From NCBI GenBank assembly GCA_022827945.1, contig JAJEIT010000006.1, forward strand, positions 62,001 through 126,000: 64,000 nt of DNA. Direction: 5' to 3'. The notes beneath the pieces are model-generated. The model saw only the letters and a program-made list of their open reading frames with translations. It was not told the origin of the DNA and made no database searches. Positions within the stretch are counted from its first letter, which is position 1. Each line of letters begins with the position of its first letter. Source of the stretch: Dehalococcoidia bacterium (GTDB lineage Bacteria > Chloroflexota > Dehalococcoidia > Tepidiformales > Tepidiformaceae). Below, one piece after another: positions 1 through 64,000 of the stretch. The translations under genes were made by a program, and so were the position numbers.

Positions 1-1
1 G

Positions 2-736
2 CTGGTGGCGCTGGTCGGGTTGTGGGAGCTCATGGTCCAGGTGCTCGACACGCGGCCGTACATCCTTCCGGCGCCGAGCGCCATCTGGGACGTGTTTGCC
101 GAAAAGGGTCACCTCTTCCCCGCCCACATCCGAACGACGGCAGTGGAAGCGATCGCCGGCATCGGGGCCGCGGCCGCGGGGGGCGTGATCCTGGCGGTGC
201 TGATCGCGAGCATCCCCATCGTGCGCCGCGTCCTCTACCCGATCGCGGTCACGTCCCAAACGATCCCGATGATCGTGCTGGCCCCGCTGCTCGTCGTCTG
301 GCTCGGCCTTGGGATCGAGCCGAAGGTCACGGTCGTGGGGCTGGTCTGCTTCTTCCCGATCGTCGTGAGCACGGTTGACGGCCTCGCGTCGGCGGACCGG
401 GAGATGGTGGCGCTGGTTCGCAGCATGGGGGCGAGCAGGCTGGAGGTCCTGCGGCACGTGCTCATCCCCTCCGCCGTTCCCTCGTTCTTCGCGGGACTCA
501 AGATCGCCGCCGCCTACGCAGTGATCGGAGCGATCTTCGGCGAGTGGGTGGGAGCGCAGAGCGGTCTGGGCATCTTCATCATCCGCTCCCGCTCGGCCTA
601 CCAGACCGACCAGATATTCGCCGCGATCGTCGTGGTCGCGCTGCTCAGCATCGCCCTCTTCGTGGCGGTGCACCTGCTGGCGAGGGTCGCCTCGCCCTGG
701 AAATACGCCAACGACCAAGGAGAGAACGGCTCATGA
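2..736 (+). CDS. ABC transporter permease, ThiX/SsuC type (5' end cut by window)
   Basis: This is an inner-membrane permease of the NMT1/taurine-type ABC importer family. About 245 codons lie in the window and the frame is still open at base 2, so a few N-terminal residues are probably missing. The N-terminal part has the YILPAPSAIW sequence typical of SsuC/ThiX permeases. Several hydrophobic segments follow, and a cytoplasmic loop near residue 140 (SMGASRLEVLRHVLIPSAVP) is the EAA-type loop that contacts the ATPase. The TGA stop overlaps the ATG of the binding protein (ATGA), and the ATPase gene follows, so the three form one importer operon. Thiamine pyrimidine precursor is a likely substrate because of the neighbouring NMT1 protein, but the permease alone does not show this. 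Confidence 0.85.
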   Translation: MVALVGLWELMVQVLDTRPYILPAPSAIWDVFAEKGHLFPAHIRTTAVEAIAGIGAAAAGGVILAVLIASIPIVRRVLYPIAVTSQTIPMIVLAPLLVVWLGLGIEPKVTVVGLVCFFPIVVSTVDGLASADREMVALVRSMGASRLEVLRHVLIPSAVPSFFAGLKIAAAYAVIGAIFGEWVGAQSGLGIFIIRSRSAYQTDQIFAAIVVVALLSIALFVAVHLLARVASPWKYANDQGENGS

Positions 737-1731
737 GATTCCTGAACGCACGGTACCTGCTCATACCCCTGCTGCTGGTGGCGCTGGGGCTGGTCGTCAT
801 CGCGTGTGGCGACGACGAACCGGACGAGCCCACGGACGTCACCTTCATGCTCGACTGGACGCCGAACACGAACCACGCGGGCGTCTACATCGCGAAGGCG
901 AAGGGGTGGTACGAGGACGCCGGCCTCAATGTCGAGATCGTCCAGCCGGGCGAGAACATCGTCGACCAAGCGGTGGGAGCCGGAGTCGCGCACTTCGGCA
1001 TTTCGGTACAGGAGAACGTGATCCCGGCACGTGAGCAGGGCGTTCCCGTGGTCTCGATCGCGGCCGTCATCGAGCACAACACGTCGAGCCTGATCGCACT
1101 CGCGGACGAGGGGATCGAGGGCCCCGGCGACCTCGCCGGCAAGACCTACGGCGGCTGGGGCGGCCCGCTGGAGACGGCGCTGATCTCGGCGCTCGTCGAG
1201 TGCGGCGGCGGCGACCCGAGCACGGTCGATTACGCCATCATCGGAAACGTCGACTACATCGTCGGGATGGAGCAGGGCGACTACGACTTCGTCTGGATCT
1301 TCGACGCCTGGGACGGCATCCGCTACACGGAGGTGCTGGGCCGGGACGTGTCGTTCGTGCGCTTCATCGACCACACGGACTGTATCCCCGACTGGTACAC
1401 GCCGGTCATCGTCACCAGCGAGTCGCTGATCGACGAGGATCCCGACCTGGTCGAGGCCTTCATGGAGGCGACAGCGCGGGGCTACCGCTACGCGATCGAG
1501 AACCCGGAGGAAGCGGCCGAGATCCTGCTGGAGGCCGCTCCGGAGCTCGACGAGGCGCTGGTGAAGGCGAGCGCGGCGTATCTTGCCGGGCGGTACACCT
1601 CGGACCCCGACAACTGGGGTCGCCAGGAGATGGACGTCTGGACCCGCTTCGAGAGCTTCCTGCGGGAGGCGGGTCTGACCGAGTCGGCGATCGACGTGGA
1701 GGACGCGTTCACGAACGACTTCCTCCCGTAG
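733..1731 (+). CDS. NMT1/ThiY-like substrate-binding lipoprotein
   Basis: This is a 332-residue periplasmic-type binding protein, secreted and lipid-anchored. A hydrophobic signal peptide ends in the lipobox VIAC with Cys25, followed by an acidic linker. The mature start, FMLDWTPNTNHAGVYIAKAKGWY, is written here in parts: FMLDWTPNTNH then GVYIAKAKGWYEDAGL. It is characteristic of the NMT1/THI5 family that binds thiamine pyrimidine precursors such as HMP or formylaminopyrimidine. The ATG at 733 overlaps the permease stop. A longer in-frame reading exists upstream, but it would run through the permease and lose the signal peptide at the N-terminus. A precursor-salvage role is inferred from the family; riboflavin or other aromatic substrates are alternatives, as the family is broad. 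Confidence 0.86.
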   Translation: MRFLNARYLLIPLLLVALGLVVIACGDDEPDEPTDVTFMLDWTPNTNHAGVYIAKAKGWYEDAGLNVEIVQPGENIVDQAVGAGVAHFGISVQENVIPAREQGVPVVSIAAVIEHNTSSLIALADEGIEGPGDLAGKTYGGWGGPLETALISALVECGGGDPSTVDYAIIGNVDYIVGMEQGDYDFVWIFDAWDGIRYTEVLGRDVSFVRFIDHTDCIPDWYTPVIVTSESLIDEDPDLVEAFMEATARGYRYAIENPEEAAEILLEAAPELDEALVKASAAYLAGRYTSDPDNWGRQEMDVWTRFESFLREAGLTESAIDVEDAFTNDFLP

Positions 1732-1739
1732 GGGGAGCG

Positions 1740-2507
1740 ATGAGCGAGGCAGCCGTCGCCATACGCGGGCTGCGACACACGTATCCGGGGACCCGCCCCG
1801 TCGAGGTGCTCGACGGGGTGGACCTGGAGGCGGCGCCGGGCGCGTTCGTGAGCCTCGTGGGGCCGAGCGGCTGCGGCAAGAGCACGCTCCTGCAGGTGCT
1901 CGCGGGGCTGCTCGCGCCGGACGCGGGCGAGGCGCTGATCGAGGGGCGGTCGACGATCGGGGAGCCCGGACTGGCGGCCTACATGCCCCAGAAGGACCTG
2001 CTGCTCCCGTGGCGCAAGGCAATCGGGAACGCCGTGCTGGGCGCGGAGATCGCGGGGGAGCCGAAGGCGGAGGCGCGACGGCACGCGCTCGACCTGTTCG
2101 AGCGGTTCGGGCTGGCGGGCTTCGAGGAGAGCTGGCCCTCACAGCTGAGCGGGGGAATGCGTCAGCGTCTGGCCCTGCTGCGGACGTTCCTCGTGCCCCG
2201 GCACGTGCTGCTGCTGGACGAACCGTTCGGGGCGCTGGACGCGATCACGCGCCGCGAGATGCACCAGTGGCTGCAGGAGGTCTGGGCGAGCGACGCGCGC
2301 ACCGTGCTCTTCGTGACGCACGACGTGGAGGAGGCGCTCATCCTCTCGGACGTGGCCTACGTGATGACCCCCCGCCCCGCGCGCATGGCCGCGCGCTTCG
2401 AGGTGAACTACCCGCGGCCGCGCCGCCCGGAGATCGTGACGGACCCGAAGTTCGTCGCGGACAAGGCGAGACTGCTGGCCGCATTGGACGGCACCTCGCC
2501 GGAATAG
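1740..2507 (+). CDS. ABC transporter ATP-binding protein, ThiZ/SsuB type
   Basis: This 255-residue ATPase powers the importer encoded just upstream. All nucleotide-binding motifs are intact: Walker A GPSGCGKST at residues 41-49, Q-loop MPQKD near 92, signature LSGGMRQR, Walker B LLLDEP and H-loop THD. The ATG at 1740 lies 8 bases after the binding-protein stop with GGGGGAG before it. Length and motif spacing match the SsuB/TauB/ThiZ group of single-domain ATPases. Together with the two upstream genes it completes a permease-binder-ATPase importer; ATPase families do not by themselves tell the substrate. Confidence 0.9.
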   Translation: MSEAAVAIRGLRHTYPGTRPVEVLDGVDLEAAPGAFVSLVGPSGCGKSTLLQVLAGLLAPDAGEALIEGRSTIGEPGLAAYMPQKDLLLPWRKAIGNAVLGAEIAGEPKAEARRHALDLFERFGLAGFEESWPSQLSGGMRQRLALLRTFLVPRHVLLLDEPFGALDAITRREMHQWLQEVWASDARTVLFVTHDVEEALILSDVAYVMTPRPARMAARFEVNYPRPRRPEIVTDPKFVADKARLLAALDGTSPE

Positions 2508-2548
2508 CGGAAGCGTAAACTCTCCGCACCTTCTTCCTGGAGGGCGCG

Positions 2549-3064
2549 ATGCCGGGCGACCAGACCCTCGTGCCGCTGCTGTTCGACGCGTGGGACGACC
2601 TGGACCGCGCCTACGCGGGAATGACCGCGGAGGAGGCGACGGCGCGGCCGGACGGCGCGAGCGCGTTCGGATGGACACTTCGGCACCTCATCGGCGGGTT
2701 CGACTTTTACGTAAACGAGGTGATGCGGGGCGGGGCGATGCACCCGACCTTCGCGCGGGAACACGCCGAGTACGAGTTCAGCGGGGAGTGCGGAGACTGG
2801 GAGGGGATCGCGGCGGCGGCGCGGGAGGTGCGGGCGGAAGCGGAGGCGTTCCTCGGCGGAATGAGCGATGCGGACCTGGCGGCGACGGTGGTGCCCGCCT
2901 GGGGGCCGTTCCCGGCGACAACGCTGCGCTACCTGATCTTCCGGACGATTACGCACGCCTACTACCACATCGGGGAGGTGGCGACGCGGCGGGGACGGGA
3001 GCAGGACTTCCCGGGAGCGCTGGCGCGGGTGTTCGAGGGGCCGGACGGCCCGCAGGAGCAGTAG
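2549..3064 (+). CDS. DinB-fold protein
   Basis: This 171-residue protein has the DinB/YfiT-like four-helix-bundle signature. LRHLIGGFDFY near residue 45 and HAYYHIGEV near residue 136 supply the three histidines that bind the metal in this fold. Family members include bacillithiol- or mycothiol-dependent transferases and many damage-inducible proteins of unknown reaction. The ATG is preceded by GGAGG and, further up, by a TAAACT -10-like hexamer at 2516, so it may have its own promoter despite following the transporter genes. The specific reaction is unknown. Confidence 0.72.
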   Translation: MPGDQTLVPLLFDAWDDLDRAYAGMTAEEATARPDGASAFGWTLRHLIGGFDFYVNEVMRGGAMHPTFAREHAEYEFSGECGDWEGIAAAAREVRAEAEAFLGGMSDADLAATVVPAWGPFPATTLRYLIFRTITHAYYHIGEVATRRGREQDFPGALARVFEGPDGPQEQ

Positions 3065-3065
3065 C

Positions 3066-3731
3066 GTGGTTATCACATGGACGGTGGGGCTGACGGCGCG
3101 TCCGGGGCGGGAGAACAGCTTCATCGCGATCGCAAATGAGCTGACCGAGACCTCGAACCGGCTGGACGAGGGCTGCGACATCTACATCTGCCTGCAGAAC
3201 CTGGACGACCCGCGCGACTTCCTCTGGTACGAGCAGTGGGCGACGATGCCGCTGCTCGAGCGCCACGTGGAGCGCATCCGGCCGATGCTGGCGGGATCGC
3301 CCGAGGGGCGTGAGGGGTCGCGGCTGTACACGTCGATCCAGCGGCGGGAGCAGCTCGGCTACGACCTGCTCCGCAACCATGTGGACCCCGACCGGGACTG
3401 GTACGAGGCGTCGATCACGGGCTGGGCAATCGCGCGGGCGAAGCCGGGCAGGGAGGGGGACCTGCGGGCCCTGGCCGTCGATCTGAGCCGCACGGGCCAG
3501 GAGTTCCCGGGGAACGTGACGCATATCGCCCATGAGCGCGAGGACATCCCCGGGCAGATCTGCTGGTTCGAGCAGTGGCGCGACCAGGACGTGCTCGACG
3601 CGCGGGTGGCATCGCTGGAGGAGCGGTACGGCGTTCCGCGGGGTACGGACGGCGTCGAGCGCATGCCGGCGGGCATCGCGGACGTGATGGAGTCACTGGA
3701 CGCCACCCGCTACCGGGTGGTGGCGACGTAA
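3066..3731 (+). CDS. Tandem ABM-domain protein (dimeric alpha/beta barrel)
   Basis: This 221-residue protein has two related halves. Each has the antibiotic-biosynthesis-monooxygenase (ABM) pattern: an opening strand (TVGLTARPGRE and GWAIARAKPGRE), a long helix, and a strand ending in WYEQWAT or WFEQWRD, followed by a helix. Single ABM domains normally dimerise to form the barrel, so the fused pair probably folds as one pseudodimer. Members are heme-degrading, quinol or small-aromatic monooxygenases, or have no known activity. The start is GTG at 3066, two bases after the DinB stop, so the two genes are probably co-transcribed. No catalytic residue can be assigned confidently. Confidence 0.68.
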   Translation: MVITWTVGLTARPGRENSFIAIANELTETSNRLDEGCDIYICLQNLDDPRDFLWYEQWATMPLLERHVERIRPMLAGSPEGREGSRLYTSIQRREQLGYDLLRNHVDPDRDWYEASITGWAIARAKPGREGDLRALAVDLSRTGQEFPGNVTHIAHEREDIPGQICWFEQWRDQDVLDARVASLEERYGVPRGTDGVERMPAGIADVMESLDATRYRVVAT

Positions 3732-3737
3732 TTCGCG

Positions 3738-4304
3738 CTACACCTGTCCGTACCGGAAACAGCTCGTGACGTGGTCGTTCACGAGGCCCGCCGACTGCAT
3801 GAAGGCGTAGCAGATGGTCGGCCCGACGAAGGAGAAGCCGTAGCCCTTCAGCGCCTTGCTCATGGCGCGCGACTCGTCGGTCTGGGCGGGGAGATCGGCG
3901 AGGGTCGCGAAGGCGTTGAGGCGGGGTTCACCACCGACGAACGACCAGAGGAATGCGTCGAGGGAACCGTGCTCGGCCTGCACGGCGAAGGTGGCGCGGG
4001 CGCCAGCGATGGCGGCGTCGATCTTGGCGCGGTTGCGGATAATGCCTGCATCGGCGCGGAGCCGTTCGCGGTCGGCATCGGTGTAGGCGGCGACGGTCGC
4101 GATATCGAAGCCATCGAAGGCGTCGCGGTAGCCCTCGCGGCGGTGGAGCACGGTGCGCCAGGAGAGTCCCGCCTGCGCCCCTTCGAGCACGAGCAGCTCG
4201 AAGAGGGCCCGGTCGCCGTGCGTGGGGACGCCCCACTCCTCGTCGTGGTGCTGCTGCATGAGGGGGTCGTCGCCGGCCCACTCGCAGCGGGTCACTTCGG
4301 GCAT
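3738..4304 (-). CDS. tag: DNA-3-methyladenine glycosylase I
   Basis: This 188-residue base-excision repair glycosylase removes 3-methyladenine from DNA. It has the Tag family hallmarks: RCEWAGDDPL with Cys7, HHDEEWG near residue 20, the catalytic-region FELLVLEGAQAGLSW with its Glu, and a C-terminal DHVTSCFRYGQV with His178 and Cys182. The N-terminal Cys and His with the C-terminal His and Cys form the zinc site. The ATG at 4304 has GGAGG about 7 bases upstream. A longer upstream reading exists but is low-complexity and crosses the VOC gene, so it was not used. It lies 31 bases downstream of the VOC gene on the same strand. Confidence 0.93.
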   Translation of the reverse strand: MPEVTRCEWAGDDPLMQQHHDEEWGVPTHGDRALFELLVLEGAQAGLSWRTVLHRREGYRDAFDGFDIATVAAYTDADRERLRADAGIIRNRAKIDAAIAGARATFAVQAEHGSLDAFLWSFVGGEPRLNAFATLADLPAQTDESRAMSKALKGYGFSFVGPTICYAFMQSAGLVNDHVTSCFRYGQV

Positions 4305-4335
4305 GGCGGACCTCCAGCCTGGACGCCGCGCAGCC

Positions 4336-4716
4336 TCATCCGCGGTCCTCGAGGTGCGTGGCGAAGCGCACGGCGAAGCCGTCGGGGTCGGCGATGGCGA
4401 AGTCGCGCAGGCCGTAGGACTTGTCGGCGATCGGGGCGAGGACGCGCGCGCCCATCTCCGCCGCCAGCTCCCAGTACCGGTCGACATCGGGAACCATCAC
4501 GCGAACGTTGGCCTGCACGGTGTCGGGCACGGGGCCCATCGCCTCTCCCCGCTCATCGAGGAAGAGCCGGTGGCCCTCCCAGGCCAGCTCGACGAAGTCG
4601 CCGTCGTCCCGCAGCAGCTCGAAGCCCAGCCGCCGGTAGAACGCCGTCGACTTCGCGATGTCCCGCACGAAGATCTCGATAACGAGCTGCTCGGTGGGGT
4701 CGACGTAGCGGTCCAT
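4336..4716 (-). CDS. VOC-family (glyoxalase/bleomycin-resistance fold) protein
   Basis: This 126-residue single-subunit VOC protein has two beta-alpha-beta-beta-beta modules. IEIFVRDIAKSTAFYRRLGF opens the first and VRVMVPDVDRYWELAAEMG the second, closing with FAIADPDGFAVRF. VOC proteins bind a metal and act on diverse small molecules (glyoxalase, dioxygenase, antibiotic binding), and the substrate cannot be read from sequence. It probably shares a transcript with tag downstream. No clear Shine-Dalgarno sequence was seen before the ATG at 4716. Confidence 0.75.
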   Translation of the reverse strand: MDRYVDPTEQLVIEIFVRDIAKSTAFYRRLGFELLRDDGDFVELAWEGHRLFLDERGEAMGPVPDTVQANVRVMVPDVDRYWELAAEMGARVLAPIADKSYGLRDFAIADPDGFAVRFATHLEDRG

Positions 4717-4790
4717 GTGGTTCCATGCCGGCGGCCCGCTCGAAGCATGCGCCAGGTTCGAGGATGGCGGGATGGTACAGGGGTAGGGGT

Positions 4791-4809
4791 GGGGGTTCTG
4801 CAGACCCCC
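4791..4809. terminator. Small GC hairpin between hicB and the VOC gene
   Basis: GGGGGT at 4791-4796 and ACCCCC at 4804-4809 form a perfect 6-bp stem with loop TCTGCAG. On the minus strand it lies after hicB and before the VOC gene, so it could end hicAB transcription, but no U-run follows. The rest of 4717-4920 shows nothing recognisable. Confidence 0.3.
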
Positions 4810-4920
4810 GGTTGGCCCGTCAGTGCATACGACTCGTCACCGTAGTCCAGGCCGGACAGCAGGCACGACGTGGAGTGAAGCGCGCGGGGAAAGGAGGGAG
4901 AAGGGGGCGGTGGCGCAGGG

Positions 4921-5250
4921 TCAGCGCACAGCCTCGGCCACGGTCTCGGCGAGCCAAGCGTTGAGGCTCTTGCCACGGGCGCGGGCGGCTTCGGTTGCGG
5001 CGCGGTGGAGGTCCGGCGAGATGCGCAGCGGGATCTTTCCGGAAAAGGGCTTGGCCGGCTCCCGGCCTCGCTCCTCGCAGAATTCCAGGTATCCGTCGAC
5101 GGACTCGCGGAAGGCGACCTGGACCTCCGCGACGGATTCGCCCTCGAAGGTGATCATGTCCCGCGTGCCAATGACCTCGCCATAGAGGACGCCGGCCTCG
5201 TCGTCGAACGAAACCACTCCACGGTAGCCCCGGTGTTCCATGATCGTCAT
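4921..5250 (-). CDS. hicB: HicB-family antitoxin (module 1)
   Basis: This 109-residue antitoxin has the usual two parts. The N-terminal HicB fold (YRGVVSFDDEAGVLYGEVIG) neutralises the toxin. The C-terminal ribbon-helix-helix (KIPLRISPDLHRAATEAARARGKSLNAWL, given here as family description) binds DNA. The IPLRISPDLH and SLNAWLAETV motifs are clear. Its start overlaps the end of hicA by four bases, giving the hicA-hicB order with translational coupling. It is homologous to the antitoxin at 8304-8636. HicB proteins normally repress their own operon, and the inverted repeat upstream of hicA is the likely target. Confidence 0.88.
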   Translation of the reverse strand: MTIMEHRGYRGVVSFDDEAGVLYGEVIGTRDMITFEGESVAEVQVAFRESVDGYLEFCEERGREPAKPFSGKIPLRISPDLHRAATEAARARGKSLNAWLAETVAEAVR

Positions 5251-5516
5251 CGCTCCTCTCCCTCCGGTGTTACCCCTGCTCGCGTGAGGAATGTGCGTAC
5301 CGAGCCAATGGCGCCCCGGTGGGCCTCTTTTCGCGGGTGCGGACGGTGGAAATACGCGACCACTCCGTTGATCTCGACGGCGATACGTGAGCCCGCCCGC
5401 TCCTCGATGTAGGCTCCGCAGGCCAGGAACAACGACTCGATGTCATTCCAGCGCAGCGTCGCCGGCGGAGGATGCCGGAAGATGGCCTCCAGCACTCTCC
5501 GATGCTTGGCGCGCAC
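5247..5516 (-). CDS. hicA: HicA-family toxin (module 1)
   Basis: This 89-residue member of the HicA mRNA-interferase family has a double-stranded-RNA-binding-like fold. The core reads WNDIESLFLACGAYIEERAGSR, then AYFHRPHP and GAIGSVRTFLTRAGV. Classical HicA toxins use a His in a GSHH motif; here the position is GSR, and His residues sit instead in FHRPHP. Start is GTG at 5516. No Shine-Dalgarno sequence precedes it, but TATCAT lies exactly 6 bases upstream, so the mRNA is probably leaderless. It overlaps hicB by four bases. Confidence 0.85.
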   Translation of the reverse strand: MRAKHRRVLEAIFRHPPPATLRWNDIESLFLACGAYIEERAGSRIAVEINGVVAYFHRPHPRKEAHRGAIGSVRTFLTRAGVTPEGEER

Positions 5517-5522
5517 AGTCTC

Positions 5523-5543
5523 ATGATATCACCTGTCGATATT
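5523..5543 (-). promoter_or_regulatory. hicAB-1 promoter with probable HicB operator
   Basis: On the minus strand a -10-like TATCAT (5528-5523) lies 6 bases before the hicA GTG. It overlaps one arm of an imperfect inverted repeat: 5525-5530 GATATC and 5538-5543 GATATT, arms matching at 5 of 6 positions, spacer 7. The same layout, with a 7-base spacer and -10 inside the arm, occurs before the second hicA at 8024-8046, which supports autoregulation. Confidence 0.5.
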
Positions 5544-5628
5544 CTGTGTGTGGTACGAGAGGGCAGAGCTCGCCGACCCCAGCCCAGGGCGAACCTTGCC
5601 TTCTCGCAGGCGTTCGCTTCCACACAAG

Positions 5629-5656
5629 ACCCCCGTACGGGGGTGGCGTGTACGAT
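5629..5656 (+). promoter_or_regulatory. Thiolase-operon promoter with 16-bp palindrome
   Basis: ACCCCCGTACGGGGGT at 5629-5644 is a perfect palindrome. It covers the position where a -35 box would sit relative to the -10-like TACGAT at 5651-5656, so it fits a repressor operator. The thiolase ATG at 5690 is preceded by GGGAGG. Confidence 0.45.
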
Positions 5657-5689
5657 TCGGCCATACCCACACAGAGTCGGGAGGCAGGC

Positions 5690-6880
5690 ATGACGGAGGA
5701 CGCCACGATGCGAGGGAAAGCGGCCATCGTTGGCATTGGCGAGACCACATACTACAAGCGCGGGCAGTCGCCCGACCCCGAGGTCAAGCTGGTGCTCGAC
5801 GCGATTCAGCTGGCCGCCGATGACGCGGGCATCGACGTGCGCGACATCGACGGCTTCGCGGCCTACGCGAACGACCGCAACGACCCGCCCCGCCTGTCGA
5901 CGGCGCTCGGCATCAAGGACCTGACCTTCAGCAACATGGTCTGGGGCGGCGGCGGTGGCGGCGGCTCCGGAGCGGTCGCGAACGCGGTGGCGGCGGTGGT
6001 GGCCGGATACTCGAAGTACGTGGTCGTCTACCGGGGGCTGGCGCAGGGCCAGTTCGGACGGTTCGGGCAGGGCGCGGATATCCCCGTGGCGCCGGGCGCG
6101 ATGGCGTTCACGGCGCCGTACGGGCTGCTCTCGCCGGCGCAGTCGTTCGCGATGCGCATCCGGCGCTTCATGCACGAGCACGGCGCCGAACAGAGCGCGC
6201 TGCGGGCCATCTCGCTGGCCACGTACCGGCACGCGCAGTCGAACCCGCGGGCGGTGATGTACGGGCGAGAGCTGACCGAGGAGATGTACGACAACTCGCG
6301 CATGATCGTCGAGCCCTTCCACCTGTTCGACTGCTGCCAGGAGAACGACGGCGCGGCCGCCCTCATCGTGACGAGCGCGGAGCGAGCGAAGGACATGAAG
6401 CAAAAGCCGGCGTGGGTGCTGAGCGCGGCCCAGGGTTCGGACTACCGGCAGGCGGCGACGGCGCACAACTCGCCCGACTACGCGACCTCGAACTTCAAGA
6501 CGCTGGCGCCGCGGCTGTACGCGATGGCGGGCGTGGGTCCGGAGGACGTGGACGTGCTCCAGAGCTACGAGAACTTCACCGGCGGCGTGCTCATGAGCAT
6601 CGTCGAGCACGGCTTCTGCGAGCCGGACGAGGTGAACGACTTCTTCACGCTGGAGAACTTCTCGGCGCCGGACGGGAAGCTCCCGCTGAACACGAGCGGC
6701 GGCAACCTGGCGGAGTGCTACATGCACGGCCTCGAGCTGGTGCACGAGGCGGTGCGGCAGGTGCGGGGCGAATCGACCTGCCAGGTGCCGGACGTGAACG
6801 TCTCGATGGTGACGTCGGGGCCGATGGTGCAGCCGGTGAGCGACCTGATCCTGGCCGCCGACCGGGGGGTGGACGCATGA
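5690..6880 (+). CDS. Thiolase-like protein lacking the nucleophilic cysteine
   Basis: This 396-residue protein has the thiolase fold, SCP-x/lipid-transfer branch: AAIVGIGET at the N-terminus, a VLQSYENFTGG region, and a GGNLAE turn where thiolases have their glycine-rich HPxGxSG loop. The position of the acylated Cys is replaced by a run of glycines (WGGGGGGGSG, residues 85-94). Normal thiolytic chemistry is therefore unlikely. Such Cys-less thiolases paired with DUF35 proteins include Ltp2/ChsH2-type retro-aldolases of steroid side-chain degradation. The next gene is a DUF35 protein overlapping by four bases, so a complex is likely. ATG at 5690 is chosen for its GGGAGG; an alternative ATG is at 5708. 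Confidence 0.8.
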   Translation: MTEDATMRGKAAIVGIGETTYYKRGQSPDPEVKLVLDAIQLAADDAGIDVRDIDGFAAYANDRNDPPRLSTALGIKDLTFSNMVWGGGGGGGSGAVANAVAAVVAGYSKYVVVYRGLAQGQFGRFGQGADIPVAPGAMAFTAPYGLLSPAQSFAMRIRRFMHEHGAEQSALRAISLATYRHAQSNPRAVMYGRELTEEMYDNSRMIVEPFHLFDCCQENDGAAALIVTSAERAKDMKQKPAWVLSAAQGSDYRQAATAHNSPDYATSNFKTLAPRLYAMAGVGPEDVDVLQSYENFTGGVLMSIVEHGFCEPDEVNDFFTLENFSAPDGKLPLNTSGGNLAECYMHGLELVHEAVRQVRGESTCQVPDVNVSMVTSGPMVQPVSDLILAADRGVDA

Positions 6881-7335
6881 GCGCCGAGACCGGCACCTAC
6901 CTGCCCGAGGGTCTGCCGCGTCCCGGTCCCGCGATCGACGGGCTGGGGGCGGAGTTCTGGGAGGCGGCGAAGCGGCACGAGCTGGTCGTGCAGCAGTGCC
7001 GCGCCTGCGAGGGCTTCCAGTGGGGCCCGGAGTGGATCTGCTACCAGTGCCACTCGTACGACCTGACCTACACGCAGGTCTCCGGGCACGGGATCATCTA
7101 CAGCTGGGAGCGGGTCTGGCACCCGGTCCACCCGGCGCTGCAGGAGGCGACGCCGTACCTCGTCGTGCTGGTCGAGCTGCCCGACGCGGGCAACGTGCGC
7201 ATGGCCGGGAACCTGCTCGGGGACCGCACGCAGGACGTCGTCATCGGGGCGGAGGTCGAGGTCGCGTTCGAGGACAAGGGCGAAGGCGAAGGCGACGAGG
7301 CGTACACGCTCGTGCAGTGGCGGGTCGTCGAGTAG
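6877..7335 (+). CDS. DUF35 zinc-ribbon/OB-fold acyl-CoA partner protein
   Basis: This 152-residue protein has a rubredoxin-like zinc ribbon, CRAC at 41-44 and CYQC at 55-58, followed by an OB fold (GHGIIYSWERVWHPVHP, PYLVVLVELPD, then NLLGD). DUF35 proteins bind acyl-CoA and pair with thiolase-superfamily enzymes, in condensation (HMG-CoA synthase/thiolase of archaea) or in retro-aldol cleavage (ChsH2). The ATG overlaps the thiolase TGA (ATGA), showing translational coupling. The partnership is inferred from this overlap and family precedent. Confidence 0.88.
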   Translation: MSAETGTYLPEGLPRPGPAIDGLGAEFWEAAKRHELVVQQCRACEGFQWGPEWICYQCHSYDLTYTQVSGHGIIYSWERVWHPVHPALQEATPYLVVLVELPDAGNVRMAGNLLGDRTQDVVIGAEVEVAFEDKGEGEGDEAYTLVQWRVVE

Positions 7336-7348
7336 GAGCAGGCGTTCG

Positions 7349-7984
7349 ATGGCCGGGGAAGCGAGCGGCCGCTACCTGATCGACGGGCCGGAGGATGCGC
7401 CCACGCTCGTGCTGGCGCACGGGGCGGGGGCGCCCATGGACCACCCGTGGATGGAGACCGTCTCCGGGCTGCTGGCGGACGAGGGGGTGCGCACGGTCCG
7501 CTTCGAGTTCCCCTACATGGCCGCGCGGCGGACGACCGGGAAGCGTCCGGGGTCGAACCCTTCGAAGGTGCTGGAGGCGGCCTGGCGGGAGGTCATCGAC
7601 GACCTCGGGGCGGAGGGGCTGGTCATCGGGGGGAAGTCGATGGGCGGGCGCATCGCGAGCATGGTGGCGGAGGAGGCGGGCGTCGCGGGGGTGGTCTGCC
7701 TCGGGTATCCGTTCCACCCACCGGGGAAGCCCGACCGGCTGCGCACGGCGCACCTCGAGGCGATCGGCACGCCGGTGCTCATCCTGCAGGGCGAACGCGA
7801 CACGTTCGGGCGGCGGGAGGAGGTGGAGGGGTACGCGCTCTCGGGGCAGGTCCGGCTGCACTGGCTTCCCGACGGCGACCACGGGCTCAAGCCGCGCAAG
7901 GCCTCGGGACGGACGGAGGCGGAGAACCTCGCGGAAGCGGTGCGGGAGGCGGCGCGGTTCGTGTTCGAGGTGGCGGGCGGGTAG
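7349..7984 (+). CDS. Alpha/beta hydrolase, KANL3/Tex30-like
   Basis: This 211-residue single-domain hydrolase has LAHGAGAPMDHPWME (oxyanion-hole region), the nucleophile elbow GGKSMGGR with its Ser, LILQGERDTFG carrying the acid and DGDHGLKPR carrying the His, so the triad is complete. The family is described in prokaryotes mostly as hypothetical dienelactone-hydrolase-like proteins. It lies 13 bases after the DUF35 gene and probably belongs to the same operon. Its substrate is unknown; hydrolysis of a thioester or ester made by the upstream pair is possible. Confidence 0.75.
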   Translation: MAGEASGRYLIDGPEDAPTLVLAHGAGAPMDHPWMETVSGLLADEGVRTVRFEFPYMAARRTTGKRPGSNPSKVLEAAWREVIDDLGAEGLVIGGKSMGGRIASMVAEEAGVAGVVCLGYPFHPPGKPDRLRTAHLEAIGTPVLILQGERDTFGRREEVEGYALSGQVRLHWLPDGDHGLKPRKASGRTEAENLAEAVREAARFVFEVAGG

Positions 7985-8023
7985 GTCGGGTCAGGCGATG
8001 CTCGCGTCGAGCGATGGCTTGAA

Positions 8024-8046
8024 ATAGTACCAATAATCGGTACTAT
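8024..8046 (+). promoter_or_regulatory. hicAB-2 promoter and inverted-repeat operator
   Basis: ATAGTACC at 8024-8031 and GGTACTAT at 8039-8046 are perfect 8-bp inverted arms with a 7-base spacer. The right arm contains TACTAT (8041-8046), a -10-like hexamer exactly 6 bases before the hicA TTG. A HicB dimer bound here would block the promoter. Confidence 0.65.
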
Positions 8047-8052
8047 CTCCCC

Positions 8053-8307
8053 TTGAAGCGCAGGCACCGGCAGACTCTCGCTCGGATCTTCGGCCGTCCG
8101 GTCAGCGCCAACATCCCGTGGCGGGACATCGAAGCGCTGTTTGTCGAGCTTGGCGCCGAGATCAGCGAGAGAGCAGGGTCCCGCGTTGGTGTGCGCCTTT
8201 TCGGCGAGCGGCGTGTGTTCCACCGCCCACATCCCTCGCCAAACACGGACAAGGGAGCCGTGGTGAGCATTCGTAACTGGTTGAAGCGGAATGGAGTAGA
8301 GCCATGA
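8053..8307 (+). CDS. hicA: HicA-family toxin (module 2)
   Basis: This 84-residue HicA homologue is clearly paralogous to the toxin at 5247-5516: IPWRDIEALFVELGAEISERAGSR, VFHRPHP and KGAVVSIRNWLKRNGVEP. As in module 1 the usual GSH is GSR. The start is TTG at 8053, placed by the 6-base distance from TACTAT and by homology with module 1; there is no Shine-Dalgarno sequence. It overlaps hicB by four bases. The predicted function is RNA cleavage that blocks translation when HicB is lost. Confidence 0.85.
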   Translation: MKRRHRQTLARIFGRPVSANIPWRDIEALFVELGAEISERAGSRVGVRLFGERRVFHRPHPSPNTDKGAVVSIRNWLKRNGVEP

Positions 8308-8636
8308 AGACCAACATCATGGAGATTGACGGCTACCACGCCGTCATTCAGTTCGACCCAGAGATCGACATGTTCCGTGGAGAGTTTCTAGACCTGAACG
8401 GCGGGGCCGACTTCTACGCCCAGGACGTTTCCGGGCTCAGGAAAGAGGGGGCGGCTTCGCTCCATGTGTTTCTCGAGATGTGCACAGAGGACGGCGTCGA
8501 GCCCCGACGCCGCTACTCGGGACGGTTCAACGTGCGCCTCCAGCCGGAGTTGCATGCAAGCGTCTCCGTCGCCGCCGCCGCGGAAGGGAAGAGCCTCAAC
8601 CAGTGGGTCGCCGATGCGCTCAGCGACCACGTCTGA
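8304..8636 (+). CDS. hicB: HicB-family antitoxin (module 2)
   Basis: This 110-residue antitoxin matches module 1 in design. The N-terminal HicB domain (YHAVIQFDPEIDMFRGEFLDL) is followed by an RHH DNA-binding segment with FNVRLQPELHASV and KSLNQWVADAL. Start ATG overlaps the toxin stop (ATGA). It should neutralise the upstream HicA and repress the 8024-8046 operator. Identity to module 1 is moderate by eye, so the two pairs are diverged paralogues, not a recent duplication. Confidence 0.87.
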   Translation: MKTNIMEIDGYHAVIQFDPEIDMFRGEFLDLNGGADFYAQDVSGLRKEGAASLHVFLEMCTEDGVEPRRRYSGRFNVRLQPELHASVSVAAAAEGKSLNQWVADALSDHV

Positions 8637-8645
8637 CCAGCGGCT

Positions 8646-9296
8646 TCAAGCGATCGGCTTGTCGCGGGAGCCCCAGGCGTCCCAGTGGATGACCTCGGAG
8701 ACCGGCGGGCGCTCGACGGGCTTGAAGTTGTCGTCACCGGTGAAGTAGGCGACGGGGAAGAGGGTCGCCTGGCTGACGGTGTCGGGAATGGCGAGGAGGT
8801 TGGCGACCTCTTCGGCATAGCGGAGGTGGATGCCGGTCCAGGCGGTGCCCAGCCCGCGCGTGCGGAGCGCCATCTGGAGCGACCATGCGGCGGGCAGGAT
8901 CTGGCCGTAGAGGCTCGCCTGGGCGCCCTGCCCGTCGTTCTCCGCGCGCCCCTCGATGCAGGGGATGATGAGGGCCGGGCAGCGGTGGATGTTGTCGGCA
9001 AGGTAGGCGATGACGGGGCGCATGGGGCGGGCGCCGGCGAACTCGTAGAAGCCCTCGCGGTAGAGGCCGCCGATGACATCGCGCTTCGCTTCGTCGGTCA
9101 CGACCATGAAGTGCCAGCGACGGGCCTCGCCGCCGCCGGGGGCGGCCTGGATGGCGATCCCGATGCACTCCTCGATGACCTCGGGCTCGACGGGCCGGTC
9201 GAAGTCGAGGCGGCGGCGCACGGAGCGGGTGGTCGTAAGGACGTGGTCGACGCTGTCGCGGTCGTAGGGGCGGTGCTTGTCGTCGGGAAGGCTCAT
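8646..9296 (-). CDS. Nitroreductase-family FMN oxidoreductase
   Basis: This 216-residue nitroreductase-fold protein has TTRSVRRRLDFDRPVEPEVI at the N-terminus (FMN-phosphate-binding Arg residues), AIQAAPGGGEARRWHFMVV, and GLGTAWTGIHL with the C-terminal flavin-binding region. These enzymes reduce nitro groups, enones, quinones or related substrates with NAD(P)H. ATG at 9296 is preferred over an in-frame ATG at 9308, because the latter lies inside the -10-like CAGAAT. It is divergent from the SDR gene and shares a mirrored promoter element with it. The substrate is unknown. Confidence 0.82.
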   Translation of the reverse strand: MSLPDDKHRPYDRDSVDHVLTTTRSVRRRLDFDRPVEPEVIEECIGIAIQAAPGGGEARRWHFMVVTDEAKRDVIGGLYREGFYEFAGARPMRPVIAYLADNIHRCPALIIPCIEGRAENDGQGAQASLYGQILPAAWSLQMALRTRGLGTAWTGIHLRYAEEVANLLAIPDTVSQATLFPVAYFTGDDNFKPVERPPVSEVIHWDAWGSRDKPIA

Positions 9297-9306
9297 GGGG
9301 AGCGCC

Positions 9307-9371
9307 ATTCTGCCACGCGGGAGGGGCGGCGGGCGGGGCGCGCTCGCGCCTTCGGGGGCGGGTGGCAGAAT
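9307..9371. promoter_or_regulatory. Divergent promoter region with mirrored 10-bp element
   Basis: GTGGCAGAAT occurs on the plus strand at 9362-9371 and on the minus strand at 9316-9307. Each copy carries CAGAAT at a -10-like place for the outward gene: the nitroreductase ATG is 10 bases further on, while the SDR gene has a 72-base leader with GAGGAG before its ATG. The symmetry suggests co-regulation. Confidence 0.45.
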
Positions 9372-9443
9372 GAGGCGGCTTTGTGAATACACGGGCCGCG
9401 AGCGCCCGCGAGACCAGAACCAACAGGGCAGAGGAGAACCGAG

Positions 9444-10373
9444 ATGGCGGATCGACTGAAGGATCGCGTGGCGATCGTTACCGGCGCGGGCCGGGGCATC
9501 GGCGCCTCGATCGCGAAGCTGATGGCGTCGGAAGGCGCGGCGGTGGTCGTGAACGACCTCGGCGGCAGCGTCGACGGTGAGGGCGCGGACGACGCGCCGG
9601 CGCGCGAGGTCGTGCGCGAGATCGAAGCGGCCGGCGGCAGGGCCGTCGCCAACTTCGACGACGTCTCGGACTACGACGCGTCGGAGCAAATCATCCGCAC
9701 GGCGCTGAACGAGTACGGGTCGCTCGACATCCTCTGCAACGTCGCCGGCATCCTCCGCGACCGCATGATCTTCAACATGAACGAGGCCGAGTGGGACGCG
9801 GTCATCGCGGTCCACCTGAAGGGCACGTTCAACACCTCCAAGTACGCGTCGATCTACTGGCGGCAAGAGCGCAAGGGCGACTACCGGCTGATCAATTTCA
9901 CCTCGGTTTCCGGGCTTTCAGGGTCGCCCGGGCAGCCGAATTACGCCGCGGCCAAGCTCGGCATCGTGGGGCTGACGTACTCGTGCGCGAACGCGCTCGG
10001 CCGCTACGGCGTGACCGCGAACGCGATCAGCCCGGGCGCGGCGACGCGCATGGGCGACACGATTCCCCCCGAGCGGCGTCGACAGCTCGATGCGGCCCAG
10101 CAGCGCGCAGCGGAAGATCGCGCGCGGGAGATGTCGCCGGACAACGTAGCGCCGCCGGTCGTGTACCTGGCAAGCACGGAGTCGGGCTGGATCAACGGGC
10201 AGGTGATCGGAGCCTCCGGCTACCAGGTGTCGCTGTTCAACACGCCCGACATGATCCGTCAGATCCAGGGCAAGGAGCCGTGGACGGTGGACGATATGTT
10301 CCAGCGCATGCCCGCGGTCTTCAGGCCGGCGATCGAGGGGCTGAACTTCTACCAGCGCGCGCAGTCGAGCTAG
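9444..10373 (+). CDS. Short-chain dehydrogenase/reductase
   Basis: This 309-residue classical SDR has the cofactor motif TGAGRGIG at 13-20, NVAG near 99-102, and catalytic Ser154, Tyr167 and Lys171 (FTSVSG and YAAAK). Its first 200 residues resemble the hydroxyacyl-CoA dehydrogenase half of peroxisomal-type multifunctional enzyme 2, including the NDLGGS segment after the Rossmann motif. Oxidation of a 3-hydroxyacyl-CoA is therefore plausible and would fit the thiolase-type gene nearby. Start ATG is preceded by GAGGAGAACCGAG. The protein is longer than minimal SDRs, with a C-terminal extension after residue 230. Confidence 0.85.
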   Translation: MADRLKDRVAIVTGAGRGIGASIAKLMASEGAAVVVNDLGGSVDGEGADDAPAREVVREIEAAGGRAVANFDDVSDYDASEQIIRTALNEYGSLDILCNVAGILRDRMIFNMNEAEWDAVIAVHLKGTFNTSKYASIYWRQERKGDYRLINFTSVSGLSGSPGQPNYAAAKLGIVGLTYSCANALGRYGVTANAISPGAATRMGDTIPPERRRQLDAAQQRAAEDRAREMSPDNVAPPVVYLASTESGWINGQVIGASGYQVSLFNTPDMIRQIQGKEPWTVDDMFQRMPAVFRPAIEGLNFYQRAQSS

Positions 10374-10383
10374 CGAGGGCCCG

Positions 10384-11010
10384 ATGTCCGGCGACCGCGC
10401 GGTCCTGTTCGACTTCGGCGGCGTGCTCCTGCGCCAGGACTGGGACGAGTACGACGCGTTCTGCGAGCGGAACGGCCTGCCCGCGCGGGCGCTGCGGCGC
10501 GCCCTCTACGGCACGGACGCGTGGCGGGACCTACAGACGGGACGCATCAGCGATCGCTCGATCTGGCGGGCGGCGGCGATCGCGTCGCTGGCGGAGCACT
10601 GTGGCGAGCGCGCGGAAGGGCTCTTCGAAGAGTGGTACGCGCGGCCAATCCGGGTGCACCAGCCGAACATCGACCTGGCGAATGCGCTGGCGGCGGCGGG
10701 GGTGCGGGTGGGGCTGCTGAGCAACGCCGCTCCCGACCTCGAGACGCGGATCACAGAACAGTTCGGCGTCGAGGTGAACTGGACAGACCGGGTGATCTCG
10801 GGGCTGGTCGGGCTGGCGAAGCCGGACCCGGCCATCTACCACCTCGCGGCGGAGCGCATCGGCCTTCCCGAGGAGGCCTGCTTCTTCATCGACGACCTCG
10901 CGGAGAACGTCGAGGCGGCGCGCGGGGTGGGGATGCGGGCGCACCACTTCCAGGGCGACTACGCAGCGCTGCAGGCGGACCTGCGGGCGGCGGGGTACGA
11001 GTGGGAGTAG
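10384..11010 (+). CDS. HAD-IA family phosphatase
   Basis: This 208-residue HAD hydrolase has motif I FDFGGVLL with the nucleophile Asp but Gly in place of the second Asp, as in the YihX/epoxide-hydrolase-N-terminal group. It has motif II GLLSNA, Lys in LAKPDPAIY and motif III FFIDDLAENVEAA. The helical cap lies between motifs I and II. Predicted to hydrolyse a small phosphomonoester. It follows the SDR by 10 bases and is likely in its transcript. The substrate is unknown. Confidence 0.85.
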   Translation: MSGDRAVLFDFGGVLLRQDWDEYDAFCERNGLPARALRRALYGTDAWRDLQTGRISDRSIWRAAAIASLAEHCGERAEGLFEEWYARPIRVHQPNIDLANALAAAGVRVGLLSNAAPDLETRITEQFGVEVNWTDRVISGLVGLAKPDPAIYHLAAERIGLPEEACFFIDDLAENVEAARGVGMRAHHFQGDYAALQADLRAAGYEWE

Positions 11011-11027
11011 CCGAGGCCGGGACGCCC

Positions 11028-11840
11028 CTATTGGCCAGGAAGGACACGCACCGAGGCGATGAGGGCGTTCACCAGCACCTGAAAGCGGAGCCGGACACCG
11101 GCCGAGAGATCGTCCCGCAGGTGCGGTCTCACGATCCCCTGCGTGTGGACAAAATTGAGACTGCCCCGGCCCTGGAAGTCCTGGACGGACGTACCCGAAT
11201 CTCCGTCTGAGGCCCAGGAGAGGCCGCCGACGAGGCGCAAGCCCTCGGGGATCGTGAAGATGAAGGCGCCGAGCTGCCACTCAGTGCGACCGTCGCCCTC
11301 GACGATCCTGCCCGCGTAGATAAGGGGACGCTCGCCACGCCTGTGGGTGATGCCGCCCTCGAGGTTGGAAGGGACGCCATCGACGCCCCCCGTGACCGCT
11401 CGAACCTCGAAACGATGGCCGGTGTCGCTGCTGAGACCGGTAAGGCGGAAGGCGCGGGTCGCCGGGTCGCTGCCGGGGATGTCCGTCCACGGGCCCCACG
11501 GGTCCCGGCGAGATTCGTCGCTGTTCCAGGTCGCCGTCCGGTACTGCCACCCGGTGACGTTGTCGGGGCCACCCACCCACTCCAGGACGAGCGAGTCGGG
11601 GGAGCCATCGGATACCACAACCAGGCAGGGGCCGCCTTCGGGCACCGTGTCGCCCGACCCCCTGTACGCCAGGCAGGTCTCCATCGTGAGCGTCGAAGTC
11701 GGAGTGACGACCGCCTCCCCACCACCCGTTCTCACGGCCTGAAGAATCCCCACGGCCACTGCCGCCGCAACCGCCACGCCCACGACGACGCCGACCCACA
11801 CCAGCCGTAGTGCTCCGCGCATGCGCTCCATGAGCGCCAT
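11028..11840 (-). CDS. Membrane-anchored protein with fibronectin type III-like domain
   Basis: Unrecognised protein of about 270 residues. The N-terminus has one transmembrane helix (VWVGVVVGVAVAAAVAVGIL), followed by a Cys-containing linker and a beta-rich domain. LVLEWVGGPDNVTGWQYR through RAFRLTGLSSDTGHRFEVRAV is the usual fibronectin III pattern. The remainder is predicted extracellular. The start is uncertain. An ATG at 11903 abuts the trkH stop directly (TAGATG) and would add a polar N-terminus; ATG at 11840 places the membrane helix near the N-terminus and was chosen. It may be translationally coupled to trkH. The function is unknown. Confidence 0.6.
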   Translation of the reverse strand: MALMERMRGALRLVWVGVVVGVAVAAAVAVGILQAVRTGGGEAVVTPTSTLTMETCLAYRGSGDTVPEGGPCLVVVSDGSPDSLVLEWVGGPDNVTGWQYRTATWNSDESRRDPWGPWTDIPGSDPATRAFRLTGLSSDTGHRFEVRAVTGGVDGVPSNLEGGITHRRGERPLIYAGRIVEGDGRTEWQLGAFIFTIPEGLRLVGGLSWASDGDSGTSVQDFQGRGSLNFVHTQGIVRPHLRDDLSAGVRLRFQVLVNALIASVRVLPGQ

Positions 11841-11903
11841 CCTAGAACCGCAGCCAGGAGATCTGCCTGCTCGACGGTCGTGGCTGCCAGGGTCAAAGGG
11901 CAT

Positions 11904-13322
11904 CTAGCCGAAGCGGATGCTGTCCTCGACGTGACGCATGGGAGGCTGGCGGCGCTCACGCGCCATCTGGATGACGAGCAGGAGCGGTCCGAAGCGGCCG
12001 AGCAGCATGCCCGTGATGAGGAGGCCTCGCTCCCACGCACCCGCCTCCGCGGTCTGGCCGACGGACCAGCCCGAGAGGGTGACGGCGGAGATGCCCTCGA
12101 AAAGCGCGTCGATGGGGGCGGCGTGGGAGGCCGCGATGATGCCCGCGCAAAGGAAGGTGACGGCCCCGCCGAAGAGGAAGGTGATGGCAAGGGCGTGGCG
12201 GAAGGCGGAGGCCGGCAGCTCGCTGCCGAGGAGGGAGAGGCGGTCGCGGCCCGCGAGGGCGTTCAGGAGGCCGGTCGCAAGGACGGCGATGGTCGCGACC
12301 TTGAGGCCGCCGCTGACGGAGCCCGCAGCGCCGCCGATCAGCATCAAGCCCGTGCCGAACACCTTGCTCTCTTCGCGGAAGGCGGCGGTGTCGAGCGTCG
12401 TGAAGCCGGTTGTGCGGGCGGATGACTCGAAGAGGGCGAGGAAGGGACGGCGCCAGCCGGGCTCGGCGGCGAGGGTGGCCGGGTTGGTCCACTCACCTAT
12501 CAGGAGCACCCCCGCGCCCCCGACCAGCACAACCGCCATCGCGACGAGGATGACGCGTGTGTCGAGGGGCAGGCGGCGGAGGGAGCGGCGGGAGGCGTAG
12601 AGCGCCAGGGGAATGGGTCCGATCGCGCCCAGCATCGCGAGGGCGCCCGTGACGGCCAGGACGGGCACGTCGTCGTGGAAGGCGGCGTAGCCGCTCTCGG
12701 GGAGGGCGAAGCCGGTGTTGTTGAAGGCGCTGACGGCGTGGAACGGTCCCCACCAGAGGGCGCGGTCGGCGGGGACGTCGGCGGCGAGCATGACGAGGAA
12801 GAGGGCGACCGCGCCGACAGCCTGCGTGGCCAAGGCCGCCACGAGGACGGTCCGGACGACGGGAATCACCTCGCCGATGCCGGGCACGCCCCGGAAGAGG
12901 CGCTTCATGCCGGAGTCGCGCATTCCCAGGCGGCGTCCGAGGAGCCAGAGGATGACGGTCGCACCGACGAGATAGAGCAGGCCCCCGGAGACGGTCAGGG
13001 CGGCGAGGATGCCCTCGCCGAGGAGCGTCCAGTGCTCCTGCACCGGCACGGTGGCGAGCCCCGTGAGGGTGACGGCGGAAACGCTCGTGAAGAACGCATC
13101 GGCGGCGGTCGTGTGGGCGGTGGAGGCGGCCGGGGCGAGGAGGAGGAGGGTGCCGGCGGCCAGCAGGAGGGCGTAGGCGAGGACGGAGAGGATGGCGCCG
13201 CTGCGGGGCCAGCGCAGCCAGCGGGACATGCGCCGGTAGAGGGAGGAGGGGATCGCGAGGCGTTGGTCAGCCTCGACTCCGGCAGGGGCACCGTCCCCAG
13301 CGGGCTGTCGAGCGGTTACCAT
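11904..13322 (-). CDS. TrkH/KtrB-type potassium transporter subunit
   Basis: This 472-residue polytopic membrane protein of the Trk/Ktr/HKT superfamily has four pore-loop repeats: SVSAVTLTGLAT, AVSAFNNTGFAL, ESSARTTGFTTLD and GISAVTLSGWSVG, each with the selectivity-filter Gly (the last also Gly), flanked by membrane helices. It should carry K+ or Na+ inward with a cytoplasmic TrkA/KtrA nucleotide-gating ring, but no such partner gene lies nearby. ATG at 13322 has no Shine-Dalgarno sequence; CAGACT lies 7 bases upstream, fitting a leaderless start. Confidence 0.9.
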   Translation of the reverse strand: MVTARQPAGDGAPAGVEADQRLAIPSSLYRRMSRWLRWPRSGAILSVLAYALLLAAGTLLLLAPAASTAHTTAADAFFTSVSAVTLTGLATVPVQEHWTLLGEGILAALTVSGGLLYLVGATVILWLLGRRLGMRDSGMKRLFRGVPGIGEVIPVVRTVLVAALATQAVGAVALFLVMLAADVPADRALWWGPFHAVSAFNNTGFALPESGYAAFHDDVPVLAVTGALAMLGAIGPIPLALYASRRSLRRLPLDTRVILVAMAVVLVGGAGVLLIGEWTNPATLAAEPGWRRPFLALFESSARTTGFTTLDTAAFREESKVFGTGLMLIGGAAGSVSGGLKVATIAVLATGLLNALAGRDRLSLLGSELPASAFRHALAITFLFGGAVTFLCAGIIAASHAAPIDALFEGISAVTLSGWSVGQTAEAGAWERGLLITGMLLGRFGPLLLVIQMARERRQPPMRHVEDSIRFG

Positions 13323-13329
13323 CGCCCGC

Positions 13330-13335
13330 AGTCTG
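13330..13335 (-). promoter_or_regulatory. -10-like element of trkH, leaderless spacing
   Basis: Minus-strand CAGACT lies 7 bases before the trkH ATG, the spacing seen at many other genes in this window. Confidence 0.4.
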
Positions 13336-13390
13336 TGATCGGTCCGCGGGTGGGGTCAATCGGCGGCGGTCACGCGGGAGGAGTCGAGCG

Positions 13391-14332
13391 ATGGCAGTCA
13401 CCCTGGGCGATGGCGATTTTCGGTACGAGGTAGTCGAGGGCTGGGAGCAGCTTCCCGAAGGGGTCACGCTGCGGGAGACGCCCGGCGTGGCCGTCAATTC
13501 GCGCGACGAGGTGTTCCTCCTGACGCGCAACACGGACTACCCGGTCATGGTCTTCGACCAGCAAGGGAGCTTCCTGCGCAGCTTCGGGCGGGGCGTGTTC
13601 GACGCGCGCACGCACGGCATGTTCATCGGCGCTGACGAGGCCGTCTGGTGCGTCGACGACGGGACGCACTCGATCACGAAGTGGTCGCAGGAGGGGGAAC
13701 TGTTGCTGACGCTCGGGGGCGACCCCGCGCCAATCTGGAGCGGCGCGCCCTTCAACCGGCCGACGCATGCGGCGGTCTCGCCCGCCAGCGGCGACCTCTA
13801 CATCACGGACGGCTACGGGAACTCGAACGTGCATCGCTACACGGCCGAAGGCGAGCACGTGCTCTCGTGGGGCGGCCCGGGCATCGATGCAGGGCAGTTC
13901 ATCCGGCCCCACAACGTGGCGGTGGACGATGAGGAGCGGGTTTACGTGGCCGACCGCGAGGCCCATCGCGTGCAGGTCTTCGACTCCGAGGGGAATTTCC
14001 TCGAGATGTGGAACAACATCCACCGGCCCGACGGGATGGTGCTGGGCCCGGACGGGAACATCTACATCGGCGAGCTGAACGGGATGGGCGGCATGGAGGG
14101 GTGCCCGGGGCTGGGCCACCGCGTCAGCATCCTCAGCCGCGGGGGCGACCTGCTGGCGCGCTTCGGGGACGAGGAGGAGGGCGAGGGGCCCGGTCAGTTC
14201 ATCGCGCCGCACGGCGTGGCCGTGGACTCGCACGGCGACATCTACGTGGGAGAGGTGTCGTTCAGCATCGTGGGCCGCACGCTGGACCCGCCGCGCGAGC
14301 TGAAGAGCTTCACGAAACTGCGCCGGCTGTAG
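13391..14332 (+). CDS. NHL-repeat beta-propeller protein (PAL-like)
   Basis: This 313-residue protein consists of NHL-type repeats: VAVNSRDEVFLLTR, AAVSPASGDLYITDGYGN, HNVAVDDEERVYVADREAHRVQVFD and HGVAVDSHGDIYVGEV are successive blades. Each typically has a His/Asp pair near the blade turn. It resembles the peptidyl-alpha-hydroxyglycine amidating-lyase propeller, but lyase activity cannot be claimed. No signal peptide is seen, so it should be cytoplasmic. It starts with GGAGGAG upstream and ends four bases before the histidine decarboxylase gene, making a three-gene unit with the ACT protein. Confidence 0.75.
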   Translation: MAVTLGDGDFRYEVVEGWEQLPEGVTLRETPGVAVNSRDEVFLLTRNTDYPVMVFDQQGSFLRSFGRGVFDARTHGMFIGADEAVWCVDDGTHSITKWSQEGELLLTLGGDPAPIWSGAPFNRPTHAAVSPASGDLYITDGYGNSNVHRYTAEGEHVLSWGGPGIDAGQFIRPHNVAVDDEERVYVADREAHRVQVFDSEGNFLEMWNNIHRPDGMVLGPDGNIYIGELNGMGGMEGCPGLGHRVSILSRGGDLLARFGDEEEGEGPGQFIAPHGVAVDSHGDIYVGEVSFSIVGRTLDPPRELKSFTKLRRL

Positions 14333-14336
14333 CCCG

Positions 14337-15512
14337 ATGTCCGGGCGACCGCGCGCATCGGGAGAGCACGCGTCTGTGGGAATGGGCGCACCGCGCCCCG
14401 AGACCCGCGCGCGGCTCGAAGCCCTTCACGAGGCCCTGGAAGCGGCCACGCAACGACAGGCCGGCTACCCCGCGAACCTCGTCTACGACTACTCCGCCCT
14501 CACGCCGTTCCTGCGCTACTCGCTCAACAACATCGGCGACCCCTTCCACGAGAGCAACTACCAGGTCAACACGCGGGATATCGAGCGCGAGGTCGTGGCG
14601 ACGTTCGCGGACCTCGTGCGCCTGCCGCAGGAGGAGGCGTGGGGCTACGTCACCTCGGGCGGCACCGAGGGCAACATGTACGGGCTCTACCTGGCGCGGA
14701 AGCTGCACCCGGAAGGCATCGTCTACTTCTCGCAGGACACCCACTACAGCGTGCTCAAGAACCTGAGCGTCCTGAACATGCGGAACATCATGATCAAGAG
14801 CCAGGAGAACGGCGAGCTCGACTACGACGACCTCCACGAGACCGTGCGCATCCACCGCGACACGCCGGTCATCGTCATGGCGAACATCGGCACGACGATG
14901 AAGGGCGCCATCGATGACCTCGGGCGGGTAAAGGCCATCTTCGACGACCTCGCCATCACGAATCACTACGTCCACGCCGACGCGGCGCTCAGCGGCTTGA
15001 TCCTGCCGTTCGTCGACGACCCGCAGCCGTACGGGTTCGACGCAGGCATCGACAGCATCTCGCTGAGCGGGCACAAGGTGATCGGCGCGCCCCTGCCCTG
15101 CGGCGTCGTTCTGACGAAGAGCGACTATGTGAACACCGTCGCGCGCTCGGTCGAGTACCTGGGCACGCTCGATACGACCGTGCCGGGATCGCGTAGCGGA
15201 TTTACGCCCCTCATCCTCTGGTACGCCCTGGAGCACTACGGCCCCGACGGTCTGCGAAGGCTCGTAGGGGACATGCTCGACACGGCGGCGTACGCGGTCG
15301 AGCGCTTCAACGCGACGGGAATCCCAGCGTGGCGCAACCGGAACTCGGTGACGGTGGTCTTCCCGAGACCCGCGGAAGAGGTCGTTCAGGCGTGGCAGCT
15401 GGCGCCGCTCGGCGACATCGCGCACGTCATCACGATGCCGCACGTCACGCGCGGGATGGTCGACGAGATCGTGGACGCCTGCGCAGGGAGCGGCGGCGCC
15501 ACGGCGACATGA
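14337..15512 (+). CDS. hdc: PLP-dependent histidine decarboxylase-like enzyme
   Basis: This 391-residue group II PLP decarboxylase resembles the PLP-dependent histidine decarboxylases of Gram-negative bacteria. Family-typical motifs are YVTSGGTEGNMYGLYLARK, FSQDTHYSVLKN, ANIGTTMKGAIDD, HADAALSGLILPFVD and the Schiff-base site SLSGHK with Lys247. It should convert histidine to histamine, though serine or other amino-acid decarboxylation is possible in this group. ATG at 14337 lies just after the NHL gene; an alternative start at Met16 would shorten the poorly conserved N-terminus. The double-ACT protein directly downstream may sense an amino acid. Confidence 0.82.
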   Translation: MSGRPRASGEHASVGMGAPRPETRARLEALHEALEAATQRQAGYPANLVYDYSALTPFLRYSLNNIGDPFHESNYQVNTRDIEREVVATFADLVRLPQEEAWGYVTSGGTEGNMYGLYLARKLHPEGIVYFSQDTHYSVLKNLSVLNMRNIMIKSQENGELDYDDLHETVRIHRDTPVIVMANIGTTMKGAIDDLGRVKAIFDDLAITNHYVHADAALSGLILPFVDDPQPYGFDAGIDSISLSGHKVIGAPLPCGVVLTKSDYVNTVARSVEYLGTLDTTVPGSRSGFTPLILWYALEHYGPDGLRRLVGDMLDTAAYAVERFNATGIPAWRNRNSVTVVFPRPAEEVVQAWQLAPLGDIAHVITMPHVTRGMVDEIVDACAGSGGATAT

Positions 15513-15522
15513 GGGGACTCCA

Positions 15523-15921
15523 GTGAAGCAGATAACGGTGGCGGTTCAGAACAGGGTCGGCATCATCGCCGACATCACGGAGGCGCTCGCGCGGGCCGAC
15601 GTGAACCTGGTCGCGATCAACACGGAGCGCTCAGGAGAGACCGGGCTCGTCACGCTCTCGACGGAGGAGGACGACCACGACCGGGCGCTCCACTGCCTGG
15701 TGAACGCGGGCTACCGAGCGGTCACGGACGAGGCGCTCCTGATCCGGCTGCGGGACGAGCCGGGGGCGCTGGCGAAGGTCGCCGCGCGCTTTCGCGACGC
15801 GGGGATCAACATCCAGAGCCTGCACATCCTCGACCGCCACGAGGGCTACGCGACGGTCGCGCTCAACACGGAGGACCGCGACGCCACCGCGGCGCTGCTC
15901 ACGCCGGACGAGGTGGTGTAG
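15523..15921 (+). CDS. Tandem ACT-domain protein
   Basis: This 132-residue protein is made of two ACT domains: VAVQNRVGIIADITEALARADVNL in the first and LIRLRDEPGALAKVAARFRDAGINI in the second, each with the DxPGxLA-type ligand-loop region. Such double-ACT proteins bind amino acids and act as small regulators. The GTG start at 15523 is preceded by GAGGGGAC and follows the decarboxylase by 10 bases. Its position suggests it monitors histidine or another amino acid for that enzyme, but ligand and partner are inference. Confidence 0.83.
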   Translation: MKQITVAVQNRVGIIADITEALARADVNLVAINTERSGETGLVTLSTEEDDHDRALHCLVNAGYRAVTDEALLIRLRDEPGALAKVAARFRDAGINIQSLHILDRHEGYATVALNTEDRDATAALLTPDEVV

Positions 15922-15928
15922 GCGGCGT

Positions 15929-16249
15929 CTACTGGATGGCGGAATGGGGGGTGGGGTTGAGGCGGCGGACGACAATCCCCTCGCGCTCCATCATGTCGGG
16001 GATCTTCGGGCCGATCTCGTTCTTCCACTCGTCGCTCTGGTAGACCGCCTCGTACTGGGCCTCGCGCTCGGCCTCGTCACAGAAGCGGCGGACCCAGATG
16101 TAGACGGTCTCGTCTTCCTCGTCGGTGAAGCTTCCGAGGATGACCATGCCCTTCGACTGCTGGAAGGGGATGATGGTGTGCTCCATAAACTCGACCCAGG
16201 CCGCCTGCTGGCCGGGCTTGATGCGGTACTGACGCAGCTCGAAGAGCAT
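15929..16249 (-). CDS. NIPSNAP-family protein
   Basis: This 106-residue protein has the NIPSNAP dimeric alpha/beta-barrel pattern: LFELRQYRIKPGQQAAWVEFM at the start, VILGSFTDEEDETVYIWVRRF in the middle and a short C-terminal strand. Bacterial NIPSNAP proteins are of unknown function and often sit near catabolic genes. ATG at 16249 has GGAGG upstream. It is convergent with the ACT gene and divergent from the ferredoxin gene. Confidence 0.82.
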   Translation of the reverse strand: MLFELRQYRIKPGQQAAWVEFMEHTIIPFQQSKGMVILGSFTDEEDETVYIWVRRFCDEAEREAQYEAVYQSDEWKNEIGPKIPDMMEREGIVVRRLNPTPHSAIQ

Positions 16250-16365
16250 GGTTCGCCTCCGTGAGGGTGATTGACCGGCGGAGTCTACGCGGTCGCGGGG
16301 GGTTCGTGATTGTCATCACGAGGCGGGAGGGCTACGATCGGGCCGCTTCTTCCCGGGAGGATCGG

Positions 16366-16839
16366 ATGGCCTACGGCACGGGCATCGCGCGCGGACTGGG
16401 TTTGACGCTGCGCCAACTGTTCAAGCCCGTGGATACGCTTGAGTACCCGGAGGTCTCGCGACCGGTTCCGGTGTACGCGCGCACGAACCTGCTCTGGTTC
16501 GAGGAGCGTTGCACGGGATGCAGCACCTGCGCGCAGGCCTGCCCGGACGGCTGCATCCTGGTGGCGACCAGCCAGGACGCCGAGGGACGCCGCAACATCG
16601 ACCGCTACGAGATCGACTTCCGCATCTGCATGTACTGCGGGCTCTGCACCGAGGCCTGCCCCTACGAAGCGATCCAGCCGGGCGGACCGCTCGACGACGC
16701 GGTCACGAACTTCGACGAGATGTACCGCGACAAGCACGCGCTGAGCCGGATGGCGCAGTCGTTCCTGAAGCGGAACGACAACACCTACCCGAACGGGATG
16801 AAGGCGCCCGACCCCGACGGCGACTTCCACCGGCTCTAG
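16366..16839 (+). CDS. nuoI: NuoI-like 2[4Fe-4S] ferredoxin subunit
   Basis: This 157-residue protein has two cubane motifs: C49-C52-C55-C59 (CTGCSTCAQACP) and C88-C91-C94-C98 (CMYCGLCTEACP), with the PDGCI and PYEAIQ continuations of complex I subunit I. The N-terminal helix RQLFKPVDTLEYPE is also typical of NuoI and would contact the membrane arm. ATG at 16366 follows GGGAGG. Only NuoG accompanies it here; subunits A-F and H-N are absent from the window, so it is either a detached part of complex I or part of another NAD(P)-linked complex. Confidence 0.85.
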   Translation: MAYGTGIARGLGLTLRQLFKPVDTLEYPEVSRPVPVYARTNLLWFEERCTGCSTCAQACPDGCILVATSQDAEGRRNIDRYEIDFRICMYCGLCTEACPYEAIQPGGPLDDAVTNFDEMYRDKHALSRMAQSFLKRNDNTYPNGMKAPDPDGDFHRL

Positions 16840-16842
16840 ACG

Positions 16843-19287
16843 ATGGCGACGATCACGGCGAACGGCGGCACGATCGAGGCGCCCGAAGGGGCGCCCCTCG
16901 TCGAGGTCCTGAAGAACAACGGCATCTACATGTCGAACCTCTGCTACGTGGACGGCCTGAAGCCGTACGCGGGCTGCCGCACCTGCCTCGTTGACATCGA
17001 GGGACCCCCGGGGCTGCAGCTCGCCTGCACGAGCGTCGTCCAGGACGGCATGGTCGTGCGCACGGACACCGACGAGGTGGCCGAGGCACGACGCGCCGTC
17101 CTCTCGGTCCTGATTTCGAACCACAGCGAGCGCTGCCTGACATGTCACCGGCGCGAGCACTGCCACCCGGGCGACATCTGCCTGCGCGACGACGTGGTGA
17201 CGCACCGGTGCCTGACCTGCTCGAAGAACTACCGCTGCGAGCTGCAGGCGACCTGCGAGATGGTCGGCATGTCGGGGTACGAGCCCTGGGTGGGCGAGGA
17301 GCGCACCTTCTACCAGGCGCCGCAGCCGCCGGCCGACCGGGCGAACCCGTACATGGAGTTCGACCCGCAGATGTGCATCATCTGCACCCGCTGCCAGCGC
17401 GTCTGCGAGGAGAAGCGCCACACGAGCGCCATCACCCTGGGCGGACGAGGGTTCGACCTGCAGATCACGTTCGGGGCGGGCGGCGCCATCCACGAGAGCA
17501 ACTGCGACTTCAGCGGCGCCTGCATCGACGTCTGCCCGACGGCGGCGCTGATGGAGCACCCCAACAAGTGGGTGGCCAAGCCGGACACATGGACGACGAC
17601 GACCTGCGACTCGTGCGCGGTCGGTTGCAGCATCAGCATGGGCTCACGCGAGGGGCGCGGCGTGATCGTGCGGCCCGGTCCCGGCAACGAGTTCTCCGGC
17701 GACCAGATCTGCGTCCGCGGGCGCTACCACTACGACTCGCTGAAGCCGCGCGAGCGGCTCTCGCGCCACCTCGTGAAGCGCGGGGTCATCCAGGCGCCGG
17801 CCTCGCTCGAGGACGCGGCCGCGGAGGCGGCGAGCGCCCTGCGCGAGGCCGGCGGCAAGGGCCGCGTGGGCGTGCTCGTGGGCGGAACGGTTACGAACGA
17901 GGAAGCGCACCTCGCAGGGCTCATCGCCAGAGGCGCGTTCGGCTCGACGGCCGACAGTGCCATCGGGCCCGTGATGCGCGCCACGAAGAACGCGCTGGAA
18001 GCGCGGCTGGGCACATGGCGGATGGCCACCGACATGACCCGCATCCCCAAGGCGAAGGCGATCGTCGTGGTCGCCGACGACCTCGAGGAGAGCCACAACG
18101 TCCTCAGCGTCCGCATCAAGGACGCCGTCGCGCACGAGCAGGCGACACTGGTCGTGGTCGGGGCGCTCCGCAGCGAGCTCGTCGACTTCGCGACCCACTG
18201 GATTCGTCCGGCAGCAGGCGAGGAGGGGCAGGCGGCTGCCGCCCTCGCGGACGCCGTTGCGGGCGGGGCGGCGAGCGGCGACATCGCCGCGGCTGCCGAA
18301 GCGCTGCGCGGCTCTGAAGGCGCCATCGTGGTGTGCGCGCCGAACCCGGTTTCGCCCGCGATTGCGGGAGCGATGGCGGGCGGGGCGGCGAACCTCGCGG
18401 TCGCGCTCCACGGCGAGGCAGCCTCGGACCACCTCGTGGTCGCGCCGCCGGAAGTGAACACCCACGGCCTGCTCGATGTGGGCGTGGCCGCCGAAGGAAG
18501 CGACAACCCGCTCGAAGGGCTGAGCGGCCTCATCGTCGTTCGGGACGACCCGACGATGCGCCTGCCGGGCGCGGCAGCCGCGCTCGAGGGCCTCGATGCG
18601 CTGGTCGTCATCGACAACGTGGCGCACGAGACGGCGAAGCGGGCGACGGCCGTGCTCGCTGAGGGGCGCTCGTACGCCTCGCGCGGCACCTACACGCAGG
18701 GCGACTTCCGCGTGCAGCGCCTGGAGCCGGCGATCGCGCCGGAGGGCGACGCCGTGACCTGCTTCGCGGCGCTGTCGGCGCTCGCGGGAGCGCTGGGCGT
18801 CGACGTTCCCGCCGATCCGGACCTGGCGCTTGCGGCCATCGCCAACGAGTCACCCGCCTACCAGCCCGCCGCCGACCTCATCATCGGCGAGGGCGTGCGG
18901 CTGGAGGTAGCGCCGTCGGGCCAGGGCTCGGTGGCGCCGGTGGCCGACGCTCCGGCCAGCGGCGAGGGGCTGCGCATCATCACGGGTCGCGACCAGTACA
19001 CGGCGGCCGATGCGGCGGCGCTGCGGCATCCCGAGGCGGAGCAGCTGCATCGCTACGACCACGTCCAGGTCAGCGAAGAGGACGCCGAACGGCTCGGCAT
19101 CAGCGACGAGGACGAGGTCGAGCTGACCGACGGCGAGGTCACGCTGCGCGCCCCCGCGACGGTGACAGACCGGGTGCCGGAGGGCGCGGTCTACGTGTCG
19201 AGCCTGCTGCAGGGCGGCGCGGTCGTCGGGTTCTTCCGGAGCGCGGCGGTCCCGGCGGTGCGCGTCGGGGTACCGGTTCCGGCCTGA
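16843..19287 (+). CDS. nuoG: NuoG-like iron-sulfur subunit with extra Cys-rich block
   Basis: This 814-residue protein begins with a [2Fe-2S] domain (C34, C45, C48, C62). The His-Cys region appears duplicated: H94-C98-C101-C107 and a second CLTC block with C123-C126-C132. Canonical NuoG has one such cluster, so an additional Fe-S site is possible. Next come 2[4Fe-4S] motifs (CIICTRCQRVCEE and CDFSGACIDVCP), a CDSCAVGCSIS cluster of the molybdopterin-oxidoreductase type, and a degenerate molybdopterin-like body. A C-terminal segment resembles the dinucleotide-binding domain. It starts three bases after NuoI stops. No Mo ligand motif is evident, so electron transfer, not formate oxidation, is the likely role. 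Confidence 0.82.
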   Translation: MATITANGGTIEAPEGAPLVEVLKNNGIYMSNLCYVDGLKPYAGCRTCLVDIEGPPGLQLACTSVVQDGMVVRTDTDEVAEARRAVLSVLISNHSERCLTCHRREHCHPGDICLRDDVVTHRCLTCSKNYRCELQATCEMVGMSGYEPWVGEERTFYQAPQPPADRANPYMEFDPQMCIICTRCQRVCEEKRHTSAITLGGRGFDLQITFGAGGAIHESNCDFSGACIDVCPTAALMEHPNKWVAKPDTWTTTTCDSCAVGCSISMGSREGRGVIVRPGPGNEFSGDQICVRGRYHYDSLKPRERLSRHLVKRGVIQAPASLEDAAAEAASALREAGGKGRVGVLVGGTVTNEEAHLAGLIARGAFGSTADSAIGPVMRATKNALEARLGTWRMATDMTRIPKAKAIVVVADDLEESHNVLSVRIKDAVAHEQATLVVVGALRSELVDFATHWIRPAAGEEGQAAAALADAVAGGAASGDIAAAAEALRGSEGAIVVCAPNPVSPAIAGAMAGGAANLAVALHGEAASDHLVVAPPEVNTHGLLDVGVAAEGSDNPLEGLSGLIVVRDDPTMRLPGAAAALEGLDALVVIDNVAHETAKRATAVLAEGRSYASRGTYTQGDFRVQRLEPAIAPEGDAVTCFAALSALAGALGVDVPADPDLALAAIANESPAYQPAADLIIGEGVRLEVAPSGQGSVAPVADAPASGEGLRIITGRDQYTAADAAALRHPEAEQLHRYDHVQVSEEDAERLGISDEDEVELTDGEVTLRAPATVTDRVPEGAVYVSSLLQGGAVVGFFRSAAVPAVRVGVPVPA

Positions 19288-19370
19288 CCATTCCCCTTCC
19301 CCCACTGGCGTAGACAGGCCCCGGCCGGCGCGTGAGAATCGCGCGCACCCAACAGGCAGGGAGATTGACG

Positions 19371-20423
19371 ATGGCTGATGAGTCAGGCGGCTACGTGGTT
19401 GCGGCGCAGGCGCGCAGCGGTTCGGGCATGGGCGACTTTCGCTACGAGCGGGAGGCGCTCGACCCGATCGGCGCGACCATCCTGGAGATACCGGCGACGA
19501 CGGACGCGGAATTCGCCGAGGCGGCTCGCAACGCCGACGCGGTGATCGCGCCGGGACGGCGCATCACGGCGGAGATCATCGAGGGGCTCGACAGGTGCGT
19601 CGTGATCGGGCTCAGCAGCGTCGGCGCCGACACGGTCGACGTGGAGGCGGCGACGAAGAAGGGCATCGTCGTGACGAATGTTCCCGACATCTTCGTCGAG
19701 GAGGTGGCGGACCACACGGTGGCCCTGCTGCTGGCCGCCGCGCGCCGCCTGAAGCTGATGGACCGGCTGATGCGCGAGGGCGACTGGCGCGGGGCGCGGC
19801 CGGTGTTCCGCGACGTGCCTCGGTTGTGGGGGCAGACCGTGGGGCTGATCTCGTTCGGGAACATCGCCCGGGCGGTGGCGCGACGGCTGCAGCCGTTCGG
19901 GCTGCACGTGATCGCCTACGACCCGTTCGTGAGCGAGTTGACGATGACGGCCGAGGGCGTCGAGCCGGTGGGCCTGATGGAGATGCTGGAGCGCTCCGAC
20001 TTCGTCTCGATGCACGCGCCCCTGAACGAGGAGACACGACCGCTGATGAAGGCCGAGCACTTCGCCGCGATGAAGCCGTCGGCGATCTTCGTGAACAACG
20101 GCCGGGGGCCGACCGTGGACGAGGCAGCGCTCATCCAGGCCCTGGAGGACGGCGAGATCGCGGGCGCAGGGCTGGACGTGTTCGAGGTGGAGCCGACGAA
20201 CGCGGAGAACCCGCTCCTGCACATGGACAACGTGATCGTGACGCCGCACGTGGCCTCGGCGACGGCGCGGATGATGCCCGAGACGCGAAGGCGCACGGGA
20301 CGCGAGATCGCGACGGCGCTGCAGGGCCGCTGGCCGCGGAGCGCGGTCAACCCGGAGGTGCTGCCACGCACGAGCCTGCGCCGCTGGCAGCCGTTCCCGA
20401 TGAACCGGGGGCCCAACCGCTGA
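19371..20423 (+). CDS. D-2-hydroxyacid dehydrogenase (phosphoglycerate dehydrogenase/CtBP-like)
   Basis: This 350-residue NAD-dependent dehydrogenase has a Rossmann region TVGLISFGNIARAVARRL, MHAPLNEETRPLMK and the catalytic triad positions: Arg in NNGRGPTVDE, Glu in FEVEP and His in TPHVAS. The substrate-binding domain is split around the Rossmann core as usual. The segment IVVTNVPDIFVEEVADHTVALLLAAARRL is close to the CtBP and phosphoglycerate-dehydrogenase groups. ATG at 19371 follows GGGAGATTGACG. It lacks a C-terminal ACT domain, so full-length SerA is unlikely; the exact hydroxyacid is unknown. Confidence 0.85.
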   Translation: MADESGGYVVAAQARSGSGMGDFRYEREALDPIGATILEIPATTDAEFAEAARNADAVIAPGRRITAEIIEGLDRCVVIGLSSVGADTVDVEAATKKGIVVTNVPDIFVEEVADHTVALLLAAARRLKLMDRLMREGDWRGARPVFRDVPRLWGQTVGLISFGNIARAVARRLQPFGLHVIAYDPFVSELTMTAEGVEPVGLMEMLERSDFVSMHAPLNEETRPLMKAEHFAAMKPSAIFVNNGRGPTVDEAALIQALEDGEIAGAGLDVFEVEPTNAENPLLHMDNVIVTPHVASATARMMPETRRRTGREIATALQGRWPRSAVNPEVLPRTSLRRWQPFPMNRGPNR

Positions 20424-20854
20424 TGCTGGCGCTGCAGTTGTTCTTCCTGAAGCTGTTCACGCCGTTCCACACGTTCGTGTTCCGGCTGACGAGGGGACGG
20501 CTGCTGGGGAAGTTCGACCTGCCGGTGCTGCTGCTGACCACAACCGGCGCCCGAACGGGGAGGCAGCAGACCTCACCCCTCCTCTACCTCGAGGATGGCG
20601 GAAGGCTGGCCATCCCCGCATCGCTGTGGGGAGGACCGCACCATCCGGCGTGGTACCACAACCTGGTCGCGAACCCCGAGGTCGTGGTGGAGACGCGTGG
20701 GAAGAAGCGGACAATGCTGGCCGAACCGGCGCCGGAAGAGGAGCGCCAGCGCCTCTACGACCTGTTCAAGGTCGCCTCTCCGCACTACGGAGGGCACGAG
20801 GCGCGTACAAGCCGGACAATCCCGGTCGTGATCCTGCGGGAGCTGGACGGCTAG
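20423..20854 (+). CDS. Deazaflavin (F420)-dependent nitroreductase-family protein
   Basis: This 143-residue protein of the Ddn/DUF385 split-barrel family has LLLTTTGARTGRQQTSPLLYL and HPAWYHNLVANPEVVVE, the signatures seen in F420H2-dependent quinone reductases. ATG at 20423 overlaps the preceding stop (TGATG). Its presence suggests the organism makes coenzyme F420, in line with the LLM enzyme at 45110. Some relatives bind other cofactors, so the F420 requirement is inference. Confidence 0.83.
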   Translation: MLALQLFFLKLFTPFHTFVFRLTRGRLLGKFDLPVLLLTTTGARTGRQQTSPLLYLEDGGRLAIPASLWGGPHHPAWYHNLVANPEVVVETRGKKRTMLAEPAPEEERQRLYDLFKVASPHYGGHEARTSRTIPVVILRELDG

Positions 20855-20892
20855 CCGGCGCTGCTGCCGTCAGCGCGTTCGGGGGCCGTCCG

Positions 20893-20898
20893 TAGAAT
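20893..20898 (+). promoter_or_regulatory. -10-like TAGAAT of aminotransferase, leaderless spacing
   Basis: TAGAAT is separated from the ATG at 20905 by exactly 6 bases, so transcription should begin at or next to the A of the start codon. No Shine-Dalgarno sequence is present. Confidence 0.55.
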
Positions 20899-20904
20899 CG
20901 CGGC

Positions 20905-22068
20905 ATGCCCCAACGTCCCGTCGTCGCTTCAAGAACGTCGGTGTTCTCGGAGTCGGTCATCCGGGAGATGACGCGGCTCGCGTTCGAGCATGGCGCTATC
21001 AACCTGGCGCAGGGCTACCCGGACTTTCCCGCGCCCGACTTCGTGAAGCGGGCGGCCATCGACGCGATCGAAGCGGACGTGAACCAGTACGCGATCACGT
21101 GGGGCGACCCGCGCCTGCGAATGGCGATCGCGGACAAGGTGGGTCGCCACTACGGACTTGACCTGGACCCGGAACGCGAGGTGACGGTCACCTGCGGGGC
21201 GACCGAGGCGATGATGGCGACGATGCTCGCCTTCGTGGAGCCGGGCGACGAGGTCATCGTCTTCGAGCCGTTCTATGAGAACTACGTGCCCGACGCGGCC
21301 ATGAGCGGGGCGACGCTCAAGTTCGTGACGCTGCGGGGGCTCGACTTCGTGTTCGACCCGGAGGAGCTCCGGGCGGCGTTCGGGCCACGGACGAAGGCGA
21401 TCATCGTGAACTCGCCGAACAACCCCAGCGGCAAGGTGTTCGACCGCGAGGAGCTCGGGCAGATCGCGGCGCTCTGCCAGGAGTTCGATTGCCTCTGCTT
21501 CACCGACGAGATCTACGAACACATCCTCTTCGACGAGCACGACCACCTGCCGATGGCGACGCTGCCGGGGATGTACGACCGCACGGTCACGGTCAGCGGC
21601 CTCTCGAAAACGTTCAGCGTGACGGGTTGGCGGCTGGGGTATGTGGTCGCGCCACCGCACCTGAGCGAGGCGATCCGCAAGGTGCACGACTTCCTCACGG
21701 TGGGCGCGCCGGCGCCGCTCCAGCAGGCGGGAGCGGTCGCGCTGGAGCAGGGCGAGCCGTACTACCCGGAGCTGCGGGCGATGTACCAGGGGAAGCGCGA
21801 CCGGCTGCTCATCTCGCTGCGGGAGGCGGGGTTCGAGTGCCACAGGCCGGAGGGGGCGTACTACGTGATGGCGGACTTCGGCGACCTCGGGTTCGAGGGG
21901 GACGACACGGCCTTCGCACTGCACCTCATCGAGCGGGTGGGGGTGGCGCCGGTGCCGGGTTCGAGCTTCTACAACGACCAGGCGGCGGGATCGCGATTCG
22001 TACGGTTCACATTCTCGAAGTCGGACGAGACGCTGGCGGAGGCGGCGCGGCGGCTGGGGGCGATGTAG
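20905..22068 (+). CDS. Class I/II PLP aminotransferase
   Basis: This 387-residue fold-type I aminotransferase has NLAQGYPDFPAP at the N-terminus (substrate Gly/Pro loop), VTCGATEAMMA, NSPNNPSGKV with the PLP-ring Asn, FTDEIYEH with the Asp-Tyr pair, and the Schiff-base site SGLSKTFSVTGWRLGY. The C-terminal RFTFSKSDE carries the carboxylate-binding Arg. The pattern fits methionine or kynurenine aminotransferase-like enzymes (YbdL/KAT group) more than aspartate aminotransferase. It starts from its own leaderless-type promoter. The amino-donor specificity is unknown. Confidence 0.88.
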   Translation: MPQRPVVASRTSVFSESVIREMTRLAFEHGAINLAQGYPDFPAPDFVKRAAIDAIEADVNQYAITWGDPRLRMAIADKVGRHYGLDLDPEREVTVTCGATEAMMATMLAFVEPGDEVIVFEPFYENYVPDAAMSGATLKFVTLRGLDFVFDPEELRAAFGPRTKAIIVNSPNNPSGKVFDREELGQIAALCQEFDCLCFTDEIYEHILFDEHDHLPMATLPGMYDRTVTVSGLSKTFSVTGWRLGYVVAPPHLSEAIRKVHDFLTVGAPAPLQQAGAVALEQGEPYYPELRAMYQGKRDRLLISLREAGFECHRPEGAYYVMADFGDLGFEGDDTAFALHLIERVGVAPVPGSSFYNDQAAGSRFVRFTFSKSDETLAEAARRLGAM

Positions 22069-22075
22069 CGACGCC

Positions 22076-22750
22076 ATGTCGATGCTGGTTGTCGCCCCGA
22101 TCACAGCCGAGTTCGAGGCGCTTGCAGGAGCCTTCGACAAGCACTGGGGCAGCCCCGTGCTCCGGGACGCAGGCAGAGTTCCCGTACGGGAGTACACCGC
22201 CCCCGGTGTCGTCCTCGCGGAAGGCGGCTTCGGCAAGGTCCAGTACGGGGTGACCACCCAGCACCTGTTGGACCACCTGCCCGACATCTCCCTGTTGGTC
22301 TGTGCGGGGGTGGCGGGGGCGCTGACCGAGTCCGCCCAGGTGGGCGACGTAGTGGTCGGGACGGCCACGCGCGAGCACGACTTCTACTCCGAGGTTCTCA
22401 GTAGAGTGCCTCCGCGGTTCGATGGATCCAGTGAGCACCTCGCGCGCCTCGCCGGGGCCCTGGAGGGGGATCTGCCCTTTGGGGTGCACTTCGCCCCGAT
22501 TGCGAGCGGTGACGAGGGCATCTCCGACCGCGTACGCAAGGATGCGATCCACGCCCGCACGGATGCGCTGGCGGTCGCGTTCGAGGGCGCGGGAGGCGCG
22601 CGGAGCGCGCTCTTCTCGGGGGTCCCGTACCTGGAGGTGCGAGGCATCTCCGACATGGCCGAGGGCGACGTCCTCACCGAACTTGTGGCGAACCTGCCGG
22701 ATACGATGGCGAACGTTGCCGACGTGGTCACCAGGCTGGTCCAATCCTGA
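22076..22750 (+). CDS. Nucleosidase/purine-phosphorylase-superfamily protein
   Basis: This 224-residue protein resembles MTA/SAH nucleosidase and futalosine hydrolase: LVVAPITAEFEAL, GGFGKVQYGVTTQHLL, LLVCAGVAGALTESAQVGDVVVGT with a following EHDF, then IASGDEGI, and VAFEGAGGARSALFSGVPYLEVRGISDMA. The Asp of ISDMA matches the catalytic acid; the VEMEGAA motif is altered to VAFEGAG. It should cleave the glycosidic bond of a nucleoside. It begins 7 bases after the aminotransferase, so both could be in one salvage or amino-acid unit; methionine salvage is an attractive guess only. Confidence 0.78.
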   Translation: MSMLVVAPITAEFEALAGAFDKHWGSPVLRDAGRVPVREYTAPGVVLAEGGFGKVQYGVTTQHLLDHLPDISLLVCAGVAGALTESAQVGDVVVGTATREHDFYSEVLSRVPPRFDGSSEHLARLAGALEGDLPFGVHFAPIASGDEGISDRVRKDAIHARTDALAVAFEGAGGARSALFSGVPYLEVRGISDMAEGDVLTELVANLPDTMANVADVVTRLVQS

Positions 22751-22782
22751 GCCGCTCGCTCAAGCGTTGCAGAGTCGGCTGC

Positions 22783-22844
22783 TACACTTTCGTTACGCGC
22801 CGCCGGGGGGCGGCGTTCCCATCTCGATGAGGGAATCTCGATGA
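22783..22844 (+). promoter_or_regulatory. valS promoter and structured leader
   Basis: A -10-like TACACT (22783-22788) is followed by a 7-bp hairpin, CGCCGCC (22798-22804) and GGCGGCG (22809-22815). Next comes a five-codon reading frame, ATG at 22827 to TGA at 22842-22844, which overlaps the valS ATG. ATCTCGATGA is directly repeated at 22821 and 22835. Whether this attenuates or couples translation is not shown. Confidence 0.35.
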
Positions 22845-25552
22845 CCGACGCGCCAGCCAGCACGCGGCTCGCCTCCGCCTACGAGCCGAGCACGGTGGAA
22901 GACCGCATCTACGCCTTCTGGGAGGAAGGCGAGTACTTCCGCGCGCGCGTGGTACCGGGCGAAGCGCCCTACAGCATCGTCATGCCGCCCCCGAACGTGA
23001 CGGGCGAGTTGCACCTCGGGCACGGGCTCGAGGATGCCCTCACGGACACCCTCGTGCGCTGGCACCGGATGCAGGGCGAGCCGACGCTGTGGCTCCCGGG
23101 CGAGGACCACGCCGGCATCGCCACGCAAAACGTGATGGAGCGCGAGCTGCAGAAGGAAGGGCTCAGCCGGCACGACCTGGGGCGAGAAGGTTTCGAGGCA
23201 CGCGTCTGGCAGTGGGTGCGGCAGCTCCGTCCGCGCATCTACGAGCAGCACCGCAAGCTGGGCGCGAGCGCCGACTGGAGCCGCGACACGTTCACGCTGG
23301 ACCCGCACATCGTGCGCGCGGTCCGCACGACCTTCGTGAACCTCTACAACGACGGGCTCATCTATCGCGGCCTGCGGATGATCAACTGGTGCCCGCGCTG
23401 CAGCACGGCGCTGAGCGACCTGGAAGTAGAGCACGAGGAAGAAGAGGCGCAGCTCTACTACGTGCGCTACCCGGTGGTGGGCGAGGGCGGGATGCCCCTG
23501 CCCGACGCCGTGACCGTCGCGACGGTGCGTCCGGAGACGATGGTGGCGGATACGGGCGTGGCCGTTCACCCCGAGGACGAGCGCTACGAAGACCGCATCG
23601 GGCGGACGGTGCTGCTGCCCATCATGGGGCGCGAGCTGCCGGTGGTGGCGGACGACTCGATCCAGCCCGAGTTCGGCACGGGCGGCCTGAAGGTGACGCC
23701 CGGACACGACCCGCTCGACTGGGACATCGGCCAGCGGCACGACCTCGACGTGATCGTCGCGATCGACGAGGACGGCCGCATGAACGACGAGGCCGGTCCC
23801 TACGAGGGGATGACCGTCGATGAGGCGCGGGCGGCGATCGTGCGCGACCTGGAGGATGGCGGGTTCCTCGAGAAGACGGAGCCGTACACGCACAGCGTGG
23901 GGCGCTGCGAACGCTGCGACTCGGTGATCGAGCCGCTGCCGAGCGAGCAGTGGTGGGTGGCGGTGAACAAGGAGTACGCACCGGGCGTCTCGCTGGCGAG
24001 CGCTGCGAGCGCGGCCATCCGGGACGAGCGCATCCGCATCGTGCCGGGGCGAATGGCGGCGACGTTCCTGAACTGGACGGACAACCTGCGCGACTGGTGC
24101 ATCAGCCGCCAGCTCTGGTGGGGACACCAGATTCCCGTGTGGTACTGCGACTGCGGGGAGATGACGGTCGCCGTCGACGACCCGGACGCGTGCACGTCCT
24201 GCGGAAGCACGGCGATCCGGCAGGAGGAGGACGTGCTCGACACGTGGTTCTCGTCGGCGCTGGCGCCGCACTCGGACCTTGGCTGGCCGGACGACACCGA
24301 GGACCTGCGCTACTTCTACCCGACGACCGACATGCAGATGGGCTACGACATCATGTTCTTCTGGTGCGCCAGGATGGTGATGTTCGGGCTCTACAACATG
24401 CGCGAGCACGCCCCCGATGGCGACATTCCCTTCCGCACCGTCATCTTCCACGGGCTCATCCGCGACGCCAACGGCGTGAAGATGACGAAGTCGCGGGGGA
24501 ACGTGGTGAATCCGCTGGTGGCGGCGGGGCAGTACGGGGCGGACGCGTTCCGATTCGCGCTCCTGACGATGGGCACGCTCGGGCAGGACATGAAGTACAC
24601 CGAGGAGCGCATGGTCGCGGCCCGGAACTTCGCCAACAAGCTGTGGAACACGACCCGCTATGTGCTGATGCAGCTCGAAGGGCGGCGCGTGAAGCGTCCC
24701 CATGCGGCCGACCGCGACACCCTCGCGCTGGAGGACCGCTGGCTGCTGTCGCGGCTGGAAGGGCTGGAGGGCGAGGTCGACTCGCTGCTGAAGGCGTACC
24801 AGGTGGGGGAGGCGGCGCGGCGCATTCACGACTTCCTCTGGAACGAGCTGGCGGACTGGTACGTGGAGATGAGCAAGGTGCGCCTGCGGGAGGGAGACGA
24901 GCGTCCGCTGGCGGTGCTCGCGCACGTGCTCGACCACGGCCTGCGGCTGCTGCACCCGATCATGCCGTTCGTCACGGAAGAGCTCTGGGGGAAGCTGCGG
25001 GACCACCTGGACGACGACCTTGCCCCTGCGCTGATCGTGGCGTGGTTCCCCAGGAGCGCGGGCGTCTGGCGTGACCCGGCGGCGGAGACAGCGATGGGGC
25101 ACGTGATCGACGTGAACCGTGCCATCCGCAACCTGCGCGCGGAGAAGGGCCTGGAGGCGGGCGCCCGACCGGCCGTGTACCTGCGCGCCAGCGGTCAGGC
25201 CGCGGCCCTCGGCGAGACGGCGCCGGCGACGGCGTTCACGTCGCGGGTCGAGCCGCAGGTGACGGCCGCGAACGCGGATCTGCCCGAGGGCGAGTACGCG
25301 TTCGCGCGCGTCGGCGATACGGAGGTGGCGCTGGCGCTGCCGGAGGTCGACCTGACGGCAGAGCGTGAGCGGCTCGAGGGCGAGCTGGCGGAGGCGGACG
25401 GGCAGATCACGCGGCTGGAGAAGCAGCTCGCGAACGAGCGCTTTCTGGAGCGCGCACCCGAGGCCGTTGTGCAGGGCGAACGCGACCGGTTGGCGCAGGC
25501 GCAGTCGCGGGCGGAGGGGCTGCGCGAGCGGATCGGGGCGCTGGGGAGCTAG
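22841..25552 (+). CDS. valS: Valyl-tRNA synthetase
   Basis: This 903-residue class Ia synthetase charges tRNA-Val. It has the HIGH-type motif HLGHG at 58-62 in PPPNVTGELHLGHG, the editing CP1 domain with TVRPETMVADTG, and a KMSKS-type motif KMTKS at 547-551. After these come an anticodon-binding helical domain and a C-terminal coiled coil (ERERLEGELAEADGQITRLE) characteristic of ValS. Length is normal for the bacterial enzyme. ATG at 22841 is confirmed by the conserved N-terminus YEPSTVEDRIYAFWEE. Its stop shares the tetranucleotide CTAG with the convergent HAD gene. Confidence 0.97.
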   Translation: MTDAPASTRLASAYEPSTVEDRIYAFWEEGEYFRARVVPGEAPYSIVMPPPNVTGELHLGHGLEDALTDTLVRWHRMQGEPTLWLPGEDHAGIATQNVMERELQKEGLSRHDLGREGFEARVWQWVRQLRPRIYEQHRKLGASADWSRDTFTLDPHIVRAVRTTFVNLYNDGLIYRGLRMINWCPRCSTALSDLEVEHEEEEAQLYYVRYPVVGEGGMPLPDAVTVATVRPETMVADTGVAVHPEDERYEDRIGRTVLLPIMGRELPVVADDSIQPEFGTGGLKVTPGHDPLDWDIGQRHDLDVIVAIDEDGRMNDEAGPYEGMTVDEARAAIVRDLEDGGFLEKTEPYTHSVGRCERCDSVIEPLPSEQWWVAVNKEYAPGVSLASAASAAIRDERIRIVPGRMAATFLNWTDNLRDWCISRQLWWGHQIPVWYCDCGEMTVAVDDPDACTSCGSTAIRQEEDVLDTWFSSALAPHSDLGWPDDTEDLRYFYPTTDMQMGYDIMFFWCARMVMFGLYNMREHAPDGDIPFRTVIFHGLIRDANGVKMTKSRGNVVNPLVAAGQYGADAFRFALLTMGTLGQDMKYTEERMVAARNFANKLWNTTRYVLMQLEGRRVKRPHAADRDTLALEDRWLLSRLEGLEGEVDSLLKAYQVGEAARRIHDFLWNELADWYVEMSKVRLREGDERPLAVLAHVLDHGLRLLHPIMPFVTEELWGKLRDHLDDDLAPALIVAWFPRSAGVWRDPAAETAMGHVIDVNRAIRNLRAEKGLEAGARPAVYLRASGQAAALGETAPATAFTSRVEPQVTAANADLPEGEYAFARVGDTEVALALPEVDLTAERERLEGELAEADGQITRLEKQLANERFLERAPEAVVQGERDRLAQAQSRAEGLRERIGALGS

Positions 25553-26220
25553 CCGAGCAGGATGTCGAGCACGGCCTGCGTGTCTCGCAGGTCGGGGAGG
25601 ACGAAGTCGGCACCGCTCTCACGGAGCGCGTCCTCGCCGTAGTTGCCCGTCGCGACCGCGAGGACGCGCGCGCCGACGGCGTGCCCGGCACTGACGTCGC
25701 GGGGCGTGTCCCCGATGACCACGGGGCTCGAAGCGGCGGGGGCGACACCGCCGATCCGCGCAAGCTCCTCGACCGCGGCGGCGAGAACCCGGTCGCGGTC
25801 GGAGGAGACGTCGCCAAAGCCGCCGCCCACGAAACGGTCCCAGAGGCCGTAGTGGCGCAGCTTGAGCTCGGCCCCGCGGGCAACGTTTCCAGTGGCGAGT
25901 CCAACCACGGCGTCGCCGTCCTTGAGCCCGTCGAGGAGATCGACGACGCCTCCGAGGACGCGGCCATCGTGCGTGCGGAGCGCCTCGGGGAGGCGGGCGA
26001 TGTAGGCCTCGGTCATGCGGTCGACATCGGCGGGGGTGGGGTCGACACCGGCGAGCCGGAGAGCGTCCTCGAAGATGCCGGTGTCGGTGCGACCGTCGAT
26101 CTGGACGCCGTCGAGGCCGGAAAGGCCGAATTCGTCGGAGAAGGCGTCGGCGATGGCGTCACGCCCCGCGCCGCCGCTCGCGATGAGGGTGCCGTCGATG
26201 TCGAAGAGGAGGAGGCGCAC
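25549..26220 (-). CDS. HAD-family phosphatase (phosphoglycolate-phosphatase-like)
   Basis: This 223-residue HAD hydrolase has motif I LLLFDIDGTLIASGGAG with both Asp residues, motif II GLATGN, a conserved Lys in the cap-to-core return (LKLRHYG) and motif III VIGDTPRDVSAG. A helical C1 cap lies between motifs I and II. Phosphoglycolate phosphatase and beta-phosphoglucomutase-like enzymes share this layout. GTG at 26220 is chosen because TACACT lies 7 bases upstream and the conserved N-terminus begins right there. It is convergent with valS and shares the CTAG stop. Confidence 0.87.
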   Translation of the reverse strand: MRLLLFDIDGTLIASGGAGRDAIADAFSDEFGLSGLDGVQIDGRTDTGIFEDALRLAGVDPTPADVDRMTEAYIARLPEALRTHDGRVLGGVVDLLDGLKDGDAVVGLATGNVARGAELKLRHYGLWDRFVGGGFGDVSSDRDRVLAAAVEELARIGGVAPAASSPVVIGDTPRDVSAGHAVGARVLAVATGNYGEDALRESGADFVLPDLRDTQAVLDILLG

Positions 26221-26227
26221 CGAAGGC

Positions 26228-26288
26228 AGTGTAGCCCGCGACACCCTCAGGGGCAGGTCGCAGGTTGGCGGGAGCGGTCTGGTACAGT
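26228..26288. promoter_or_regulatory. Divergent leaderless-type promoters (HAD and DinB genes)
   Basis: On the minus strand TACACT (26233-26228) lies 7 bases before the HAD GTG. On the plus strand TACAGT (26283-26288) lies 6 bases before the DinB ATG. Neither start has a Shine-Dalgarno sequence. Confidence 0.5.
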
Positions 26289-26294
26289 CGGGGC

Positions 26295-26861
26295 ATGGTC
26301 GCGGTGCCGGAGATACGGACGCTGGTCGAGCGGGCGGCTGCGCGGCGGCAGGTGCTGGAGGGGCTGATCGAGTCGGTGCCAGACGACTACTGGGAGCGGC
26401 AGGCCTCCGGGGACGCCTGGTCCGCGCTGGACCACCTGCGGCACGTCGCCACGGTCGACGCGATGCTGGTGGAGCTGGTGGAGGCGGCACAGGAGTCGGA
26501 CGAGGAGTTGTGGGCCGGGAAGACGAGCGACGAGGCGGAACTGGAAGCACGGCGGGTCGCGCTCATGGACAGGGTCCGGGAGCAGCCGGTCGAAACGCTG
26601 CTCGAAACGATGCGGGAGTCGCGGGCAGGGGCGGTCGAAGCGGTGCTTGGGATGTCAGTCGAAACGCTGGATCGGGAAGTGCGGGTGGCCGGGGTGCAGA
26701 CCGCGTGGGGCGAGCCCCAGGCGTTCCCCCTCCGATCCTACCTGGCGGTCTGGGCGGAGCACGACGGCGAGCACGAGGCGGCCATCCGGCAGGCGATCGA
26801 AACGCCCCCGGACGTGACGACGCTCACGCTGGCGGCTCGACGGGCGCGCGGGACCCGCTGA
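26295..26861 (+). CDS. DinB-fold protein
   Basis: This 188-residue DinB-like helical protein has WSALDHLRHVATVDAMLVELV with the first metal His and YLAVWAEHDGEHEAAIRQAI with the His pair of the third helix. Its architecture resembles that of the protein at 2549-3064, but the two are not closely similar. Members are metal-binding, often thiol-dependent, and mostly of unknown reaction. ATG at 26295 is fixed by a -10-like hexamer 6 bases upstream. Its 3' end overlaps the convergent EamA gene by 38 bases. Confidence 0.72.
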   Translation: MVAVPEIRTLVERAAARRQVLEGLIESVPDDYWERQASGDAWSALDHLRHVATVDAMLVELVEAAQESDEELWAGKTSDEAELEARRVALMDRVREQPVETLLETMRESRAGAVEAVLGMSVETLDREVRVAGVQTAWGEPQAFPLRSYLAVWAEHDGEHEAAIRQAIETPPDVTTLTLAARRARGTR

Positions 26862-27717
26862 GCCCGAGCGCGACCCCAGCCACGATGAGCGGTCCCCCGA
26901 TGAGGACGCCGATCGGCGGCGTCTCGCCCAGAACGGGGATGGCGTAGAGCGTCGCAAGGAGCGGTTCCCCGAGGATCGCGAGGCCGACGGTGACGACGCG
27001 CAGGTGTCCGAGCGCCCAGTTGATGGACGTGTGCCCGACGAGCTGGGGGATGAGCGCGAGCAGCACGATGAAGACCCAGGCATCGGCGGCAAACCCGCTG
27101 ATCGAGGGGCGCACGATCAGGACGGCGAGCCACAGCGTGACCGCGGCGGCGGTGTAGGCGACGGCGGAGTAGGGGAGGGCGCCGGTCTCGTGGCGGGTCC
27201 TGCGGCGGATGGTCTGGGAGACGGCGACGAAGAGGGCGGCGAGGAGGGCGAGCAGGTCGCCGATGAAGAACTCGATGCCGCGGGCGAGGTCGGTGGCGGC
27301 GATGCAGACGAGACCGGCGACGGCGACCGCGAGGCCGGCGTACTCGCGGGAGGAGGGGCGCTCGCGAAGGACCACATACGCGATGAGCGCGCCGAGGAGC
27401 GGCTGCAGGCCGACGATGACGACGCTGGAGGCGACAGAGGTGCGCTCAAGGGACGCGAACCAGCTCCAGAAGTGGCCGGCGAGGAACACGCCGGAGAGCG
27501 CCAGCAGCGGCAGGCTGGAGCGGGGCGGCAGGGCGAGCTTGCCGCGGGCGCGGGCGAAGGCAACGAACAGCAGGAGCAGTCCGGCAGCGAAGAGGAGGCG
27601 GTAGGCGGCGATCGTGAGGGCCGGGGCCTCGTCGGCGAGGCGTACGAAGATGGCGGCCCAGGAGATGCCAAGGACGCCGAGCAGGAGCACGGCCAGCGGT
27701 GTCCGGGAAACCGGCAC
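26824..27717 (-). CDS. EamA/DMT-superfamily transporter (RhaT/YdcZ-like)
   Basis: This protein of about 297 residues has ten predicted membrane helices in two EamA repeats, typical of drug/metabolite exporters: LAVLLLGVLGISWAAIFVRLADEAPAL opens the first and LLALLAALFVAVSQTIRRR the second. GTG at 27717 is preferred over GTG at 27726, because TAGCGT at 27730-27725 lies 7 bases before 27717 and overlaps the earlier codon. It is divergent from the NadD-like gene. The substrate is unknown; metabolite or amino-acid efflux is usual for the family. Confidence 0.85.
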   Translation of the reverse strand: MPVSRTPLAVLLLGVLGISWAAIFVRLADEAPALTIAAYRLLFAAGLLLLFVAFARARGKLALPPRSSLPLLALSGVFLAGHFWSWFASLERTSVASSVVIVGLQPLLGALIAYVVLRERPSSREYAGLAVAVAGLVCIAATDLARGIEFFIGDLLALLAALFVAVSQTIRRRTRHETGALPYSAVAYTAAAVTLWLAVLIVRPSISGFAADAWVFIVLLALIPQLVGHTSINWALGHLRVVTVGLAILGEPLLATLYAIPVLGETPPIGVLIGGPLIVAGVALGLSGSRAPVEPPA

Positions 27718-27724
27718 GGGCGCC

Positions 27725-27792
27725 ACGCTAGGGGGGCGGAGGGCGGGGAGGCAAGGCTGGCGGCGGGAGTACCGGTCGCGACGGCCTAGAAT
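27725..27792. promoter_or_regulatory. Divergent leaderless-type promoters (EamA and NadD-like genes)
   Basis: Minus-strand TAGCGT (27730-27725) sits 7 bases before GTG 27717. Plus-strand TAGAAT (27787-27792) sits 6 bases before ATG 27799. Confidence 0.5.
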
Positions 27793-27798
27793 CGCGGG

Positions 27799-28503
27799 AT
27801 GGCAGGACCGATCCGGGAGCGGCTGGCGGCTCTCGCGGGGCTGGAGACGCCCGAGGCGGCGCGGTTCGACTCGGACGCGGCTCTACGGGGCCGGTGGGCG
27901 GTGCTGCCGTCTGCCTTCAACCCGCCAACGCGGGCGCATTTGCGCCTGCTCGACCTCGCGGAGGGGGTGGATGGTGTCGCGGGGGGCGCCGCGCTCCTGA
28001 CGACACGGAACGTGGCGAAGGGCGTCGAGGGGGCATCGCTGGCGGACCGCATCGGGATGCTGCTGGCCGCGACCCCCTCGCGGCCGGGGTTGGCAGTGCT
28101 GGCGGCGAACCAGGCGCGCATCGTCGACCAGGCGGCGGCCTTGCGGTCGGCGTGGCCAGAGGCATCCTTCGACTTCGTGCTGGGGTACGACACGCTCATC
28201 CGGCTGTTCGATCCGGAGTACTACGAGGGGGCGATGGAAGCCGTGCTGGACCCGTTCTTCGAGCGCCACCGGGTAATCGTGGCGAACCGGGGACGCGTCA
28301 CGGCCCCGGGGGTAGACGCCTACGTCGCGGAGCAGGCGTCGCGGTACGCCGAGCGCATCGTGACGGTGGCGCTCGACACTGCGCACCGGCTGATGTCCTC
28401 AAGCGGCGTGCGGGCGCAGATCGAGGCGGGGGAGGCCAGCGACGGCCTTCCCGAAGGGGTCGCTGAGTACATCCGGGAGCACGGGCTCTACGAGGGGGCG
28501 TAG
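27799..28503 (+). CDS. NadD-like nicotinate-nucleotide adenylyltransferase family protein
   Basis: This 234-residue nucleotidyltransferase has VLPSAFNPPTRAHLRLLDLA, a variant of the GxFxPxHxGH motif, and a C-terminal SSSGVRAQI matching the ISSTxVR motif. Between them DFVLGYDTLIRLFDP resembles the DxLxxL segment of NMN/nicotinate-mononucleotide adenylyltransferases. An N-terminal extension of about 35 residues precedes the fold. NAD synthesis is a reasonable guess, but the altered first motif leaves open another nucleotide or phosphate-containing substrate. The start is set by the TAGAAT element. Confidence 0.72.
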   Translation: MAGPIRERLAALAGLETPEAARFDSDAALRGRWAVLPSAFNPPTRAHLRLLDLAEGVDGVAGGAALLTTRNVAKGVEGASLADRIGMLLAATPSRPGLAVLAANQARIVDQAAALRSAWPEASFDFVLGYDTLIRLFDPEYYEGAMEAVLDPFFERHRVIVANRGRVTAPGVDAYVAEQASRYAERIVTVALDTAHRLMSSSGVRAQIEAGEASDGLPEGVAEYIREHGLYEGA

Positions 28504-29810
28504 GCGGGGGAGGGGACTTGCTCCGGAGGACTTACCGGGCGGGCGAGGAGCACGACGAGGGCGGCCGCGAGGGTGATGGCGGCGGTCACCAGGAAAGCCG
28601 ATTCGTAACGGCCGGTGGCCTGTTCGAGCAGACCGACGAGGAGGGGGCCGGCGCCGCTGCTGACCTGGCTGGTGAAGGAGATCATGCCGAAGACGGCGCC
28701 GAAGGAGACGTAGCCGAATATCTCGCTCGTGAGCAGCGACTGCATCATGTAGATGTTCCCGATCGTGCAGCCGAAGGTGAAGGCGAAGAGGTAGTTGGTC
28801 GCGGCCGTGTCGATGTAGACCATGAGGAGCACGGACGCCGCCTGCCAGGTGAAGAGCGCGGCGGTGACGTGGCGTTTGCTGAGGTTGTCCGCGAACCCGC
28901 CAAGGATGAGGCGGGCGACGATGCTGCCGACGGCCCCGAGGCTGAGGGCGACCGAGGCGGCGGTGCGCGAGCCGGTGCGGTCCTCAAGGAAGGCGATCTC
29001 GTGGATGAGGAAGCCGGTCTGGGCGAGCAGGACGAGGACGAAGGCGACGGCGACCGCCCAGAAGGAGAGCGTGCGCATGGCCTGGGCGAGGGTCCAGCGG
29101 CGGGTCTGGACCTCCTCGCTGAGGGCGGCGGAGGGGGGAGGGCCGGCGGCGGGCACGGCCCCGTCGGGCGGGAGGCGCATCTGGCTCGGATCCCAGACGA
29201 GCACGAGGAAGATGACGGGCAGCCCGACGACGAGGGTGAAGGCGGCGATCACGGGCGTCGTGAGCTCGAGGCCGCCGGAGGCGATCAGCCAGGCGCCGAG
29301 GGGCGGCAGGATGACCCCGGCGGAGGAGACGCCCGTCGCGGAGATGCTCATGGCGCGGGCTCGGCGGCGGATGAACCAGCGCGCCATGATGACGTTCGTG
29401 GAGACGCCTCCGGCCATGCCGAAGGAGGCGGCCAGGACGACGTACACCGCGTACAGCTGCCAGAGCTCCTCGACGAAGCCGATGCAGCCGACCATGACGG
29501 CCGTGAGGACGACCCCGACGGTCAGGAACGGCATGGGGCCTCGCCGGTCGATGGAGGGACCCACGGCGGCGGCGGAGATGCCGGAGATGACGAAGTAGAG
29601 ACCGGTTGCGCCGCTGACGCTCGCGTTCGACCAGCCGTGGGCCTGCTGCAGGGGCTTCAGGAAGACCGCGAGGCCGTAGTAACCGACGCCGATGCCGCAG
29701 AGCATAACGAGGGCGACGCCGACGACGACGTACCAGCCGTAGTAATAGCGGGACGGGAGCAGACGCGCAGCCGGCGGGCGGCGGAGGGGAAGGCCGGGAG
29801 GGGCCGTCAC
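28488..29810 (-). CDS. MFS transporter, monocarboxylate/oxalate-formate type
   Basis: This 440-residue major-facilitator protein has twelve predicted helices. YYYGWYVVVGVALVMLCGIGVGYYG at the start is typical of the oxalate:formate/monocarboxylate antiporter group. The first cytoplasmic-loop motif is IDRRGPMPF, and a long central loop follows helix 6. GTG at 29810 overlaps the TGA of the upstream TPP-enzyme gene (GTGA), so the two are translationally coupled; uptake of a keto or carboxylic acid for that enzyme is plausible. Its 3' end overlaps the convergent NadD-like gene by 16 bases. Confidence 0.86.
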   Translation of the reverse strand: MTAPPGLPLRRPPAARLLPSRYYYGWYVVVGVALVMLCGIGVGYYGLAVFLKPLQQAHGWSNASVSGATGLYFVISGISAAAVGPSIDRRGPMPFLTVGVVLTAVMVGCIGFVEELWQLYAVYVVLAASFGMAGGVSTNVIMARWFIRRRARAMSISATGVSSAGVILPPLGAWLIASGGLELTTPVIAAFTLVVGLPVIFLVLVWDPSQMRLPPDGAVPAAGPPPSAALSEEVQTRRWTLAQAMRTLSFWAVAVAFVLVLLAQTGFLIHEIAFLEDRTGSRTAASVALSLGAVGSIVARLILGGFADNLSKRHVTAALFTWQAASVLLMVYIDTAATNYLFAFTFGCTIGNIYMMQSLLTSEIFGYVSFGAVFGMISFTSQVSSGAGPLLVGLLEQATGRYESAFLVTAAITLAAALVVLLARPVSPPEQVPSPAYAPS

Positions 29811-31537
29811 GCGGGCGCGCCGCCGTCCCCACGGCTGGTGACAATCTCGTCGAGGTCGTCGACCACCATCCGCTCGCGGCGGCCGGCGCGGTCGTAGGCG
29901 GTCACGGGGGCGACCGCGTCGTGGTCGATGACCACGTCGATGACGGTCGGGCGGGCGTTGCCGAGAGCATCCTCGATCGCGCCGCGGAGGCGGGCGGGGT
30001 CGGTCACGCGCACACCGTCGGCGCCGACGGCGCGAGCGACGGCGGAGAAGTCGACGTCGCCGAACTCGGCGAGCTCGTAGGCCTTGCTGTCGAAGCGGAA
30101 GTCGAGGATGTGCGTGTCGAAGGCGAGGGCGTGGTTGTTGAGGACCACGTAGACGACGTTGAGACCGTAGCGGACGGCGGTCTCGAGCTCGCCCAGGTGG
30201 TACCAGAAGCCACCGTCGCCGGTGAAGCAGACGACGGGCGTGTCGCCGACGGCGACCTTTACGCCCTGGGCGGCGGGCAGGGCCCAGCCGAGCGAGCCCT
30301 CGCAGCGGAAGAAGCGCTTGCCGGGCCGGCGCAGCTCGAAGAAGGCTCCGGACCAGGCGGCGGCGTAGCCCGTGTCCGCGACGACGACGGCATCGGGCGG
30401 GAGGGTCTCGGTCAGCTCCCGGCAGAGGCGCTCGGGGCGGATGGGGGCGTCGCCGGAGGCGAGGAGGGGCTCCTTGCCCTCCCACCAGTGGCGCACGATG
30501 CGCTGCACCTCGGCGACCCACTCGCCAGGGGGGCGAACGGTGTCGCCGGCGGCGGCCACGAGGGCGGAGAGCGCGACCTTCGCGTCGGCCGCGACGGCGA
30601 CCTTCGTGTTCGCGGGGAAGTTGCGGCCCAGCTCGGAGGGGTCGACGTTGATGTGGATGATGTCGGCCTCACGGCTGGGGAGAGTCCAACCGTTCGTGCT
30701 CTGGCTGCCGGTGCGCGTTCCGACGATGAGGGCGAGATCGGCGTTCGCGACGATCTCGTTGGCGGACTTGCGGGCGTAGGAGCCGAGCACGCCGACCGCG
30801 AGCGGATGGTTCTCGTTGATGGCGCCCTTGCCGGACAGCGAGGTTGCGACCGGGATGTTGAGCTTCTCGGCGAGCTCGATCAGCTCCGGCCAGGCGCCGG
30901 CACTCATCGCACCGCCGCCGGCGATGATGACCGGGCGCTCGGCCTGCAGGAGGAGGGCGAGCGCCTCGTCGATGCCCTCGGCGGGGGCCTCGGCGCGAAC
31001 CGACGGGAAGGTGGCGTAGCGGGGGTCGCCGGCGGGCTCCGGGAGGTCGGCCTCGCCGGCCTCCGCCTCGGCGGCGATAGCAAGGTGGACGGGGCGGGGG
31101 TCGCCGGTGGTGGCCTCGCGGAAGGCCTGGGGGATGAGATCGGCCAGCCGCTCGGTGCGGGTCACATCGGCGCTGAACTTGGTGACGCTCTCGAAGTGGG
31201 CGCGCACGTCCTGGTAGGCGTTCTTGTAGGCCTGTGCGCCCGAGCGGGCGCCCGTGAAGGCGATAACGGGGGTCGACGCCTGCCACGGTTCGGCGAGTCC
31301 GGCGGCAAGGTTGGTCGCGCCGGGTCCACCCTGGCTGATGACGATGCCGGGGCGGCCGGCGGCCTTCGCGTAGCCGTCCGCCATGTAGCCGGCGGCCTTC
31401 TCGCCGTGGGTGAGGACACGGCGGACGCCGGTCCCTTCGAGCATGACGAGGGAATCAAAGAGGTTGGTGGGGACGAGGAAGATGGCCTCGACGCCGTAGG
31501 CGAGCCAGCTCTTCGCGATGTACTCGGAGCCCTTCAT
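29807..31537 (-). CDS. Thiamine-pyrophosphate-dependent decarboxylase/lyase
   Basis: This 576-residue enzyme of the acetolactate synthase/benzoylformate decarboxylase superfamily has all three domains: the Pyr domain with catalytic Glu46 (LTHGEKAAGYMADGYAK, shown in parts), SQGGPGATNLAAGLAE and a middle domain. The PP domain carries the metal-binding motif GDGGFWYHLGEL through VVLNNHALAF. ATG at 31537 is chosen at the conserved GSEYIAKSW; an upstream ATG would add only a Gly/Arg-rich tail. Close relatives include oxalyl-CoA and sulfopyruvate-type decarboxylases, acetolactate synthase and IolD. The exact reaction is not readable, but the coupled transporter argues for a catabolic substrate. 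Confidence 0.86.
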   Translation of the reverse strand: MKGSEYIAKSWLAYGVEAIFLVPTNLFDSLVMLEGTGVRRVLTHGEKAAGYMADGYAKAAGRPGIVISQGGPGATNLAAGLAEPWQASTPVIAFTGARSGAQAYKNAYQDVRAHFESVTKFSADVTRTERLADLIPQAFREATTGDPRPVHLAIAAEAEAGEADLPEPAGDPRYATFPSVRAEAPAEGIDEALALLLQAERPVIIAGGGAMSAGAWPELIELAEKLNIPVATSLSGKGAINENHPLAVGVLGSYARKSANEIVANADLALIVGTRTGSQSTNGWTLPSREADIIHINVDPSELGRNFPANTKVAVAADAKVALSALVAAAGDTVRPPGEWVAEVQRIVRHWWEGKEPLLASGDAPIRPERLCRELTETLPPDAVVVADTGYAAAWSGAFFELRRPGKRFFRCEGSLGWALPAAQGVKVAVGDTPVVCFTGDGGFWYHLGELETAVRYGLNVVYVVLNNHALAFDTHILDFRFDSKAYELAEFGDVDFSAVARAVGADGVRVTDPARLRGAIEDALGNARPTVIDVVIDHDAVAPVTAYDRAGRRERMVVDDLDEIVTSRGDGGAPA

Positions 31538-31595
31538 GGCGATACCCCCGCGCGAGCCAGGCTCGCGCGGCAAGCCTACATCGTCTGGGCCTGCG

Positions 31596-32801
31596 TCAGA
31601 CCTCGACGCCGCGCTCGAGGAGGGCGTTCAGGTCCTTGTCCTCGGTGTCGATGAGGGCCTGCACCCACTTGTGGAACATCTGACCGCCGCCCTCGTTCCG
31701 ACCGAAGAGGGAGTGGTCCTTCGCGCCGGTCTTGAGGGCGCGCTGCACGCGGAAGCCGGTGTAGTAGTCCTCATCGCCGACGACGTCGAAGTACATCTTC
31801 ATGATCTCGGCGTAGCGCTCTTCGTCGTCGGGGTCGGGCTCCTCGGGGAGGAGGAAGTTCTGGATGGTGACGGACTCTTCGGGCGAGTTGCCCGGGAACA
31901 TCTGGGAGACCATGAACGGCGAGGCGCCCTGGCCGTCGTAGGCGGCGGAGCCGCGACCCCCGGCGATGGAGATGTTCGGGAAGATCGTCCAGATGCCGGG
32001 GGTCAGGTCCTCCAGCTCCCACTGGTCCTCGGGCAGGTCGGCGGGGCGGGTGAAGCGGGTGGGGGAGACCATGCGCACATGCGAGCCCCAGGCGTAGTAG
32101 TCGGGCTGGTAGGCGGAGTCGGGGCCGAAGCTGTTCCGGTGGAGGATGGGGATGTGGTAGAGGTCGCGATACCCGTCGTAGGCGACCTTCCAGTTGGGTC
32201 CGTCGAGGTTCTGGCGGCCGATGACATGGCAGCTGGCGAAACCCAGGTGGTCGAGCATCTCGTCGTAGCCCGCGAGGAAGAGGTCGATGTCGACGTCGGA
32301 GTTCGGGTTGAGCGTGACCCAGACGAGGCCGGCGCGCTCGGCGCAAGGGAGGGGCGTGAGGCCGTAGCAGGACTTGTCGACGTCGCCGAAGTTGCCGGAA
32401 TCGAAGATGGAGACGAGGTTGCCCTGGAGGTCGTAGCTCCAGGCGTGGTAGGGGCAGCGGAAGCCGCGCGAGTTGCCGCGACCCTCATCGACAACGATGG
32501 CGCCGCGGTGGCTGCACATGTTCACGAAGGCGCGGACCTCGCCGTCGATGTCGCGCGCCATGAGGACGGGCACGCCGCAGACCTCGAGGGAGCGGTAGTC
32601 GCCCGGATCGGGCATTTCGCAGGAGAACCCGAGGGCGAGCGGAAGCCGCTTGAAAATGCGGTCGACCTCGAGGCGCCAGCGGTCGGGGTCGTAGTAGGCG
32701 CTCGTGGGGATCCTGTAGACGTCCTCCGCGAGATCGATGCGATCGGCGGCGAGGTTCTCGACCTCGCGGCGGGCCATCTCGACCAACTGCTCCCGGCTCA
32801 T
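31596..32801 (-). CDS. Rieske non-heme iron ring-hydroxylating oxygenase, alpha subunit
   Basis: This 401-residue oxygenase has a Rieske [2Fe-2S] site Cys96-x-His98 and Cys116-x2-His119 (MCSHRGAIVV and RCPYHAWSYD). A mononuclear iron site is seen in the NWKVAYDGYRDLYHIPILH segment, His216 and His221. It should insert oxygen into an aromatic or carboxylated substrate with electrons from a separate reductase, which is not in the window. ATG at 32801 follows GGAGG. A single-gene alpha subunit without a beta partner is typical of three-component demethylases and related oxygenases. Confidence 0.88.
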   Translation of the reverse strand: MSREQLVEMARREVENLAADRIDLAEDVYRIPTSAYYDPDRWRLEVDRIFKRLPLALGFSCEMPDPGDYRSLEVCGVPVLMARDIDGEVRAFVNMCSHRGAIVVDEGRGNSRGFRCPYHAWSYDLQGNLVSIFDSGNFGDVDKSCYGLTPLPCAERAGLVWVTLNPNSDVDIDLFLAGYDEMLDHLGFASCHVIGRQNLDGPNWKVAYDGYRDLYHIPILHRNSFGPDSAYQPDYYAWGSHVRMVSPTRFTRPADLPEDQWELEDLTPGIWTIFPNISIAGGRGSAAYDGQGASPFMVSQMFPGNSPEESVTIQNFLLPEEPDPDDEERYAEIMKMYFDVVGDEDYYTGFRVQRALKTGAKDHSLFGRNEGGGQMFHKWVQALIDTEDKDLNALLERGVEV

Positions 32802-32864
32802 GGCGACCTCCGGCGGCGGAACGCCGCGCGTGGCTGATTCTACCCAGCGCGGGCGGCAGCGGCG

Positions 32865-32870
32865 TAGGCT
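32865..32870 (+). promoter_or_regulatory. -10-like TAGGCT of the MBL gene, leaderless spacing
   Basis: TAGGCT is followed by 7 bases and the ATG at 32878, with no Shine-Dalgarno sequence. It is divergent from the Rieske gene. Confidence 0.5.
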
Positions 32871-32877
32871 CCGCCCT

Positions 32878-33630
32878 ATGGCTACCGTGGATGTTCTGCT
32901 GAATGGGTTTTCGTTCTCGACCAACCAGGGGCGGCCGGCCTTCTGCTCGGTGACGCTGGTGGAGGCGGAGGGATGGCTGATCCTGGTCGATCCGGCGCAC
33001 GTGGGGCGGCGGCGTGAGTTGAGCGAAGCGCTTGAGCAGCGGGGGCTCACCGAGGGGAGCATCGACGCGGTGGTGCTCACGCACGCGCACTGGGACCACG
33101 CCCAGAACTTCGACCGGTTTCCGGAGGCGCCGGTGCTGCTCCATCCACGCGAGCGCAGCTACGCCAGCTCGCCCCACGAGAACGACTGGGCGACGCCGTA
33201 CTGGACCGGGCTGGCGCTGGAGACGCACCAGCTCCAGGAGGTCGTTGAGGGGGACGAGATCGCGGCGGGCGTACGCGTGATCGAGCTGCCGGGTCACTCG
33301 GTGGGGAGCATTGGGCTGGTGGCCGAGACGGCGGCGGGCACGGCGCTCGTGTCCGGGGACGCGGTGCACTCGAGCTGGGTGCTGGAGTCACGGCAGCCGC
33401 CCATCGTGTTCGGATCGCTCACGCAGGCGCGGGAGAGCGTGGCGAAGGGGCTGAGCGCCGCGGACGTCATCTACCCCGGGCACGACCGGCCCTTCCGGGT
33501 GGTGGACGGTGAGGCGGACTACCTGGAGCCGTTCTCGCTCACGATCACGAACCTGGAGCCGGATCGTGAAGGCCTGCGCTTCGAGGCGGTTCCGCCCTCG
33601 ACCTGGATCATGCCGGGGGCGGCGCCGTAA
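32878..33630 (+). CDS. Metallo-beta-lactamase-fold hydrolase
   Basis: This 250-residue MBL-fold protein has the binuclear-zinc motif LTHAHWDHA (H69, H71, D73, H74), then ELPGHSVGSIGL (third-site His), VSGDAVHS (bridging Asp) and YPGHDRP (last His). Lactonases, quorum-quenching enzymes and glyoxalase II belong here, and the lactonase-like spacing is suggestive. It sits between the Rieske and VOC genes and may open a ring or lactone intermediate, which is inference from location. Confidence 0.84.
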   Translation: MATVDVLLNGFSFSTNQGRPAFCSVTLVEAEGWLILVDPAHVGRRRELSEALEQRGLTEGSIDAVVLTHAHWDHAQNFDRFPEAPVLLHPRERSYASSPHENDWATPYWTGLALETHQLQEVVEGDEIAAGVRVIELPGHSVGSIGLVAETAAGTALVSGDAVHSSWVLESRQPPIVFGSLTQARESVAKGLSAADVIYPGHDRPFRVVDGEADYLEPFSLTITNLEPDREGLRFEAVPPSTWIMPGAAP

Positions 33631-33634
33631 GCGG

Positions 33635-34165
33635 CTAGCGGTTCATGTCGGCGACGAAGCGGATGGGGTCGGAGCCGTCCCAGCCCTGGGCCGCGGCTTC
33701 GATCAGCTCGTAGAACTGGAGCAGCCCCGGCTGGCCCTCGTACACCTCGACCATGTGGCCGTAGACCGCGACCGTGTCGATGAAGGCGAACTGCATGCCG
33801 CCGGGGAGCCAGAACTCGTTGGCGACCGTGAAACCGAGCTCCTCGTAGCGGGCGAGCTCCTCCTTGAAGCTGGGCACGATGGTGGCGCAGTGGTGAATGC
33901 CCTGCTCGTGCGGGGCGTACATGTCGCGCATGCCGGAGGGGCCGTCGTTGTTCTGCTGGACGAGCTCGAGCATGACGGAGCCGAGCTGCCCGTAGGCGGA
34001 GGAGTGGTCGAACTCGCCGGGCTGGCCGCGGTAGATGGCCTTCTCCACGGGGATGTGCTCGTTGATATAGAAGGGCCCGGCGCCGCGCTCGGCCGCCCAG
34101 CGTTCGGCGGCTTCGAAGATATCGGGGACGTGGTAGGCAAGCTGGACGAACGGGCGGTGGATCAT
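33635..34165 (-). CDS. VOC-family protein, methylmalonyl-CoA-epimerase/dioxygenase-like
   Basis: This 176-residue VOC protein has two modules. The first opens with FVQLAYHVPDIFEAAERW, where His12 is a candidate metal ligand; the second with GIHHCATIVPSFKEELARYEELGF, giving a second His; and VAVYGHMVEVYEG provides His and Glu positions. The intact metal set favours an epimerase, isomerase or dioxygenase over a drug-binding protein. It has GAGGAG before ATG 34165. It faces the MBL gene tail to tail and belongs to the surrounding catabolic group. Confidence 0.78.
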   Translation of the reverse strand: MIHRPFVQLAYHVPDIFEAAERWAAERGAGPFYINEHIPVEKAIYRGQPGEFDHSSAYGQLGSVMLELVQQNNDGPSGMRDMYAPHEQGIHHCATIVPSFKEELARYEELGFTVANEFWLPGGMQFAFIDTVAVYGHMVEVYEGQPGLLQFYELIEAAAQGWDGSDPIRFVADMNR

Positions 34166-34259
34166 GACGGCTCCTCGCTGGTGTTGGTGCGGTGCCTCCG
34201 GTGAGGAAGGTGCTTATGCGGCTTAGCAAATGATAGGCTAGGGCGCAACGGAGAACGTC

Positions 34260-35480
34260 GTGCCCCTCTTCCTCGCGCCTGACTGGTTCAAGAATACGTA
34301 CATCGGGATCGAGGTCGAGCAGTTCATCGGCATCGGGATCCTGATCCTGGTGGCCTTTGCGGCCAACGTGCTCGTTACCCAGGCGCTCAAGCTGTTCGTG
34401 CATGCGCGCACCCGGGAGGGGGATCGCGAGTTCTGGCAGATGGAGCGGAAGCGGCTGGACCGCGCACTCTCGGCGCTGCTGATGGCGATAACGGTGGTGC
34501 TGGGATTCCCCCTCCTGGACTTCAACTCAACGGTTGAGCACGTTGTCGACCAGATCGCGACCCTGTTCGGCGCGGGAGCCCTGGTCTGGCTCGGCTTCCG
34601 GGGCGCGGACATATTCACGGATGTGCTCGCCCGCCGGGCGGAGGAAACGGAAAGCCGCCTCGACGACCAGTTCGTACCCCTCCTGAACACCGTCCTGAAG
34701 GGCCTGGTCGTCGTGATCGGTGTCCTCTTCGTGCTGGGCAACCTGGGGGTGAACGTGACCTCCCTGATCGCCGGGCTGGGCCTGGGCGGGCTCGCGATCG
34801 CGCTGGCGGCCCAGGACACCTTCAAGAACCTGCTGGGGGGCGTCACCATCTTTGCGGACCGACCGTTCCAGGTCGGGGACTGGGTCGTGCTGGGGAACGT
34901 CGAGGGAACGGTCGAGTTCGTCGGCTTTCGCTCGTCGCGCGTGCGCACGTTCTACAACTCGTTGGTGACCGTGCCGAACGCGCGCATCGTCGACAGCTAC
35001 ATCGACAACATGGGCCTGCGCCAGTGGCGGCGCTACAAGACGACGCTGGGACTGGCGTACCACACCACAACGGACCAGGTGCAGGCGTTCGTGGAGGGCA
35101 TTCGAGCGCTTATCCGTGCGAATCCGGGGATGCGCAAGGACTACTACATCGTCGAGTTCCACGGGTTCGGCGCATCCTCGCTGGACGTCCTCGTGTATTG
35201 CTTTATCGACGCGCCCGACTGGAACGCCGAGCTGCGCACGCGGCACGTGCTCAACCTCGACATCATGCGGCTGGCGGAGGACCTGGGCGTGGACTTCGCG
35301 TTCCCCACGCAGACGCTGCACGTTGCCTCGACGCCCGGGCAGCCGGAGGTGGTTCCCGTGGCGCCGGGGCGGGAGGCGCTCGGCGAAGTCGTCGAGCGGT
35401 ACAGCCCGAACGGGAGCGCCGGACAGCGCGTGGATACGCCGATCACGGCGGGATTCGATAACACGCCCGACGCAAGCTAG
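34260..35480 (+). CDS. mscS: Small-conductance mechanosensitive channel, MscS family
   Basis: This 406-residue MscS-type channel has transmembrane helices near residues 15-37, 60-85 and 90-110. The Gly/Ala-rich pore helix GLGLGGLAIALAAQDTFKNLLGG is followed by the beta domain (PFQVGDWVVLGNVEGTVEFVGFRSSRVRTF, shown here only as family features). It then has a cytoplasmic cage with VPNARIVDSYIDN. It opens on hypo-osmotic shock to release solutes. GTG at 34260 has GGAGA upstream; TAGGCT at 34234-34239 is a -10-like element, giving a short leader. Confidence 0.93.
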   Translation: MPLFLAPDWFKNTYIGIEVEQFIGIGILILVAFAANVLVTQALKLFVHARTREGDREFWQMERKRLDRALSALLMAITVVLGFPLLDFNSTVEHVVDQIATLFGAGALVWLGFRGADIFTDVLARRAEETESRLDDQFVPLLNTVLKGLVVVIGVLFVLGNLGVNVTSLIAGLGLGGLAIALAAQDTFKNLLGGVTIFADRPFQVGDWVVLGNVEGTVEFVGFRSSRVRTFYNSLVTVPNARIVDSYIDNMGLRQWRRYKTTLGLAYHTTTDQVQAFVEGIRALIRANPGMRKDYYIVEFHGFGASSLDVLVYCFIDAPDWNAELRTRHVLNLDIMRLAEDLGVDFAFPTQTLHVASTPGQPEVVPVAPGREALGEVVERYSPNGSAGQRVDTPITAGFDNTPDAS

Positions 35481-35531
35481 GAGCCCCATCCCCAGTCCCT
35501 TCAGCCTCTCCAGTCCCGTTGACAGCGTAGG

Positions 35532-35578
35532 TAGAATGACAGTTCGCCATCGGGGCTATGCACCCCGAATCGGGTGCA
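35532..35578 (+). promoter_or_regulatory. Promoter and hairpin leader of first binding-protein gene
   Basis: A -10-like TAGAAT at 35532-35537 precedes a perfect 7-bp hairpin, TGCACCC (35559-35565) and GGGTGCA (35572-35578). GGAGGG lies at 35615-35620 and the GTG at 35626. Confidence 0.4.
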
Positions 35579-35625
35579 GGTTCGCAGGAGCGCTGCACCG
35601 AAGCGACCCAAGAAGGAGGGACCAC

Positions 35626-37608
35626 GTGAAGGAAGGCTATTGGGGCAAGTACTGGCGCAGGCGCGTTTCGCGGAGGCGCGTGCTGGCAGGCGGGGCGACG
35701 CTCGCGGCCGGCTCCGCCGCAATCCTGGCGGGTTGCGGCGACGACGACGACGATGACGATGCAGCCGCTCCGGCTGCCACGCAGGCAGCGGCCACGCAGG
35801 CCGCGGCGGCAGCCGCCGATGATGATGAGCCGGCGGAAGACTCGCAGGCGGCAGAGGCAGATGCCGCGGACGAGCCCGAGGAGCAGGCGGCAGCCGTCGA
35901 GGACCGCTCGCGCTACGGCGGCAAGCTGAACTACACCTACCCGGCCTACCCGACGGGCTTCGACCCATCGATCACCATCACCTTCCCGTTCGGGATGGCC
36001 ACGAGCTACAGCCAGATGATGGCGTATTCGATCGTCGAGGATCAGTTCTACCCGGACGCCGCCCAGAGTTGGGAGCAGGTGGACGGCGAGACGCTGGTGT
36101 TCAACCTGCGGCCGGGCGTGCGCTTCAACCCGGAGGCCTCCGAGGGCCGCGAGGTGAACTCGGAGGACTGGTACATCAGCCTCAGGCGCTACCCGGACTC
36201 CCGCGCCAACCGCGGCTCGAACGTGAACGAGCTCTTCTTCTCGTTCATGGACGAGAGCCAGGGCGCCACCTTCGATACCCCGGACGACCTGACGCTTCGC
36301 ATCAACCAGAACAAGCCCTTCGCTTCCAACACGCGCGCCTTCGCCGCGGCTTCGCTCGTGGTGGTCTCGCCCGAGCGCCTCGCGGCGGAGGAGTCGGGCG
36401 ACCTGGGGCAGGTGTCCGGCATCAATGCGGGCAGCGGCCCGTACATGTTCAACGAGGTGTCGGAGACCCGCATCTCCATGAAGCGGAACCCGAACTACTA
36501 CGAGCATCCCGAGGACATCCCGGGGACTCGCTTCAACCGCGACATGCCGTACATCGACGAGATGGAGACGGTCATCATCACGGACGGGGCCGCCGGCCAG
36601 GCGCGCTTCCTGGCCGGGGACGCCGACTACTACGGCCCCGTGGACAAGATCACGGCCGACCAGTGGGATGGCCAGCCGAACGTCAACATCCAGACGGGTC
36701 CCGCGATCGACGACGGCAGCATCATGATCCAGCTGGCGGCGGCCAAGTGGACACCCTATCCGGAGCTCTCGAAGGCGCTTTCGATGGCGATGGACTGGGA
36801 CGGCTACATTGATGTCGTATTGGGCGGCGAGGGGCGCTACAGCGCTCCCGTGAGCCCGACGGCATTCCCCAAGTACGGCCTCTCCCAGGAAGAGATCAAA
36901 CAGTACCAGGTGTACGACCCGCAAGGCGCCCGCCAGCTGTGGGAGGCCAACAACGGTCCGGAGATCTTCCCCGAGCTGGATACAACGGTCCCTGCCTGGG
37001 TCGCGGCATTCCCGAACACGCAGTTCATCGGGCAGAGCTTCGAGGACTCGCTCGGGGTCAAGGTCAACTACAACCCGCTCGAGCTGGCGACGTTCATCGC
37101 CTCCGCGAACGGGCCCACCGGCACCAAGGACTGGCACTTCTTCATCGCCGGCAACAACGCCGTCGCGACGATGCCGGACTGGAACGCGCTGGTGGCCTAC
37201 ACGCCGGACGGCTACGGCGCCATCTGGGGCGGTAACTGGTACAAGGGCGTCAACATCTCCGACCCGTGGGTCAACCCCGACAACCCGAACTACGCCGAGA
37301 ACGGCGGCGGGCCGCAGGGCGAGACCGTACGCGCGGCGCTGGAGGTCACGCACCCCTACGCCAGGGAGCTGCAGGACTACGCCGACCGGCAGGCGGCCAC
37401 CTTCGACGACGACGAGCGGGCGGAAATCCTGAAGGAGCTGCAGCATCGCATCTTCTCGCGCTACTGCTGCACCCTCCCGCTCCCGACACCCACGACGAAG
37501 TACGTCGCGGTCGGCTCGCGCCTGAAGGGCCTCGTGCCGCCGCCGGACGGCGACCAGACCGCCGCCTTCGGCATGTGGCGAGCGCACAACATCTGGTTGG
37601 AGGGCTAG
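35626..37608 (+). CDS. Tat-lipoprotein ABC substrate-binding protein (copy 1)
   Basis: This 660-residue family 5 (peptide/nickel/oligosaccharide type) binding protein has a twin-arginine signal (VSRRRVLAGG) ending in lipobox LAGC with Cys37. An unusually acidic linker (seven Asp) and an Ala/Glu-rich spacer to about residue 90 follow. The mature part starts RYGGKLNY and ends with FGMWRAHNIWLEG. Export in folded form by Tat is suggested by the RR pair. GTG at 35626 follows GGAGGG, the same arrangement as in copies 2 and 3. Its ligand is unknown. It is closely related to the two genes that follow. Confidence 0.88.
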   Translation: MKEGYWGKYWRRRVSRRRVLAGGATLAAGSAAILAGCGDDDDDDDAAAPAATQAAATQAAAAAADDDEPAEDSQAAEADAADEPEEQAAAVEDRSRYGGKLNYTYPAYPTGFDPSITITFPFGMATSYSQMMAYSIVEDQFYPDAAQSWEQVDGETLVFNLRPGVRFNPEASEGREVNSEDWYISLRRYPDSRANRGSNVNELFFSFMDESQGATFDTPDDLTLRINQNKPFASNTRAFAAASLVVVSPERLAAEESGDLGQVSGINAGSGPYMFNEVSETRISMKRNPNYYEHPEDIPGTRFNRDMPYIDEMETVIITDGAAGQARFLAGDADYYGPVDKITADQWDGQPNVNIQTGPAIDDGSIMIQLAAAKWTPYPELSKALSMAMDWDGYIDVVLGGEGRYSAPVSPTAFPKYGLSQEEIKQYQVYDPQGARQLWEANNGPEIFPELDTTVPAWVAAFPNTQFIGQSFEDSLGVKVNYNPLELATFIASANGPTGTKDWHFFIAGNNAVATMPDWNALVAYTPDGYGAIWGGNWYKGVNISDPWVNPDNPNYAENGGGPQGETVRAALEVTHPYARELQDYADRQAATFDDDERAEILKELQHRIFSRYCCTLPLPTPTTKYVAVGSRLKGLVPPPDGDQTAAFGMWRAHNIWLEG

Positions 37609-37642
37609 CGCGACAGGTAGAGCGGCCAGGCGAAGCGGTCTC

Positions 37643-37666
37643 GACGCCGCCCTTCGGGGCGGCGTC
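37643..37666. terminator. Hairpin with TTCG loop, family member 1
   Basis: GACGCCGCCC (37643-37652) and GGGCGGCGTC (37657-37666) form a perfect 10-bp stem around a TTCG tetraloop. The nearly identical hairpin occurs at 39827-39850 and 44041-44066. Position after a stop codon fits a terminator or 3' stabiliser; the U-run is poor. Confidence 0.6.
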
Positions 37667-37718
37667 TCCGCGCCGGGGAGCGGGTCTGGACCGGCTATGT
37701 TTCCTCCTGCATGCCCGT

Positions 37719-37797
37719 TAGAATCCCGCGAATGGTCCCGAAGTTCGCTTCGGGAGGGTGGGACGTATTCAGACGTGACCGCCGACACCAGCCCTGA
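37719..37797 (+). promoter_or_regulatory. Leader of copy 2 with promoter, hairpin and short reading frame
   Basis: TAGAAT (37719-37724) lies 7 bases before an ATG at 37732, which opens a 21-codon frame ending in TGA at 37795-37797, just before the GGAGGG of copy 2. Within it CCCGAAG-TTCG-CTTCGGG (37737-37754) is a perfect 7-bp hairpin. A leader peptide or attenuator is possible. Confidence 0.35.
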
Positions 37798-37809
37798 AGG
37801 AGGGACAAG

Positions 37810-39789
37810 GTGAAAGAAGGCTATTGGGGCAAGTACTGGCGCAGGCGCGTCTCGCGAAGGCGGGTGCTGGCAGGCGGAGCGACGCTCGCGGCCGGCTCTG
37901 CCGCGATCCTCGCGGGTTGCGGCGACGACGACGACGATGACGACGCAGCCGCTCCGGCGGCCACGCAGGCAGCGGCCACGCAGGCTGCGGCGGCAGCCGC
38001 CGATGATGAGCCTGCCGAGGATTCGCAGGCTGCGGAAACCGATGCCGCGGACGAGCCCGAGGAGCAGGCTGCGGCCGCCGAAGACCGCTCGCGCTACGGC
38101 GGCACCCTGAACTACAGCCTGGTGGCCTACCCCACGGGCTTCGACCCCTCGATCACGATCACATTCCCCCAGGGGATGTCGACGACCTACAGCCAGCTGA
38201 TGGCGTTCTCGATCACCGAGGACGAGTTCTACCCGGATGCGGCGCAGAGCTGGGAGCAGGTCGATCCGGAGACGCTGGTGTTCAACCTGCGGCCGGGCGT
38301 GCGCTTCAACCCGGAGGCGGAGGGCGGACGCGAGGTGAACTCGGAGGACTGGTACATCAGCCTGAGGCGGTACCCGGACTCCCGCGCCAACCGTGGCTCG
38401 AACGTGAACGAGCTCTTCTTCTCCTTCATGGACGAGAGCCAGGGCGCAACGTTCGACACGCCGGACGACCTGACCCTGCGAATCAACCAGAACAAGGCGT
38501 TCGCGTCGAACACACGTGCGTTCGCCGCAGCCTCGCTCGTGGTCGTCTCACCGGAGCGGCTCGCGGCTGAGGAGTCGGGCGATCTGGGCCAGGCCTCGGG
38601 CATCAACGCAGGCAGCGGCCCGTACATGTTCGACGAGGTGTCCGAGACGCGGATGACGCTGAAGCGGAATCCGAACTACTACGAGCACCCCGAGCAGATT
38701 GGGGGGACGCGCTTCAACGTCGACTTCCCCTATATCGACGCGATGGAGCACGTCATCATTACCGACGGCGCGGCACGGCAGGCCCGCTTCCTCGCCGGTG
38801 ACTCCGACTACTGGGGCGCGGTCTCCAAGATCGACGCCGACACGTGGGCAGAGCAGCCAAACGTCGACATCCTGACGGGCCCGGCGATCGACGACGGCGG
38901 GATCATGATCCAGCTGGCGGCGGCCAAGTGGACACCGTACCCCGAGCTCTCCAGGGCCCTCTCGATGGCGATGGACTGGGATGGCTACATCGACGTCATT
39001 CTCAGTGGCGAGGGCCGGCGCAGCGCGCCGGTGAGCCCGACGGCGTTCCCCAAATACGGGCTCTCCCAGGAGGAGATTCGCGAGTACCAGGTCTACGACC
39101 CGCAGGGCGCACGCCAGCTGTGGGAGGCCAACAACGGCCCCGAGATCTTCCCCGAACTCGACACGACAGTCGCGGCCTGGGCTGCCGACTACAGCCACGT
39201 CCAGTTCATCGGCCAGAGCTTCGAGGACTCCCTCGGAGTGCAGGTGAACTACAACCCGCTCGAGCTGGCGACCTACATCGCCTCCGCGAACGGCCCCACC
39301 GGCACCAAGGACTGGCACTTCTTCATCGCCGGCAACAACGCCGTCTCGACGATGCCGGACTGGAATGCGCTGGTCGCCTACACCCCCGACGGCTACGGCG
39401 CCATCTGGGGCGGCAACTGGTACAAAGGCGTCAACATCTCCGACCCGTGGGTCAACCCCGACAACCCCAACTACGCCGAGAACGGCGGTTCGGAAGCGGG
39501 CGAGGCCGTGCGCGCGGCGCTGGAGATCACGCACCCCTACGCCAGGGAGCTGCAGGACTACGCCGACCGCCAGGCGGCCACCACCGACGACGATGAGCGG
39601 GCGGAGATCCTGAAGGAGCTGCAGCGGCGCATCTTCACGCGCTACTGCTGCACCTTCCCGCTGCCAACCCAGACGACCAAGTACGTCGCGGTAGGCTCGC
39701 GGCTGAAGGGTCTGCCATCACCGCCGGACGGCGACCAGACCGCTTCGTTCGGCATGTGGCGGGCGCACAACATCTGGCTGGAGAGCTAG
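37810..39789 (+). CDS. Tat-lipoprotein ABC substrate-binding protein (copy 2)
   Basis: This 659-residue paralogue of copy 1 has the same Tat signal, the Cys37 lipobox, a run of seven Asp and an Ala-rich linker. The N-terminal 55 codons and the last third are almost identical to the other copies by eye, while the middle differs more (for example the FPQGMSTTYSQLMAF and VSKIDADTW segments). This suggests recent duplication with gene conversion, and divergence where the ligand pocket may be. GTG at 37810 follows GAAGGAGGGAC. No ATPase gene adjoins the group. Confidence 0.88.
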   Translation: MKEGYWGKYWRRRVSRRRVLAGGATLAAGSAAILAGCGDDDDDDDAAAPAATQAAATQAAAAAADDEPAEDSQAAETDAADEPEEQAAAAEDRSRYGGTLNYSLVAYPTGFDPSITITFPQGMSTTYSQLMAFSITEDEFYPDAAQSWEQVDPETLVFNLRPGVRFNPEAEGGREVNSEDWYISLRRYPDSRANRGSNVNELFFSFMDESQGATFDTPDDLTLRINQNKAFASNTRAFAAASLVVVSPERLAAEESGDLGQASGINAGSGPYMFDEVSETRMTLKRNPNYYEHPEQIGGTRFNVDFPYIDAMEHVIITDGAARQARFLAGDSDYWGAVSKIDADTWAEQPNVDILTGPAIDDGGIMIQLAAAKWTPYPELSRALSMAMDWDGYIDVILSGEGRRSAPVSPTAFPKYGLSQEEIREYQVYDPQGARQLWEANNGPEIFPELDTTVAAWAADYSHVQFIGQSFEDSLGVQVNYNPLELATYIASANGPTGTKDWHFFIAGNNAVSTMPDWNALVAYTPDGYGAIWGGNWYKGVNISDPWVNPDNPNYAENGGSEAGEAVRAALEITHPYARELQDYADRQAATTDDDERAEILKELQRRIFTRYCCTFPLPTQTTKYVAVGSRLKGLPSPPDGDQTASFGMWRAHNIWLES

Positions 39790-39826
39790 TCTCACCGGTC
39801 TGGCCACCGGCGCCGACACCGGTTGG

Positions 39827-39850
39827 AACGCCGCCCTTCGGGGCGGCGTT
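39827..39850. terminator. Hairpin with TTCG loop, family member 2
   Basis: AACGCCGCCC (39827-39836) and GGGCGGCGTT (39841-39850) form a 10-bp stem with loop TTCG, 38 bases after the copy 2 stop. A short T-rich run follows. Confidence 0.62.
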
Positions 39851-39878
39851 TCCGCTTGGAGAAGGGGCTGTGGATGGC

Positions 39879-39906
39879 TTGCCTTCAATTGGATCGTCCG
39901 TACAAT
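39879..39906 (+). promoter_or_regulatory. Promoter of third binding-protein gene
   Basis: TTGCCT (39879-39884) and TACAAT (39901-39906) have a 16-base spacing and fit a housekeeping promoter. Transcription would start about 80 bases before the TTG at 39992. Confidence 0.45.
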
Positions 39907-39991
39907 GCGCCGAATCCGCGCGGAGCGTGTGCCCGCGTGGGGTGTTGCGTTTACGGACGTAACCCCGACACCAGTCCTCAGGAGGGACGAC

Positions 39992-41965
39992 TTGAAAGAA
40001 GGCTATTGGGGCAAGTACTGGCGCAGGCGCGTCTCGCGCCGGCGCGTGCTGGCAGGCGGGGCAACGCTCGCGGCCGGCTCCGCGGCAATCCTCGCGGGTT
40101 GCGGCGACGACGACGATGACGACGATTCGGCTGCTCCGGCGGCCACGCAGGCCGCTGCTGCGGAAGCAGAGGCGACCCAGGCTGCTGCGGCTTCCGAGGC
40201 TGATGCCGATGCGACCGAGGCTGCAGCCGCGGCCGAGGCCCAGCCGGATCCCGAGGACCGCTCGCGCTACGGCGGGAAGTTCAACTGGACCGAGCGGGCC
40301 TACCCGACGGGCTTCGACCCCTCCATCACGATCACGTTCCCGTACGGCATGGCGCAGACCTACAGCCAGCTGATGGCGTACTCCATCATCAACGACCAGT
40401 TCTACCCCGACGCGGCGCAGAGCTGGGAGCAGATCGATCCGGAGACGCTGGTCTTCAACCTGCGGCCGGGCGTGCGCTTCAACCCCGAGGCTTCGGACGG
40501 TCGCGAGGTGAACTCCGCGGACTGGTACACCAGCCTGCGGCGCTACCCGGACTCGCGCGCCAACCGCGGCTCGAACGTGAACGAGCTCTTCTTCTCGTTC
40601 ATGGACGAGAGCCTGGGCGCGTCCTTCGACACGCCGGACGACCTGACGCTCCGCATCAACCAGAACAAGGCGTTCGCCTCCAACCTGCGCGCCTTCGCCG
40701 CGGCCTCCCTTGTGGTGGTCTCGCCGGAGCGCCTCGCGGCGGAGGAGTCGGGTGACCTCGGCCAGGTGTCGGGCATCAACGCCGGCAGCGGCCCGTACAT
40801 GTTCGACGATGTTTCGGAGACGCGGATCACGCTGAAGCGGAACCCGAACTACTACGAGCATCCCGAGCAGGACCTGCCCGGCACCCGCTACGTGTGGGAC
40901 CACCCCTACATCGATGAGATGGAGGCGGTCATCATCACGGACGGCGCGGCGGCGCAGTCGCGCTTCCTCGCCGGCGACGCCGACTTCTACGGCAGCGTCG
41001 ACAAGATCACGGCCGACCAGTGGGAAGGCCAGCCGAACGTCAACATCCTGACGGGCCCGGCGATCGACGACGGCTCGCGCATGATCCAGCTGGCGGCGGC
41101 CAAGTGGACGCCGTACCCCGAGCTTTCGAAGGCCCTTTCGATGGCGATGGACTGGGACGGCTACATCGACGTGGTGCTCGGCGGCGAGGGCCGCCGCAGC
41201 GCGCCGGTCAGCCCCTCGGCGTTCCCCAAGTACGCGCTCTCCCAGGAGGAGATCCGCGAGTACCAGGTCTATGACCCGCAGGGCGCACGCCAGCTCTGGG
41301 AGGCCAACAACGGCCCCGAGATCTTCCCCGAGCTCGACACGACGGTTGCAGCCTGGATTCCGGACTACAGCTACGTGCAGTTCATTGGCCAGAGCTTCGA
41401 GGACTCCCTCGGCGTCAAGGTCAACTACAACCCGCTCGAGCTGGCGACCTACATCGCCTCCGCGAACGGCCCCACCGGCACCAAGGACTGGCATTTCTTC
41501 ATCGCCGGCAACAACGCCGTCTCGACGATGCCGGACTGGAATGCTCTCGTCGCCTACACCCCCGACGGCTACGGCGCCATCTGGGGCGGCAACTGGTACA
41601 AGGGCGTCAACATCTCCGACCCGTGGGTCAACCCCGACAACCCGAACTACGCCGAGAACGGCGGTTCGGAAGCGGGCGAGGCCGTACGCGCGGCGCTGGA
41701 GGTCACGCACCCCTACGCAAGGGAGCTGCAGGACTACGCCGACCGCCAGGCGGCCACGACCGACGACGACGAGCGGGCGGAGATCCTGAAAGAGCTGCAG
41801 CGGCGCATCTTCACGCGCTACTGCTGCACGCTCCCGCTGCCCACGGGCACGACGAAGTACCACGCGGTCGGTTCGAGGCTGAAGGGCCTCGCGCCGCCGC
41901 CCGACGGCCCCGAGACGGCGGCTTTCGGTATCTTCCGCGCCCACAACGTCTGGCTGGAGGGGTAA
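39992..41965 (+). CDS. Tat-lipoprotein ABC substrate-binding protein (copy 3)
   Basis: This 657-residue third paralogue has the same Tat signal and lipobox but a different Ala/Glu/Asp-rich linker (ATQAAAAEAEATQAAA type). The ligand domain opens RYGGKFNWTERAYPTGFDPS. TTG at 39992 is chosen because GGAGGGACGAC precedes it exactly as before the other copies; an in-frame ATG at 39905 lies within the -10 and would bury the signal peptide. Its last third is nearly identical to that of copy 2. It is followed by a 34-bp palindrome and then the permease genes. Confidence 0.87.
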   Translation: MKEGYWGKYWRRRVSRRRVLAGGATLAAGSAAILAGCGDDDDDDDSAAPAATQAAAAEAEATQAAAASEADADATEAAAAAEAQPDPEDRSRYGGKFNWTERAYPTGFDPSITITFPYGMAQTYSQLMAYSIINDQFYPDAAQSWEQIDPETLVFNLRPGVRFNPEASDGREVNSADWYTSLRRYPDSRANRGSNVNELFFSFMDESLGASFDTPDDLTLRINQNKAFASNLRAFAAASLVVVSPERLAAEESGDLGQVSGINAGSGPYMFDDVSETRITLKRNPNYYEHPEQDLPGTRYVWDHPYIDEMEAVIITDGAAAQSRFLAGDADFYGSVDKITADQWEGQPNVNILTGPAIDDGSRMIQLAAAKWTPYPELSKALSMAMDWDGYIDVVLGGEGRRSAPVSPSAFPKYALSQEEIREYQVYDPQGARQLWEANNGPEIFPELDTTVAAWIPDYSYVQFIGQSFEDSLGVKVNYNPLELATYIASANGPTGTKDWHFFIAGNNAVSTMPDWNALVAYTPDGYGAIWGGNWYKGVNISDPWVNPDNPNYAENGGSEAGEAVRAALEVTHPYARELQDYADRQAATTDDDERAEILKELQRRIFTRYCCTLPLPTGTTKYHAVGSRLKGLAPPPDGPETAAFGIFRAHNVWLEG

Positions 41966-41986
41966 ACTCCAGCACCAGCAGCAACG

Positions 41987-42020
41987 GAAGGGCTTCCGGG
42001 GCTAGCCCCGGAAGCCCTTC
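41987..42020. terminator. 34-bp perfect palindrome between binder and permease genes
   Basis: GAAGGGCTTCCGGGGCT (41987-42003) and AGCCCCGGAAGCCCTTC (42004-42020) are exact complements, 17 bp per arm with no spacer, and are followed by TTCTCTCTC. It is the strongest hairpin in the window. It could terminate part of the transcripts or protect the binding-protein mRNA, so permeases are made in smaller amounts. Confidence 0.75.
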
Positions 42021-42052
42021 TTCTCTCTCACACCAGCGCCGGGGGGTGGCTC

Positions 42053-43033
42053 GTGCAAGCCTATATCATCCAGAGGCTGATCCTGCTCCCCCTTACGATC
42101 GTCGCCGTTTCGATCCTGGTGTTCGTGTTCATGCGCATCATCCCGGGCGATGCCGCGGCGGTTCGCTGCGGCGCCTCCGGCGTGGCCGACCAGACGTGCA
42201 TCGAGGGTCTGCGGCGCGAGCTCGGCCTCGACATCTGCGACAAGTCCACGAACTTCGGGGGCGACGTCGCCTGCACGGCCGAGCAGTACTGGAAGTGGTT
42301 CTCGGAGATCTTCCAGGGAGACTTCGGCCAGGAGATCGTCCCGCCGAAGCCGATCGCGGACGAGATCTGGTGGAGGCTGGGCAACACGCTCCAGCTGGGC
42401 ATGCTGAGCATCGCCTTCAGCCTGCTCATCGGCATCCCGGTAGGGATTCTGTCCGCCATCCGCGCGGGAAAGATCTCCGACTACATCGCGCGTTTCTTTG
42501 CGATCCTCGCCTTAAGCATCCCGAACTTCTGGATCGGGACGCTCATCGTTGCCCTGCCGGCGTTCTTCTGGCAGCAGCGCTGGGTGCCCGACTGGACGGG
42601 CTGGGCTGACCCGGGGACGCACCTCCGCATTCTCGTGATCGCAGCCCTCGTGCTGGGCGTTTCCAGTGCGGGCTACCTCGCCCGCATCGCCCGCTCCTCG
42701 ATGCTCGAGGTGATGCGCAGTGATTACGTGCGCACGGCCCGGGCGAAGGGCCTGCGCGAGCTGATCATCATCGGGCGACATACGTTCCGGCCCTCGATGA
42801 TCACGCTCTTCACGATTGCGGGCCTGCAGTTCGGAGGCATCCTGGCGGGCTCGGCGATTATCGAGACGCTGTTCAACATCCCCGGCCTGGGCTGGTGGAT
42901 CGTCAATAACGTGGGTGACCGCGACTTCCAGGTCATCCAGGCGACGGCGCTCATCTTCGCAACATGGTTCATGATCGTCCGCATCCTGGTGGATGTCGGA
43001 TACGCGTTCATCGACCCGAGAATTCGGTACTAG
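42053..43033 (+). CDS. dppB: ABC transporter permease, DppB type
   Basis: This 326-residue permease of the peptide/nickel family has an N-terminal helix (YIIQRLILLPLTIVAVSILVFVFMR, in part) and a periplasmic loop containing four Cys residues (C39, C49, C63 and C73). Five further helices follow. The EAA loop reads YVRTARAKGLRELIIIGRHTFRPS, and GLGWWIVNNVGDRDFQVIQ comes near the end. The extra Cys pairs in the loop between helices 1 and 2 are unusual for DppB and might form disulfides. GTG start at 42053 is preceded by GGGGGGTGGCTC. It is co-transcribed with the DppC-type gene. Confidence 0.9.
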   Translation: MQAYIIQRLILLPLTIVAVSILVFVFMRIIPGDAAAVRCGASGVADQTCIEGLRRELGLDICDKSTNFGGDVACTAEQYWKWFSEIFQGDFGQEIVPPKPIADEIWWRLGNTLQLGMLSIAFSLLIGIPVGILSAIRAGKISDYIARFFAILALSIPNFWIGTLIVALPAFFWQQRWVPDWTGWADPGTHLRILVIAALVLGVSSAGYLARIARSSMLEVMRSDYVRTARAKGLRELIIIGRHTFRPSMITLFTIAGLQFGGILAGSAIIETLFNIPGLGWWIVNNVGDRDFQVIQATALIFATWFMIVRILVDVGYAFIDPRIRY

Positions 43034-43047
43034 CGGGAGGCAGAGAA

Positions 43048-44013
43048 ATGACTTCAGCACCCGCCGTCCAGGACGACCTCGACCTCGGTCTCTACATCGA
43101 CCAGAGCAGCCGGCTCACGCGGGTCTGGCGCAGCACGAAGCGATTCGTGCTGCTGCAGCCCGGCGGAGTGATCGGCATCGCCATCATCGTGATCGTGGGG
43201 CTGGCGGCAGCGTTCGCCCCGTACCTGAACACGGCCGGCGACGGCGAGCGGGGAATCCGCAGCGTCTGGCGCGATGAGGGCCGCGAGATCTCGGGGGTCA
43301 ATTTCGTGCTGCAGCCTCCCGGTCCCGACTGGTGGCTGGGCACGAACCGCACGGGCCAGGACCTCTGGTCGCGCGTGGTCTACGGAGCGCGCCCGGCGCT
43401 CCTGATCGGCATCGGGGCCGTCGGCGTCGCCATCGTGGCGGCGGTCACGCTCTCGCTGGCGATGGGCTTCATGAAGGGGATCGTGGACGCCTTCCTCTTA
43501 CGGATCATCGAGGTCATCATCGCGGTGCCGGGAATCCTCTGGCTGATTCTCTTCACCACCGCGGTTGACCGCAGCATCCCCGTCCTCGTCTTCGCGATTG
43601 CGTTCACGTTCTCACCGCTCACGACGCTGGTGTTGCGCGGGAACGTGATCCAGGAGTCGGCCTCCACCTACGCGGAGTCGGCAAGGGTCGTGGGGGCATC
43701 GAGCATCCGCATCATGTTCCGCCACATCCTGCCGAACCTGCTGCCGCTCGCGATCGTGAACGCGAGCATCATCATCCCGGCGGCAATCCTGGCGGAGGCG
43801 GGACTGTCGTTCCTCGGCCTCGGTCTCGACCCGCTGATCCCCTCCTGGGGCGCCGACATCGGTCCGAACGCCCGCGCCTACTTCCAGACGGCGTGGTGGC
43901 TGCCGGTCTTCCCGGGCGTCGCCCTGTCGCTCACGGTGCTGGCGTTCAACTTCCTCGGCGACTCGCTGCGGGACGTGCTCGACCCGAGGCTCCGCGGAAG
44001 CGGGCTCGTGTAG
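43048..44013 (+). CDS. dppC: ABC transporter permease, DppC type (copy 1)
   Basis: This 321-residue DppC-type permease has an N-terminal helix after RFVLLQPGGVIGIAIIVIVGL, a periplasmic loop with WWLGTNRTGQDLWSRVVYGAR (the conserved GTDxxGRDxxSR-like segment), and an EAA loop YAESARVVGASSIRIMFRHILPN. It ends LRDVLDPRLRGSGLV. ATG at 43048 has GGGAGG upstream, 14 bases after dppB. It would pair with DppB as a heterodimer and use an ATPase encoded elsewhere. Confidence 0.92.
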   Translation: MTSAPAVQDDLDLGLYIDQSSRLTRVWRSTKRFVLLQPGGVIGIAIIVIVGLAAAFAPYLNTAGDGERGIRSVWRDEGREISGVNFVLQPPGPDWWLGTNRTGQDLWSRVVYGARPALLIGIGAVGVAIVAAVTLSLAMGFMKGIVDAFLLRIIEVIIAVPGILWLILFTTAVDRSIPVLVFAIAFTFSPLTTLVLRGNVIQESASTYAESARVVGASSIRIMFRHILPNLLPLAIVNASIIIPAAILAEAGLSFLGLGLDPLIPSWGADIGPNARAYFQTAWWLPVFPGVALSLTVLAFNFLGDSLRDVLDPRLRGSGLV

Positions 44014-44040
44014 AGCGCTCAGCGCACACACGTACGGTCT

Positions 44041-44066
44041 CAACGCCGCCCTTCGGGGCGGCGTTG
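44041..44066. terminator. Hairpin with TTCG loop, family member 3
   Basis: CAACGCCGCCC (44041-44051) and GGGCGGCGTTG (44056-44066) form an 11-bp stem with loop TTCG, after the first dppC. A promoter follows at once, so it may separate two transcripts. Confidence 0.62.
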
Positions 44067-44073
44067 CCGTTTC

Positions 44074-44102
44074 TTGACAGCCGGCGGGCGATGGCACAGG
44101 GT
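44074..44102 (+). promoter_or_regulatory. Candidate promoter of second dppC
   Basis: TTGACA (44074-44079) is a perfect -35 box, and CAGGGT (44097-44102) lies at 17-base spacing. It lies between the hairpin and the TTG start at 44132. Confidence 0.45.
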
Positions 44103-44131
44103 CGCACGAAGTCCAGGACGGCGGTGAGCGA

Positions 44132-45094
44132 TTGACGACGGCTACCCCTGGACGAGAAGACCTCGGCCTGGGCCCTGCCGCAAAGCAGGGCTCCCTCCTC
44201 GGCAGGGGCGGGCGGGCCGTCGCGCGCTTCGTGCGGCTGCAGCCGGGCGGAACGTTCGGCGTTGTGGTCATCCTCCTGGTGATGGTGGCCGCGATCTTCG
44301 CCCCGTACCTCAACACGATCGGGGAAGGCGAACGGGACGTCCGCCGCATCGCCATTGCGGAGGGCCGGCAGCTCGACTCGACCGGCTACCTGCAACCACC
44401 CAACTCGGAGTGGTGGTTCGGCACGAGCAGCGCCGGGCAGGACATGTGGTCGCGGGTGATCTACGGGGCCCGGCCGGCCCTCATCATCGGCGTCGGCTCG
44501 GTGGCCATCGCGATGGTCGCCGCTGTCGTCCTGGCGCTGGCGATGGGGTTCCTCCGGGGGTGGGTGGACACCGTCCTGCTACGGATCCTCGAGGCGGGCA
44601 TCGCCGTACCCGGCCTGCTCTGGCTCATCCTGTTCACGACGGCGATCGAGCGCAGCCTGCCGATCATCGTGGTCGCCATCGCGCTCGCGTTCGCCCCACT
44701 GACGACGCTGGTGCTGCGCGGCAACGTGCTGCAGGAAGCGTCGACCGCGTACGTCGAGGCGGCGCGAGTCGTCGGCGCCTCCAACACGCGGATCATGCTC
44801 CGGCACATCCTGCCCAACCTGCTGCCGCTCGCGATCGTGAACGCGAGCATCATCGTCCCGGCGGCGATCATGGCGGAGGCGGGCCTCGCCTTCCTCGGCT
44901 TCGGACTGCCGCCGCCTTCGCCCTCCTGGGGCGTCGACATCGGGCCGACGGCCCGGGCCTACTTCTACACCGCGTGGTGGCTGCCGATATTCCCGGGCCT
45001 GGCGCTCTCGCTGACGGTGCTGGCCTTCAACTTCCTGGGCGACACACTGCGGGACATGCTCGACCCGCGGCTGCGTGGCAGCGGGCTCATCTGA
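44132..45094 (+). CDS. dppC: ABC transporter permease, DppC type (copy 2)
   Basis: This 320-residue paralogue of the preceding permease is similar along its whole length: WWFGTSSAGQDMWSRVIYGAR, YVEAARVVGASNTRIMLRHILPN and LRDMLDPRLRGSGLI. It differs mainly in the first 40 residues and in helix 2. TTG at 44132 is used; GGTGAG lies 5 bases upstream. With one DppB and two DppC, two alternative heterodimers are possible, perhaps with different binding proteins. No ATPase gene follows; the next gene is on the other strand. Confidence 0.9.
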   Translation: MTTATPGREDLGLGPAAKQGSLLGRGGRAVARFVRLQPGGTFGVVVILLVMVAAIFAPYLNTIGEGERDVRRIAIAEGRQLDSTGYLQPPNSEWWFGTSSAGQDMWSRVIYGARPALIIGVGSVAIAMVAAVVLALAMGFLRGWVDTVLLRILEAGIAVPGLLWLILFTTAIERSLPIIVVAIALAFAPLTTLVLRGNVLQEASTAYVEAARVVGASNTRIMLRHILPNLLPLAIVNASIIVPAAIMAEAGLAFLGFGLPPPSPSWGVDIGPTARAYFYTAWWLPIFPGLALSLTVLAFNFLGDTLRDMLDPRLRGSGLI

Positions 45095-45109
45095 CGCGGG
45101 AGTCCCGGG

Positions 45110-46414
45110 CTATTGCGGCTCCACCGCAACCCGCTCGTTCGTGGCGGGATCGACCTCGAAGGGGCTGTCGAGGCCAAGCTCATCGCCGATCTCGCGGATC
45201 GCGGGGAGGACCTCCTCGCCCATGAGGCGGAGGCTGCGCATGGCGTCCTCGTGCGACATCGAGCCGTCGCCGTCCCAGAGGAAGATGCTGCCGGGACGCA
45301 GGTACTCGAGGACGTTGCGTATCTTCGGGATGACCGTCTTCGGAGTGCCCGTGATGATTGACTGGGCCTCGACGAGCCCCTTGTAGGTCTCGTCGACGTC
45401 CTTGTAGGACTCGGCGGAGTCGAGGGCGATTGGGCGGAGGTCGGGGTCGCTGGGGGAGGGCTGGCCACGGGACTCGGCGACCTGGCGGACGCCGCCGGTG
45501 GGGAGGAGGGCGCGGCGGTCGGTGAGCCCGGGCAGATTCTGGAGGTGGCCGCGAACGTCGCCGCGGCTGCCTTCGAGAAAGATGTTGCCCGGGCCGGTGA
45601 GGTACTTGCGCCCGACTTCCTCGGCGAGCTCCTCGGTCTCGTCGACATGCACCTTGAAGAGGTAGCCACGGTGCTGGGGACCGGCCTCGTAGCCGGCCTC
45701 GGCGGCGCACTCCTCGTAGTAGCCGAAGGACATGCGGGTGGGCTCCAGGCGCGTCGCCAGCATGACGTAGGGGTAGCGCCGCTCGGCCGCCCACTGCACG
45801 GTACGCCGGCTGACGGCGCCGGGGATCATGATGAGGGGATGGGGCGACTGGTAGGGGCGCGCCCAGGGGTTCACGTAGCGGAAGTTGTAGTGCTCGCCCT
45901 CCCAGCGGAAGGGACCGGGGCGCGTCCAGGCCTCGACGATCAGGTCGTGCGCCTCCTGGAATCGCTCCCAGTTGTAGGGCGGGTTGGCGTCGTGGGAGAT
46001 GCTCTCGCGACCAGTGCCGCGCACCCAGCCGGTCACGAGGCGGCCCTCCGAGATGAGGTCGATCATGGCGAGCTCTTCGGCCAGCCAGAGGGGGTCGTCC
46101 CAGATGGGCAGGATGTTCCCGATGAGGACGATCTTCGCGCGGTTGGTGACGCGGGCGAGGATGGAGGCTTCGACGTTGCAGGCGCTGCCCATGCAGAAGG
46201 GCGTGCTGTGGTGCTCGTTGAGGGCGAGGGCGTCGAAGCCCACCTCCTCGGCGTACAGCTTCTCGTCGAGGTAGCGGTTGTAGAGGTCGGCGCCGAGGAC
46301 GGGGTCGTACTCGTCGTTGCTGGCGTCGAGGTCGACGAGGCGGCGCCCGGTCGTTCCCCACCAGCTCGCGCCAGGGTCCTGGTAGGGGCGCTCGGTGAAG
46401 TAGCCGATCAGCAT
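45110..46414 (-). CDS. Luciferase-like (LLM) flavin-dependent oxidoreductase
   Basis: This 434-residue LLM-family monooxygenase is a TIM barrel using FMN or F420: EEVGFDALALNEHHST near the N-terminus, ASILARVTNRAKIVLIGNILPI, ELAMIDLISEGRLVTGWVRGTGRE, then PHPLIMIPGAVSRRTVQWAAER. The NEHH motif and the long insert are typical of two-component alkanal, nitrilotriacetate or alkanesulfonate-type enzymes. ATG at 46414 has no Shine-Dalgarno sequence but TACGAT lies 7 bases before it. Its oxygenation or dehydrogenation substrate is unknown. SAR202 Chloroflexota are known for large numbers of such enzymes. Confidence 0.87.
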   Translation of the reverse strand: MLIGYFTERPYQDPGASWWGTTGRRLVDLDASNDEYDPVLGADLYNRYLDEKLYAEEVGFDALALNEHHSTPFCMGSACNVEASILARVTNRAKIVLIGNILPIWDDPLWLAEELAMIDLISEGRLVTGWVRGTGRESISHDANPPYNWERFQEAHDLIVEAWTRPGPFRWEGEHYNFRYVNPWARPYQSPHPLIMIPGAVSRRTVQWAAERRYPYVMLATRLEPTRMSFGYYEECAAEAGYEAGPQHRGYLFKVHVDETEELAEEVGRKYLTGPGNIFLEGSRGDVRGHLQNLPGLTDRRALLPTGGVRQVAESRGQPSPSDPDLRPIALDSAESYKDVDETYKGLVEAQSIITGTPKTVIPKIRNVLEYLRPGSIFLWDGDGSMSHEDAMRSLRLMGEEVLPAIREIGDELGLDSPFEVDPATNERVAVEPQ

Positions 46415-46421
46415 GGGCGGA

Positions 46422-46427
46422 ATCGTA
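46422..46427 (-). promoter_or_regulatory. -10-like TACGAT of LLM gene, leaderless spacing
   Basis: Minus-strand TACGAT (46427-46422) is separated by 7 bases from the ATG at 46414. It lies in the 21-base gap downstream of the EthD-like gene, so the LLM gene can be transcribed separately. Confidence 0.5.
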
Positions 46428-46435
46428 CGCTGCGC

Positions 46436-46786
46436 TCAGGCACGCGTGTGGTACGCACGCTCGAACCTGTACCAGCCGGAGCCGACGATGGAGAGGGCGC
46501 CCTCGCCGGAGAGGCGGCCGGGGTAGGCGTCGGGATCGGAGATCCAGGCCTGGAGGTTGGCGTTCGCCTCCTCCCAGGTGTCCGCTTCAAGCTCGTAGAT
46601 GGTGAGGAAGCGGGAAACGACGGGAAAGTCGTCGTGGGGGTGCTCCAGCTCGTAGACCGTGCCGGAGAGGAAGCCGGGGCAGTTCGCAATGTCCTCGATG
46701 TGATTGCCCAGGTAGCGTTCGCGGAACAGCTCGTCGGCCTCGGGGGTCGGGGGCTCGACCAGCCCGACCAGGATCATCTTCGCCAT
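46436..46786 (-). CDS. EthD-like dimeric alpha/beta-barrel protein
   Basis: This 116-residue protein has the ferredoxin-like barrel pattern of the EthD/ABM superfamily: MILVGLVEPPTPEADELFRERYLGNH, then FLSGTVYELEH and a following FPVVSRFLTIYELEAD. EthD-like proteins often accompany oxygenases and catabolic genes, with unclear reactions. ATG at 46786 is preceded by AAGGAGG. A longer reading upstream was rejected because it is low-complexity and overlaps the divergent amidohydrolase promoter. Confidence 0.68.
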   Translation of the reverse strand: MAKMILVGLVEPPTPEADELFRERYLGNHIEDIANCPGFLSGTVYELEHPHDDFPVVSRFLTIYELEADTWEEANANLQAWISDPDAYPGRLSGEGALSIVGSGWYRFERAYHTRA

Positions 46787-46872
46787 GAGGGAACCTCCTT
46801 CGGAAGGGCGGAGGATAGCGATCCTGCCGCTCGCTTGCCGCGCACGAGGGGCGGCAGGGAGAATGCAAGGCG

Positions 46873-48090
46873 TTGTCGACGACTGAGGACCGGCCACTGC
46901 TCCTGCGCGGGGGAGCGTTCTTCGAGAGCGAATCGCGCACGTTCGTGCGGGGCGACGTGCTGTGCGTCGACGGGCGCATTGCGGCGCTGGGGGAGGTGGA
47001 GGCGCCGGAGGGGGCGGAAGTGGTCGATTGCGACGGCGAGTTCCTCATCCCCGGGCTGATCGACTGTCACGTGCACATCAGCTCCTCGGGCGACCCGGCG
47101 GAGCTGACGCCGGGGCAGCGAGCGTCGCTGGCGCGGCGCGCCTGGCGCGCGGCGGAGCACGCGCGGGCAACGCTCGCGGGCGGGATCACGACCGTGCGGG
47201 ACCTGGGCGCCGCCGACCGGCTCAACATCGACCTGGCGAAGGCGGTCGAGGGGGGCGAGGTGGAAGGGCCACGGGTGGTGGCGGTGGGGATGGGAGTGAC
47301 GATGTCGGGCGGACACGGGCACGGGTTCATCGCGCGCGAGGCGGACGGCCCGGACGAGGTCCGCAAGGCGGTGCGCGAGGAGATTCGTGCGGGGGCTGAG
47401 GCCATCAAGCTCTTCGCGAGCGGGGGCGTGCTCACACCGGGCGTGAACCCACGGTCACCCTCGTTCACTCGCGAGGAGCTGACCGCGGGGGTGGAGGAAG
47501 CGAAGAAGGCGTTCCGCACGGTGGCGGCACACGCGCAGTCGACGGAAGGCATCAAGAACGCCGTCGTGGCGGGCGTGAACTCAATCGAGCACGGGGTCTG
47601 GCTCGACGAGGAGGCGATCGAGATGATGATCGAGCGGGGCACGTATCTCGTCCCGACGCTGACGGCGCCGTACCACATCGCCCACGGCGCGGATGCCGGC
47701 ATTCCCGAATACGCGGTGGAGAAGGGCCAGGCGGTGCTGGAGGACCACTTCGCCAGCTACGAGCGGGCGCTGGCGGCAGGCGTGAAGGTGGCGATGGGAA
47801 CAGACCAGGGAACGCCCCTGAACCGTCCGGGCGAGAACGCTCAGGAGGCGGTGCGCATGGCCGACCACGGCCTCTCGGCGGGCGCGGCGCTGCTGGCGGC
47901 GACCGGGTGGGCGGCGGACCTGCTGGAGCTCGCCGAGGAGACCGGCAGGCTGCGCGTGGGGCTGGCCGCCGATATCGTGAGACTGAGCGAGGATCCCCTC
48001 ACCGACATTCGCTGCCTGACCCGGCCCGGGGCAATCGCGGGCGTGGTCCGGGGCGGCCAATCGGTGGGGAGCACTGGAGGAACGGTTTGA
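46873..48090 (+). CDS. Amidohydrolase-family metal-dependent hydrolase
   Basis: This 405-residue imidazolonepropionase/prolidase-like amidohydrolase has DCHVHISSSG with the HxH pair, GAEAIKLFASGGV with the carbamylated-Lys position, TVAAHAQSTEGI and VNSIEHGVW with two further His residues, and GTDQGTPL with the final Asp. It is predicted to hydrolyse a cyclic amide, carbamate or dipeptide. TTG at 46873 is used; GAGAAT lies 8 bases upstream with TTGCCG 18 bases further up. It is followed by an overlapping gene of unknown function. Confidence 0.86.
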   Translation: MSTTEDRPLLLRGGAFFESESRTFVRGDVLCVDGRIAALGEVEAPEGAEVVDCDGEFLIPGLIDCHVHISSSGDPAELTPGQRASLARRAWRAAEHARATLAGGITTVRDLGAADRLNIDLAKAVEGGEVEGPRVVAVGMGVTMSGGHGHGFIAREADGPDEVRKAVREEIRAGAEAIKLFASGGVLTPGVNPRSPSFTREELTAGVEEAKKAFRTVAAHAQSTEGIKNAVVAGVNSIEHGVWLDEEAIEMMIERGTYLVPTLTAPYHIAHGADAGIPEYAVEKGQAVLEDHFASYERALAAGVKVAMGTDQGTPLNRPGENAQEAVRMADHGLSAGAALLAATGWAADLLELAEETGRLRVGLAADIVRLSEDPLTDIRCLTRPGAIAGVVRGGQSVGSTGGTV

Positions 48091-48833
48091 GCAAGCTGAG
48101 CGAGGCGCTCCAGCGAAAGCGGCGGGGCGAAAGCGCACGGGTGATGGGTTTCGGGGCGCGCGCGACGGAGAAGGACCGCGCGCTCCTGCTGGGAGTGCTG
48201 GGGGCCTCCCCGGATGGCGCCGGGGAAGCGATCGAGGCGGGAGCGGACTTCGTCGCGCTGGCCGCCGAGAACGCGGAGGAAGCCGCCGCTGCTCTGGATG
48301 GCCTCAACGGACTCCTCGGGGCGCAGCTCGAGTCCCTTGCGAACGAGGGCATCGACGCGGTCGAGGAGGCGGGAGCCGACTTCGTGATCGCCAAACCGGA
48401 GACGGCCGCTGCGGGCATCGTCGACAGCGACCTGGGATTGGTGCTGGAGGTGGACGAGGCGTGGGAGGAGGGGCCACTGCGGGCGCTGGCGCCCCTCTCC
48501 CTGGACGCGGTGCTCGTACGAGCGCCGGTCGACGGCTTCACGGTCGCGCGGCGCATCTCCCTGTCGCGCGTGGCGGCGCTCTGCGGGGCTCCCCTGCTCG
48601 TGACCGTCGCCCTCGACATCTCGAGCGCGGACCTGGCCGCCCTGCGGGAAACCGGCGCAGGCGGCGTCGTGCCGACGGAGGGAACGGGCGCGGACGAGCT
48701 GGCGGGACTGATCGAGCAACTCGAGGCGGTGCCGCTGCGAAGCGCGAAGGGGCGCAACGAGGGCGGCGGCTTCGCGATCGTGCCCTCGACGGGGACCGGC
48801 GGCAATGGCGAGGAGCTCGAGGACGAGGACTAG
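48087..48833 (+). CDS. Conserved-type hypothetical protein, possible TIM barrel
   Basis: Unrecognised 248-residue protein. Its alternating strands and helices (LLLGVLGASPDGAGEAIEAGADFVALAA, GADFVIAKPETAAAG, GLVLEVDEA, LDAVLVRAP, LLVTVALDI and GAGGVVPTEG) suggest a (beta-alpha)8 barrel. A charged tail ends in EELEDED. TTG at 48087 is preceded by GGAGG and overlaps the amidohydrolase stop (TTGA), showing translational coupling; a shared pathway is likely. The 3' end overlaps the mutY start by 29 bases. No catalytic motif was identified. Confidence 0.65.
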   Translation: MSKLSEALQRKRRGESARVMGFGARATEKDRALLLGVLGASPDGAGEAIEAGADFVALAAENAEEAAAALDGLNGLLGAQLESLANEGIDAVEEAGADFVIAKPETAAAGIVDSDLGLVLEVDEAWEEGPLRALAPLSLDAVLVRAPVDGFTVARRISLSRVAALCGAPLLVTVALDISSADLAALRETGAGGVVPTEGTGADELAGLIEQLEAVPLRSAKGRNEGGGFAIVPSTGTGGNGEELEDED

Positions 48834-49731
48834 CCCCGCAGGGGCGCCCGGCGAGCTCTCCCGGCTGCGGCGGGCGCTGGGGCGCTGGTACCGCGCGAAC
48901 GGCCGGCACGACCTCCCCTGGCGGCTGACCCGCGACCCGTACGCGGTGCTGGTCTCCGAGGTGATGCTGCAGCAGACGCAGGTCGAGCGCGTGCGACCGC
49001 GCTACGAGGCGTGGTTGGCGCGCTGGCCAGCGGCGGCCGATCTGGCCGCGGCGCCGGCCGCAGCAGTGATTCGCGAGTGGTCGGGGCTCGGGTACAACCG
49101 GCGGGCGGTGAACCTGCAGCGGGCGGCGCGCGAAGCGCTGGAACGGTTCGGGCGGATCCCGCTCGACGAGGCGAAACTGCGGTCGCTGCCGGGGGTGGGG
49201 CCGTACACGGCGGCAGCGGTCGCGTGCTTCGCGGGGGGGCGGCGGACGGCGGCGCTCGACACGAACGTCGCGCGGGTGGTGGCGCGGGCGCTGCTGGGCG
49301 AGGGGCGGCCGAAGGCGCCGTACGGGGCGGAGCTGCGGGAGGCGGCGGAGGCGTGGCTGCCGTCGCGGGGGGCGCGAGCGCACCAGCTGGCGGTGATGGA
49401 CCTGGGTGCGATGGTCTGCAAGGCGTCGTCGCCTGCGTGCGACGTCTGCCCGCTGGCGCGGGACTGCGCGTGGCTGGCGGCGGGGCGGCCTGATGCCCGC
49501 CTGCACGTCCCCAAGGGGGGAACCGCTGTGCCGTTCGAGTCGACGGCGCGGTTCGCGCGGGGTCGGATCGTGGCGATGCTGGCGGAAGGCGCGCCGCTGA
49601 CCGCGGACGAGGTCGCGGGGCGGCTGCCGGAGGAGCACCGGGCGGCGTGCGAGGGGTACCTCGAAGCGCTCGCGCGGGACGGGATCGTGGAGGCCCAGGA
49701 GGGGCACTGGGGGCTGGCGGAGGACGGCTAG
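48805..49731 (+). CDS. mutY: A/G-specific adenine glycosylase, short form
   Basis: This 308-residue base-excision glycosylase removes adenine opposite oxidised guanine. Catalytic Glu52 lies in SEVMLQQTQVERV, the helix-hairpin-helix is LPGVGPYTAAA (128-138), Asp152 is in LDTNVARV, and the [4Fe-4S] cluster is C205-C212-C215-C221. The usual C-terminal NUDIX-like 8-oxoG recognition domain is absent; instead about 70 residues resembling a small winged helix follow. ATG at 48805 lies inside the previous gene, in a different frame. Its stop TAG is part of a CTAG shared with queA on the other strand. Confidence 0.92.
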   Translation: MARSSRTRTSPAGAPGELSRLRRALGRWYRANGRHDLPWRLTRDPYAVLVSEVMLQQTQVERVRPRYEAWLARWPAAADLAAAPAAAVIREWSGLGYNRRAVNLQRAAREALERFGRIPLDEAKLRSLPGVGPYTAAAVACFAGGRRTAALDTNVARVVARALLGEGRPKAPYGAELREAAEAWLPSRGARAHQLAVMDLGAMVCKASSPACDVCPLARDCAWLAAGRPDARLHVPKGGTAVPFESTARFARGRIVAMLAEGAPLTADEVAGRLPEEHRAACEGYLEALARDGIVEAQEGHWGLAEDG

Positions 49732-50738
49732 GGCAGGATCAGCATCGCGTCGCCGAAGCTGTAGAAGCGGTAGCGCTCGCGGACCGCCTCGGCATAGGCC
49801 TCGCGAACGAGGTCGTGCCCGGCGAAGGCGGCGACGAGCATGAGCAGGGTCGAGCGGGGCAGGTGGAAGTTCGTGAGGAGCGCATCGACGACGTTGAAGG
49901 TGTAGCCGGGTCGGATGAACAGCCCGGTCTCGCCCTCGGGGTGCCCGTCGGCGCCAAGGGCGTGCTCGACCGTGCGCACGACCGTCGTGCCGGTCGCGAC
50001 GACGCGCCGCCCCTCGGCGCGAGCGGCGCGGATGGCATCGGCGGTGGCCGGCGGGAGCTGGTAGCGCTCGGGGGGCAGAACGTGCTCGGCGGGATCCTCG
50101 GTGCGGACGGGACGGAAGGTGCCGGCGCCCACTTCGAGCGTCAGGAAGGCGCGCTCGATACCTCCCCTGGTGAGCCGGTCGAAGAGGTCGGGGGTGAAGT
50201 GGAGGCCGGCGGTGGGGGCGGCGGCGCTGCGCGCCTCGCGGGCGTAGATGGTCTGGTAGCGCTCGGGGTCGCCGTCGTAATCTCGGATGTACGGCGGCAG
50301 GGGGACGGCGCCGGCGGAGGCGGGGTCGATGGGGCGGTCGAAGGTGACGGTGGCCACGTCTTCCTCGCGGCAGCGGACGGTGGCGGTGAGGGGGCCGTCG
50401 TGGGCCTCCAGCCGGAACTCGCGCCCGGGGGTGGCGGCGCGGCCGGGGCGGACGAGCGCGGACCAGGCGCCGTCGTCGTGTTCGCGCAGGAGGAGGAGCT
50501 CGACGCGCCCGCCGGTGTCGCCACGCACGCCGAGAAGGCGGGCGGCCATGACGCGGGTGTCGTTCAGGACCAGCAGGTCGCCGGAACGCAGGAGGGAGGG
50601 AAGGTCGCGCACGTGGTGGTGGGCGAGAGCGCCCGTGCCGCGGGAGACAACCAGGAGGCGGGCGGAGTCGCGGGGCGCGACCGGCTGCTGGGCGATCAGC
50701 TCCGGAGGCAGGTCGTAGTCGAAATCCGACGTTCGCAC
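49728..50738 (-). CDS. queA: S-adenosylmethionine:tRNA ribosyltransferase-isomerase
   Basis: This 336-residue QueA converts 7-aminomethyl-7-deazaguanine in tRNA to epoxyqueuosine using the ribosyl part of SAM. Family motifs are DYDLPPELIAQQPVAPRDSARLLVV at the start, LLVLNDTRVMAARL, YARE with TAGLHFTPDLFDRL, VGAGTFRPV and NFHLPRSTLLMLVAAFAG. The length is normal. GTG at 50738 is used. It is convergent with mutY, whose stop shares CTAG. Other queuosine genes are not in the window. Confidence 0.96.
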   Translation of the reverse strand: MRTSDFDYDLPPELIAQQPVAPRDSARLLVVSRGTGALAHHHVRDLPSLLRSGDLLVLNDTRVMAARLLGVRGDTGGRVELLLLREHDDGAWSALVRPGRAATPGREFRLEAHDGPLTATVRCREEDVATVTFDRPIDPASAGAVPLPPYIRDYDGDPERYQTIYAREARSAAAPTAGLHFTPDLFDRLTRGGIERAFLTLEVGAGTFRPVRTEDPAEHVLPPERYQLPPATADAIRAARAEGRRVVATGTTVVRTVEHALGADGHPEGETGLFIRPGYTFNVVDALLTNFHLPRSTLLMLVAAFAGHDLVREAYAEAVRERYRFYSFGDAMLILP

Positions 50739-50797
50739 GCGGGGAGCATTGCCCTTTCTCGGGCGTCGGTCTAGCGTACGGGCGCTGGAGGCGCGGC

Positions 50798-51184
50798 GTG
50801 GCAGAGTTCGACCCGAGGGGTACGCGGGCGCGGTTCGCGGGCATCAGGCGCGACTACGCACAGGCAGTGCAGGCGGAGGAGGTCTCGATCGAGCAGGGCG
50901 CGGTAGCGCAGCTCGAGGCGGAGGCGGTGAGCATGGAGCAGAGCGCCGTGGCCGCGATGCGCACCGAGCGGGCGACACTGCGGGACAGCGCGGCGGCGGT
51001 GGTGGCGACGAAGTCGGCGGCCCTGGACGGGACATACGTGGGCGTGCTGGCCTCTCCGGTCGTGCGGGGCGAGGTGCACACCTGGTTCGACCTGCGAACG
51101 GCGTTCGCGGTGGGGCTGGGACTGGCGGTGGGGAGCTTCGCGCTCAGCCTCGGGCGGGGGATGCTGCGGGGCCTGTTCCGCTAG
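50798..51184 (+). CDS. Small repeat protein with C-terminal membrane helix
   Basis: Unrecognised 128-residue protein. After 20 residues it has about four short alternating repeats: EEVSIEQGAVAQLEA, EAVSMEQSAVAAMRT, ERATLRDSAAAVVAT and KSAALDGTYVGVLAS, with a hydrophobic residue every second position, as in left-handed beta-helices. A predicted membrane helix follows (AFAVGLGLAVGSFALSLG), then a short basic tail, so it is probably tail-anchored with the repeat on one side of the membrane. GTG at 50798 has GGAGG. Its 3' end overlaps rlmN by 41 bases on the opposite strand. Confidence 0.7.
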   Translation: MAEFDPRGTRARFAGIRRDYAQAVQAEEVSIEQGAVAQLEAEAVSMEQSAVAAMRTERATLRDSAAAVVATKSAALDGTYVGVLASPVVRGEVHTWFDLRTAFAVGLGLAVGSFALSLGRGMLRGLFR

Positions 51185-52232
51185 CGGCGTCGACGTCCGT
51201 CCGAAGCTGTCCGCAGGCGGCGGCGATCTCGGCGCCCTTCTCGATTCGCACGGTGGCGTTCACGCCCGCCTCGTTGAGGATGCGGCGGAATTCGCGCACG
51301 CCGCGACGGGAGGGGGCGGCGAAGGGACCGGCGGTGGCGTTGAGGGGGATGAGGTTGACGTGCATACCCGCGCCCCGGAGGAGCTTGCCGAGCGCGCGCG
51401 CCTGCGCGGGCGAGTCGTTGACGCCCTCGATGAGGGCGTACTCGATGGAGACGCGGCGGCCGGTCGCGCGGAAGTAGCGCTTCCCCGCATCGAGCAGTTC
51501 GGCAACGGAGTTGGGACGGGCCGTAGGGACGAGGCGGCGCCGGAGGGCGTCGTCGGGGGCGTGCAGGGAGATCGCGAGGCCGACCTGGAGCTTCTCCCGG
51601 GCGAGCCGGTCGATGGCCCGCGGGATGCCCACCGTGGAAACGGTGATGGCGCGCTGGGCGAGGTCGAAGGCGCGGGGATCGGTGAGCTGGCGGACGGCGC
51701 GAACGGTCTCGTCGTAGTTGGCGAGGGGTTCGCCCATGCCCATGAAGACGACGTTGGTGACGTGCTCACCACGGGGCGCGAGGAGGCGCTGGAAGTGGAG
51801 CACCTGGGCGACGATGTCCTCGGCGGGGATGTTGCGTTCGAAGCCCATCTGGCCCGTGGCGCAGAAGACGCAGCCCATTGCGCAGCCGGCCTGCGTGGAG
51901 ACGCACACGGTGGAGCGCGGCCCGCGGCCGGACCGCGGGTACTGCATGAGCACGGTCTCGACGGTGGCGCCGCCGGGGAGGGCGAGCAGCGCCTTCGTGG
52001 TCTCGCCGTCGTCGCTTGCGACCTCGCGCAGGACCGTGGGGGCCTGGAGCGTGAGGTCGGCTTCGCGCATGCCCTCGCGCAGGGCGCCGGGGAGCTGGGT
52101 GATGTCGTCGAGGGAGCCGAGGCACCGGCGGTAGAGCGCCTGTAGAACCTGGTCGGCGCGGTAGCGGGGCGCGTCGAGGGCGGCAAGGGCTTCTTCGAGC
52201 TCGGCGGGCGTGAGGCGGAGGAGGCTGGTCAT
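51144..52232 (-). CDS. rlmN: 23S rRNA (adenine-2503-C2) methyltransferase
   Basis: This 362-residue radical-SAM enzyme methylates C2 of A2503 in 23S rRNA (and A37 in some tRNAs). The [4Fe-4S]-SAM motif is C117-C121-C124 (GCAMGCVFCATGQMGF). VFMGMGEPLANYDE and LIPLNA are conserved, and a methyl-carrying Cys is expected near the C-terminus: the segment GAEIAAACGQLRTD supplies it. Start ATG overlaps the fmt stop (ATGA). It is the last gene of the yvcK-secG-fmt run. The C-terminus reads convergently into a repeat-protein gene. Confidence 0.96.
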   Translation of the reverse strand: MTSLLRLTPAELEEALAALDAPRYRADQVLQALYRRCLGSLDDITQLPGALREGMREADLTLQAPTVLREVASDDGETTKALLALPGGATVETVLMQYPRSGRGPRSTVCVSTQAGCAMGCVFCATGQMGFERNIPAEDIVAQVLHFQRLLAPRGEHVTNVVFMGMGEPLANYDETVRAVRQLTDPRAFDLAQRAITVSTVGIPRAIDRLAREKLQVGLAISLHAPDDALRRRLVPTARPNSVAELLDAGKRYFRATGRRVSIEYALIEGVNDSPAQARALGKLLRGAGMHVNLIPLNATAGPFAAPSRRGVREFRRILNEAGVNATVRIEKGAEIAAACGQLRTDVDAASGTGPAASPARG

Positions 52233-53176
52233 GCGAGGCCAGCCAAGCGGGGGAGGCGGCCGCGCTCGCCGTTGAGGAAGGCCTCCCCGGACACGCGCCG
52301 GGAGCCGCTGCGCTGAACCTCATCGAGGACGAGCACTCCCTCGCGGAAGGCGACGGCGGGCTTCCCGGCGAGGACCGTGAGCGCGCCAGGGACGGGTTCA
52401 TCGCCCGCGTCACCCACATGCGCGCGCCAGATGCCGAGGCGGTCTCCGCCGTAGGTGACGAAGGCGCCGGGCCAGGGGTCGTAGGCGCGAACGGCGCGCT
52501 CGGCCTCGCGAGCGGTCATGCGGGCGCCCAGGTGTCCGTGCCCCTTCTCCAGCAGCGGACAGACGGTCACGAGGGATTCATCCTGGGGGACGGCGCGAAG
52601 GCCGCCCTCGAGCCAGGGCGGGAGGGTCTCGATGAGCAGATCGGCCCCTTCCCCGGCAAGAGTCGTTTCGAGGGCGCCGGTCGTGTCGGTGGAGGCGATG
52701 GGGAAGGGGCGGGTGGCGAGGATGGGGCCGGCGTCCATCTCCTCGACCAGCTCCATGATAGAGACGCCGGTCTCCCGGTCGCCGGCGAGGATGGCGGCGG
52801 CGACGGGGGAGGGGCCGCGCCAGCGGGGCAGGAGGGAGGGGTGCACGTTCAAGACCGGATGGCGGGGCAGGTCGAGGACCGCGCGGGGAAGGATGCGTCC
52901 GTAGGCCGCGACGACGATGAGGTCCGGCTCGACGGCGGCGAGCCCGGCAACGGCCTCGGGCTCGCGAAACGACTGTGGCTGGAAGACGGGGATGCCGAGG
53001 CGCTCGGCCTCCACCTTCGCGGCGGGAGCGCGCATGCGACCGCCGCGACCGGCGCGCCGGTCGGGCTGGGTCACGACGAGGCGCAGGTCGTAGCCGGCGT
53101 CGGCGAGCGCCCGGAGGCTGGGCAGGGCGAACTCCGGGGAGCCCATGAAGACGGTGCGCACCTCTGACGGCTTCAT
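52229..53176 (-). CDS. fmt: Methionyl-tRNA formyltransferase
   Basis: This 315-residue enzyme formylates initiator Met-tRNA using 10-formyl-THF. The N-terminal formyltransferase domain has VFMGSPEFALPSLRAL, PDLIVVAAYGRILP and LNVHPSLLPRWRGPSP with the catalytic Asn and His, followed by the Asp in EEMDAGPIL; the C-terminal OB domain recognises the acceptor stem. The SLLPRYRGAAP motif of most bacteria is altered to SLLPRWRGPSP. ATG overlaps the preceding stop (ATGA) and rlmN follows in the same way. Formyl-Met initiation could matter for the leaderless mRNAs proposed here. Confidence 0.96.
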   Translation of the reverse strand: MKPSEVRTVFMGSPEFALPSLRALADAGYDLRLVVTQPDRRAGRGGRMRAPAAKVEAERLGIPVFQPQSFREPEAVAGLAAVEPDLIVVAAYGRILPRAVLDLPRHPVLNVHPSLLPRWRGPSPVAAAILAGDRETGVSIMELVEEMDAGPILATRPFPIASTDTTGALETTLAGEGADLLIETLPPWLEGGLRAVPQDESLVTVCPLLEKGHGHLGARMTAREAERAVRAYDPWPGAFVTYGGDRLGIWRAHVGDAGDEPVPGALTVLAGKPAVAFREGVLVLDEVQRSGSRRVSGEAFLNGERGRLPRLAGLA

Positions 53177-54009
53177 CGCGGCGTGAGCAGCACCGTGTCG
53201 CCGCGGGCGGCGCCGGTGCGGGCGGCGGCGTTGCCTTCGCGCTCGGCGATGGCGAGGAAGCCGCTGGAGTCGACGTGGCAGGCAAGGGCGCGGGGAGGGG
53301 CGTCGCTGAAGGTGCGGACCATGTGCTCGATCCGGAGACCGTTTATGTCGAGCTTGAAGTCGGGCGGGAGCTGCTCCTTCCGAATGGTCGTGACGAGGTT
53401 GCCGTAGCGATCGACATGGATGACGGTTCCCCTGACAGCCGTGCCTTCGGCACGTCCCGCGAAGGGTGGGAGCAGGGTGAGCTCGTCGCGGGAGGGGCCG
53501 AGTGACTCGTGATCGCCAGCGACAGCGATGTGGGCGGCTGCGGGGGCGAAGAGGTCGCGCCCGTGGAAGGTGGCGCTGACGGTGGCGAGACGCGCCTCGG
53601 CGTTCTCGATGGCGCGCACGTCGAGCGCTGGGGGCGCGGGGCAGGGTCCGGGCGCCGAGGGGCGGGTGTCGGCGGGCGCGGCGGCGGAGAGAAGGCCGTT
53701 GTCGGGGCCGACGAAGTAGCGGACGGCGGAGGGGTCGGCGGCGGCGGGGGCGCGGAGGGTGATGGGGGCGCGCTCGCTGCCGACTCCCGGGTCGACGACG
53801 GCGAGCACGACTGCGGGCGCGGGGAGGAAGGGGAGGGCTGTCTCCAGGAGCCAGGCGCCCTCGTCGATGGCGTAGGGCGAGACCTCGTGGGTCAGGTCGA
53901 CGAGGGGAGCGCCGGGGGCGCGTGCGGCAAGGACGGCCTTCACCTGACCCACGTAGGTGTCGCGGTTCCCGAAGTCGGTCAGCAGGACGATGGGAAGCGG
54001 GTCGGTCAT
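53173..54009 (-). CDS. S-adenosylmethionine hydrolase (adenosine-forming, DUF62)
   Basis: This 278-residue protein of the SAM hydroxide adenosyltransferase family is related to fluorinase and chlorinase. It has LLTDFGNRDTYVGQVKAVL, DLTHEVSPYAIDEGAW, VLAVVDPGVGSERAPI, FVGPDNGLLSAA and DRYGNLVTTI. The family hydrolyses SAM to adenosine and methionine with water as nucleophile. ATG at 54009 overlaps the stop of the upstream binding protein (ATGA), so it was preferred to GTG at 54021. Why a SAM-degrading enzyme is coupled to fmt is unclear. Confidence 0.9.
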   Translation of the reverse strand: MTDPLPIVLLTDFGNRDTYVGQVKAVLAARAPGAPLVDLTHEVSPYAIDEGAWLLETALPFLPAPAVVLAVVDPGVGSERAPITLRAPAAADPSAVRYFVGPDNGLLSAAAPADTRPSAPGPCPAPPALDVRAIENAEARLATVSATFHGRDLFAPAAAHIAVAGDHESLGPSRDELTLLPPFAGRAEGTAVRGTVIHVDRYGNLVTTIRKEQLPPDFKLDINGLRIEHMVRTFSDAPPRALACHVDSSGFLAIAEREGNAAARTGAARGDTVLLTPR

Positions 54010-55670
54010 TCGATGCGCCACAGGTGCACGTTCAGGAAGCGGTCGGTGGGGGTGAAGAGCACGCCGAACGGCGGCGACGTCACGTTGGCCGCGCGAACGT
54101 AGCGGATGCGGGGATAGGCGAGGATGACGCTGGGGGCCTCCCGCTGCCAGAGCTCCTGGAACTGGCGGTAGGCGTCGAGGCGCACGAGCGCGCTGGAGGT
54201 GGTCCGCCCCCGCTCGAGGAGGGCATCGACGATGATGTCGCCGTAGTTCGCCACGTTGCCGCCGGGGTGGTCGACCTGGGAGCTGTGCCAGGCGAGGTAG
54301 GGGTCGGGGTCGGGGCCCTGGTCCCAGCCGGCGAGCGCGGCGTCGTAGGTGCGGGGGGCGAGGAAGTCGCGGCTGAGGACGGTGAAGCTGGTGCTCGCGA
54401 CCGTCGCGCGGATGCCGACCGGCTCGAGCTGGCGCGCAACCTCGCCGGCGAGGGCGAGGTGGCGGGGGTCGTTATCGGTGCGGATGGTGAGGCGGAACTC
54501 GGAACCCTGCCGGACCAGGACGCCGGTGGTCGGGCTGCGATGCCAGCCCGCCTCGGCGAGGAGGGCGATGGCGGTCTCCGGGTCGCTCGGAGGGCTGTCA
54601 AGTGAGGGGTCGTAGGCCCACGTCCCCGGGGCGATGGCCGATGACGAGGGAGTCGCAACGCCAAAGAGGGCGTTCTCGACAAGGGTCTGGCGGTCGAGCG
54701 CGAGGGAGACAGCAGTTCGCACGCGTGGGTCGCGGAAGTACGCAACCTGGCTGTTGTTGAGGTAGAGGACGAGCGAGACAGCGCGTTGCAGGTCCTCATG
54801 GACGAACCTGGCGATGCCGTCGAGGGAGGCGAGCTGCTCGGCGCTGAGCGGCTGCCTGAGGAAGATGCCGTCGATGTCTCCCTCCTCGAGCGCGTGCTTC
54901 ACGGCTGCGAAGTCGGGCAGGAAGCGCACGGTGATGATGTCGATGTGGGGGCGGCCGAGGTGGTAGCGGGGATACGCACTGAGCGTGGCCTCCACGGACG
55001 TGGCGGACTCGAGTCGGTAAGGACCGGCGCCAACGGGCCTGGCGTTGAAGGGCGCATCGAAGAGGTCGGCGCCATCGAGTCCCTGCAGCAGATGCTCGGG
55101 GAGAATGCCGACGGTGGCGAAGCGGGCGAGGAAGGAGGCGTTGGGCTCGGGCAGGCGGATGATGACGGTTCGCAGGTCGGGGGTGCGAACCTCGACGCCG
55201 GTCCAGGCCGCCTGCAGGCGGGGATCGCCCTGGAAGTCGGGTGCGAGGATGTGCTCGATCGTGAAGGCGACGTCGAGGGAGCGGACAGGGGCGCCGTCGT
55301 GCCACTGCAGTCCCGGGTGGAGGCGGAAGGTGTAGGTACGCCCGTCCTCGCCGACCTCCGGAAGGGGAGCAAGGTCGGGGAGGAGGCGGCCGTCCTCGCC
55401 GACGCGCAGGAGGCTGGCGAATATCAGCCGGGAGAGGTCCTGGTCGACGGCATTCTCGGCGGCGAAGAGGGGGTTGATGCGCTGCCAGGCGCCGACGACA
55501 CCCTCAACATAGATGCTCTTCTGGACGGGCGTGGGGGTGGGAAGCGGTCGTGGCGCCTCCTCCTCGGGCATGGTGAGAAACACCGCGATGATGGCGACCG
55601 CGAGCGCCCCGGCCGCCACGACAGCCGCCGAAAGGAGAGCGCGCCGCGAGTTCGCAACCGCGCGAAGCAT
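54006..55670 (-). CDS. Membrane-anchored family 5 solute-binding protein
   Basis: This 554-residue peptide/nickel-type binding protein has an N-terminal transmembrane anchor (ALLSAAVVAAGALAVAIIAVF) but no lipobox, then a Pro-rich linker (PTPTPVQ). The mature domain shows AWQRINPLFAAENAVDQDLSRLIF, LHPGLQWHDGAPVRSLDVAFT, VGAGPYRL and LNNSQVAYFRDPRVRTAVSLALDR. No permease or ATPase is nearby. Instead it sits between secG and the SAM hydrolase gene, an arrangement that fits conserved genome context in this lineage, not a normal transporter operon. The ligand is unknown. Confidence 0.86.
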   Translation of the reverse strand: MLRAVANSRRALLSAAVVAAGALAVAIIAVFLTMPEEEAPRPLPTPTPVQKSIYVEGVVGAWQRINPLFAAENAVDQDLSRLIFASLLRVGEDGRLLPDLAPLPEVGEDGRTYTFRLHPGLQWHDGAPVRSLDVAFTIEHILAPDFQGDPRLQAAWTGVEVRTPDLRTVIIRLPEPNASFLARFATVGILPEHLLQGLDGADLFDAPFNARPVGAGPYRLESATSVEATLSAYPRYHLGRPHIDIITVRFLPDFAAVKHALEEGDIDGIFLRQPLSAEQLASLDGIARFVHEDLQRAVSLVLYLNNSQVAYFRDPRVRTAVSLALDRQTLVENALFGVATPSSSAIAPGTWAYDPSLDSPPSDPETAIALLAEAGWHRSPTTGVLVRQGSEFRLTIRTDNDPRHLALAGEVARQLEPVGIRATVASTSFTVLSRDFLAPRTYDAALAGWDQGPDPDPYLAWHSSQVDHPGGNVANYGDIIVDALLERGRTTSSALVRLDAYRQFQELWQREAPSVILAYPRIRYVRAANVTSPPFGVLFTPTDRFLNVHLWRIE

Positions 55671-55679
55671 GTAGAGAGG

Positions 55680-55898
55680 TTAGCTCTGGGACTGGACGCT
55701 CAGGAAGGACACGAAGAGGAACACGATGACAAGAACGATCGTCGCCTGAAACAGTGTCTTCTCGAGACCGCGCTTCGTGCGGTAGACGGAGCCGCCGGAG
55801 AGCCCGCCGAGGGCCGCACCGAAGCCGGAGCCCTTGACCTGCAGGAGCACGGCGACGATGAGGAGCGCGGAAACGATGATCTGGATGGCGTTCAGCAT
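55680..55898 (-). CDS. secG: Preprotein translocase subunit SecG
   Basis: This 72-residue small membrane subunit of the Sec translocon has two hydrophobic helices (IQIIVSALLIVAVLLQ and ATIVLVIVFLFVSFL) separated by the family-typical GSGFGAALGGLSGGSVYRTKRGLEKTL loop, described here by its Gly-rich core GAALGGLSGGS. Length and topology are normal. The ATG at 55898 overlaps the yvcK stop by one base (TGATG), and the binding-protein gene starts 9 bases after its end. SecA, SecY and SecE are not in the window. Confidence 0.93.
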   Translation of the reverse strand: MLNAIQIIVSALLIVAVLLQVKGSGFGAALGGLSGGSVYRTKRGLEKTLFQATIVLVIVFLFVSFLSVQSQS

Positions 55899-57241
55899 CA
55901 GCGGGTAGCGAGGACGGCTTCCTCGGAGGGTGTGCGCTCGCTCTCGAGCGCGCCGTTCTCCCGGCCATGGTACACGTCGAGGATTGCAGCGGCGAGTTTC
56001 TGGAAGTCGTGCCGGTAGCGGTTCTCGCCGGCGACGACATCGGCCTGGACCACGCGCACGTGCTCGAACACGCGGGCGTCCGGGTGGTCGAGGCTGACGG
56101 GGGTGGAGTGGAGCTCCTCGGGCAGGGAGCCGAGGTTGTCGTTGGCGATCACGGCCTCGATCAGGCCCGGGGCGGTGTGCCGCTCGATGGCCTCGATGTG
56201 GTCCGCGACCCCGAAGTCGTCCGTCTCGCCGTTCTCCGTGGCGACGTTGCACACGAAGAGGCGCTGGGCGCTGGTGGAGAGGAGGGCCTTGCGCAGATCC
56301 TCGACGAGGAGATTCGGCATGACGCTGGTGTAGAGGCTGCCGGGCCCGATGACGACGAGGTCGGCATCGAGGATGGCGCGGACGGCATCGGGATGCGCCT
56401 CGGCGTGAACGGGGTTGAGAAAGAGCTCGCGGATGCGGGCGCCGTGCTCGGTGATGTTGTGCTCGCCGTGGACCAGCTCGTCGTCCTGGGTGCGGGCGGA
56501 GAGGGTCACATCGACGAGGGTCGAGGGGAGGATCGTGCCTCGCACGTTGAGGACGCGCCCGGCCTCGTGGATGGCCGTCTCGAAGTTCCCGGTGACGTTG
56601 GCCATGGCGACGATGAAGAGGTTCCCGAAGGAGTGGCCCTCGAGCCCGTCGCCGGAGCCGAAGCGGTACTGGAAGAGGCGGGACATCAGCGGCTCGGCCT
56701 CCGCGAGGGCGGCCACGCACTGGCGGATGTCGCCGGGAGCGACCACGCCAAAGTCCTGGCGCAGGCGCCCGGAGGAACCACCGTCATCGGCGACGGTGAC
56801 GATGGCGGTGAGGTTGCTGGTGTACTCCTTCAGGCCACGCAGGAGCACGGAGAGGCCGGTTCCCCCACCGATAGCGACGATGCGGGGACCGCGGCTGAGC
56901 ACGCGCTTGGTGTAGAGCGACTGAGCCATGCTGCCGTTCTGGGCGCCCGGCCGGACGACCGCGTAGAGGAGGGACTGGTTCAGCTTCCAGAAGGCGACGC
57001 CCACGCTCCCGATCGCCACGGACACGAATATCACGCCGCGGGCCCAGCGGGGGATCATCTGGAGGGTGAGGTAGTGGGCAACCCCGGGGAAGTCGTAGGC
57101 GAGATAGGCCTCGCGGAAGAGGTAGGCGGCGCCCAGGCTCAGGAGGGTCAGGCCGACGACAAGGAGGAGAAGCCACCGCTTGATGTGCATCCCTGGATAG
57201 AGCCAGGTGAACAGGCTGTGGTTTCGCATCCTGCGTGGCAT
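55898..57241 (-). CDS. yvcK: YvcK/CofD-like gluconeogenesis factor with membrane segment
   Basis: This 447-residue protein has a UPF0052/CofD-like domain with the nucleotide-binding start VAIGGGTGLSVLLRGLK, VADDGGSSGRLRQDFG, PGDIRQCVAALA, HSFGNLFIVAM and VIGPGSLYTSV. Two predicted N-terminal transmembrane helices (RWLLLLVVGLTLLSLGAAYLF and VIFVSVAIGSVGVAFW) precede it, so the domain is membrane-tethered; B. subtilis YvcK lacks such helices. YvcK affects carbon metabolism and cell-wall synthesis and binds UDP-sugars. ATG at 57241 has TAGACT 11 bases upstream. It heads the coupled run to rlmN. Confidence 0.9.
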   Translation of the reverse strand: MPRRMRNHSLFTWLYPGMHIKRWLLLLVVGLTLLSLGAAYLFREAYLAYDFPGVAHYLTLQMIPRWARGVIFVSVAIGSVGVAFWKLNQSLLYAVVRPGAQNGSMAQSLYTKRVLSRGPRIVAIGGGTGLSVLLRGLKEYTSNLTAIVTVADDGGSSGRLRQDFGVVAPGDIRQCVAALAEAEPLMSRLFQYRFGSGDGLEGHSFGNLFIVAMANVTGNFETAIHEAGRVLNVRGTILPSTLVDVTLSARTQDDELVHGEHNITEHGARIRELFLNPVHAEAHPDAVRAILDADLVVIGPGSLYTSVMPNLLVEDLRKALLSTSAQRLFVCNVATENGETDDFGVADHIEAIERHTAPGLIEAVIANDNLGSLPEELHSTPVSLDHPDARVFEHVRVVQADVVAGENRYRHDFQKLAAAILDVYHGRENGALESERTPSEEAVLATR

Positions 57242-57332
57242 TCTGTCGGCAGAGTCTACCAGCGGAAGCTCTTCTCTCGAAGACCTTACATGTGCCTGCT
57301 TTCAAGATTTACGCCGGGAAGCAGAGCGATCC

Positions 57333-58805
57333 CTACTGGTCGAGCTCGCGCGCGAGGAGCTCCTGGGCGACCTGGGGGTTGGCCCGTCCCTTCGTCTCGC
57401 GCATGACTCCGCCGAGGAGACGCTTGATGGCCGCGGTCTTGCCGCCGCGGTAATCGGCGACGGCTTTCTCGTTCTCGGCGATGACCCGGCGGACGATGGC
57501 GACCAGCTCATCACTCTCGCGGACCTGCGCAAGCCCGCCCTCCTCGACGATCGCGGCGGCGGCCTTGCCGCTCTCGACCATCTCGTCGAACACCTGCTTC
57601 GCGACCTGGCCGGTAATGGTCTCGCCCTCCGCGAGCTCGATCAGCTCGGCGAGGGCGCCGGGCTCGAGGGGGAACTGCTCCACCTCGGCCTCGTGCTCGT
57701 TCGCCCAGCGTCCCACCTCGCCGAGGACCCAGTTGGCGGCGAGCTTGGCGGAGCGGGCGGGGTCGAAGGGAAGGGCGGCGGCGACGGCGTCGGCGAAGTC
57801 GGAGCGGTCGCGGGCCTCGGCGAGGGTCGAGGCCTCGAAGTCGGAGAGGCCGAGCCCGAGGTAGCGCTCGCGGCGAGCGGCCGGAAGCTCGGGAAGCTCG
57901 GCGCGGACACCCTCGACGAAGTCGCGGCTGAGGGCGAGCGGGGGAAGGTCCGGCTCCGGGAAGTAGCGGTAGTCGTTCGCCTCTTCCTTGGAGCGCTGCG
58001 AGACAGTCTCCTGGCGGTCCTGGTCCCAGCCGCGCGTCTCCTGGGGGATGTCGCCGCCCTCGCGGAGCACCGACGCCTGTCGCGCCATCTCGAAGACGAG
58101 CGCTTCATAGACGGCGCGGAAGCTGTTCATGTTCTTGACCTCGACCTTGGAGCCAAAGGCCTCCTGGCCACGCGGGCGAAGGCTGATATTGGCATCGCAG
58201 CGGAAGTTGCCCTCCTCCATGTTGGCGCGGCTGGCGTCGATGGCGCGGAGGATGGCGCGCAGGCTCACGAGGTAGGCGCGCGCCTCCTCGGGCGAGCGGA
58301 TATCGGGTTCACTCACGATCTCCATGAGGGGCGTGCCCGAGCGGTTGATGTCGATGAGGCTGTAGCCCTCGCCGGTGATGGGGTCGGTGCGGTGCAGGAG
58401 GCGCGCGGTGTCCTCCTCCATGTGCACGCGGGTGATGCCGACGCGGGTGCGTTCGCCCTCGACATCGACTTCGAGCCAGCCATCGTGGCAGATGGGGAGG
58501 TCGTACTGGCTGACCTGGTAGCCCTTCATGAGGTCGGGGTAGGGGTAGTTCTTGCGGTCGAACTTGGAGAACCCGGATATCTCGCAGTTGAGGGCGAGGC
58601 CGGTCTTGACGATGAGGCGGATAGCCTCCTCGTTGATGACGGGCAGGACGCCGGGAAGGCCGAGGCAGACAGGGCAGACGTGCGTGTTGGGCTCGGCGCC
58701 GGAGTACTCGGCGCTGCAGCCACAGAACATCTTGCTCCGGGTAATGGGCTGGCAGTGCACCTCAAGCCCGATAACGGTCTCGAACTCGGTGGCGGCGGCG
58801 GTCAT
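57333..58805 (-). CDS. gatB: Aspartyl/glutamyl-tRNA amidotransferase subunit B
   Basis: This 490-residue GatB phosphorylates and amidates Glu-tRNA-Gln or Asp-tRNA-Asn with ammonia from GatA. Conserved segments are [64 protein letters not shown] and [10 protein letters not shown], with the helical/YqeY tail [18 protein letters not shown] and [17 protein letters not shown]. Full length is normal. ATG at 58805 has TACACT 7 bases upstream and no Shine-Dalgarno sequence. GatA and GatC are elsewhere. Confidence 0.97.
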
Positions 58806-58812
58806 GGGGGGC

Positions 58813-58818
58813 AGTGTA
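58813..58818 (-). promoter_or_regulatory. -10-like TACACT of gatB, leaderless spacing
   Basis: Minus-strand TACACT (58818-58813) is followed by 7 bases and the ATG at 58805. The same hexamer and spacing occur before the HAD gene at 26220. Confidence 0.55.
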
Positions 58819-58862
58819 GGAAGGGGAGGGCGGGGGCGCTAGCGGGGCGTGCGGGGCAGATA

Positions 58863-59001
58863 GAACCTTCTTGAATGTCGCGTCCTATCAAAAGGATAGT
58901 GGGAAACCTTCTGTTAGAGAGAATACGAGGATAAACTTCAGGAGAAACCTTCTGTTAAGAAGGAGCTGGGCATAAACTTCAGGGGAAACCTTATTTGAGA
59001 G
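58863..59001. repeat. 41-bp tandem direct repeat upstream of fic
   Basis: The motif GAAACCTTCTGTTA starts at 58903 and 58944 (exact) and at 58985 (GAAACCTTATTTGA), with a looser copy GAACCTTCTTGAA at 58863; periods are 40, 41 and 41. Between copies ATAAACTTCAGG is repeated at 58931 and 58972, while the rest of the unit varies. The stretch is AT-richer than its surroundings. CCTTCT-GTTA-AGAAGG at 58948-58963 can form a hairpin. It lies directly upstream of the Fic gene and may be its operator or an origin-like iteron array. Confidence 0.8.
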
Positions 59002-59022
59002 GAGGGGGACAGCGAAAGGATC

Positions 59023-60213
59023 ATGCGAGGGAGAGCCGTCCGCCGAGTCTGGCGACATGACCCCACTCTGTATGCCCCACCACGGTACCGCCGTGCCTGC
59101 GCGTACGAGACATTCATCCCCGACCCGCTCCGGCATGAGGACTTCGCCCTCCCTTCCGATGTGGCGGCAACCCTGTCAGAAGTGGAGCGAAAGGTGCTGG
59201 CGCTGGACGGAATGCCCCCAACGACCATGGCATCGCTCTCGCGGCTGTTGCTGCGGACGGAGTCGATCGCCTCATCGAAAGTCGAGGGCTTGCAGGCAGA
59301 CGCACGGGCGCTGGCGCTGGCAGAGGCGCAGAGGCGGGCAGGACGCAGCGTGGGGCGGCAAGTCTCCGAGATCATCGCGAACATTGACGCCATGGAAGAA
59401 GCGGTGCAGCGCACCGCTGATGCCCGCCGGCTTTCCCCCAACGATCTCCTTGAGATCCACGCCATCCTCATGGAGCGCGACGTCACGGGGCGTTCCGCAG
59501 GCAAGCTGCGGGACAGCCAGAACTGGATCGGCGGCAACGACTACAACCCATGCGGAGCAGACTACGTGCCACCTCCCCCCGAGGCGGTCGGCGATTTACT
59601 GGAGAACCTCTGTGAGTTCAGTGATTCTGAGGAGGCGCCGCCACTGCTGCAGGCTGCGATCGCGCACGCCCAGTTCGAGACCATTCACCCCTTCGACGAC
59701 GGTAACGGGCGCACTGGCCGCGCGTTTGTGCAGGCGCTGCTCCGCCGCCGGGGTCTCGCGCCACGCTTCGTCCCGCCTATCAGCGTGGCTCTCTCCAACC
59801 TCCGAGACTCCTACATCGGGGGCCTCGTCGGATTCCGGGAGGGGCGAGTGGACGAGTGGGTCTCGTTCTTCGCGTCGGCGACTGCGCGAGCGACGGATCT
59901 GGCGATTCACTACCACGGTCTTGTCGTTGACCTCCAAGAGTTCTGGCACCGCCGACTGCGAGAAACAGAGAATCCCCGCTCCCATGCCGCAGCATGGGCG
60001 ATAATCGACACTCTGCCGGAGTATCCGGCGCTAACCGTTGCCGACGCCGTGAAAGCCACGAGCCGCAGTCAACCCGCAGTCAATCAGGCATTCGGTCAGC
60101 TTGAACGCGCGGGCGTGTTGGCTCCGCTCAGCCAGTCACGCCGCTACCGGGCCTGGGAGCCGACCGGCCTCCTTGACCTCATCAGCAATCTCGAGGCAGG
60201 CGAAACCTCGTAA
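59023..60213 (+). CDS. Fic-domain AMP-transferase with N-terminal inhibitory motif
   Basis: This 396-residue Fic protein transfers AMP (or another nucleotide moiety) to a target protein. The active-site motif HPFDDGNGRTGR lies at 222-233. The inhibitory helix motif SSKVEG (84-89, consensus S/TxxxEG) lies N-terminal, placing it in class II, where Glu88 blocks ATP until relieved. A C-terminal winged-helix part (TVADAVKATSRSQPAVNQAFGQLERAGVL) suggests DNA binding, so it may regulate itself. ATG at 59023 follows the 41-bp repeats. Base composition of the leader differs from its neighbours, a hint of transfer. Confidence 0.9.
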   Translation: MRGRAVRRVWRHDPTLYAPPRYRRACAYETFIPDPLRHEDFALPSDVAATLSEVERKVLALDGMPPTTMASLSRLLLRTESIASSKVEGLQADARALALAEAQRRAGRSVGRQVSEIIANIDAMEEAVQRTADARRLSPNDLLEIHAILMERDVTGRSAGKLRDSQNWIGGNDYNPCGADYVPPPPEAVGDLLENLCEFSDSEEAPPLLQAAIAHAQFETIHPFDDGNGRTGRAFVQALLRRRGLAPRFVPPISVALSNLRDSYIGGLVGFREGRVDEWVSFFASATARATDLAIHYHGLVVDLQEFWHRRLRETENPRSHAAAWAIIDTLPEYPALTVADAVKATSRSQPAVNQAFGQLERAGVLAPLSQSRRYRAWEPTGLLDLISNLEAGETS

Positions 60214-60236
60214 GGATCCGGGCAAGCAGGAGTTTC

Positions 60237-61286
60237 CTAGCGGAGCGTGATGCCCGGCTCCCCCGCCCGAACGCGGCCGATGGGGTGGAGGGGTTCGGCG
60301 TCGGCAGCGAAGGCGGCTTCGAGGGCCTTCGCCTTGCGGGCCGGGCAGGCGAGGAGGAGGCCGCCGGAGGTCTGCGGATCGAAGGCGATGGCGGCGAGCT
60401 CCGGCGCGACCCGCCTGCCGACGGTGAGGTTGTCGCCGACCCAGTCGCGGTTGCGGCCCTCACCGCCGGTGTGGGCGTCCATGGCGGCAGACTCGTGCGC
60501 GCCGGGGAGGAGGGGGAGGGCGGAGGCGTCGACCGTGGCGGCTACGCCTGAGCGCTCGACCATCTCCCAGAGGTGGCCCAGCAGGCCGAAGCCGGTGACG
60601 TCGGTAGCGGCGCGCAGACGGTGGGCGACGGCGAGGTGGGCGGCATGGCGGTTGAGCCGCAGCATCGATTCGATTGCCGCGTCCAGCCAGGCGGGGTCGC
60701 CGCGGCCGCTGCCGGTCGAGGAGAGGATGACCCCCGTGCCGAGGGGCTTGGTCAGATAGAGGCGATCGCCGGGGCGGAGGGCAGCCTTGCGGAGCAGGCG
60801 GGAGGGGTTGGCGAGGCCCAGCACGCTAAGGCCGTACTTGGGTTCGTCGTCCCAGACCGTGTGGCCGCCGGCGACGGCGCCGCCGGCCTCGGCGACCTTA
60901 TCCGCGCCGCCGCGGATGATTCCGGCCGCGACCTCAGGGGGAAGATCCTCGGGGAAGGCGGCGACGTTGAGGGCGAGCACGACCTCGCCGCCCATCGCGT
61001 AGACGTCGGACATGGCGTTGGCGGCGGCGATGGCGCCGTACTGCCAGGGGTCGTCGACGAGCGGGGCGAAAAAGTCGAGGGTGGCGATGACGGCGGTGCG
61101 CGCGTTGATGCGGTAGACGGCGGCATCATCGGGCGTCCCGAGCCCGGCGAGGAGGTCGGGATGCGCTTCGGGGTCGAACGCCTCGGTCAGTGGCGACAGA
61201 ACCTGCGCCAGGGCCTCAGGGCCCGCCTTGGACGCTCAGCCGCCGCAGCCGGTCAGGTCCGTCAGCCGGATCTCGTGTGCAGTCAC
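60237..61286 (-). CDS. selD: Selenophosphate synthetase with in-frame UGA (selenocysteine)
   Basis: This 349-residue SelD makes selenophosphate from selenide and ATP. From GTG 61286 the frame reads an N-terminal EIRLTDLTGCGG, then TGA at 61238-61236 (residue 17), then ASK. SelD enzymes carry their catalytic Cys or Sec exactly here. The frame continues through VLSPLTEAF, LGTPDDAAVYRI, TLDFFAPLVDDPWQYG and AANAMSDVYAMGGE. Later come VAGGHTV, YLTKPLGTGVI, TDVTGFGLLGHL and FDPQTSGGLL. TACGAT 6 bases before the GTG supports this start. Stopping at TGA, or starting at 61013, would remove the active site. SelA, SelB and tRNA-Sec genes are not in the window. A Sec-containing SelD implies the organism makes selenoproteins. 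Confidence 0.88.
61205..61235 (-). promoter_or_regulatory. Candidate bacterial SECIS hairpin after the selD UGA
   Basis: The 31 bases immediately after the UGA can fold as GCG-U-CCA paired with UGG-CGC (a bulged U), an AGGC bulge, then GGGCC paired with GGCCC around loop CUGA. A bulged U and a short apical stem just 3' of the UGA are features of bacterial SECIS elements bound by SelB. Folding was done by eye only. Confidence 0.5.
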
Positions 61287-61292
61287 GGGACG

Positions 61293-61336
61293 ATCGTAAG
61301 GGACAGAGGCGTAGCGGGATCGGGGCGTGCCAGAAT
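61293..61336. promoter_or_regulatory. Divergent leaderless-type promoters of selD and nth
   Basis: Minus-strand TACGAT (61298-61293) lies 6 bases before the selD GTG. Plus-strand CAGAAT (61331-61336) lies 6 bases before the nth GTG at 61343. Confidence 0.55.
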
Positions 61337-61342
61337 GTCGGG

Positions 61343-62011
61343 GTGACCCCCGAACCGGACGCGATCATGGAGGCCCTGGGCGAGCTGTACGGCGAGCCGG
61401 AGTCGCGGCCCCACGGCGACGCGGTGGCGGAGCTGGTGCTGACGGTGCTCTCCCAGAACACGTCGGACAGGAACAGCGGTCGCGCGTTCGTCCAGCTCAT
61501 GCGCCGCTACCCGGGCTGGGACGCGGTCGCGGAGGCGCCGCTGGACGAGCTGATCGCGACGATCCAGACAGGCGGTCTGGCGCAGCAGAAGGCGCCGCGG
61601 ATCAAGCGCATCCTGGAGGCGGTTCGGGAGCGCACGCCGGACTGGAACCTCGCGTTCCTGGAAGAGGAACCACTGGAGGAGGCCCGCACGTGGCTGCGCG
61701 GCTTGCCGGGCGTGGGGCCGAAGACGGCTGCCTGCGTGCTGCTGTTCGCGCTGGGGCGTCCGGCGCTGCCGGTGGACACGCACGTGGAGCGGGTGGCGAA
61801 GCGGCTGGCGCTGGTGCCACCGAAGACGACGCCGGAGCAGGCGCACGAACGGCTCGAGGCGCTGGTGCCACCCGACCGCTACTACCGCTTCCACATGCTG
61901 CTCATCAAGCACGGGCGGCGGACGTGCAGCGCGCGGGCGCCGAACTGCGAGGCGTGCCCGCTGGAGGCGTCGTGCCCGAGCAGCGTCTTGCCGGTGGGGG
62001 CAGGCGACTGA
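61343..62011 (+). CDS. nth: Endonuclease III
   Basis: This 222-residue bifunctional DNA glycosylase/AP lyase acts on oxidised pyrimidines. The helix-hairpin-helix LPGVGPKTAA (121-130) carries catalytic Lys127, Asp145 is in LPVDTHVER, and the [4Fe-4S] cluster is C195-C202-C205-C211. LSQNTSDRNSGRAF is the conserved damaged-base pocket region. GTG at 61343 is set by the CAGAAT promoter 6 bases upstream; a longer reading upstream would run into selD. It overlaps the next gene by one base (TGATG). Confidence 0.94.
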   Translation: MTPEPDAIMEALGELYGEPESRPHGDAVAELVLTVLSQNTSDRNSGRAFVQLMRRYPGWDAVAEAPLDELIATIQTGGLAQQKAPRIKRILEAVRERTPDWNLAFLEEEPLEEARTWLRGLPGVGPKTAACVLLFALGRPALPVDTHVERVAKRLALVPPKTTPEQAHERLEALVPPDRYYRFHMLLIKHGRRTCSARAPNCEACPLEASCPSSVLPVGAGD

Positions 62012-62556
62012 TGGGAAGCACCCTGAACATCGCCTTGCTTCGCGGGATCAACGTCGGCGGGAAGAACAAGCTGCCGATGAAGGACCTTGCCGCGCTATTC
62101 CGGGAGGCGGGGTGCGAAGACGTCCGGACCTACATCCAGAGCGGAAACGTGCTCTTTCGCGCCGTCGCCACGCCGCCCGACGCCATCCCGTCCCTGATCA
62201 GCGCCTCGATCGAGGATCGCTTCGGCTATCGCGTTCCGGTGGTCACGCGCACGGCCGCGGAGCTCCGGGCGGCGGTTGAGGCGAACCCGTTCGCCGGGGC
62301 CGAAGCGGACAAGCTGCTCGTCCTCTTCCTGGCCGATCCCCCGGACCCCGAGCGCGTTGAAGCGCTGGACCCGAATCGCTCGCCCGGAGACGAGTTCGCA
62401 GTCGTGGGTGGCGAGATCTTTCTGCACTGCCCGAACGGGTTCGCCCGCAGCAAGCTCACGAACAGCTACTTCGACTCCGCCCTCTCGACCACCAGCACGG
62501 GGCGAAACTGGAGGACGGTCGGCAAGCTGCTCGAACTGGCTGCCACCGGGGACTGA
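62011..62556 (+). CDS. DUF1697 family protein
   Basis: This 181-residue protein has the DUF1697 signature ALLRGINVGGKNKLPMKDLAALF near the N-terminus, YIQSGNVLF, and C-terminal FARSKLTNSYFDSAL and TGRNWRTVGKLLELA. The family is widespread and of unknown function. ATG overlaps the nth stop by one base, so it is translationally coupled to nth, but no repair role is shown. Confidence 0.88.
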   Translation: MGSTLNIALLRGINVGGKNKLPMKDLAALFREAGCEDVRTYIQSGNVLFRAVATPPDAIPSLISASIEDRFGYRVPVVTRTAAELRAAVEANPFAGAEADKLLVLFLADPPDPERVEALDPNRSPGDEFAVVGGEIFLHCPNGFARSKLTNSYFDSALSTTSTGRNWRTVGKLLELAATGD

Positions 62557-62587
62557 CGCCAGGCGTGGCGAGGCGCGTGACTGCGGC

Positions 62588-63655
62588 CTAGCCGTCCTCG
62601 TCGCGTGCGCCGCCGACCTCGGGCTCGCGCCGGGGAGGAGGGGCGCCGGAGGGACGACGGGCGGGGAGTGACATCCCGCCGAAGCGCTGCCGGAGTCCGC
62701 TCAAGTCGGGCAGCCGCAGGCCTCCGCGTCGCGAGAGCTCGTGGGTCGGGCCCGGTACGGCGGCGAAGGGCAGGGTGGGGCCGGTGTCGTAGGCGTTGGG
62801 GTCGAGCGACTCGTCGGAGAAGAGGTGATCGGCAATGAAGCCGAGTACCCGGCCGGCGACGGCGATGATAAGCCCGAGGGAGCCGGCGATCAGGAAGTTG
62901 CGCTCGGGAACGTCGAGCATGACCTGCACGAGCACCTGGAGGTCGACGACGAAGGGGTCCTCCGAACCGAAACGGTCGATGAGATAGCTCCCGCCACGGG
63001 CGATCAGATAGCCGGGCGCCGCGGCCAGCAGCACGGCGAGCCCGAAGGAGGTGAAGCGCGCGAACCCGCGGTTGAGGGCGAGCGTGGCGGCTCCCAGGAC
63101 GCTTGCCAGGACGAGGCTGGCGAGCGCCAACCAGCGGGCGCGGTCGTGAACGTCGCCGGTGAGGAAGCCGACGAGCTCGCGGATGACGTTGTAGATGGAG
63201 AAGAGGTCGGAGGCCTGCTCGCCCGTCTCGTCGAAGGCGTCCAGTCCCGTGGCGTAGACGAGCTTGGCGGAGCGGTCGAGGACGATGGCGCGCAGGGTGG
63301 GGGTGTCGGCGGTAAGGGCCTCAAGGCGGCTGAGGGTGATGGGGAGGGGGTACTCGGGCAGCTGGACCGTCTCCTCGGTGGACGAGCGGGCCTCGTCGCG
63401 CAGGGCGGGCAGGTTCTCCTCGAGAGTCGCGTCGATATCGGTGAGGGAGGCGATGCCGGCGGCGAGCAGCGCCTGGGCACGATCGGGGCGGGTGATCTCG
63501 TACACGCTCAGGGAGGCGACGAACAGGAAGAGGGTGATGGCGAACAATCCCGAGGCGAGCCAGGTGCCACCGTGCTCGGCTTCGGCGTAGGCCTTCCCGA
63601 AGACGCGCTCGCTGACCGGCCCGCGCCGGGGGAAGTTCGAACGGCGGCTCAGCAT
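62588..63655 (-). CDS. Multi-pass membrane protein of unknown function
   Basis: Unrecognised 355-residue protein. A predicted helix near residue 35-55 (ASGLFAITLFLFVASLSVYEI) is followed by a soluble segment of about 120 residues (TDIDATLEENLPALRDEARSS, TLRAIVLDRSAKLVYATG). Four more helices follow between about 170 and 290, then a Pro/Arg-rich cytoplasmic tail containing DLSGLRQRFGG. The layout, a large loop after helix 1, could be a sensor or a lipid-interacting protein. It lies nine bases downstream of an RDD gene on the same strand, so the two may be co-expressed. No enzymatic motif is visible. Confidence 0.65.
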   Translation of the reverse strand: MLSRRSNFPRRGPVSERVFGKAYAEAEHGGTWLASGLFAITLFLFVASLSVYEITRPDRAQALLAAGIASLTDIDATLEENLPALRDEARSSTEETVQLPEYPLPITLSRLEALTADTPTLRAIVLDRSAKLVYATGLDAFDETGEQASDLFSIYNVIRELVGFLTGDVHDRARWLALASLVLASVLGAATLALNRGFARFTSFGLAVLLAAAPGYLIARGGSYLIDRFGSEDPFVVDLQVLVQVMLDVPERNFLIAGSLGLIIAVAGRVLGFIADHLFSDESLDPNAYDTGPTLPFAAVPGPTHELSRRGGLRLPDLSGLRQRFGGMSLPARRPSGAPPPRREPEVGGARDEDG

Positions 63656-63664
63656 CCGATCACC

Positions 63665-64000
63665 CTACACGCCCTGCACGACGATGGTCCCGGCGATGCG
63701 GTCGTGGAGGGCGCGCCGGTAGGGATCGAAGACGGCCCACAGCAGGCCGGCCACGCAGACAAGCAGGCTGATGCCGACGAACAGGCCGGCGGCGGCGGGG
63801 GTGCCGCGCAGGACGTAGGCGAGGACCGCGCCGATGCCAAGGACGAGCACATAGCTGAGCATGCCGGTCACGCGGGCGAGGGCGCCGAGCAGGCCGAGGT
63901 CGCCGCCGTCGGAGCGCACCACGCTTATCCGCATGATTGCGGCGCCGGCCGTCTTCCCCCAGAAGGCGAACCCGAGGAAGAAGTAGAGGAAGCAGGCGGC
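63665..64000 (-). CDS. RDD-family membrane protein (5' end beyond window)
   Basis: The last 111 codons of an RDD-domain protein. Visible are the FLGFAFWGKTAGAAIMRISVV segment typical of RDD (described in part), two hydrophobic helices (LSYVLVLGIGAVLAYVL and GLFVGISLLVCVAGLLW), and the C-terminal FDPYRRALHDRIAGTIVV with the conserved Arg, Asp and HD-like residues. RDD proteins are small membrane proteins, some involved in ion exchange, mostly uncharacterised. The frame is open at base 64000, so the start lies outside the window. Confidence 0.85.
   Translation of the reverse strand, partial: AACFLYFFLGFAFWGKTAGAAIMRISVVRSDGGDLGLLGALARVTGMLSYVLVLGIGAVLAYVLRGTPAAAGLFVGISLLVCVAGLLWAVFDPYRRALHDRIAGTIVVQGV

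What the first reader, a model, noticed from the sequence alone, without database searches (positions are those of the whole stretch)
61205..61286. selD is a selenoprotein gene: in-frame UGA at the catalytic position with a bulged-U hairpin
Reading the minus strand from GTG 61286 gives a normal SelD N-terminus ending GCGG, then UGA, then ASK and a complete SelD. The UGA coincides with the catalytic Cys/Sec position of the family, and no frameshift is needed. The following 31 bases can form a stem with a bulged U and a CUGA loop. Standard gene calling would report a truncated 258-residue SelD without its active site. A Sec-containing SelD implies functional SelA, SelB and tRNA-Sec elsewhere and other selenoproteins in the genome.
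Basis: partly seen in the sequence, partly recalled or inferred. Interest (0 to 1): 0.75.

Follow-up and report, generated by a model that had tools for sequence, protein, structure and literature searches.

The report
Selenocysteine-containing SelD gene with recoding hairpins
A bacterial gene for making activated selenium (selD) carries a stop codon in its active site that is almost certainly read as the rare amino acid selenocysteine; this is a well-known kind of gene that standard gene callers cut short, and the RNA signal after the codon turns out to be a pair of conserved hairpins rather than the single one first proposed.

Summary
Confirmed. On the minus strand, GTG 61286 to stop 60237 is a complete 349-residue SelD with one in-frame UGA (61238-61236) at residue 17, the position of E. 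coli SelD Cys17. The same genome (a Dehalococcoidia-type draft genome, Chloroflexota) holds tRNA-Sec(UCA), SelB and SelA, and at least four further peroxiredoxin/redoxin-family genes with one in-frame UGA at the redox-active Cys position. All eight other genomes searched in the genus, and nearly all family members with SelD, keep the UGA; Cys-type relatives carry TGC/TGT there. Synonymous constraint is the strongest of the whole gene just after the UGA. Both show compensatory changes and neither is favoured in Cys-type selD. Sec-type SelD is the second most widespread prokaryotic selenoprotein family, so this is a new member of a known kind. The tandem-hairpin layout is the only possibly undescribed point.

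The parts
60237..61286 (-). selD, 349 aa selenide, water dikinase with Sec at residue 17 (GTG start, TAG stop)
   Evidence: Translation with TGA=U; TIGR00476 349.1 bits, cut-off 125; PDB SelD 3u0o E=1e-66; alignment with relatives
61236..61238 (-). Sec codon UGA, residue 17, equivalent to E. coli SelD Cys17
   Evidence: TGA in 67 of 77 readable SelD loci of the genome contigs set, TGC/TGT in the other 10
   Evidence: 3 of 5 pairs with compensatory changes among 32 relatives; more stable than synonymous recodings in Sec loci (mean z -2.17), not in Cys loci (-0.11)
61192..61209 (-). hairpin H2: GGCG-CAG-GUU-CUG-(bulged U 61196)-CGCC, proposed SelB-binding SECIS hairpin; loop 61202-61200, 33 nt after the UGA
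   Evidence: 5 of 7 pairs with compensatory changes; mean z -2.07 in Sec loci, -0.19 in Cys loci; fits the bacterial SECIS model in PMC13188914

Best explanation
This is a selenoprotein gene: selenophosphate synthetase whose catalytic residue 17 is selenocysteine. The ribosome meets UGA at codon 17; SelB carrying GTP and Sec-tRNA-Sec binds an mRNA hairpin just downstream and delivers Sec in place of termination. The hairpin bound is most likely H2 (61209-61192), with a conserved AGGUN tip; H1 (61224-61211), 14 nt long, lies between UGA and H2 and probably takes up length so that H2 sits near the distance used by single-hairpin SECIS elements. The product makes selenophosphate, which SelA uses to make Sec-tRNA, so the enzyme needs its own product to be made. 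Shown by computation: gene, UGA position, conservation, machinery, RNA covariation. Inferred: Sec insertion itself, SelB binding to H2, spacer role of H1. The confidence given is for Sec-SelD; for H2 as the SelB site it is about 0.8, for the spacer role of H1 about 0.5.
For: Intact SelD frame on both sides of the UGA and homology upstream of it. UGA at the catalytic Cys position; natural Cys versions exist, e.g. L043/L052 with CGG-C-ASK. UGA kept in all 8 other genomes of the genus and nearly every family member with a SelD that covers the N-terminus. tRNA-Sec with UCA anticodon, 71.1 bits against a gathering score of 47; SelB 321.9 bits, cut-off 242; SelA 518 bits, cut-off 268. Two family members without SelD (G020, G021) have no SelB above cut-off; five with SelD do. 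No SelU, so selenouridine does not explain selD. Four further genes with one in-frame UGA at redox Cys positions, two of these families with the UGA conserved in the genus. Highest synonymous constraint of the gene at codons 24-35: mean excess codon identity 0.33, gene median 0, sd 0.06. Covariation: 27 cells changed on both sides against 6.2 in shuffles and at most 10 in slid controls. Sec loci against Cys loci, Mann-Whitney p about 1e-4 for both hairpins. RNA model scores this site 68.7 bits; the next hit in the genome is 16.4.
Against: No protein or ribosome-profiling data. One Cys-type selD (L062) still scores 29.1 bits with the RNA model, most simply a relic of a Sec ancestor, so the model alone does not prove recoding. 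Some Sec loci in the broad set lack a clear H2 in this register. The genome is a draft in 99 contigs (95% complete, 2.9% contamination).
Confidence: 0.97

Rival explanations
1. One reading: a single hairpin with bulged U and CUGA loop right after the UGA is the SECIS element, and H2 is incidental.
For: It is the MFE of the first 40 nt; its apical stem covaries in relatives; its loop is 16 nt from the UGA, inside the 16-37 range.
Against: Loop CUGA has no G in its first two positions, which the published model requires; the loop varies in relatives; the lower stem has no compensatory change and single pairs are broken in up to 15 of 32. H2 has more compensatory pairs and a conserved GU tip: 59 of 67 Sec loci read [GAC]GT there, 0 of 10 Cys loci.
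Confidence: 0.12
2. A nonsense mutation or sequencing error: the gene is a pseudogene, or a real Cys codon was misread.
For: The genome is a draft assembly; TGC to TGA is one change.
Against: The same UGA is in all genus members and in dozens of independent assemblies across phyla; the frame downstream is intact and conserved; the Sec machinery is present.
Confidence: 0.005
3. UGA is read through without Sec (suppression by another tRNA), or a genome-wide code change such as UGA=Trp.
For: In-frame UGAs in several genes.
Against: UGA occurs singly, at catalytic Cys/Sec positions, followed in selD by a covarying hairpin pair; dedicated tRNA-Sec, SelB and SelA are present; Cys, not Trp, replaces it in relatives.
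Confidence: 0.01

Closest known systems
Sec-type selenophosphate synthetase (SelD/SPS-Sec), known in bacteria, archaea and eukaryotes (PMC4561486, PMC13188914)
   Same: Whole protein, UGA at the Cys17 position, Gly-rich loop with Lys20, Sec machinery in the same genome, hairpin directly downstream
   Different: Nothing of substance in the protein; only another lineage that carries it
Bacterial SECIS element (consensus model as given in PMC13188914)
   Same: H2 has a 3-nt loop starting with G followed by U, a 7-bp stem with one bulge, and 33 nt between UGA and loop
   Different: A second conserved hairpin (H1) lies between UGA and H2; the consensus model has a single stem-loop
E. coli fdhF SECIS (from general knowledge, not fetched)
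   Same: GCAGGU loop-proximal sequence resembles H2
   Different: E. coli has one hairpin with the GGU about 14 nt closer to the UGA and its bulged U on the 5' side; here the H2 bulge is on the 3' side and confined to this family

Membership tests
SelD (selenide, water dikinase) | Full-length equivalog HMM above curated cut-off | tested here: met
   TIGR00476 349.1 bits, cut-off 125
SelD (selenide, water dikinase) | Catalytic Cys/Sec17 and Lys20 in the N-terminal loop | tested here: met
   U17 and K20 align with E. coli SelD; both columns invariant (Sec/Cys, Lys) in alignment A1
SelD (selenide, water dikinase) | Selenophosphate synthesis from selenide and ATP | not testable with these tools
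   biochemical assay needed
Bacterial selenoprotein | In-frame UGA aligned with Cys in homologues | tested here: met
   10 Cys-type SelD loci, among them L052, L062, L093
Bacterial selenoprotein | SelA, SelB, tRNA-Sec(UCA) in the genome | tested here: met
Bacterial selenoprotein | Sec present in the protein | not testable with these tools
   needs mass spectrometry or 75Se labelling
[quoted passage not shown]
H2: loop GUU, 3 inner and 4 outer pairs around one bulge.
Bacterial SECIS element (model in PMC13188914) | 16-37 nt from UGA to loop | tested here: met
   33 nt for H2, 16 nt for H1 (sequence)
Bacterial SECIS element (model in PMC13188914) | Free energy at or below -7.5 kcal/mol | tested here: inconclusive
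   61238-61190 with both hairpins folds at -21.1 kcal/mol; H2 of this window was not folded alone; the mean of the H2 segment over 67 Sec loci is -8.8

The most novel reading that the evidence does not exclude
The selD SECIS of Chloroflexota, many Firmicutes and some Proteobacteria is a distinct two-hairpin class: a variable-sequence spacer hairpin (H1) folds out the 14 nt that would otherwise put the SelB-binding hairpin (H2) further from the UGA than in single-hairpin elements.
Probability: 0.4. Interest if true: 0.45.

Novelty: new member of a known kind. Interest (0 to 1): 0.27.

Why it matters
It corrects the annotation of a selenium-metabolism gene that standard callers truncate by 91 residues with loss of the active site, shows that a little-studied Dehalococcoidia lineage has the full Sec-decoding set and several probable selenoproteins, and points to a testable two-hairpin layout of the SECIS element in selD genes of several phyla.

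Tried and rejected
Rfam found no SECIS family at the site, at gathering or relaxed thresholds. Single-sequence folding gave no significant z-score. Formate dehydrogenase was considered as the other expected selenoprotein: the genome has only weak, below-cut-off relatives without in-frame UGA. SelU/selenouridine was considered as another use of SelD: absent. An alternative register for H1 (columns 16-20 with 24-28) was counted; it is somewhat worse overall but fits some sequences. Literature searches found no description of a tandem-hairpin SECIS, but the original bSECISearch paper and the supplementary figure of PMC4561486 on the SelD SECIS could not be read, so absence is not shown.

Full report
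Observation. The minus strand from GTG 61286 reads VTAHEIRLTDLTGCGG-UGA-ASKAGPEALAQVLSPL... to a stop at 60239-60237: a single open SelD of 349 codons apart from one UGA at 61238-61236. The longest standard ORF in this frame starts at ATG 61013 and has 258 residues. With UGA as Sec the protein scores 349.1 bits with the SelD equivalog TIGR00476 (cut-off 125), and residues 17 and 20 align with E. coli SelD C17 and K20.

Genome. G000 is 2.85 Mb in 99 contigs, 95% complete. It holds one tRNA-Sec with anticodon UCA (71.1 bits, RF01852, gathering 47), a SelB (321.9 bits, with its C-terminal part in the same frame) and a SelA on the same contig as selD, about 94 kb away (518 bits). SelU is absent. 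The nearest named public genomes are Dehalococcoidia or Chloroflexi draft genomes. Five family members with SelD have SelB above cut-off and two without SelD do not.

Other selenoproteins. A search with the AhpC/TSA family finds four genes with exactly one in-frame UGA in the matched domain: a peroxiredoxin (FYPLAFTGG-U-TSEM, L148), a peroxiredoxin-like protein (RGEW-U-PFC, L153) and two neighbouring redoxins (YASW-U-GCRYD, L154, L155). For the peroxiredoxin the single UGA recurs in all genus members, and for the redoxins in both paralogues of six other genus members; G004 and G008 lack the redoxin. L153, L154 and L155 have a GGU in a possible hairpin tip about 20-27 nt after the UGA (sequence). 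These are predictions; their hairpins were not tested for covariation.

Relatives of selD. In 60 related genomes every SelD match that covers the N-terminus has one TGA inside, except G024 (L043), where the codon is TGC and the protein otherwise matches. G024 still has SelB. In the genome contigs set (Chloroflexota, Firmicutes, Photobacterium, Rokuibacteriota and others) 67 of 77 readable loci have TGA, 9 TGC and 1 TGT at this codon.

RNA element. Codon identity beyond expectation is highest in the entire gene in the 12-codon window starting at codon 24 (0.33; median of all windows 0, sd 0.06), so nucleotides 21-56 after the start of the UGA are constrained beyond the protein. RNAalifold on 24 relatives picks the base of H1 and all of H2. 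In 32 diverse Sec loci the H1+H2 structure has 86.5% standard pairs, 8 of 12 pairs with compensatory changes and 27 such cells (shuffles 6.2, slid controls at most 10). Compared with synonymous recodings of the same codons, both hairpin segments are more stable in Sec loci (mean z -2.17 and -2.07, n=67) and not in Cys loci (-0.11 and -0.19, n=10), p about 1e-4 each. The loop-tip GU, 36-37 nt after the first base of the UGA, is present as [GAC]GT in 59 of 67 Sec loci and in no Cys locus. A covariance model of the element finds the window site at 68.7 bits and nothing else above 16.4 in the genome, so the other selenoprotein genes must use SECIS elements of different layout.

Mechanism. [quoted passage not shown] H2 (loop GUU, 33 nt) meets it; H1 (loop CUGA, 16 nt) does not. 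H2 is therefore the likelier SelB site. H1 is 14 nt long and folds out the extra distance; this spacer role is inference. The U bulge in H2 (61196) is confined to this family: most other loci have an unbroken stem, so no weight is put on it.

Known context. SelD is the second most widespread prokaryotic selenoprotein family (PMC13188914) and Sec-to-Cys conversions in it are documented (PMC1794560). RNAz had already found a SECIS in prokaryotic Sec-SelD (PMC4561486). The finding is therefore correct but of a known kind. Whether the tandem-hairpin layout has been described could not be settled with the papers held.

Noticed in passing
61190-62011 (+): The longest ORF of the divergent endonuclease III-like gene overlaps the 5' end of selD including the Sec codon; its real start is probably GTG 61343 or ATG 61367, as the upstream part is antisense to selD. 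A standard caller would both truncate selD and overextend this gene.
   Followed up: partly
L148, L153, L154, L155 (same genome, contigs C46, C45, C72): Four probable further selenoprotein genes of the peroxiredoxin/redoxin family with a single in-frame UGA at the redox Cys position; the two in C72 are neighbouring paralogues.
   Followed up: partly
L043:1501-2532 (G024): A Cys-type SelD in a family member that still has SelB about 2 kb downstream: apparently a Sec-to-Cys switch in a Sec-decoding genome.
   Followed up: partly
L062:2046-2096: A Cys-type selD that still scores 29 bits with the two-hairpin model, perhaps a relic SECIS.
   Followed up: no
59023-60213 (+): Fic-domain protein gene convergent with selD.
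   Followed up: no
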